From Flavobacterium sp. (GTDB lineage Bacteria; Bacteroidota; Bacteroidia; Flavobacteriales; Flavobacteriaceae), in the NCBI GenBank assembly GCA_002733185.1, contig NVUT01000006.1, forward strand, positions 58,782-91,199: 32,418 bases of DNA, given 5' to 3'. This document shows positions 1-32,418 of the stretch, in pieces (position 1 is the first letter of the stretch; every line of letters begins with the position of its first letter). The notes below the pieces were generated by a model. The model was not told where the DNA came from, searched no databases, and worked only from the letters and a program-made list of their open reading frames with translations. Position numbers and translations under genes: made by a program.

Positions 1-1645
<1,645 letters not shown>

Positions 1646-1676
1646 AGCATACAGCCTAAAGCCTACAGCTTACAGC
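1646..1676. repeat. right inverted-repeat arm of the four-helix-bundle element
   Basis: This arm begins at the base next to the ATG of the four-helix-bundle gene and ends 4 nt before the groES stop codon. It is a run of heptamers (AGCATAC AGCCTAA AGCCTAC AGCTTAC) inverted relative to the left arm, with 26/31 identity. In the groESL mRNA the two arms could form a long imperfect stem closing the whole ORF in a loop. Confidence 0.85.
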
Positions 1677-1680
1677 ATTT

Positions 1681-1956
1681 TTATATAATCGCAAGTATAT
1701 CTTCTTCTCGCATAATAAGGTAATCGGTACCTTCGTATTTTAATTCGCTTCCAGAATACTTTCCGTAAAGAACGATGTCACCAACTTTTACGGTCATTTT
1801 ATGATCTTTTTTGCCTTTACCTAGAGCGACTACTTTTCCTTGTTGTGGTTTCTCTTTTGCAGAATCTGGGATATAAAGTCCCGAAGCAGTTTTAGTTTCC
1901 GCTTCTTGTGGTTCTACGAGAACCCTGTCTGAAAGAGGTTGAATTTTTAATGCCAT
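1681..1956 (-). CDS. groES: co-chaperonin GroES
   Basis: GroES is the 10 kDa heptameric lid that caps GroEL and releases folded substrate. The 91-aa product [20 protein letters not shown] has the canonical beta-barrel start. A mobile-loop region ([17 protein letters not shown], about 22-38) follows, and the C-terminus reads [14 protein letters not shown]. The track starts at an in-frame TTG; the ATG two codons later at 1954-1956 gives the normal length and N-terminus and is preferred. It is the first gene of the groES-(four-helix bundle)-groEL unit, with a sigma-54-like promoter about 50 nt upstream. Confidence 0.98.
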
Positions 1957-2004
1957 TATCAATTTATTTTTAGATGTTAATTATTGTATTTAATAATGGT
2001 TTTA

Positions 2005-2020
2005 TGCTAAAAGTATGCCA
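2005..2020 (-). promoter_or_regulatory. candidate sigma-54 (-24/-12) promoter of groESL
   Basis: On the minus strand the sequence is TGGCATACTTTTAGCA. The GG of TGGCA and the GC of TAGCA are separated by exactly 10 nt, the spacing required for RpoN promoters; the -12 box is TAGC rather than TTGC. It lies about 50 nt upstream of groES. No TAnnTTTG box was seen at this place. Confidence 0.5.
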
Positions 2021-2032
2021 GTTAAAAATGTG

Positions 2033-2065
2033 TGACAATTACCAATGTAAAATGCCAGCTTGTCA
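2033..2065. promoter_or_regulatory. TGACA...TGTCA dyad upstream of groES (possible enhancer/operator)
   Basis: TGACA at 2033-2037 and TGTCA at 2061-2065 form an inverted pair separated by 23 nt. TGCCAG also occurs twice here (2017-2022 and 2053-2058). The position just upstream of the -24/-12 element would suit an activator or repressor site. Binding partner unknown. Confidence 0.35.
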
Positions 2066-2093
2066 TAAAATAAATTGAAACGAGAAGAAAAGT

Positions 2094-2453
2094 TTAGTTG
2101 GTATTTTGAGTTTCTATTGGAATACTTATGCTTTCTTGATACAATAAAGCTATACCAGTAATGCCAATAATAATTGTTAATGTTAGTAAACCAGATTTTA
2201 GAAAAGAAAATTTATTTTTTTTAATGGTTTTTATTTTAGAAAAAGGAATCTCTGATTGGGTTTCCCTTTTTTGAATACTAACAGTATTGTCGGTTACATC
2301 TACAATTATTGCATCTATTTTTGTAGAATCTATTGTTGTTATTTTGTATTTTTTACCTACAATTATTTCTGAAGATGTAAGTTCAATGCTTTTGTAACCA
2401 AAGCAACTTGTTAATAGGATACAAATAGAGAATAAAAAAGTAATTAATTTCAT
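2094..2453 (-). CDS. small putative lipoprotein with C-terminal membrane helix
   Basis: This is a 119-aa protein of unknown function. It starts with a lipoprotein signal peptide, with LLTSCFG as the likely lipobox and Cys near residue 17. The middle (about 30-80, KKYKITTIDSTKIDAIIVDV ... IPFSKIKTIKK) looks like a short beta-rich, Sm-like fold seen in many small Bacteroidota proteins. A hydrophobic helix follows (about 86-104, SGLLTLTIIIGITGIALLY), leaving a short polar tail. It lies alone between the lipase terminator and the groES promoter region. A short ATT repeat precedes its start. Lipidation is inferred from the lipobox only. Confidence 0.75.
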   Translation of the reverse strand: MKLITFLFSICILLTSCFGYKSIELTSSEIIVGKKYKITTIDSTKIDAIIVDVTDNTVSIQKRETQSEIPFSKIKTIKKNKFSFLKSGLLTLTIIIGITGIALLYQESISIPIETQNTN

Positions 2454-2483
2454 AATGAATAAAATAGTTATTCTAGTGAACGC

Positions 2484-2500
2484 TATTATTATTATTATTG
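2484..2500. repeat. short ATT microsatellite upstream of the small lipoprotein gene
   Basis: Five consecutive ATT units lie about 30 nt upstream of the ATG at 2453. The tract is short and may simply be AT-rich spacer. Confidence 0.5.
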
Positions 2501-2510
2501 CGTTTACAAC

Positions 2511-2542
2511 AAAAAAATGCCAGCTTAAAAAGCTGGCATTTT
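2511..2542 (-). terminator. rho-independent terminator after the lipase-like gene
   Basis: This is a perfect 13-bp stem, AAAATGCCAGCTT paired with AAGCTGGCATTTT around an AAA loop, with A/T tails on both sides so it could act in both directions. It lies 25 nt past the stop of the 2567-5731 gene. The same stem sequence recurs after secG (7943-7976), and half of it recurs upstream of groES. Confidence 0.85.
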
Positions 2543-2566
2543 ACATATAAAATTAATGAATATGTT

Positions 2567-5500
2567 TTAATGCTGAATAAAAAGCTGTTTCATGGTTACA
2601 CCATTAATATCGTGAATGTGTAAATAATATAATCCATTGGGTATATTTGTTGTTTCAACTGTTTTGTCAATATTTGTTGTCTGCCCTTGGTACATAAGGT
2701 TTGAAAACTGATCGTAAATATAAATATAATAAGTACCTTCAGGATAACTGGTAAAATCTAATTTAAAATTTTCATCTGCTGAGTTTGGTATTGGATCTGG
2801 AGGTAATGCATCACAACTTGTACAAGACCCTCCAGAATTATCATGCTCCACATAGATATATAGAGAGCCACCTTCACCACAACTATTAACTGCTTCTAAT
2901 TGTACATAACCACTATGCCCACCATTACCAGACCATATTCCAGAATTCCATCCAGTATTGTTTGGTAACATTTGCCAATTGTCGCTAGATTGATCTACGG
3001 GGTCAACTATATCGTAATCAGGGTCAAAAGGGTAAGGTAATATCCAATTATAGGATGTTGCACCGTCACTGCCGCCGCCGCTATAAGTGTACCAAGACCC
3101 AGAATTTACTAACTCTGGACCATTTAAACTTGTAGGCGCATCAGGCCTGCCTACCCAAATATTTTTTTGAACAGTCTGGTCTAAAAATATGGCTCTTATA
3201 TAACCTGAGCTACCGCTTGTTGAGTTACCTTCTACGGTTATAGAATGTCCATCTGAGGTAATAAATTGTAAGCTGTTTGATACTTCCCAAGTTACTACAT
3301 GAGAACCTATGTCGCAGAAGCCAAAATCGTACGTTACAATATCATTATTACAAACAACATCGGGACCATTTAAATCATTAGCATCTAAATATACAGTTGG
3401 AGGTTGTGGATTGCCTGCTAGTTCTTCGAATAGCCAATCTTTACTAGCTTGAGTAAAAGAAACGTGTTCTGTGTTGTTGGTTTCTCCATAATAACTATCA
3501 AAAGGTGTTTGATTGGTACATACAATATTTTTATCTATAGGTTGATACCAATCTGAAAACCCACTTGTGTCTAATGCAGAATGTGTTGAAATAAAGGCGT
3601 GAGGAACAACTAAATCACTTTCTGTAGAAGGAACATACATTTGTATGTCAAGATTGTTTTCTGCTAATTTTGCAACAAGTACTTCTTTTAAATCATTACC
3701 AGTATTAAAGTAACCGCCAGGAACCGCATCCATGCTGCCTTGCCAGTTTGTGTTTGTTCTGTAGGCAATAAGAGAATTATAAAAATTCCAATCTAGCCTA
3801 TACGCCCTAATGTCAAATACCATACCTGTTTGATTAATTTCTTGTTGATAATTGTTTTTAATTGTCAAGAAATTAATTCTCCAATCAAAAAACCACCAAG
3901 ACAAATCTATATAGCCTCTCATGTCTAAATAACGTTGAGCAGGCTGTGCGTTTTTTACACCAGTAAGCGACCCGTTTATTATAGAAATGTTTCTACTTTG
4001 AGTTGGATATCCATTAGAAGAAGATATGCCGTTTGCTGCTAAATCTGCTTGATAATTTAGAAAGTATGGTGATTTAGTGGAAGTAGTAAAATAGTCATAA
4101 TGATCTATTAGCATCTGTTTTGCAGCCGGAGAACGTAAGCTTTCTTCATACTGTTTTTTTGCTTCGTCATCTCCATTAATGAAACCTAAAAAATAAATAC
4201 TACCTTGAATAGCTAATGGAATGTTTGCTCCTTGATGTGGACTATCCACACTTATCCATAAACGAGTATTGTGATGCCAAGAGTTGTCTCCAGTAGTTTG
4301 TTCTTGTTTTTCCATATAAGCTAATGCGTAACGTGTAATTTGCCCTCCCATACTAGGGCCTACTATTACTAATTCTTCTGCACTATTATTATCTGCTAAA
4401 CTGGTATTAACTTCTTTAATGAAAGAAGTTAATGTCATTGCATTACGTTGTATATAGTCTGCACCAAAATCGTGTAAAATCTCATTATCATCCCACGGAG
4501 CACGCTCTGTAGGTAAATTTATAATGATAACATCGTAGTTTTCTTCTTGGAGGTTAAAAACTAAATTATCATTAGGATTATTTCCATATTTCATCAAACG
4601 ATAAAGAGATTTGTAATCGTTAGGTTCAAACACACCCTCTACATTTTTATTTAATTCTTGACAAATTGGGTCATTGATACAATCAACGACTTCAATACGT
4701 CTTTTATCTCCAGGGTCAAAACCATCTATTAGTATAAAAGGTTTTTTAACACGTGACAAATCGCAATTGCCAGATTGATTATTATTACCAAAAAATATTT
4801 TATACTCCATTTTTCCGTTCATGGCAGATTGCTCGTCCCAAGCCTGATAAGGTGTGGTAGATGTGTAGGGAACTATATTAGTTTTTGAACAGCCATTTGG
4901 AGGAGGAATGTTTTGCGAAGCCTCACGGTTTATTACCCTTATTTTTGCAAAGGTGGTTAAGGTACTGTTATCTGTATAGGTAATAGTAAACTCTATTAAT
5001 TTTTCTCCAAAACTAGCATAGGTTACATTGTGTAAATTAGTATTTACAACCTCGTTAGTAACTAATGAAAAACTGCCGTTTGAACCAAAATTTGTATTTA
5101 GTGTTTTTATACTTTTTCCGTTATTAAAATAGATAGTGTTGTTTATTCTAAAGGATACAGTTCCGTTAGTAGAGGCAATGATAAATTCTTTTTGAGGGCT
5201 AATGAGGCTAACGTGTTTTTCAAAAACAGTAGTTTTTCCAACTATTGGAGTATATACACCGTTAATGTAGTTTAGACCACCATCATTCTCATTCTCCTCG
5301 TTGTAAAATAGAAAATTAAAATAGGTGTTTATTACACCTATTTCTACAATAGGTATAGCGGGATTGTTGTTTGCAAAATAAACTTGTTCTTTAAAATTTT
5401 TTAAATCGTCTATTGATATAAACTGTGATTGATTATCGCTTGCCCTATGAAGCTCGGATAAGGCTTGTTTAAACAATTTTGAATTTGCCGTGTTGTACTC

Positions 5501-5731
5501 TGTAGTATTAAAAGTGTATAGATTACAAAAAGGCGAAACTTTATTGTATAAAATACCTGTAGTAATTTGAGGTTGTATTAATTGTAAGGCATCCTGCCAA
5601 TACTGTATATCTTGTTGTTTAAAAGTCGCTACTGTTGGTGGGTTTTGAGAAAACAAGATAATTGTAAAACATAAGAATAAAAAAGTACTAAGTTTCTTAC
5701 TTAAAATGTAGTTTTTCTTTGAAAAATTCAT
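2567..5731 (-). CDS. secreted lipase-like alpha/beta hydrolase with T9SS C-terminal sorting domain
   Basis: This large exported protein (1054 aa) is probably an esterase/lipase delivered to the cell surface or medium by the T9SS. Residues 1-29 form a Sec signal peptide ending near LFSQN. A ~270-residue N-terminal region is unrecognised. The hydrolase core follows from about 330 (KPFILIDGFDPGD), with the nucleophile elbow GPSMGG at 458-463 (Ser460) and VDSPHQGA, a motif typical of lipases, at about 495. From about 785 there are Ig/PKD-like beta segments with Cys pairs. The end (NGLYYLHIHDINGVTMKQLF) resembles a type A sorting domain. It is separated from the upstream lipoprotein gene by a hairpin and has its own terminator. 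Substrate cannot be told from sequence. Confidence 0.85.
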   Translation of the reverse strand: MNFSKKNYILSKKLSTFLFLCFTIILFSQNPPTVATFKQQDIQYWQDALQLIQPQITTGILYNKVSPFCNLYTFNTTEYNTANSKLFKQALSELHRASDNQSQFISIDDLKNFKEQVYFANNNPAIPIVEIGVINTYFNFLFYNEENENDGGLNYINGVYTPIVGKTTVFEKHVSLISPQKEFIIASTNGTVSFRINNTIYFNNGKSIKTLNTNFGSNGSFSLVTNEVVNTNLHNVTYASFGEKLIEFTITYTDNSTLTTFAKIRVINREASQNIPPPNGCSKTNIVPYTSTTPYQAWDEQSAMNGKMEYKIFFGNNNQSGNCDLSRVKKPFILIDGFDPGDKRRIEVVDCINDPICQELNKNVEGVFEPNDYKSLYRLMKYGNNPNDNLVFNLQEENYDVIIINLPTERAPWDDNEILHDFGADYIQRNAMTLTSFIKEVNTSLADNNSAEELVIVGPSMGGQITRYALAYMEKQEQTTGDNSWHHNTRLWISVDSPHQGANIPLAIQGSIYFLGFINGDDEAKKQYEESLRSPAAKQMLIDHYDYFTTSTKSPYFLNYQADLAANGISSSNGYPTQSRNISIINGSLTGVKNAQPAQRYLDMRGYIDLSWWFFDWRINFLTIKNNYQQEINQTGMVFDIRAYRLDWNFYNSLIAYRTNTNWQGSMDAVPGGYFNTGNDLKEVLVAKLAENNLDIQMYVPSTESDLVVPHAFISTHSALDTSGFSDWYQPIDKNIVCTNQTPFDSYYGETNNTEHVSFTQASKDWLFEELAGNPQPPTVYLDANDLNGPDVVCNNDIVTYDFGFCDIGSHVVTWEVSNSLQFITSDGHSITVEGNSTSGSSGYIRAIFLDQTVQKNIWVGRPDAPTSLNGPELVNSGSWYTYSGGGSDGATSYNWILPYPFDPDYDIVDPVDQSSDNWQMLPNNTGWNSGIWSGNGGHSGYVQLEAVNSCGEGGSLYIYVEHDNSGGSCTSCDALPPDPIPNSADENFKLDFTSYPEGTYYIYIYDQFSNLMYQGQTTNIDKTVETTNIPNGLYYLHIHDINGVTMKQLFIQH

Positions 5732-5787
5732 AATTTTGGATTGTTAAATGTTAATAAAGATGCGTTTTTTTTAATGTTTACTATTTT

Positions 5788-5809
5788 GGTGGTTGTTACA
5801 GCAACCACC
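5788..5809. terminator. hairpin between the lipoprotein and lipase-like genes
   Basis: GGTGGTTG pairs with CAACCACC around a 6-nt loop. The T-run follows the stem on the plus strand, whereas both neighbouring genes are on the minus strand. In their transcript the stem is preceded by A's and followed by AAAATAG, so it is a good hairpin but only a weak terminator in the expected direction. Confidence 0.45.
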
Positions 5810-5824
5810 TTTTTTGTTGGAGTT

Positions 5825-6421
5825 TTATCTAAAACTTGTTGTGTTTATGGTGTTTTTATTAAAGTCAAAACGACCTTCAGTTATTTGAATAATGTCATTT
5901 GGATGTATGTCGTTTTTTAAGGTGCAATAAAAAGTGCCAGAGATAACCTCATCATCGTACCGTGTTATTATTATTTTACCTGTATTTTCTATTGAACTAT
6001 ATCCTGATGTTGGACTACCACCATTATAAATAGCACCCATATACACAATGTTAGTGTTAGCTTGACTAAAAGCGCCATCTACATGTTTAATAATGTACTC
6101 ACCAACACCCAAAGAGTCTATATTTGGTAGTTTAAAAGCGATACCACCTCTGTTTTCTACTCGGTCTATTGCCTCTATCCAATCGTAACGTATATTCAAG
6201 CCTCTTGCGGTACTATAATTAACACCAGTTGGAGCTCCCCCTAGTTGGCTACTAACCCTACTGTCTTTTGGCACCATAATTTGCCCATTAATTTTACAGC
6301 CAAAAGTATTAGCTCCTATTTTTGTTGCTTCTGGTAATGTTGGGTTGTAAGGGTCTTCTTCACGATTGCAACTGGCTTGCATCATGATAAATAAACTGAG
6401 TAGTAGGATTGTAGTTTTCAT
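5825..6421 (-). CDS. putative surface/periplasmic lipoprotein
   Basis: This 198-aa protein has a lipoprotein signal peptide MKTTILLLSLFIMMQASC, with the lipobox Cys at residue 18 followed by NREED, an acidic stretch that in Bacteroidota can mark surface export. The mature part begins with GANTFGCKINGQIMVP, a start seen in a family of Bacteroidota proteins of unknown function (DUF6252-like, from memory). Predicted beta-rich; no catalytic motif seen. It begins 5 nt after the LRR gene's stop, so the two are almost certainly co-transcribed and may work together at the cell surface. Function unknown. Confidence 0.8.
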   Translation of the reverse strand: MKTTILLLSLFIMMQASCNREEDPYNPTLPEATKIGANTFGCKINGQIMVPKDSRVSSQLGGAPTGVNYSTARGLNIRYDWIEAIDRVENRGGIAFKLPNIDSLGVGEYIIKHVDGAFSQANTNIVYMGAIYNGGSPTSGYSSIENTGKIIITRYDDEVISGTFYCTLKNDIHPNDIIQITEGRFDFNKNTINTTSFR

Positions 6422-6426
6422 ATGTC

Positions 6427-7557
6427 TTATTTTTTTAAAATTTGTTTAATGCTATAATTATTGTCTTGGTCTGTTGCTTTAATAAAATAAACGCCAGTAT
6501 TTAAAGAGGTAGTATTTATACTTTTAATGGCGGTTTGGTTGTATTTACTAATAAGTAGTTGCCCTAGTAAATTATAAACTTCAATTTTAATAATTGGCGA
6601 TTGTGATTGTATGTTTAACTTTTCGTTTACGGGGTTTGGATACACTATAAGGTTGGTTATTGTGTTTTGGGTTGTAGTTAATAGACATTTTTCGGTAAAA
6701 ATTATTGGATGTCCTACTTGGTCTTCTATAAAAGTTGCCAAGCTAGAGTTTACATCGTCTATACAAACAGTTTCTAGGTTAGGAAGGTTTGTAAAATCAC
6801 TGGTGTACGATCCACTAGTGCTTATGTTGTCATTATTTCCGTTTTTAAGATTAAGGTATGTTAATTCAGTATTATACAGTAAACTTACTGTAATTAAGTC
6901 GGTATTATTACTTAAATCAAGCTCGGTTAAATTATTATTTCTACAATGTAAAAAATTTAACAAAGGGTTATTACTTAAATCTATCTGAGTTAGTTGATTA
7001 GCTTCACAGGTTAACTTTACTAAAATAGGATTATTTGTTACATCTATATTTGTAAGCTGGTTGGCTTGTACGTATAAATATTGTAAAGCAGGGTTGTTGC
7101 TAAGATCTATAGTTGTTAGGTTGCCAAAGTTTACTTGTATTATTCTTAATTCTTCATTATTACTTACATCTATAGTGCTTAATTGGCTGCCAGAGATACT
7201 TAAACCTCTTAAAACAGAATTATTACTAATATTGATGCTTGTTAAGGGGTTTTGGTTACAAACAAGATCTAACAATGCAGTATTGTAACTTAAATCTATA
7301 TTGGCAAGCTGGTTATAACTACATTGTAGTTTATCTATGTTAACAAAAGCTTCAATACCTGTTAGGTCTGCAATTTCGCCAGGGTTTTGCGATGTTCCGT
7401 CTAGGTTTAGTGTTTCGGTTACAGCTTCTGCTTCGCTAAATTGTATTTCGCTATCATTATTGGTATCAATAATAGGGTCGTGATTTAAGAGTTTGTTTTT
7501 AAAATTTATATCGGGTATGTTTACTATTTGAGCATAACTAACTAAGTTAATCATCAC
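6427..7557 (-). CDS. leucine-rich-repeat protein with T9SS sorting domain; signal peptide out of frame
   Basis: The track ORF (376 aa) contains about ten ~21-residue LRRs of the form LTxIDLSNNPxLxxLxCxxNQ (about 55-240), a spacer, then a type A T9SS sorting domain beginning LIVYPNPVNEKLNI and ending YSIKQILKK. Such proteins are exported to the cell surface, often as adhesins. The listed start (GTG-ATG, MMINLVSYAQ) gives only the last part of a signal peptide. The true start appears to be the ATG at 7592-7594. With one A removed from the A9 run that follows it, the reading is MKKNIIHLSLLFVMINL..., a textbook signal peptide fused in frame. As sequenced, that ATG reads MKKKHYTSLFIIRDD and stops. 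The gene is therefore frameshifted, phase-variable, slippage-expressed or wrongly sequenced; full extent would be 6427-7594. Confidence 0.85.
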   Translation of the reverse strand: MMINLVSYAQIVNIPDINFKNKLLNHDPIIDTNNDSEIQFSEAEAVTETLNLDGTSQNPGEIADLTGIEAFVNIDKLQCSYNQLANIDLSYNTALLDLVCNQNPLTSINISNNSVLRGLSISGSQLSTIDVSNNEELRIIQVNFGNLTTIDLSNNPALQYLYVQANQLTNIDVTNNPILVKLTCEANQLTQIDLSNNPLLNFLHCRNNNLTELDLSNNTDLITVSLLYNTELTYLNLKNGNNDNISTSGSYTSDFTNLPNLETVCIDDVNSSLATFIEDQVGHPIIFTEKCLLTTTQNTITNLIVYPNPVNEKLNIQSQSPIIKIEVYNLLGQLLISKYNQTAIKSINTTSLNTGVYFIKATDQDNNYSIKQILKK

Positions 7558-7582
7558 GAATAATAAAGAGAGATGTATAATG

Positions 7583-7591
7583 TTTTTTTTT
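7583..7591 (-). repeat. A9 homopolymer (T9 on plus strand) in LRR signal-peptide region
   Basis: The run directly follows the ATG at 7592-7594. Eight A's would place that ATG in frame with the downstream LRR ORF; nine do not. A single-nucleotide tract at this position is a classic place for slipped-strand or transcriptional slippage. Confidence 0.8.
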
Positions 7592-7594
7592 CAT

Positions 7595-7942
7595 AGTTTT
7601 AGGCTCTAAGTTTGTTTATTGTGACTACCAATTTACAGTCTTTTTTGTTTATCTATAATTAGATAATGTGTCAATATAGTCGACAAAGCGTTTAGTTTTT
7701 GTAAATTAAGTTGTTTTATTTCAACAAAACAATAAGTATAAACACGTATTTTAAGAAGTCATCTTGACATTTCTAAAGGTATTAATTAAATTAAAACAAC
7801 TAAACCCTTATGTAATAACTGGTATATTTATGTAATAAGTGTTTGTAAAGTATTTAAATGAGTTCATCCAGAGTTTTGTAATTATTAGAGGTTTTATAAA
7901 CTTAAAAAGGCATTATGGACTTCTAATACAGTTTTTTATAAC
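7595..7942. other. AT-rich noncoding gap between secG terminator and LRR gene
   Basis: About 350 bases without a supportable gene. The only structured element found is a pair of direct repeats at 7808-7841. It presumably holds the promoter of the LRR-lipoprotein unit, but no clear TAnnTTTG box was found on the minus strand. Confidence 0.6.
7808..7841. promoter_or_regulatory. two direct repeats, possible activator binding site
   Basis: TTATGTAATAACTG (7808-7821) and TTATGTAATAAGTG (7828-7841) match at 13 of 14 positions with an exact 20-nt period, about two helical turns. This arrangement is typical of a dimeric response regulator binding one DNA face. It lies roughly 215 nt upstream of the proposed LRR start. 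Confidence 0.4.
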
Positions 7943-7976
7943 AAAAAAATGCCAACTTAAAAAAAGCTGGCATTTT
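7943..7976 (-). terminator. terminator after secG
   Basis: The stem AAAATGCCAACTT / AAGCTGGCATTTT (one A-C mismatch) has flanking A and T runs and lies 24 nt after the secG stop. It is nearly identical to the stem-loop at 2511-2542. Confidence 0.8.
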
Positions 7977-7999
7977 AAATATTTTATAAAAGTGACTAT

Positions 8000-8338
8000 C
8001 TAGTTGTTATCTCCAGTAGTATCTTGTGTTGTTGTATCTGCTGGTGGTAATGCGTTTTCAATAGCATTTTCGTCAAATGCTTTTGAGCCAGAATTTCCAG
8101 AACCTCCCATAATTGAAATATTTGAAAGTAAAATTAATGCTAATAATAAAGTAGCCAATGTCCAAGTACTCTTATCTAAAAAGTCGGTTGTTTTTTGAAC
8201 TCCTCCTAATTGTTGAGTTCCTCCGCCACCAAACGATGAACCTAATCCGCCACCTTTAGGGTTTTGAACCATTATTACAATGATTAATAAAAATGCTACG
8301 AAAATAATTAATGCTATAAATATTGTAAACGTACTCAT
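8000..8338 (-). CDS. secG: preprotein translocase subunit SecG
   Basis: SecG is the small membrane subunit of the SecYEG channel that moves unfolded proteins across the inner membrane. The 112-aa protein has the expected two membrane helices (about 3-22 and 58-76) joined by the conserved loop MVQNPKGGGLGSSFGGGG. It has the acidic, Thr/Asp-rich C-terminal tail common in Bacteroidota. Its ATG overlaps the TGA of the upstream gene (ATGA), indicating translational coupling, and a terminator follows. It is the last gene of the miaB-to-secG run. Confidence 0.95.
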   Translation of the reverse strand: MSTFTIFIALIIFVAFLLIIVIMVQNPKGGGLGSSFGGGGTQQLGGVQKTTDFLDKSTWTLATLLLALILLSNISIMGGSGNSGSKAFDENAIENALPPADTTTQDTTGDNN

Positions 8339-9279
8339 GAGTCTTTTAGATTGATCTGTTTATGTATTGCCCGAATTTGGTCTGCAAAGAAACCACTTTT
8401 TTCGGGATATTTCAAAATTAATATTTTATAAGCTACAATCGCTTTTTTATAGTTTTTTTGCTGTAAATATACCTTGGCTAAAGTTTCGGTCATATTCGCT
8501 TCGGGAGCTTGTATGTGTTGGCTTGCAAGATTTTTTGTTTTGGTGCCTTCGGAAGGGGTTTTTGTCGGAACCAACTTGGGTTTGTCTTGAATAAACCGAT
8601 CGATTAAATCAAACTTTTCTTGCTTTTTTGAAGTAACTGAAGCTTTTTCTTCTCGAACAATTGGTTTAGCGGAAGTAAGTTGCAACCATTCTGAAAAAGA
8701 ATGTGCATCTTCCTTCTTAAAATCTAAAGGTTTGTTGGTTTGTAACTCTCCAATTCTTGGGGAAGCAGGAACCTGTTTATGGGCTTCCATATTTTTTGAA
8801 GATATGGAAACAGTGTCATCTTCGATAGTACTCTCATTAGATTCCTGCCGAAGTTTATCTTGAGCGGAGTCGAAAGGCAGGAATAGATTTGGATTCAAAA
8901 TAGCCTCCGCTTTTTTAAGTTCCGCTTTAATCTGATTGTCTATTTCAACGCTTATTTGTTCAGAAACATCTTCTGAAACCACTTCAATTTCAGTTACAGA
9001 TTCATCATGTTGCTGAATGATTTCAGATATTTCGTTTTGTATAAAGTAATCGGAAGTTATGTATTCAAACAAAATGTTTCTGTCGGTGGTGTATGCTGCT
9101 GTAACTTTTAATGCATCATTGTATAAAAAGCTATTCGAGTTTTTTAACCCTTTTAATTGCAAAGCTCTGGCCGATTGAAAATAAGGATATTTGTCCAAAA
9201 TTTCAGACAATTCTCTCTGATGCTCTTGACTTATGTTTTGCGGATTCGCAAGTAAATATGTAAAGGTTTTTGTGTTCAT
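8335..9279 (-). CDS. TPR-like conserved protein upstream of secG
   Basis: This 314-aa protein of unknown role appears to be part of a conserved flavobacterial gene run with lptE and secG. The N-terminal ~90 residues are helical (TFTYLLANPQNISQEHQREL, YPYFQSARALQLKGL). A long low-complexity, charged linker follows, and the C-terminus carries a TPR-like pair of helices (TETLAKVYLQQKNYKKAIVA, about 262-281, with KYPEKSGFFADQI). No signal peptide or membrane segment was seen, so it is probably cytoplasmic. The linker contains the translated palindromic repeat LPFDSAQDKLRQE (about 133-145), an in-frame REP insertion tolerated because the linker is disordered. It overlaps secG by 4 nt. Confidence 0.8.
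   Translation of the reverse strand: MNTKTFTYLLANPQNISQEHQRELSEILDKYPYFQSARALQLKGLKNSNSFLYNDALKVTAAYTTDRNILFEYITSDYFIQNEISEIIQQHDESVTEIEVVSEDVSEQISVEIDNQIKAELKKAEAILNPNLFLPFDSAQDKLRQESNESTIEDDTVSISSKNMEAHKQVPASPRIGELQTNKPLDFKKEDAHSFSEWLQLTSAKPIVREEKASVTSKKQEKFDLIDRFIQDKPKLVPTKTPSEGTKTKNLASQHIQAPEANMTETLAKVYLQQKNYKKAIVAYKILILKYPEKSGFFADQIRAIHKQINLKDS
8842..8883. repeat. REP-like palindromic element inserted in a coding sequence
   Basis: TTCCTGCC (8842-8849) and GGCAGGAA (8876-8883) flank TTGAGCGGAGTCGAAA, the core also seen in intergenic repeats at 28391-28410 and 30631-30652. The element lies inside the TPR-like gene and keeps the frame open, encoding LPFDSAQDKLRQE. Confidence 0.8.
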
Positions 9280-9283
9280 AATT

Positions 9284-9497
9284 CCCTGCGAAGGCAGGGA
9301 TCATAATTTAAATAGTTAAAAATAGTATCTCTAACACAATATTATTAAGTTTTATCATTCGACACTTCGATACGTTTGCTAAGGCAAACATTCAGTGTTC
9401 TTTAGCTTTAGTAATCATTTTTCAACTTTACCAAAGTTTTAAACTTTGGTAAAGGTTTACTTTTGTAAACTGTTAAAATTCCGGTCTTCGCAGGAAT
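9284..9497. repeat. intergenic cluster of palindromic repeats
   Basis: The gap between lptE and the TPR-like gene is packed with short inverted repeats. CCCTGC/GCAGGG lies at 9284-9299. GCAAACATTCAGTGTTCTTT at 9384-9403 matches the reverse complement of 28352-28371 at 19 of 20 positions. A perfect 14-bp palindrome, CTTTACCAAAGTTT-T-AAACTTTGGTAAAG, lies at 9426-9454. GTTTAC/GTAAAC lies at 9456-9471, and a CTTCGCAGGAATT remnant next to lptE. No gene was found. Confidence 0.7.
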
Positions 9498-10010
9498 TTA
9501 CCAATTAGCTAAAGAAGCATTAAAAATATCTTGTGTTATTCGTTCGTAAATAACATCGATTGCTTCATCTCTTTGCGAACCTGTTAATTGTGTGCTTCCG
9601 TTATAATCAAAATAAAATGAAAAGCGTTGTTCAAAATCTTTCAATTCTTCTTTGTTGTTATAAAAACGAACATTTATGCTTATTGTCAATCTGTTTTGTG
9701 CTGCAGTACTTTCTGAAGTTGCCGTAATGGGAGCGATGTAATATTCAACAATTTCTCCTTCAAAAACTAAATCACCATTATTATTTACCAAATCTAAATT
9801 GGTTTGATTTAGTAATAGATCTTGTAATTTTAAGGTAAAAGTTCTGTCAATTCCTGGTTCAACAATAGGAGCATTGTTCAAGAAATAATTAACTTGAAAT
9901 GTTTTGGTGGTCGAGTAATTAATGTCTGCTCCTGTAAAAGAGTAGCTTCCACAACTTTGAAAAGTCATCGACACAAAAAATGCTATAAAAACGGTATTTA
10001 AATACTTCAT
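9498..10010 (-). CDS. lptE: LPS-assembly lipoprotein LptE
   Basis: LptE is the outer-membrane lipoprotein that plugs the LptD barrel and helps place lipopolysaccharide in the outer leaflet. The 170-aa product has a lipoprotein signal with the lipobox QSCGSYSFTG (Cys about residue 20), the standard start of Bacteroidota LptE. The mature protein alternates beta strands and helices, with a conserved NRLTISINVRFYN stretch (about 106-118) and the closing region DEAIDVIYERITQDIFNASL typical of the family. It is 26 nt downstream of the sigma-54 activator gene and probably co-transcribed. LptE proteins are divergent, so the call rests on the motif pattern, length and neighbourhood. Confidence 0.85.
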   Translation of the reverse strand: MKYLNTVFIAFFVSMTFQSCGSYSFTGADINYSTTKTFQVNYFLNNAPIVEPGIDRTFTLKLQDLLLNQTNLDLVNNNGDLVFEGEIVEYYIAPITATSESTAAQNRLTISINVRFYNNKEELKDFEQRFSFYFDYNGSTQLTGSQRDEAIDVIYERITQDIFNASLANW

Positions 10011-10036
10011 AAGTCAATTACAAATATGGGATAAAT

Positions 10037-11335
10037 TTATAAATTATATTGTTTAATTTTTCGATATAAAGTTCTTTCTGAAATTCCTAATTCTTCCGCT
10101 GCATCTTTTCGTTTTCCTTTATATTTTTCCAACGATTTTTTGATGAGCTCTAATTCTTTTTCTTGAATGGAGAGGTTTTCTTCTTCAACAATGTCTTCCA
10201 CATACGTGTAATTATCATTGCTTTCTTGGTTAGAAGAATACGATTCTGGAATGCTTTCTGAAATATTTAAAACCTCCACATTTTCAGAATGTGTTGGGAT
10301 TTCTTCATTAACTAAAGTGGATAAAGATTTCTCGTTATTTTGAGTAGTATCCACGTGCATTTTGTTGATGATGGTAGAATGTTCTTCTTGCACTTGGCTG
10401 TTATTTCCCGATTTTATTAACTCTAAAGTCAGTTTTTTTACATCGTTCAAATCACGTTGCATATCGAACAAAACTTTGTATAAAAGTTCTCTTTCGTTAC
10501 TAAAATCGCTTTCCTTTTTTTTGGTTTCAATCACCGCAGGAAGATTACTTCCAACATCTTTTAGATAACCTCGAAGGGTTTGAAAAGAAATGGTTCTGTT
10601 TTTTTCCAACACTGAAATTTGTTCGGCTACATTTCGCAACTGACGAATATTACCACCCCAACGATATTTTATTAATAAATCGGTTGCTTGGTCATCCAAT
10701 CTAATAGTCGGCATTTTATATTTTAGAGCAAAATCTGAAGCAAATTTCCTGAAAAGCAAATGAATATCTTCGTGACGTTCACGTAAAGGAGGTAGATGAA
10801 TTTCGATAGTGCTTAAACGATAATAAAGGTCTTCTCTAAATTTTCCTTTACCTATGTTTTCTGCCATATTAATATTGGTTGCAGCTACAATCCGAACATC
10901 TGTTTTCTGTGTTTTTGAAGAACCTACTTTTAAAAACTCCCCATTTTCTAAAACCCGAAGCAAACGTACTTGAGTAGGTAAAGGTAATTCGCCTACTTCA
11001 TCTAAAAATATTGTTCCACCATCTGCAACTTCAAAATACCCAGACCGGGTAGAAGTTGCTCCTGTAAAAGCACCTTTTTCGTGACCAAAAAGTTCACTAT
11101 CTATAGTTCCTTCTGGGATTGCTCCACAATTTACAGCAATGTATTTTCCGTGTTTACGATGCGATAAAGAATGTATTATTTTTGGGATACTTTCTTTACC
11201 TACACCACTTTCTCCCGTAATCAACACCGATATATCGGTAGGAGCTACTTGAATTGATTTTTCGATTACTCGATTCAATTTTGGGTCGTTACCAATTATT
11301 CCGAAACGTTGTTTTATTGCTTGTACGCTTTCCAT
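10037..11335 (-). CDS. sigma-54-dependent transcriptional activator without receiver domain
   Basis: This 432-aa AAA+ activator remodels RNA polymerase bearing sigma-54. The AAA+ domain begins almost at the N-terminus: Walker A GESGVGKE (41-48), the sigma-54 contact loop GAFTGA (88-93), Walker B GGTIFLDEVGEL (about 106-117), and an arginine-finger region YYRLSTIEIHLPPLRER. There is no receiver or other input domain before it. A variable acidic linker (about 290-385) leads to a Fis-type HTH at the C-terminus (KRKDAAEELGISERTLYRKI). It lies between miaB and lptE, an arrangement conserved in Flavobacteriaceae as far as I recall. Its regulon is unknown; a -24/-12-like promoter upstream of groES in this window is one possible target. 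Confidence 0.93.
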   Translation of the reverse strand: MESVQAIKQRFGIIGNDPKLNRVIEKSIQVAPTDISVLITGESGVGKESIPKIIHSLSHRKHGKYIAVNCGAIPEGTIDSELFGHEKGAFTGATSTRSGYFEVADGGTIFLDEVGELPLPTQVRLLRVLENGEFLKVGSSKTQKTDVRIVAATNINMAENIGKGKFREDLYYRLSTIEIHLPPLRERHEDIHLLFRKFASDFALKYKMPTIRLDDQATDLLIKYRWGGNIRQLRNVAEQISVLEKNRTISFQTLRGYLKDVGSNLPAVIETKKKESDFSNERELLYKVLFDMQRDLNDVKKLTLELIKSGNNSQVQEEHSTIINKMHVDTTQNNEKSLSTLVNEEIPTHSENVEVLNISESIPESYSSNQESNDNYTYVEDIVEEENLSIQEKELELIKKSLEKYKGKRKDAAEELGISERTLYRKIKQYNL

Positions 11336-11348
11336 ATTTATTTGTTAA

Positions 11349-11377
11349 ACCACACAGGTTTTAAAAACCTGTGTGGT
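11349..11377. repeat. perfect palindromic repeat between miaB and the sigma-54 activator
   Basis: ACCACACAGGTTTT and AAAACCTGTGTGGT are perfect 14-bp arms around a single A. There is no U-tract on the minus strand after it, so it looks like a dispersed REP palindrome rather than a terminator. Its layout (14-1-14, T/A-rich centre) matches the palindrome at 9426-9454. Confidence 0.75.
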
Positions 11378-11386
11378 CTTGCTTAT

Positions 11387-12838
11387 TTAATTGTTTTTAG
11401 AGTAACCAACACATTCGCCTATCAGGGTTGCACTGGTACAATCATCAATTTTGACCATTACAAAATCACCTACTTTATAGTTTTCTTTAGGGAAAACTGC
11501 CATCGTATTTTGCGAAGTCCTTCCTGCCCAATGTTGGTTGCTTTTTTTTGATTCTTTTTCAATAAGTACTTCAAATGTTTTTCCTAAAAACTCTTCAGTT
11601 CTAATGGCACAATGTTCTCTTTGTAATGCTACAATTTCAGCCAAACGTCTTTTCTTAACCTCTTCAGGAATGTCGTCTTCTAATTTTTTTTCAGCTAGTG
11701 TTCCAGGTCTTTCAGAATATGCAAACATATAGCCATAGTCGTATTTTACATATTCCATTAAGCTTAATGTATCTTGATGATCTTCTTCTGTTTCCGTAGG
11801 GAATCCTGTAATGATATCTTGAGATATAGAACAATCAGGTAAAATTTCCCGAACACTATCTATCAACTCCATATATTCTTCACGGGTATGTTGGCGATTC
11901 ATTTCTTTTAAAATACGTGTGCTTCCGCTTTGAACGGGCAAATGGATGTAATCGCAAATATTTTGATACTTTGCCATAGTGTGCAATACATCTAACGACA
12001 TATCCTGCGGATTAGAAGTAGAAAAGCGAAAACGCATCTTAGGTTGCTCTGCGGCAACAAGGTCTAACAGTTGTGCAAAATCCATTGCGGTTGCTTTCTG
12101 TATATCTGATGCTTTTTTAAAACTTCTTTTAAGTCCGCCGCCAAACCATAAGTAACTATCTACATTTTGACCTAATAAAGTAATTTCTTTATACCCTTTT
12201 TCGGCAAGGTCGTTTACTTCTTTTAAAATACTTTGTGGGTCACGGCTACGTTCTCTACCTCTTGTAAAAGGCACTACACAAAAGGTACACATATTATCGC
12301 AACCGCGTGTAATACTAACAAAGGCTGTTACTCCGTTTCCGCCAAGTCTTACGGGTGAGATATCTCCATAGGTTTCATCTATAGAAAGAATCACATTTAC
12401 CGCATCACGACCATCTTCCACTTCTTTAATAAGATTTGGTAGATCTTTGTAAGCGTCTGGCCCAACAACAAGGTCCACAATCCGTTCTTCCTCTAAAAAT
12501 TTTTCTTTTAAACGTTCTGCCATACAGCCCAAAACACCCACTTTCATTTTAGGGTTTATTTTTTTTACAGCGTTGTATTTCTGAAGTCTTTTACGAATGG
12601 TTTGTTCTGCTTTATCTCGAATAGAACAGGTATTTACCAATACCAAATCGGCATCTTCTAAGTTTTGAGTAGTGTTAAAACCTTCGTTAGCAAGTATAGA
12701 GGCTACAATTTCACTATCACTAAAATTCATTGCGCAACCATAACTTTCAATAAAAAGTTTGCGAGTGTTTTCTTTTTTAGTTTCAAGTTCTAAAGTTTGT
12801 CCTTGTATTTTTTCGTCAATTATCTTTTCCATATTCAT
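11387..12838 (-). CDS. miaB: tRNA-2-methylthio-N6-dimethylallyladenosine synthase MiaB
   Basis: MiaB adds the methylthio group to i6A37 of tRNAs reading UNN codons, using two [4Fe-4S] clusters and SAM. The 483-aa protein has the N-terminal MTTase domain with its three cluster cysteines in [16 protein letters not shown] and [10 protein letters not shown]. The radical-SAM motif [20 protein letters not shown] (near 180-200) follows, then GQNVDSY and a C-terminal TRAM-like domain ([20 protein letters not shown] ... VGDFVMVKI). Length is slightly above the usual ~440-480 because of an N-terminal extension. It heads the minus-strand run and is divergent from the membrane protein gene at 13022. Confidence 0.97.
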
Positions 12839-12889
12839 TACCCGCGAAATCGGGTATCTTATTCATTATCCGTTAAAACGGGTAAAAAG
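12834..12889. repeat. tandem imperfect 28-nt hairpin repeat at the miaB start
   Basis: Two adjacent copies, 12834-12861 and 12862-12889, share 21 of 28 bases. Both start ATTCATTA and contain a CCCG/CGGG or CCGTT/AACGG type stem followed by GGGTA. The first copy overlaps the miaB start codon, so the miaB mRNA leader carries two successive small hairpins. Confidence 0.6.
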
Positions 12890-12939
12890 TTGTTTCTACT
12901 TATATGTCAATTAATATTCCTAAATATAAACAGGAAACG

Positions 12940-12947
12940 CAAAGATA
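12940..12947 (-). promoter_or_regulatory. -7 box of the miaB promoter
   Basis: On the minus strand the sequence is TATCTTTG, an exact match to the Bacteroidota TAnnTTTG element, about 100 nt upstream of miaB. No clear TTTG -33 element was found at the normal distance. Confidence 0.55.
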
Positions 12948-12991
12948 CAATTTAATTGACTTTTGTGACATTATGGCAGCTTTCTTTTTCT

Positions 12992-12999
12992 TAACTTTG
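12992..12999 (+). promoter_or_regulatory. -7 box of the 13022 gene promoter
   Basis: TAACTTTG is an exact TAnnTTTG match 22 nt before the ATG at 13022, back to back with the miaB promoter. The -33 region lacks a clear TTTG. Confidence 0.6.
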
Positions 13000-13021
13000 C
13001 GAAACAATAATTAATCTTATT

Positions 13022-13813
13022 ATGATTAAACAAGAATTACTTCAGAAAATAGAAACTGCAAAATCTCCAGACTTTGGAGATATATTGTCAAAAAGTTTCG
13101 ATTTATTTAAAAAGGTTTGGATGGACGGGTTTCTGCATTTGTTAGTAACGACTTTAGTTGCGATTCCGGTAATGATTATTATATATCTACCTTTTATCCC
13201 TACATTTATTGCAGCTGCACAATCGGGAGGTAATCCAGAAAATTTTCAACCCAATTTAGATTATCCTATTTTAACAATAATTGGTTATATAGTATTGTTT
13301 TTTGTTTTGATGATGTTTACACAAGTTTTATCCATAGGGGTTACTGCACATTATTTTAAAGTTTGTAAAATTAAAGACTTGGGTTCTCAAGAAGACGATG
13401 GCGGTTATTTTTCGTACCTAAAAGGAGTAAATTTTGGTAAATTATTTATGTTGTCTTTAGCCACTTTTGGAATTGCAATTGCAGCAATCATATTATGTTA
13501 TCTTCCTATTTTTTACGTAATGGTACCGCTGCAATTAATTGTGGTGATTTTTGCTTTTAATGATAATCTATCGGTTTCAGAAATCATTTCAGTAAGCTTC
13601 AAGCTAGGGAATAAATTTTGGTTATTAGTCTTTGGACTTATTATAGTATCGTCTATGATAGCACAATTAGGAGTCATTCTTTGTTTTGTAGGAATATTTT
13701 TTACCGCTTATTTTGTACATATTCCTATTTATTATTTTTACAAGGAAACCATTGGTTTTGGTGATGATACCGATGATTCAACTAATGAATTCTCAACACA
13801 ATATTTAAACTAA
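13022..13813 (+). CDS. multi-pass inner-membrane protein of unknown function
   Basis: This 263-aa protein begins with a ~35-residue soluble segment (SPDFGDILSKSFDLFKKVW), followed by about five hydrophobic segments near 38-66, 84-112, 139-160, 160-180 and 200-230, and a short acidic tail. The opening resembles a family of poorly characterised membrane proteins with a 'glycerophosphodiester phosphodiesterase membrane domain'-like layout, but no catalytic motif is visible. It has its own promoter and is not coupled to topA, which starts 87 nt later behind another promoter. Confidence 0.75.
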   Translation: MIKQELLQKIETAKSPDFGDILSKSFDLFKKVWMDGFLHLLVTTLVAIPVMIIIYLPFIPTFIAAAQSGGNPENFQPNLDYPILTIIGYIVLFFVLMMFTQVLSIGVTAHYFKVCKIKDLGSQEDDGGYFSYLKGVNFGKLFMLSLATFGIAIAAIILCYLPIFYVMVPLQLIVVIFAFNDNLSVSEIISVSFKLGNKFWLLVFGLIIVSSMIAQLGVILCFVGIFFTAYFVHIPIYYFYKETIGFGDDTDDSTNEFSTQYLN

Positions 13814-13851
13814 TATATAGGTAGGTAAAAATATTTTTTCATCATTAAAAA

Positions 13852-13880
13852 TTGAGTTTTAAAAAATTCATATACTTTTG
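13852..13880 (+). promoter_or_regulatory. topA promoter (-33/-7)
   Basis: TTG at 13852-13854 and TACTTTTG at 13873-13880 match the Bacteroidota TTTG / TAnnTTTG pattern with an 18-nt spacer, 20 nt before the topA ATG. Confidence 0.65.
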
Positions 13881-13900
13881 TTGCCCAAATAAAACTGAAT

Positions 13901-16390
13901 ATGGCAAAGAATTTAGTGATTGTTGAGTCCCCTGCGAAAGCAAAAACCATAGAAAAATTTCTCGGAAAAGATTTTAAAGTAACTTCAAGTTTCGGACATA
14001 TTGCCGATCTTCCTTCCAAGGAATTAGGCGTCGATGTAGATGGGGATTTTACACCAAAATATATTGTGCCAAGCGATAAGAAGAGCTTGGTAAAAGATTT
14101 AAAAGCAGCCGCTAAAAAAGCCGAAATGGTTTGGTTAGCGAGTGATGAGGATCGAGAAGGAGAGGCTATTGCTTGGCATCTTTTCGAAAATCTAAATCTG
14201 AATGATAGCAATACCAAACGTATCGTTTTTCATGAAATCACCAAATCTGCTATATTAAAAGCAATTGAAAATCCTAGAAAAATAAACTACGATTTAGTAA
14301 ATGCTCAACAAGCAAGAAGAGTATTGGACAGGTTAGTAGGTTATGAATTGTCTCCCGTTTTATGGAGAAAAGTAAAAGGAGGGCTTTCGGCAGGAAGAGT
14401 GCAATCTGTTGCTGTTAGATTAATTGTTGAGCGAGAACGCCAAATTGAAGGATTTACCCCAGTAGCTTCCTTTAGAGTAGTAGCTGAATTTACCAATACA
14501 AACGATAATAAATTTAAAGCAAAACTTCCTAAAAACTTCAAAACTGAAGCAGAAGCAAAAGAATTTCTAACAAAAAATATAGGAGCCAATTTTAAGGTTT
14601 CAGATTTAGTAAAAAAACCAGCAAAAAAATCTCCAGCACCACCGTTTACGACATCAACGCTTCAGCAAGAAGCATCGAGAAAGCTGTATTTTTCAGTTAG
14701 TAAAACGATGACAATGGCGCAACGTTTGTACGAAGCAGGACTTATAACTTATATGAGAACTGATAGTGTGAACCTTTCCAACGATGCGAAATCTGCTGCC
14801 GAAGATGAAATCACTAATTCTTACGGAAAAGAATATAACAACCCAAGAAACTTTAAAAGTAAAACCAAAGGAGCTCAAGAAGCTCACGAAGCCATTCGCC
14901 CTACAGATATGTCACGTCACACGATTAGTGGTGATTATGACCAAGAGCGATTGTATGCTTTAATTTGGAAACGTACCATTGCCTCACAAATGAGTGATGC
15001 ACAATTGGAACGTACCAATGTAAAAATTGATAGCTCAAAAGTTTCTGAGCAGTTTGTTGCAAATGGTGAAATGATTAAATTTGATGGTTTCTTAAAAGTA
15101 TATTTAGAAGGTATCGATAATGAAGAAGAAGAACAAGAAGGAATGTTACCAACTTTAACAGTTGGAGATAATTTACTAAAAAATTACATTACCGCAACAC
15201 AACGGTTTACACGTCCGCCATATCGTTACACCGAAGCTTCTTTGGTAAAACAGATGGAAGAATTAGGAATAGGACGACCTTCTACCTATGCGCCGACAAT
15301 TTCGACAATCATCAACCGTAATTATGTAGAAAAAGGAACGATTGAGGGAATAGAACGTAAGTATATTCAGTTGGTTTTAGAAGAAACTATAAAAGAAAGT
15401 ACCCTTATAGAAACAATAGGTTCAGATAAAGGAAAATTAGTTCCAACAGATATTGGAATGATTGTAAATGATTTCTTGGTAGAACATTTTGAGTACATTT
15501 TAGATTATAATTTTACTGCAAAAGTAGAAGAGGATTTTGATAGTATTGCACAAGGAAAAGAAGAGTGGACAACAATAATGAAGGAGTTTTATAAAAAATT
15601 CCACCCTCAAATAGAACATGTTACCGAAAACGCCAACCGTGAAAGTGGAGAACGTATTTTAGGAACAGACCCTAAATCAGGAAAGACAGTATTAGTGCGT
15701 TTAGGACGTTTTGGTCCTATGGCTCAAATTGGAGCGCCAGACGATGAAGAAAAGATATTTGCAAGTCTGCGTCCCGATCAACAATTGCATCAAGTTACTT
15801 TTGAAGAAGTGATGGATTTGTTTAAGCTTCCAAAAAAATTGGGAGTTTATGATGGGGAAGAAGTAGAGGTGAATAATGGTCGTTTTGGTCCGTATATTAA
15901 GTTTGATGGTAAATTTGTTTCCCTTCCGAAGGGTGCAGATCCATTAGATTTGGATATCGATACTGCCATTGAATTAATTGAAGAAAAACGAAAAGCAGAC
16001 GCGCCAATTTATGAATACGAAGGAATGCCAGTTCAAAAAGGAACCGGGAGATTCGGGCCGTTTATAAAGTGGAATAATATGTTTATTAACGTTAATAAAA
16101 AATACGATTTCGATAATCTTTCAGATAAAGATATTGTAGAATTAATTGAAGTTAAAAAACAAAAAGAGATAGATAAGCTGATTCATGATTGGACCGATGA
16201 AGGTATTCGATTAGAAAAAGCACGTTGGGGACGTTTCAATTTAATTAAAGGTAAAACAAAAATTGAGCTTCCAAAAACAACCAAAGCAGAAAAAATGACT
16301 TTAGAGCAAGCAATGGATATTATTGCTAAAAAAACTCCAAAGAAGAAAAAAGAAGTAAAAAAGAAAAGACCCGCAGCTAAGAAAAAATAA
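13901..16390 (+). CDS. topA: DNA topoisomerase I (type IA)
   Basis: TopA relaxes negative supercoils through a transient 5'-phosphotyrosine break. The 829-aa protein has the Toprim domain (IVESPAKAKTIEKFLG at 6-21; acidic triad region SDEDREGEAIAWHLF at about 80-94), the AGRVQSVAVRLIVERE segment, and the active-site Tyr in LITYMRTDSVNLS (about 281-293). The C-terminal region lacks zinc-finger cysteines. It instead carries several RFGP(Y/F)IK-type repeats, as in other Bacteroidota TopA, and a Lys-rich tail (KKEVKKKRPAAKKK) likely to help DNA binding. Its TAA overlaps the ATG of the next gene by one base. Confidence 0.98.
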   Translation: MAKNLVIVESPAKAKTIEKFLGKDFKVTSSFGHIADLPSKELGVDVDGDFTPKYIVPSDKKSLVKDLKAAAKKAEMVWLASDEDREGEAIAWHLFENLNLNDSNTKRIVFHEITKSAILKAIENPRKINYDLVNAQQARRVLDRLVGYELSPVLWRKVKGGLSAGRVQSVAVRLIVERERQIEGFTPVASFRVVAEFTNTNDNKFKAKLPKNFKTEAEAKEFLTKNIGANFKVSDLVKKPAKKSPAPPFTTSTLQQEASRKLYFSVSKTMTMAQRLYEAGLITYMRTDSVNLSNDAKSAAEDEITNSYGKEYNNPRNFKSKTKGAQEAHEAIRPTDMSRHTISGDYDQERLYALIWKRTIASQMSDAQLERTNVKIDSSKVSEQFVANGEMIKFDGFLKVYLEGIDNEEEEQEGMLPTLTVGDNLLKNYITATQRFTRPPYRYTEASLVKQMEELGIGRPSTYAPTISTIINRNYVEKGTIEGIERKYIQLVLEETIKESTLIETIGSDKGKLVPTDIGMIVNDFLVEHFEYILDYNFTAKVEEDFDSIAQGKEEWTTIMKEFYKKFHPQIEHVTENANRESGERILGTDPKSGKTVLVRLGRFGPMAQIGAPDDEEKIFASLRPDQQLHQVTFEEVMDLFKLPKKLGVYDGEEVEVNNGRFGPYIKFDGKFVSLPKGADPLDLDIDTAIELIEEKRKADAPIYEYEGMPVQKGTGRFGPFIKWNNMFINVNKKYDFDNLSDKDIVELIEVKKQKEIDKLIHDWTDEGIRLEKARWGRFNLIKGKTKIELPKTTKAEKMTLEQAMDIIAKKTPKKKKEVKKKRPAAKKK

Positions 16391-17553
16391 TGATAGAATT
16401 TCTTTCCCCAGTATCAAAATCAGTTTTAGCACATCGAGAAGTTTTACCTAACGAAGTGTTGGGAAAACAAATTGATACCTACGGAAGTACGGATGAATTG
16501 CCAAGTTTTGATAATGTAAAGTTTGCATTGTTAGGGATTAAAGAAAGCCGAAACGATGTTGATTATATTGGTGAAGAACTTTGTTTTGATGAAATCAGGA
16601 AGTCATTATATTCATTATACGCTGGTAATTGGTCTAACTCTATAATAGATATTGGCGATATAGAAAAAGGTGATTCTGTTCAAGACACCTATTTTGCTAT
16701 GAAAACTGTAGTGGAAGCATTGTTAAAACACAAAATTATACCATTAATATTAGGAGGAAGTCAAGATTTGGCCTACTCTCAGTACCGAGCTTATGAAAGC
16801 TTCGGAAATATGGTGAATATTGCAAATATCGATTCTAAGTTTGATCTCGGAGATGCAGATCAGCCCATTTCTAATAAATCCTATCTCGGAAAAATTATTG
16901 TAGAAAAGCCTTACGGATTGTTTAATTATAGCAATATAGGTTATCAATCCTATTATAATTCTCCAGAAGAAATAAGTTTAATGGAAAAATTATTTTTTGA
17001 TGGTTATCGGTTAGGTGAAGTAACTTCAGACATCACTAAAGTTGAACCAGTATTAAGAGATGCTAATTTAGTAATTTTAGATATTAATGCAATAAAAAGC
17101 GCAGATTTAAGTTATAAAAACAGTAAAAGCCCCAATGGTTTTGATGGAAGAGAAATTTGTGCCATAGCACGATATGCAGGAATTAGTAATAAGGTGTCAT
17201 CATTTGGAGTTTATGAATTAAAAAATTTTAAAAATTCCAAAAGTGCTGCAATGTTAATAGCACAAATATTTTGGTATTTTATTGAAGGCTTTAATTTTAG
17301 AGTTTCTGATGACGATTTTAATAGCGAATCTTTATATACAGTTTATAGAGTGCCAATTGAAAATGATATATTATTGTTTAAAAAGAGCAATAAAACTGGA
17401 CGATGGTGGATAGAATTACCATTTATTTCAACTATTAATAATAAATTAAAAAGACAGACGTTATTACCTTGCACTTATGGCGATTATTTGAGTGCTTGTG
17501 ATCAGGAAATACCTGAAAGGTGGATGAAAGCCCGCCGAAAGAACGAACTATAA
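16390..17553 (+). CDS. arginase/formimidoylglutamase-family protein with degenerate metal site
   Basis: This 387-aa protein would be annotated as a formimidoylglutamase or arginase-family protein. The fold landmarks are there (IIPLILGG before the first metal motif, about 116-123; LVILDIN at about 227-233; DGREICAIARYAG). The manganese ligands are mostly lost: GGDHS reads GGSQD (122-126), DAHxD reads DSKFD (148-152), and DxD reads DIN (231-233). It is therefore probably not a classic ureohydrolase. Its start overlaps the topA stop (TAATG), implying coupling, and gldK follows 119 nt later. The same arrangement next to gldK is common in Flavobacteriaceae as far as I recall, suggesting a conserved non-enzymatic or altered role. 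Confidence 0.8.
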   Translation: MIEFLSPVSKSVLAHREVLPNEVLGKQIDTYGSTDELPSFDNVKFALLGIKESRNDVDYIGEELCFDEIRKSLYSLYAGNWSNSIIDIGDIEKGDSVQDTYFAMKTVVEALLKHKIIPLILGGSQDLAYSQYRAYESFGNMVNIANIDSKFDLGDADQPISNKSYLGKIIVEKPYGLFNYSNIGYQSYYNSPEEISLMEKLFFDGYRLGEVTSDITKVEPVLRDANLVILDINAIKSADLSYKNSKSPNGFDGREICAIARYAGISNKVSSFGVYELKNFKNSKSAAMLIAQIFWYFIEGFNFRVSDDDFNSESLYTVYRVPIENDILLFKKSNKTGRWWIELPFISTINNKLKRQTLLPCTYGDYLSACDQEIPERWMKARRKNEL

Positions 17554-17606
17554 CAAGAGTAAACTAAAGATAAATCGAAAATTTAACGGGTTTTTTAAGA
17601 AATATG

Positions 17607-17637
17607 TTGTTTTTTAAATATTTTATAAATAGGTTTA
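17607..17637 (+). promoter_or_regulatory. candidate promoter of gldKLMN
   Basis: TTG (17607-17609) and TAGGTTTA (17630-17637, one base from TAnnTTTG) lie 20 nt apart, 35 nt before the gldK ATG. Confidence 0.4.
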
Positions 17638-17672
17638 CGCCCTTGAATCTCGATAACTTAACCTAAATACCT

Positions 17673-19049
17673 ATGAAAAAGCTTATTGCATTAACTGCGA
17701 TTATTGCCATTCTATACAGTTGTAACTCTGGCGCAGACCGAGGAGAACTTGTTGGAACTAAAGGCAAAGCATGGCACCCTGAAAAACCTTTTGGAATGAC
17801 ACTTGTTCCTGGAGGATCTTTTATAATGGGTAAAGCAGACGACGACTTTGTTGCTGTAAACGATGCACCTACAAAAACCGTAACAGTACGTTCATTTTAT
17901 ATGGACGAAACAGAAATTACTAATGCTGAATATAGACAATTTGTATATTGGGTTCGTGACTCGACAGTAAAACTTAAATTAGCTGTTTTGGCTGATGAAG
18001 TTGGAGCTACTCCTGGAGATGGCGGAATTGGTGAATACGCATTCGTAGATCAAGAAAATGAAGAAATGTCTGCATATGATCAATATATGTATGATAATTA
18101 TTTTGGAATGGGTGATGATTTTTACGCAGGAAGAAAAATCAATAACAATGTTGATATTCAATGGGATACTGCAAATTACCCAGATGAATATTATTCTGAG
18201 GTGATGGATACGATGTACATTCCTGCCGAAGAAGCCTACAATGGTCAGCGAACCATTGATGTTACAAAGCTTAAGTTTCAATATACTTATATGGACATAC
18301 AGTCTGCTGCAAAAGACGGTAGTAAAAGAAGAAAAGATTTTATTAAGAAAGAAGAGCTGTTAATCTATCCAGATACCACTGTTTGGATAAAAGATTTTAA
18401 TTATTCATATAACGAGCCAATGCATAATGATTATTTTTGGCATCAAGCTTATGGTGATTATCCAGTTGTTGGAGTAAATTGGCATCAAGCAAAAGCATTT
18501 ACAGCTTGGAGAACATTATATAAAAACTCTTATCAAAAATCAAGAAAACGTCAACATATAAATTCTTTCAGACTTCCAAGTGAAGCAGAATGGGAATATG
18601 CTGCTCGTGGTGGTCTTTCTTCAGCAACATATCCTTGGGGTGGGCCTTATACTAAAAATGATAGAGGATGTTTTATGGCGAATTTTAAGCCGTTACGTGG
18701 AGATTATGCTGCAGATCAAGCTTTATACACTGTAGAGGCGAAATCTTACGAGCCTAATGATTATAACCTTTACAATATGGCTGGGAATGTTTCTGAATGG
18801 GTGGACTCATCTTACGAGCCTTCTTCATACGATTTTTCTTCAAATATGAATCCCAACGTAAACGATCCAAACAATTTCCGTAAAGTAGTTCGTGGTGGAT
18901 CATGGAAAGATATCGCTTATTTCTTACAAGTAAGCTCTAGAGATTATGAATATGCAGATTCAGCAAGAAGTTACATTGGCTTTAGAACTGTACAAGATTA
19001 TATGGGAACCGACGTTACATTAAACAGTAATTTTGGAGATGCACGATAA
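17673..19049 (+). CDS. gldK: T9SS/gliding lipoprotein GldK
   Basis: GldK (PorK in Porphyromonas) is an outer-membrane-anchored periplasmic lipoprotein that forms a ring with GldN around the type IX secretion machine. The 458-aa product has a lipoprotein signal with ILYSCNSG (Cys at 17). The rest is a formylglycine-generating-enzyme-like fold: FGMTLVPGGSFIMGKADDD, YPVVGVNWHQAKAFTAWR, FRLPSEAEWEYAARGG, NMAGNVSEWVDSS and KVVRGGSWKD, ending IGFRTV. It heads gldK-gldL-gldM-gldN in the canonical order. It serves a structural role here rather than sulfatase maturation, judging from context and the known family. Confidence 0.97.
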   Translation: MKKLIALTAIIAILYSCNSGADRGELVGTKGKAWHPEKPFGMTLVPGGSFIMGKADDDFVAVNDAPTKTVTVRSFYMDETEITNAEYRQFVYWVRDSTVKLKLAVLADEVGATPGDGGIGEYAFVDQENEEMSAYDQYMYDNYFGMGDDFYAGRKINNNVDIQWDTANYPDEYYSEVMDTMYIPAEEAYNGQRTIDVTKLKFQYTYMDIQSAAKDGSKRRKDFIKKEELLIYPDTTVWIKDFNYSYNEPMHNDYFWHQAYGDYPVVGVNWHQAKAFTAWRTLYKNSYQKSRKRQHINSFRLPSEAEWEYAARGGLSSATYPWGGPYTKNDRGCFMANFKPLRGDYAADQALYTVEAKSYEPNDYNLYNMAGNVSEWVDSSYEPSSYDFSSNMNPNVNDPNNFRKVVRGGSWKDIAYFLQVSSRDYEYADSARSYIGFRTVQDYMGTDVTLNSNFGDAR

Positions 19050-19104
19050 ACATTATTAATACTAAAATTTAAAACTTAACTTAAACTTATAAAAACAAAC
19101 TATT

Positions 19105-19749
19105 ATGGCACAATCAAAATCAACAAAGAAATTATTTAACATGGCTTATGGCCTTGGAGCATCTGTAGTAATCTTAGGAGCATTATTTAAAATTCTTCAC
19201 TGGGAGTTTATGGGAGTAAATGGAGGAATGTTACTTGCAGTAGGATTGATAACAGAGGCATTAATTTTTGCGATTTCAGCCTTTGAACCAGTAGATGATG
19301 ATTTAGATTGGTCTCTAGTATATCCAGAATTAGCTGGAGGAATGGGAAAAGATAAAAACAATGCACCTCAAGATGCACAAGGTATGTTGTCTCAAAAACT
19401 AGATGAAATGCTTAAAGATGCACGTATAGATTCAGAATTAATGGGAAGCCTTACAGAAAGTATTCGCTCGTTTGAAGGCGCTACAAAAAGTATGGCTCCA
19501 ACTGCTGAAGCAATGAATTCAACTAAAAAATATAGTGAAGAAATGGCATTGGCAGCAGCACAAATGGAATCTTTAAACAGCTTATATAAAGTTCAAGTAG
19601 AGTCAACTAGCCGTCAAGCAGAAGCAAATGAACGAGTTGCTGAAAATGCAGAGCAATTGAAACAACAAATGGAACATTTAACAAGCAACCTATCTTCATT
19701 AAATGGAGTTTACGGAGGAATGTTGTCTGCAATGGGTGGTAAAAACTAA
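19105..19749 (+). CDS. gldL: T9SS motor subunit GldL
   Basis: GldL is the inner-membrane stator-like subunit that with GldM converts proton-motive force into movement for secretion and gliding. The 214-aa protein has two N-terminal membrane helices (about 13-31 and 38-60) with the conserved charged residues inside: Lys29 and His32 in FKILHWEF, and Glu51 in LITEALIFAISAFEP, matching the essential glutamate known in this family. The cytoplasmic remainder is helical/coiled coil, rich in Glu, Ala and Met. It is 55 nt after gldK and 47 nt before gldM. Confidence 0.97.
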   Translation: MAQSKSTKKLFNMAYGLGASVVILGALFKILHWEFMGVNGGMLLAVGLITEALIFAISAFEPVDDDLDWSLVYPELAGGMGKDKNNAPQDAQGMLSQKLDEMLKDARIDSELMGSLTESIRSFEGATKSMAPTAEAMNSTKKYSEEMALAAAQMESLNSLYKVQVESTSRQAEANERVAENAEQLKQQMEHLTSNLSSLNGVYGGMLSAMGGKN

Positions 19750-19796
19750 GATGGTTTTAACTGTAATTAATTATTAATACTTAAAAAGAATTAAAA

Positions 19797-21374
19797 ATGG
19801 CAGGAGGAACACTATCCCCAAGACAAAAGATGATTAACCTAATGTATTTGGTTTTCATCGCGATGTTGGCACTTAATATGTCAAAAGAAGTATTATCTGC
19901 TTTTGGTTTATTAGACGCAAAAATTGAAGAAGCAAATGTATCAACAGATAAACGTAATAATGCTTTTATGGCTAATCTTGCAACAAAAGCAACAGATGAG
20001 CCTCTTAAATATAATGATTTAAATAACAAAGCTAAAACTGTAAATTCGTTATCAAATGATTTAAATAATTATATTGAAGGTGTAAAGCAAGGAATGATGA
20101 AAACAATTCCTTCTGAAGATGCAGATAATTATGAAGTACAAGATAAACCGGATTATCTAGATGGATTGTTCTTTCAAGGAGACAAACTTTCAAAAGAGGG
20201 AATAAAGTTTCGCGATAATATGATTGGCTATAAAAATGGAATACTTGGAGTAATTGGTGATGAATATCCGGAAATAAGTAAATCTATCGAAAAACAATTT
20301 GGTTTAGCTAAAATAACGCCTCGAGGAAAAAAAATTGAAGTAGATGCTATAAAGCATCATTTTGAAGGCTTTCCAATGATTGCTTCAAAAACAAAGCTTA
20401 CTCAAATTCAGAATAACATTAAAACTATTCAAAATGAGATCCTTTCAACTATGTTACAAGGAGAGCAAGCAGCTTCACTTAAAATGTCAAATTATTCTAC
20501 CTTATTAGAAACGCCAAAATCGGCATATTATTCAGGAGAAAAATTTGATGGAGCTATTGTATTAGGTCGTGTAGATGAAACTACAAAACCTGATAGAGCA
20601 GAATTAACTTTAGATGGTCGTAAATTAGAAGAAGGAACAGATTATACTTTTGAAGGCGGTAGAGTCGTACTTAATGTAAATTCTGGAAATCCTGGAGAAC
20701 ATAAAATTGAAGGACAACTTATTTTCTTAGAAGACGGTAAAGAAACCCCTGTTGAAGTAAACAGAAGTTTCGCTACAATCTCAAGACCAAATTCTGCTAC
20801 AATATCAGCAGATAAAATGAATGTTGTTTATCGTGGTGTTGATAACCCAATGACTATTTCAATGGATGGAGTTCCAAACAGCAATGTAAGAGCAAGTGCT
20901 CCTGGATTAACTGTTAAGTCTGGTAGTTCATACGTTATGAATCCAACGACAATAAAAGGAAGAGAAGTAAAAATTAATGTTACTGGTACTATTGATGGAA
21001 ATTCATTTCCATCAAGTAAAACTTTTAGAATTAAAGATATTCCAAGACCAACTGGAACCATTCGTGGTGAAGATGGAGATGGAGGGCCTGTGCGTATGCA
21101 ACGTCAAGGTCTTGAAAAATCCTCAATTGGAGCAAAATTATTAGATTTTGATTTCGATTTAAAATTAAAAGTTACAGGATTTAGCTTTAAAGTTGCTGGT
21201 CAGCCTACAATTAAAGTAAGCGGCAATAAGTTAAGTTCACAAGCAAAAGGAGCTTTAAAAAGAGCTAAAAGAGGTGAAACAGTTCAGGTATTTGATATTA
21301 CCGCTAAGCTAACTAATAACTCTAGTTACAAGCTAAAGAAAATATCTCCTGTATTTATTGAATTGACAAATTAG
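19797..21374 (+). CDS. gldM: T9SS motor subunit GldM
   Basis: GldM is the partner of GldL. One membrane helix near the N-terminus (MINLMYLVFIAMLALNMS, about 12-29) is preceded by the short cytoplasmic stretch GGTLSPRQK with the conserved Arg9. The long periplasmic part (about 35-525) forms the dimeric shaft that reaches the GldK/GldN ring. The C-terminal domains are beta-rich (GKLVPT-like strands absent; VMNPTTIKGREVKINVTGTI and GFSFKVAGQPTIKVSGNKL visible). Length 525 aa is normal for the family. Only 14 nt separate it from the gldN ATG, so they are translated together. Confidence 0.97.
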   Translation: MAGGTLSPRQKMINLMYLVFIAMLALNMSKEVLSAFGLLDAKIEEANVSTDKRNNAFMANLATKATDEPLKYNDLNNKAKTVNSLSNDLNNYIEGVKQGMMKTIPSEDADNYEVQDKPDYLDGLFFQGDKLSKEGIKFRDNMIGYKNGILGVIGDEYPEISKSIEKQFGLAKITPRGKKIEVDAIKHHFEGFPMIASKTKLTQIQNNIKTIQNEILSTMLQGEQAASLKMSNYSTLLETPKSAYYSGEKFDGAIVLGRVDETTKPDRAELTLDGRKLEEGTDYTFEGGRVVLNVNSGNPGEHKIEGQLIFLEDGKETPVEVNRSFATISRPNSATISADKMNVVYRGVDNPMTISMDGVPNSNVRASAPGLTVKSGSSYVMNPTTIKGREVKINVTGTIDGNSFPSSKTFRIKDIPRPTGTIRGEDGDGGPVRMQRQGLEKSSIGAKLLDFDFDLKLKVTGFSFKVAGQPTIKVSGNKLSSQAKGALKRAKRGETVQVFDITAKLTNNSSYKLKKISPVFIELTN

Positions 21375-21388
21375 AAAATTAATTGTTT

Positions 21389-22288
21389 ATGAATATTAGA
21401 AATGTTGTATTAGTAGTTTTTGGTCTTTTAATGACGACTTACAGTGCAAAAGCACAGTTAAATGTCTTGAATGCCAAAACACCTGAGGAAATCGGCGTAA
21501 AGACCGAAGATCAACTAGCATACGATAACGATACACCATTACCTTATGGTTTTATTGATGACCGTGATGTGCTTTGGTCTAAATCAACTTGGGAGATTAT
21601 TGATCTTGATGAAAGGGTGAATTTCCCCTTATATTATCCTATAGATACCAACAACATTGGTGCTGAAAGACGTTCTTTGTATGATGTTTTAGTGAAAAAT
21701 ATTAAAAACAAAAAAATTGAACATATTTACGCGGATTCTTATTTTACAGAAAAAAGAACTTTAAAAGATATTGAAGCTTCTTTGGTCTACAAAGACACCG
21801 TTGATGCGGGTATTGAACAGTTTAATGCTGAGGGAATAGTAGATGACGAGTATATCCGAGAATTTTCTTTAGATGCTGGAGATATTGAAGAATGGAGAAT
21901 TAGAGGCTATTGGTTTTTAGATAAACGTTCAGGAGATCTTAAATATCGTTTATTAGGAATAGCTCCTGTTGCAAATGAAGCTCGTTCAAAAGCTTTTCCA
22001 GATGAAAGCACAACGAAAGTAGAGTTATTCTGGATTTGGTTTCCAGCTACAAGAGAAGTTTTACATAAAGCAAAAGCTTTTAACCGTAAAAATACATCCA
22101 GACCAATTTCTTATGATCATCTGTTAAATTCAAGACGTTTTAGTGCCGTTATTTATAAAGAAGATAACGATTTAGGAGATAGACAAATTAATGAGTATAT
22201 TAATGATAATGCACTTATGCAATTATTAGAGTCTGATAGAATAAAAGAAGTTATCAGAAATATTGAAATTGATATGTGGAACTACTAA
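21389..22288 (+). CDS. gldN: T9SS/gliding protein GldN
   Basis: GldN (PorN) is a periplasmic protein that builds the ring with GldK and contacts GldM. The track begins at an in-frame TTG; the ATG two codons later gives MNIRNVVLVVFGLLMTTYSA, a clean Sec signal peptide with cleavage likely after AKA. The 299-aa product has the conserved DDRDVLWSKSTWEIIDLDER (about 49-68) and the NFPLYYPID region of the family. It ends RNIEIDMWNY. It is the last gene of the operon and is followed by a strong terminator. Confidence 0.97.
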   Translation: MNIRNVVLVVFGLLMTTYSAKAQLNVLNAKTPEEIGVKTEDQLAYDNDTPLPYGFIDDRDVLWSKSTWEIIDLDERVNFPLYYPIDTNNIGAERRSLYDVLVKNIKNKKIEHIYADSYFTEKRTLKDIEASLVYKDTVDAGIEQFNAEGIVDDEYIREFSLDAGDIEEWRIRGYWFLDKRSGDLKYRLLGIAPVANEARSKAFPDESTTKVELFWIWFPATREVLHKAKAFNRKNTSRPISYDHLLNSRRFSAVIYKEDNDLGDRQINEYINDNALMQLLESDRIKEVIRNIEIDMWNY

Positions 22289-22315
22289 CAAAGTTTTACT
22301 TATTAAAATTATTGA

Positions 22316-22346
22316 AACCCTGAAGTAATTTACTTCAGGGTTTTTT
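22316..22346 (+). terminator. rho-independent terminator of gldKLMN
   Basis: The stem AACCCTGAAGTAA / TTACTTCAGGGTT is almost perfect and is followed by a run of T's. It lies 28 nt after the gldN stop. Confidence 0.9.
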
Positions 22347-22353
22347 ACTTTTG
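22346..22353 (+). promoter_or_regulatory. -7 box very close to the FAD-oxidoreductase start
   Basis: TACTTTTG is an exact TAnnTTTG match starting in the terminator's T-run. It ends 5 nt before the ATG at 22359, so transcription would begin at or next to the start codon. No TTTG -33 element was found at the usual distance. Confidence 0.4.
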
Positions 22354-22358
22354 TAAAA

Positions 22359-23438
22359 ATGAAAGAACTAGATTATATAGTTGTTGGCTTAGGGATTGCA
22401 GGAATTTCTATATGTGAACAATTAAAAAACAACAACAAGCGTTTTGTTGTATTTAACAAAGGTAATTATACCTCAACCATCGTTTCGGCAGGAATAATAA
22501 ACCCAGTAGTATTAAAACGTTTTACACCCGTTTGGAACGCCTCAAACCATATTTCTTCCTCGATCTTGTTTTATAAAACTCTTTCAGAAAAATTGGCTAT
22601 TCCTTTATTTGAGGATATGCCAATGCTTCGAATTTTTAAAAGTAACGAAGAACAAAATAATTGGATGGTAGCCAGTGATAAAAATGAATTGTCAAGTTTT
22701 CTTCATCCTGAAATAATAAAAAACGATAATCAAAATATCAACGCTCCTTTTGGTTTCGGAAAAGTAAAAAGTACTGGAAAAATAGACACGGTATTATTAA
22801 TTAAATCGTACAAAGAATATCTTAAGAAAACCAATTGCTTGATTGAAGAATCATTTAATTATAAAGAGCTTCAACAAAAAGATAATCATATTATTTATAA
22901 TAGTTATAGATCAAAAAAAATTATTTTTTCTGAAGGTTTTGCTACCAAAGACAATCCTTATTTTCCAAAAGAAATTATTAATAACAAAAACCTTTCAGAA
23001 AAGCTAATCCTTCCCAATAAAGGAGAATATATAATTGTTAAATCCCCAGAATTACAATTAAATAATATGCTTAAAACAACCCTTTTTATTATTCCATTAG
23101 GTGACGATTTGTATAAAGTTGGAGCTACTTATGACCGCGAAGATGATTCTACAAACACTACAAATAATGCAAAAAAGGAATTAGTTATGAAACTAAAAAA
23201 AATAATTAATTGTCCTTTTGAAGTCGTAGATCAAATTGCTGGAATTAGACCCACAACCAGAGATCGGCGTCCTTTTTTAGGAACTTTAAAAGAAAATGAA
23301 AACATTATCTTTTATAATGGATTAGGTACAAGAGGAATCACTTCGGCACCTTCATTAGCAGAACTTTTATACCAACATATCGAAAACAATAAGTCTTTAC
23401 CAAACGAAGTAGATATAAAACGTCATTACAAGTGGTGA
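22359..23438 (+). CDS. FAD-dependent oxidoreductase (DAO family)
   Basis: This 359-aa member of the glycine oxidase/D-amino-acid oxidase-like family is probably cytoplasmic. The N-terminal Rossmann dinucleotide-binding motif is LDYIVVGLGIAGISICEQL (about 4-22), followed by the SAGIINP turn. The C-terminal region shows the family's second FAD contact, AGIRPTTRDRRPFLG, and NGLGTRGITSAPSLAELL. No signal peptide or membrane segment was seen. Substrate cannot be deduced. It sits alone between the gld operon terminator and the ABC-F gene, 71 nt before the latter, and in my recollection often follows gldN in Flavobacteriaceae. Confidence 0.88.
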   Translation: MKELDYIVVGLGIAGISICEQLKNNNKRFVVFNKGNYTSTIVSAGIINPVVLKRFTPVWNASNHISSSILFYKTLSEKLAIPLFEDMPMLRIFKSNEEQNNWMVASDKNELSSFLHPEIIKNDNQNINAPFGFGKVKSTGKIDTVLLIKSYKEYLKKTNCLIEESFNYKELQQKDNHIIYNSYRSKKIIFSEGFATKDNPYFPKEIINNKNLSEKLILPNKGEYIIVKSPELQLNNMLKTTLFIIPLGDDLYKVGATYDREDDSTNTTNNAKKELVMKLKKIINCPFEVVDQIAGIRPTTRDRRPFLGTLKENENIIFYNGLGTRGITSAPSLAELLYQHIENNKSLPNEVDIKRHYKW

Positions 23439-23509
23439 TTTGCTTCCATTTATATTGAAAATTTAAGCATCTTTGCAAACAATTATTTTGAAACTAAAAA
23501 ATAGCCTAC

Positions 23510-25426
23510 ATGCTAAATATTCATAACCTTACCGTTTCTTTTCAAGGAGACGATTTGTTTTCGGGAATCACCTTTCAACTTCGTTCTGGTGACAGAGTTG
23601 GATTGGTGGGAAAAAACGGCGCCGGAAAATCAACATTATTAAAAATATTATCTGGAGAACAAGAATATGATGGAGGGCAAATTGCTTCAGATAAAGAAAT
23701 ATCCATAGGTTTTTTAAAGCAAGATATAGACTTTATAAAAGGAAGAACGGTATTAGAAGAAGCCTATGAAGCCTTCGTCCTTATTAAAAAATTAGAAAAG
23801 CAATTAGAAAAAATTAACCATCAACTTGCCGAACGTACCGATTATGAAAGTGATAGTTACCATCAATTAATGGTAGATGTTAACGAAATTCAACATCAAT
23901 ATGAAATTCACGGAGGTTACAATTACCAAGGTGATACCGAGCGTGTTTTACAAGGATTAGGTTTTCAACAAGAAGATTTTAATATGGCGACCGATACCTT
24001 TTCTGGAGGTTGGCGAATGCGAATTGAATTGGCGAAATTACTATTGCAAAACAATGACATATTATTGCTTGATGAACCTACCAATCACTTGGATATTGAA
24101 TCCATTTTATGGTTAGAAGATTTTCTTAAAAATTACACAGGTGCCATTGTAATAGTATCTCACGATAGAATGTTTTTAGATAATATTACCAATCGCACTA
24201 TTGAAATTTCACTCGGAAGAATCTACGATTACAACAAACCCTATACTCAATATTTAGTGCTTCGGAAAGAATTGCGAGAACAACAATTAGCCACACAAAA
24301 AAACCAACAAAAACAAATTGAACACACCGAGAAATTAATCGAAAAGTTTAGAGCAAAAGCAACCAAAGCCACTATGGCACAATCGCTGATAAAAAAACTT
24401 GATAAGATTGATAGAATTGAAGTAGATGAAGACGATAATAGCGTGATGTCTTTGCATTTTCCTGTTTCAATTAATCCAGGAAAAGTGGTGATTGAGATAG
24501 ATAATTTATCTAAAAATTACGATAATAAAAAAGTACTTCATAATGTAAATTTATTACTGGAAAGAAATAGTAAAACTGCATTTGTAGGTCAAAACGGTCA
24601 AGGAAAATCAACTTTAGCAAAATGTATTGTGGGCGATATTTCATATGAAGGAAAATTAACCCTAGGACACAATGTAGAAATAGGATACTTTGCACAAAAT
24701 CAAGCAGATTCTTTAGATGGTACTAAAACTGTTTTAGATACCATGATTGACGCTGCAAATGAAAAAAACAGATCCAAGGTTCGAGATGTTTTAGGGGCTT
24801 TTTTGTTTAGAGGAGATGACGTAGATAAGTATGTACGAGTTCTTTCTGGTGGAGAACGAAACCGATTGGCATTAGCAAAATTATTGTTGCAACCGTTTAA
24901 TGTATTAGTGATGGACGAACCAACCAATCACTTAGATATTAAATCTAAAAACGTATTAAAAGAAGCTTTAATAAAATATGAAGGAACCCTACTTTTAGTT
25001 TCTCACGACAGGGATTTTTTACAAGGATTATCTTCTAAAGTTTATGAATTTAAAGACCGTAAAATAAAGGAATATTTAGGAGATATAAATTATTATTTAG
25101 AGCAACGAAATTTGCAAAACATGAGAGAAGCTGAAAAGCGAACCAAAATCACCTCTGATGAAAACAAAAACAAGCCTTCAAATAAAAACGAGTATAAAAA
25201 TCAGAAGAAATTAAAATCTCTAAATAATAAATTAAGTAAAACGGAAGCTTCAATTACCAAATTAGAAAAAGAAATTAAAGATATAGATTTTGAACTTTCA
25301 GTAAATTACGATGAGACAATTTCTCAACCTAACTTTTTTGAAAGCTATCAAAAAAAGAAAAAAGAATTGGATAGATTAATGGTTAATTGGGAAACCGTTA
25401 CCGAAGAAATTGATGGGATCAGTTAG
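23510..25426 (+). CDS. ABC-F family ATP-binding protein
   Basis: ABC-F proteins have two ATPase domains and no membrane part; they act on ribosomes, as translation factors or, in some cases, antibiotic protection. This 638-aa protein has NBD1 with Walker A GKNGAGKST (about 34-42), signature FSGGWRMR and DEPTNHLD. A charged linker (about 245-300, rich in Gln/Lys) follows. NBD2 has GQNGQGKST, LSGGERNR and DEPTNHLD. The C-terminal extension (about 545-638, KKLKSLNNKLSKTEASITKL) is a coiled coil, as in Uup-type members. The linker is the P-site tRNA interaction motif. Closest to the Uup/YheS-like housekeeping group; no evidence of resistance role. Confidence 0.93.
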   Translation: MLNIHNLTVSFQGDDLFSGITFQLRSGDRVGLVGKNGAGKSTLLKILSGEQEYDGGQIASDKEISIGFLKQDIDFIKGRTVLEEAYEAFVLIKKLEKQLEKINHQLAERTDYESDSYHQLMVDVNEIQHQYEIHGGYNYQGDTERVLQGLGFQQEDFNMATDTFSGGWRMRIELAKLLLQNNDILLLDEPTNHLDIESILWLEDFLKNYTGAIVIVSHDRMFLDNITNRTIEISLGRIYDYNKPYTQYLVLRKELREQQLATQKNQQKQIEHTEKLIEKFRAKATKATMAQSLIKKLDKIDRIEVDEDDNSVMSLHFPVSINPGKVVIEIDNLSKNYDNKKVLHNVNLLLERNSKTAFVGQNGQGKSTLAKCIVGDISYEGKLTLGHNVEIGYFAQNQADSLDGTKTVLDTMIDAANEKNRSKVRDVLGAFLFRGDDVDKYVRVLSGGERNRLALAKLLLQPFNVLVMDEPTNHLDIKSKNVLKEALIKYEGTLLLVSHDRDFLQGLSSKVYEFKDRKIKEYLGDINYYLEQRNLQNMREAEKRTKITSDENKNKPSNKNEYKNQKKLKSLNNKLSKTEASITKLEKEIKDIDFELSVNYDETISQPNFFESYQKKKKELDRLMVNWETVTEEIDGIS

Positions 25427-27038
25427 TTTTTTTACTGTGATATTTCTCTAGATTAATATGCTCCTTTTCAACTATATACTTTTTATTCTTTTTTTCAAAA
25501 AAGCTAACTAGTAAAGCCGATTTTAAATTTTTAGCTAAATAATTAAAAAACGATTTAGCATTATCTCTTGTAGCATTTGCTGTTATATGATTATAAGCAA
25601 CTCCTTTTTTATCACTTTTATGATGTACAAAAACATTTGCAATACCTGAAACGAATTTATTTTTCTTCTTCTTATTGTTCAATATTTCAATTTTCACATG
25701 CTCATATTTTTGACTCATGTATATGGTTGAACTACTATTATTTCCTTTAATATGAAAAAGAGTATGCTCAATTTCACCTTCTAAACGAGCGTTTATTAAT
25801 GGTGTTAAGAGAACGTTTAAACTATTTCCTGAAATGTTTCCAATGTCACCAATAAATTCGAATTCATCATTTTTATTGGAAATATCAAAACTCCAATTAG
25901 CATGAAACGTACTGTTTTTCATAAAAACACCATCTACTAAAATCATCGTTTTATTTGGCGAACTATAAGTGTTGCTTAGTTTAGAGACACTTGCGTCAAT
26001 TTTACTAATAGTCAACACACCGGCAGGACGATCATTTTTGGTTCTTTCGCTATAAATTACTTTTGAATTTTTAACTGAAACAGAGTCAACATTTAACTGT
26101 ATTGGCAACTCGCGAATAGATTTACTATAAAGGTTTTTTACTTTAAAATCATCTGCAACTAATTTATTACGATAAATACTTGCAACAGCCTTATTTATAT
26201 TAATGAGGCTAGAATTAAGGTAAAATTCATCCTCGTTAAAACCATAATCCAATTCTTCAAGGATTATTGTTGCAGTATTAATAGTATAATAATCACGTTC
26301 TTTTGAAATTTTCTTTGAAAATGTTTTTTTAGAATACTTTGTTTTTAAAGACAAATCAGTGATGGAAATACTATTGTCTTTATGCTCAAAATAACCAATA
26401 GTTAGGTTTTCATACAATCCAGATTTCAGGAAAATTGAATCGGCACTAATCTTTAAAGATTTATAATTATCCTTAAATGTTTTTATTGAAAAAGTGGAAT
26501 CGATTTTAAGTTTTTTTAGAGTGAAATTTACGTTTGTTGAAGAAAAAAGAAGCGAATCTTTCGAAGTGTCAATTACCTTAACTGAAGCGTTTTCTATTCG
26601 GAAGGCTTTAATTGAAATTGGGTTTTTGAAATTGTTTTGCTTGGTTGAATCTTTACCTTTTTCTTTTTTTACTCCATCCTTAAAATAAGTAATGTCTAAC
26701 CCATCTAATAATACCTCACTAAGACTAATCTCTTTGTTAAAATAAAAATCTAAATAACTAATGTTTTTTATCTCAAGATAATCAAGTTTTATTATAGAAG
26801 TAATAATACCTGTCTCTTTATCTTTAATTATTACTGATGGTTCAGTAATACCGATGCTTCCTCTAAAACTATGGATTTTAATGTCTTTATAATTGCTTTC
26901 TATATGATCTGGAATCTTGGTTTGTAATAAATTTTTCACTTTGTTTTCTAGAAATGTGTTTGCATATAAACTAACAATAATTAGTGTCAAAACAATTACA
27001 GAAGTAATAATCAGAATGATACGTTTTCTTTTGCTCAT
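25419..27038 (-). CDS. AsmA-like membrane-anchored periplasmic protein
   Basis: This 539-aa protein has an N-terminal membrane anchor (KRKRIILIITSVIVLTLIIV, about 4-23), after which the chain would be periplasmic. The body is made of many beta strands with repeated themes (ISLSEVLLDGLDITYFKDG, LEIKNISYLDF, GNISGNSLNVLLTPLINARL), as in AsmA/DUF748-type proteins that bridge the envelope. The ATG at 27036-27038 is preferred over the track's upstream TTG. It ends inside the last codons of the ABC-F gene on the other strand (8-nt overlap), so each gene's terminator must lie in its neighbour. Exact role unknown. Confidence 0.75.
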   Translation of the reverse strand: MSKRKRIILIITSVIVLTLIIVSLYANTFLENKVKNLLQTKIPDHIESNYKDIKIHSFRGSIGITEPSVIIKDKETGIITSIIKLDYLEIKNISYLDFYFNKEISLSEVLLDGLDITYFKDGVKKEKGKDSTKQNNFKNPISIKAFRIENASVKVIDTSKDSLLFSSTNVNFTLKKLKIDSTFSIKTFKDNYKSLKISADSIFLKSGLYENLTIGYFEHKDNSISITDLSLKTKYSKKTFSKKISKERDYYTINTATIILEELDYGFNEDEFYLNSSLININKAVASIYRNKLVADDFKVKNLYSKSIRELPIQLNVDSVSVKNSKVIYSERTKNDRPAGVLTISKIDASVSKLSNTYSSPNKTMILVDGVFMKNSTFHANWSFDISNKNDEFEFIGDIGNISGNSLNVLLTPLINARLEGEIEHTLFHIKGNNSSSTIYMSQKYEHVKIEILNNKKKKNKFVSGIANVFVHHKSDKKGVAYNHITANATRDNAKSFFNYLAKNLKSALLVSFFEKKNKKYIVEKEHINLEKYHSKKTN

Positions 27039-27095
27039 AAGAAAAAACAAGAGTGTAAATAATTGAGGTGAAGATATAAAATTTTAAAATAAAGC

Positions 27096-27125
27096 TTGCT
27101 AACTATTAAAAGGATTGTATATTTG
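27096..27125 (+). promoter_or_regulatory. promoter of the initiator tRNA gene
   Basis: TTG (27096-27098), a 19-nt spacer and TATATTTG (27118-27125) fit the Bacteroidota -33/-7 consensus very well, 10 nt before the tRNA. Confidence 0.75.
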
Positions 27126-27135
27126 CACTCTAAAT

Positions 27136-27208
<73 letters not shown>

Positions 27209-27220
27209 CTAAGAAAAAAA

Positions 27221-27249
27221 CTCCATCATAAACGATGGAGTTTTTTTTT
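27221..27249 (+). terminator. terminator of the tRNA-fMet gene
   Basis: CTCCATC pairs with GATGGAG around a 6-nt loop, extended by flanking A7/T9 runs, 12 nt after the tRNA. Confidence 0.9.
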
Positions 27250-27261
27250 AATAAAATATTA

Positions 27262-27272
27262 GTCACTGGTTC
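27262..27272 (+). repeat. 11-nt copy of the tRNA T-arm downstream of the tRNA
   Basis: GTCACTGGTTC is identical to 27181-27191 inside the tRNA (variable loop to T loop) and lies 81 nt downstream of it, past the terminator. Short enough that chance cannot be excluded. Confidence 0.35.
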
Positions 27273-27402
27273 TTTCCAAGCTTCGGGGTAGTTCACACTA
27301 TTAAGAAAGAAAATTTATTGAGAAATCAAGAGGCTTTTTTTTATATCTTTACATTTATTACAAGCGAAAGATTTCCAAATTAATGGATTAAGAATATATT
27401 CT

Positions 27403-28284
27403 ATGGCTCACAAAGCAGGATTTGTAAATATTATCGGAAACCCAAACGTAGGTAAAAGTACTTTGATGAATGCCTTTGTTGGCGAACGTTTGTCTATAAT
27501 TACTTCCAAAGCCCAAACTACACGTCATCGTATTTTAGGAATTGTAAACGGTGAAGATTTCCAAATGATTTTAAGTGATACACCAGGAATCATTAAACCT
27601 GCCTACGAGTTGCAAAAAAGTATGATGGGTTTCGTAAAGTCTGCTTTTGAAGATGCCGATGTATTAATTTATATGGTCGAATTAGGCGAAAAAGAATTGA
27701 AAGATGAAGCCTTCTTTAATAAAATCACCCTTGCTAAAATCCCGGTGTTACTTCTAATTAATAAAATTGATAAAGGTAATGAAGATTTGCTTTCTGAAGC
27801 AATGGATTTATGGTCTAAAAAAGTACCAAACGCACAAATTTTCGCTATTTCCGCCTTAGAAAATTTCGGTGTTCCTGAAGTATTTTCAAAAATAATAGAA
27901 GTACTTCCAGAATCCCCACCTTTTTACCCAAAAGACCAATTAACAGACAAGCCAGAACGTTTTTTTGTTAATGAAATCATTCGAGAAAAAATCCTGATAC
28001 ACTACAAAAAAGAAATTCCATATTCAGTAGAAATAGACACGGAAGAGTTTTTTGAAGAAGAAACAATCATCCGAATGCGAAGTGTAATTATGGTAGAACG
28101 CGACACACAAAAAGGAATCATCATCGGTCATAAAGGTGCAGCTATCAAAAGAGTAGGAGTAGAGGCTCGAAAAGATTTAGAAAAATTCTTCGGAAAGAAA
28201 GTCCACATGGAATTATACGTAAAAGTGAATAAAAATTGGCGTAACAACGAACGACAATTGAAACGTTTTGGGTATAACCAGTAG
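27403..28284 (+). CDS. era: ribosome-assembly GTPase Era
   Basis: Era binds 16S rRNA near its 3' end and helps 30S maturation. The 293-aa protein has G1 GNPNVGKST (12-20), G2 around TTRHRILG, G3 DTPG (about 59-62) and G4 NKID. The C-terminal KH domain carries RDTQKGIIIGHKGAAIKRVG (GxxG loop) and ends with FFGKKVHMELYVKVNKNWR. The length is typical. A possible -7 box (TATCTTTA, 27344-27351) precedes it. A degenerate heptamer array starts immediately after its stop codon. Confidence 0.97.
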   Translation: MAHKAGFVNIIGNPNVGKSTLMNAFVGERLSIITSKAQTTRHRILGIVNGEDFQMILSDTPGIIKPAYELQKSMMGFVKSAFEDADVLIYMVELGEKELKDEAFFNKITLAKIPVLLLINKIDKGNEDLLSEAMDLWSKKVPNAQIFAISALENFGVPEVFSKIIEVLPESPPFYPKDQLTDKPERFFVNEIIREKILIHYKKEIPYSVEIDTEEFFEEETIIRMRSVIMVERDTQKGIIIGHKGAAIKRVGVEARKDLEKFFGKKVHMELYVKVNKNWRNNERQLKRFGYNQ

Positions 28285-28327
28285 TTCAGTATTCAGTTGG
28301 CAGTCTTCAGTAAATCAGTATTCAGTA
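28285..28327. repeat. degenerate heptamer array after era
   Basis: The units read TTCAGTA, TTCAGTT, GGCAGTC, TTCAGTA, AATCAGTA, TTCAGTA with a 7-nt period (one 8-nt unit). The array begins at the first base after the era stop codon. It resembles in period the heptamer arms around the four-helix-bundle gene, but has a different unit and encloses no gene. Confidence 0.65.
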
Positions 28328-28351
28328 AGTTTTAATAGTAATTTTAGTTTG

Positions 28352-28410
28352 AAAGAACACTGAGTGTTTGCTTTTCACATAAGCATGTCACACTGAGCGC
28401 AGTCGAAGTG
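28352..28410. repeat. intergenic REP-like element
   Basis: AAAGAACACTGAGTGTTTGC (28352-28371) matches the reverse complement of 9384-9403 at 19/20. CACTGAGCGCAGTCGAAGTG (28391-28410) is a palindrome-like REP core shared with 8842-8883 and 30514-30652. Confidence 0.7.
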
Positions 28411-28482
28411 CAGCTAATAGTATTAATAAAGTTAGTCAAGACAATTAGCAAATTCGTGAAAATCCTTGTTCCTATTTAATAA

Positions 28483-29007
28483 TCAAACACAATCCTCCCG
28501 CTCCTTAATCTCCCTCAAATCCAAAGTATTCTCCAAGAAACCACAAAGCTGTTTCATTTCTTCTTTCCCTTTTTCTTTTCCCATTCTACCAGCAAAATAT
28601 AGAAAAACCCAAACTGCAATTAGTCCAGCCATTATAACTAATTGCATTCCATAATCGGTTTTTAATGACCAATTAGTATATGCCCAAACACCAACTATTA
28701 CAAAAAGCCCAATCACGGCAAAATGAAAAAACATAAACATCGTCCAAACAGAAGGTTTTGGTCCAAATAATCCTTTCAACTCACTTTTATGATCACCGGT
28801 TTCTTCAATTTCTAAATGAAGTTGAGGTGACCAGAAGTGTTGTTTGTTCTTTGGAATTCTAATAAAAACGTGATTGTCAACTCTTGAAACCACAAAATCT
28901 TTTTGATTGCCTTTAGTATCTTCAAAGGTTTTAAGAGCATTCTCGTTATTTTGATTAATTTCGAGTTTAAATCGAGGACGTAATAATATTTCGTTTTCTA
29001 GGCTCAT
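28483..29007 (-). CDS. conserved two-TM membrane protein between era and der
   Basis: This 174-aa protein of unknown function is encoded on the opposite strand from era and der. The N-terminal ~85 residues are soluble and beta-rich (LLRPRFKLEINQN, DFVVSRVDNHVFIRIPK, WSPQLHLEIEE). Two membrane helices follow (about 90-112 and 121-140, MFMFFHFAVIGLFVIVGVWAY and MQLVIMAGLIAVWVFLYFAG) and then a charged C-terminal tail with two Cys residues. Both termini should be on the same side of the membrane. No catalytic motif seen. I recall similar proteins next to der in Flavobacteriaceae, but cannot check. Confidence 0.75.
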   Translation of the reverse strand: MSLENEILLRPRFKLEINQNNENALKTFEDTKGNQKDFVVSRVDNHVFIRIPKNKQHFWSPQLHLEIEETGDHKSELKGLFGPKPSVWTMFMFFHFAVIGLFVIVGVWAYTNWSLKTDYGMQLVIMAGLIAVWVFLYFAGRMGKEKGKEEMKQLCGFLENTLDLREIKEREDCV

Positions 29008-29060
29008 AAAATGATTAGTTTGGAGTGTAATTTAGAGTTTTTTCTTCAATTAGGAAACTG

Positions 29061-29068
29061 TACCTTTG
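29061..29068 (+). promoter_or_regulatory. -7 box of the der promoter
   Basis: TACCTTTG exactly matches TAnnTTTG and is followed by GCAGCG, a usual initiation context. The predicted leader to the der ATG is about 110 nt and contains the palindrome at 29108-29128. Confidence 0.6.
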
Positions 29069-29107
29069 CAGCGAAATAATGAGGCATTAAAAAAACCAAT
29101 TATTTAG

Positions 29108-29128
29108 ATCCTGAAATGAATTCAGGAT
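29108..29128. repeat. palindrome in the der leader
   Basis: ATCCTGAA and TTCAGGAT pair around ATGAA. No U-tract follows. This sequence type is a common dispersed palindrome in flavobacterial genomes (recollection). Confidence 0.6.
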
Positions 29129-29185
29129 AACAAATTATAAGTGCTCTTGCAGCTTATTGCAAGAATTTCTTTTAGAATAAAATTT

Positions 29186-30487
29186 ATGAGTATAGTTGCC
29201 ATTGTAGGAAGACCAAACGTAGGGAAATCTACTTTATTTAATAGATTAATCCAACGTCGTGAAGCGATTGTAGATGCAGTTAGTGGTGTAACGAGAGATC
29301 GTCATTACGGAAAAAGTGATTGGAACGGAAAAGAATTTTCGCTCATAGACACCGGTGGATATATAGTTGGATCTGACGATATTTTTGAAGCCGAAATCGA
29401 TAAACAAGTAGAATTAGCGATTGATGAATCGGATGCGATAATTTTTATGGTCGATGTTGTTTCGGGAGTTACCGGAATGGATGAAGATGTTACTAAATTA
29501 CTTCGGAAGTCTAATAAACCCATATTTTTAGTGGTAAATAAAGTCGATAGTGCAAAACGCACCGACGATGCGGTAGAATTTTACTCATTAGGTTTCGATA
29601 AATATTACATCATGTCTAGTATCAATGGATCTGGAACCGGTGAATTATTGGATGATTTAGTTAAAGCACTTCCTGAAACCATTGAAGAGGAAAGAAGTGA
29701 ATTACCAAGATTTGCCGTAGTAGGAAGACCTAACGCAGGAAAATCTTCATTTATTAATGCATTAATAGGGAAAGAACGATACATTGTAACCGACATTCCA
29801 GGTACCACTCGCGATAGTATTGATACGTATTATAATCGTTTCGGTTTTGAATTTAACTTAGTAGATACTGCTGGAATTAGAAGAAAAAGTAAAGTAAAAG
29901 AAGATTTAGAATTTTATTCGGTAATGCGAAGTGTACGTGCTATCGAACATAGTGATGTTGTTATTGTTGTATTGGATGCCACTCGTGGATTTGACGGACA
30001 AGTACAAAATATATTTTGGTTAGCACAAAAGAATAACAAAGGTGTTGTGATTTTGGTAAACAAATGGGACTTGGTAGAAAAAGACCATAAAAGTGTCAAG
30101 GAATACGAAACTAAAATCCGACAACAATGCGAACCTTTTACCGATGTTCCAATTGTATTTATTTCGGTGTTAACCAAACAACGAATTTTTAAAGCTATTG
30201 AAACTGCAGTTGAAGTATTTAAAAACCGAAGTAAGCGTATTAAAACAAGTGAGCTTAACGAAGTAATGCTTCCTGTAGTCGAAAACTACGGGCCTCCAGC
30301 TTACAAAGGAAAATACGTTAAAATTAAATATATTACTCAATTACCATTGCCTTATCCTAGTTTTGCGTTTTTCGCAAACCTTCCTCAATATGTGAAGGAG
30401 CCCTATAAACGTTTTCTGGAAAATAAACTTAGAGAAAAATTCAATTTTCATGGAGTTCCAATTACGGTCTATATTCGTAAGAAGTAG
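29186..30487 (+). CDS. der: ribosome-assembly GTPase Der (EngA)
   Basis: Der is a double-GTPase needed for 50S subunit maturation. The ATG at 29186 gives [20 protein letters not shown], the standard start, and 433 aa; the track's start 15 codons upstream is not supported by family length. GTPase domain 1 has [13 protein letters not shown] and NKVD; domain 2 has GRPNAGKSS (about 180-188), DTAG and NKWD. The C-terminal KH-like domain runs from about 350 and contains [18 protein letters not shown] and the ending [11 protein letters not shown]. Confidence 0.97.
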
Positions 30488-30737
30488 AAGGCTCTTGAAT
30501 TTCTAAATATCAAACTGAGCGTGGTTGCTGAGCGAAGTCGAAGCACAGCCGAAGTGTTGATTAATCTGAAATATCTGGTCGAACGAGATTTCAAGCAAAG
30601 TCAAATCAAGTACCGAAGCTGAAAATGCGATCATTGAGCGGAGCCGAAATGACCTTAATCACATTTTACAATTATTTTAAGACTCCCTAAAACAAAATTT
30701 GTATAACTTCGTTTTTGTTACAACTAACAATCTACAA
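30488..30737. repeat. intergenic gap with REP-like palindromes
   Basis: No gene found. It holds ACTGAGCGTGG...CTGAGCGAAGTCGAAG (30514-30543) and the palindrome TCATTGAGCGGAGCCGAAATGA (30631-30652), both of the TGAGCGnAGTCGAA family. TAACTTCG at 30704-30711 is a weak candidate -7 box for the following gene. Confidence 0.65.
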
Positions 30738-32418
30738 ATGCGATACCTACTTTTAATTATTGTGCTATTCTGCACCACATATTCTTTTGCACAAAATCAA
30801 ACTTTTAAACTATCTGGGACACTTCTTTCCGAAGAAGATAATTCTCCTTTAGAATCGGCTACCATTTACTTGGAGCGGGTTAAAGACAGCACGTTGGTCA
30901 CTTACACTATTTCAGATAAAAATGGAAAATTTCAAATTCAGGAACATACAAGTGATGCATATTTAAACCTGTATGTCTCCTATGTTGGTTACCTCACTCA
31001 TGTCGAAAAAATCACGATAGATAAAGAGGAAATTATCCTTCCGTCTATTTTGTTGAAACCTAATACTAACCAATTGGATGAAGTGATTATTAAATCACGA
31101 GCACCAATTACTATTAAAAAAGATACTTTAGAATTCAATGCAAAATCCTTCAAAACAAAGAAAGATGCTAATGTGGAAGATTTATTAAAACAGTTGCCTG
31201 GAGTTGAAGTTGATGCGGATGGGAAAATTACGGTCAACGGAAAACCAGTGAATAAAATATTAGTAAATGGAAAACCTTTTTTTGGTGATGATCCAACTAT
31301 TACCACTCGTAACTTATCAAAAGATATTATTGAAAAAGTTCAAGTAACCGATACCAAAACTAAATCGGAAGCCTTTTCTGGTGAAGAAGGTGACAAGGAA
31401 AATAAGACTATAAACCTTACCATTAGTGAGGATAAAAACAAAGGAGTTTTTGGTCGTGTTGCTGCTGGAGGCGGTACAAGTGAGCGTTATGAATACGCAG
31501 GAATGGTCAATGTTTTTGATAACGAAAGAAGAATTAGTGTGTTGGCGGGAGGAAACAATACCAACTCTCCAGGCTTTAGTTTTGGTGAAATTCAGAAAAT
31601 GTTTGGGAATGGGCGGTCTATGATGTACAGTGATAATGGGGGTTTTAGTATTGATGGCAGATCTTTTGGTTTGGGTGAAGGAATCGTAACTTCAAACACA
31701 GTTGGTGCCAATTATGCAGATGAATTTGGAAAAGGTTTTGATGTAAATGCAGATTATTTTTATTCTGGAAGTAGGTCTGAGAATGAAACAGCAACTCAAC
31801 GTGAAAACATTTTGCCAGATTCTCGTTATTTTTCGAATGCGGTTTCAAAATCGGATAATACAAACGATTCGCAAAGTGTAAATATGGGTTTTGATATTGA
31901 GTTGGACTCAACTTTTTTAATCAATATTAGGCCTTCTTTCATCTATAATAAAAGCAAAACCAATTTTTCATCTATCGAGGAGTCTTTGGATGAATTAAAC
32001 GAGCTTACCAATAAATCTACAAGTTCTTCATTTGTTGAATCTGTTGGGAGAAATTTTAAAAACAATTTAGATGTTACTAAACGTTTTGGAGATCGAGGAG
32101 CCTTTTTGCGCTTTGGAATGGCTAATGAATTTAATGATAGTGATTCAGATGATTTCTTGAAATCTGAAACCTTAACTTTTGGTGATAATCCGACAGAATT
32201 AATAAGAGATCAATTTACTAACGGAGCAAAAAATTTAAACAGTTTATGGTCATCCCTAACATATCGATTGCCATTAATTTCAAAAAAATTGTATCTAGAT
32301 TTTAAATATAGCCTTCGTGACGATATTAGAGAAGATCGAAAAAGCACTTTCGATTTTGATGAAAGCACCCAGACTTATACCTTGTTTAATGAACAGTTAA
32401 GTACCGATTTTATTTATA
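30738..32418 (+). CDS. outer-membrane beta-barrel protein with carboxypeptidase-regulatory-like domain, 3' end outside window
   Basis: Absent from the ORF track because no stop falls in the window; 560 codons are open from the ATG at 30738. The signal peptide (MRYLLLIIVLFCTTYSFAQ) cleaves after SFA. A CarboxypepD_reg-like beta sandwich follows (about 25-110, SGTLLSEEDNSPLESATIYL, ISDKNGKFQI), then a plug-like region with VEDLLKQLPGVEVDADGKIT, VNGKPVNKILVNGKPFFGDD and IIEKVQVTDT. From about 230 there are long amphipathic strands of a beta barrel. This is the layout of the TonB-receptor-like 'outer membrane beta-barrel family' of Bacteroidota. Substrate unknown; no SusD partner is visible here. 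Confidence 0.88.
   Translation, partial: MRYLLLIIVLFCTTYSFAQNQTFKLSGTLLSEEDNSPLESATIYLERVKDSTLVTYTISDKNGKFQIQEHTSDAYLNLYVSYVGYLTHVEKITIDKEEIILPSILLKPNTNQLDEVIIKSRAPITIKKDTLEFNAKSFKTKKDANVEDLLKQLPGVEVDADGKITVNGKPVNKILVNGKPFFGDDPTITTRNLSKDIIEKVQVTDTKTKSEAFSGEEGDKENKTINLTISEDKNKGVFGRVAAGGGTSERYEYAGMVNVFDNERRISVLAGGNNTNSPGFSFGEIQKMFGNGRSMMYSDNGGFSIDGRSFGLGEGIVTSNTVGANYADEFGKGFDVNADYFYSGSRSENETATQRENILPDSRYFSNAVSKSDNTNDSQSVNMGFDIELDSTFLINIRPSFIYNKSKTNFSSIEESLDELNELTNKSTSSSFVESVGRNFKNNLDVTKRFGDRGAFLRFGMANEFNDSDSDDFLKSETLTFGDNPTELIRDQFTNGAKNLNSLWSSLTYRLPLISKKLYLDFKYSLRDDIREDRKSTFDFDESTQTYTLFNEQLSTDFIY

Follow-up and report, generated by a model that had tools for sequence, protein, structure and literature searches.

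A nine-adenine run behind the start codon puts the signal peptide of a Flavobacterium leucine-rich repeat surface protein one base out of frame

Introduction

When the reading frame of a surface-protein gene is broken at a homopolymer directly behind its start codon, is the run a switch, a fresh mutation, or an error in the sequence? The question is raised by a 32,418-nucleotide stretch of DNA from Flavobacterium sp., called the window here (G000:C39:58782-91199), which belongs to a draft genome of 60 contigs and 2.93 Mb that is 83.7% complete. It carries a gene for a leucine-rich repeat (LRR) protein with a T9SS sorting domain, and the signal peptide of this protein is encoded in the wrong frame behind nine adenines. 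The initial annotation of the locus proposed phase variation. In AT-rich flavobacteria, however, ATG followed by a run of A is the normal beginning of a signal peptide (MKK...), and an A run at this place is therefore by itself no hint of a switch. We examined the leader, the gene behind it, its relatives and the long A tracts of the genome, and weighed the explanations against one another.

Results

All features of the locus described here lie on the minus strand. The start codon, which was placed from the sequence and from the start positions in homologues, is an ATG at 7594-7592, and it is followed by the A9 run at 7591-7583 and then by CATTATACATC. Read from this ATG, frame 0 gives MKKKHYTSLFIIRDD and ends at a TAA at 7549-7547 after 15 codons (7547-7594), where the initial annotation had also ended it. 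Removal of one A gives MKKNIIHLSLLFVMINLVSYAQIVNIPDINFK..., a protein of 388 amino acids in which the leader MKKNIIHLSLLFVMINLVSYAQ (7531-7594) is joined to the intact LRR open reading frame (ORF) with its T9SS tail; the earlier statement that one A fewer yields a complete signal peptide fused to this ORF was thus right to the base. The LRR ORF is in frame with the ATG when the run is A8 or A11, and out of frame when it is A9 or A10. The length of the homopolymer sets the reading frame of this surface-protein gene, as it does in a contingency locus, and the gene as sequenced is without an in-frame Sec signal peptide, its leader being one base out.

The codon just before the leader in the LRR frame is TGA, formed by aTGAaa. 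Because this stop stands directly ahead of the leader codons, rescue of the LRR ORF by an upstream in-frame start is ruled out. The only nearby in-frame starts are a GTG at 7557 and an ATG at 7554, both past most of the hydrophobic core. Since homologues have their signal peptide at the same place, a wrong-frame signal peptide that abuts the conserved mature start is not a product of chance.

The mature protein (6427-7530, stop codon included) starts with QIVNIPDINFK. Its leucine-rich repeats, at approximately 6859-7344, match LRR_4 (PF12799) and the solved internalin J structure 3bz5 (E 9e-40), and a T9SS type A C-terminal sorting domain follows at 6442-6645 (PF18962, E 4e-13, 49.9 bits against a curated cut-off of 27; TIGR04183, E 4.4e-13). 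Between the mature part and its orthologue in genome G006, with which it shares 88% protein identity, dN/dS is 0.15, which indicates purifying selection and places the gene under constraint until recently. Given this ratio and the intact ORF, there is no sign of decay by mutation in the mature part, and together with the domain matches they uphold the earlier view that the repeats and the sorting domain are intact and the gene is not decaying.

The LRR gene stands in a conserved neighborhood. As had been noted, a lipoprotein gene begins 5 nt downstream, with its ATG at 6421 and the LRR stop at 6427; it occupies 5825-6421 and belongs to the Riean_0653 family (NF052634). A large esterase-like gene comes next and is intact in the window. 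The G006 copy of this esterase-like gene (L053 14882-18028) is broken by several frameshifts. Upstream lies secG (8000-8338), followed by a terminator-like hairpin at 7946-7976 that is conserved in relatives and sets the LRR transcription unit apart from secG. G006 has secG, the LRR gene, the lipoprotein gene, and the esterase-like gene in the same order. In G008, and in G123, G132, G211, and G227 from four other genera, secG likewise adjoins the LRR gene, and it identifies the orthologous locus in those genera.

In-frame signal peptides were found in all six secG-linked orthologues (G006, G008, G123, G132, G211, and G227), where the longest A run is A6, and in 14 of 14 other genes of the genus with a QIVNIPD-like motif, where it is A7 at most. 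The genome of the window (G000) has 68 matches to the T9SS tail; 60 were examined, three of them cut by contig ends, leaving 57 complete genes. Leaders are in frame in 54 of these (53 by a hydropathy threshold, and L166 by eye), and no intact gene has a longer A run near its start than the in-frame A8 of L151. The other three are the LRR gene of the window, L110, which is a fragment with a frameshift outside any homopolymer, and L128. The DNA upstream of the T9SS gene in L128 (G000:C46:4085-7924) does not look native to this genome; judged by eye it resembles proteobacterial DNA, and this end is probably a chimeric contig. Among the 57, the LRR gene of the window is the only one whose leader loses its frame at an A tract. 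A comparable tract is thus neither kept in the six orthologues nor common to the paralogues and other T9SS leaders, which reach A8 at most and are in frame. The LRR-T9SS relatives of 6427-7530 form a large family in the genus, with 32 matches in G000 and up to 63 in one genome. Some members have internal stops, as in L011, or lack leaders, and the family turns over quickly in this group.

We then asked how long A tracts behave elsewhere in the genome, counting tracts and starts in a 432-kb sample (400 kb of genome plus the window). ATG followed by A6-A8 opens 28 genes of the sample, all of them in frame. The whole 2.93-Mb genome has nine sites of ATG with A9 or A10, an unremarkable count for A9; besides the LRR gene, four of them (L101, L102, L105, and L107) are genuine start codons with an in-frame continuation, and for L106 the following ATG is the most likely start. 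Nine A/T9 tracts lie in frame inside long intact ORFs of the sample. Against an order-5 Markov model of the same 432 kb, A/T runs of at least nine are depleted (25 observed, about 65 expected) and runs of at least ten more so (one observed, about 20 expected), so that tracts of this kind do not exceed, in length or in number, what the composition of the genome predicts. If A-run switching were in use, one would expect long A/T runs to be enriched, the opposite of what is seen.

In the sampled contigs of the draft, C40 and C50, N occurs about 1.2 times per kb. Patches of interleaved single Ns occur at L178 2798-2886, L175 13904-13926, L186 19356-19428, and other places, where they create frameshifts; they look like the product of joining two offset contig ends and masking the bases at which these disagreed.

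Comparison with the closest orthologue revealed a break at the leader. From the first mature codon (CAA, 7530), 30 of 30 bases are identical between the window and G006, against about 12 of 30 immediately upstream. Homology ends exactly at the signal-peptide cleavage codon (window 7530/7531, L053 13104/13105); the leaders cannot be aligned, and the upstream DNA is likewise unrelated. Eight other orthologue pairs of secreted proteins or lipoproteins were sampled, and in all eight the aligned region extends across the start codon. The position of the break suggests that a whole leader was exchanged. G006 has an extra gene of 240 amino acids between secG and the LRR gene (L053 12080-12802), which is absent from the window, with dispersed repeats of that genome nearby, and its secG-LRR interval is longer than that of G008. 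On these grounds, a replacement of the leader probably took place in the G006 lineage. A DNA search for a donor of the window leader in 19 genomes of the genus returned only the secG terminator and chance-level matches. A search for a donor of the G006 leader gave nothing but short repeats, which are dispersed and lie mostly in G006 itself.

Discussion

We favor, at roughly even chances, a frameshift of one base that arose recently in a mutable run of nine A, created a null or OFF allele, and bears no sign of an evolved switch. The locus would encode an ordinary T9SS-exported LRR surface protein, and the A run behind its start codon would have become nine long in the lineage that was sequenced, placing the signal peptide one base out. 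Ribosomes starting at 7594 would stop after 15 codons, while any protein begun at GTG 7557 or ATG 7554 would be made without a signal peptide and not be exported. We infer that the indel is real and that expression of the LRR gene was lost; the leader, intact in the shifted frame, and the dN/dS of 0.15 in the mature part mark the lesion as recent. The lesion is reversible in principle, since the homopolymer that holds it is mutable and losing one A would restore the frame. Breakage of other family members by other lesions, such as the stop in L011, speaks for an ordinary frameshift, and nothing in the sequence points to a tract that is maintained as a switch.

The extra A may instead be an artifact, the organism having A8 and an intact gene while the draft assembly, possibly through merged contigs or a strain mixture, reports A9. 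We hold this possible, though with clearly less than an even chance. The LRR gene otherwise looks fully functional, the assembly contains the merge-like interleaved-N patches, the apparent chimera of L128, and the frameshift of L110 outside any homopolymer, and the two frameshifts among 68 genes with a close G006 match both lie at such patches. The window itself is free of N, but both bases flanking it are N, and its N-free state may thus be an effect of selection and no proof of quality. On the other side, the tract shows neither N nor conflict. In addition, the in-frame A9-A10 at four other starts and nine A/T9 tracts in long intact ORFs of the sample indicate that the assembly is generally right on homopolymers, as does A6-A8 at 28 in-frame starts. 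Assembly-wide homopolymer trouble was not seen, since the other frameshifts in the G006 comparison lie at N patches. An evolved contingency locus, in which slipped-strand mispairing would switch export of the LRR protein ON (A8, A11) and OFF (A9, A10) as in vaa of Mycoplasma hominis, appears improbable to us. It would account for the vaa-like geometry and for a tract right behind the start codon of a surface-protein gene that is otherwise constrained. However, the tract is conserved in no orthologue and is not common to the paralogues, long A/T tracts are depleted in the genome, and no tract variants were seen in the single genome of the species. Where mismatch repair operates, a run of nine A is also short for a switch. 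Of the initial proposal of phase variation, the out-of-frame leader, the intact domains, and the mechanical possibility of switching by tract length therefore stand, the last by analogy with vaa; its description as a typical contingency switch does not, given orthologues without a comparable tract, the depletion of long A/T tracts, and other broken copies in the family.

Slippage of RNA polymerase or ribosomes on A9 might also give enough in-frame product for the allele to be expressed, a reading that we consider very unlikely. Its precedent is tssM1 of Citrobacter rodentium, where A11 gives about 20% frameshift product (PMC4256274); tssM1, however, is rescued by added A's, while the LRR gene needs one A lost or two gained, and its orthologues do not keep the tract. 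Homopolymer slippage in E. coli and Buchnera consists mostly of single insertions, deletions being rare in the former and a minority in the latter (PMC5574713), and in A7-A11 reporters the efficiency of insertion is at least double that of deletion (PMC6260861). The favored insertion of one A would lead to A10, which is also out of frame, and rescue of the A9 allele by slippage would thus be weak. The earlier suggestion that slippage on A9 could yield in-frame mRNA runs against this direction (PMC5574713, PMC6260861). A composite history, with a poly-A switch on the T9SS-exported LRR protein that arose recently and in this lineage only, together with a possible replacement of the whole leader, from promoter to cleavage site, by recombination in the sister species, seems to us quite unlikely. 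If it were true, leader exchange would be a second way to change the expression of T9SS-exported LRR proteins. A limited literature search found no papers that combine homopolymers, phase variation, and Flavobacteriaceae, and a true switch would accordingly add a poly-A contingency locus to a group on which that search returned none. On present evidence, the recent frameshift or a misassembly leaves one broken or mis-assembled gene, which is useful mainly as a caution.

Three known systems place the locus. The vaa adhesin gene of M. hominis likewise encodes a surface protein and carries an A8/A9 tract at its 5′ end, in frame with A8 and out of frame with A9; A8 turns vaa ON, A7 and A9 turn it OFF, and switching occurs at 1e-3 to 1e-4 (PMC524362). 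With equal geometry, a switch at the window gene would work like that of vaa. Switching of vaa has been observed in isolates (PMC524362), whereas for the window gene no length variant is known, relatives are without such a run, and long tracts are underrepresented in the genome. The tssM1 gene of C. rodentium is likewise related to secretion and intact apart from a frame break beside an A run (PMC4256274), but there the run is A11 and added A's restore the frame, while the run of the window gene is shorter and one more A gives A10, still out of frame. The third system is that of the T9SS-exported LRR proteins of Flavobacteriaceae, which have internalin-like LRRs and a PF18962/TIGR04183 tail. 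The signal peptide, the QIVNIPD-type mature start, the LRRs, and the type A sorting domain are common to them and to the window protein; the leader is one base out in the window copy, whereas the leaders of the intact homologues are in frame.
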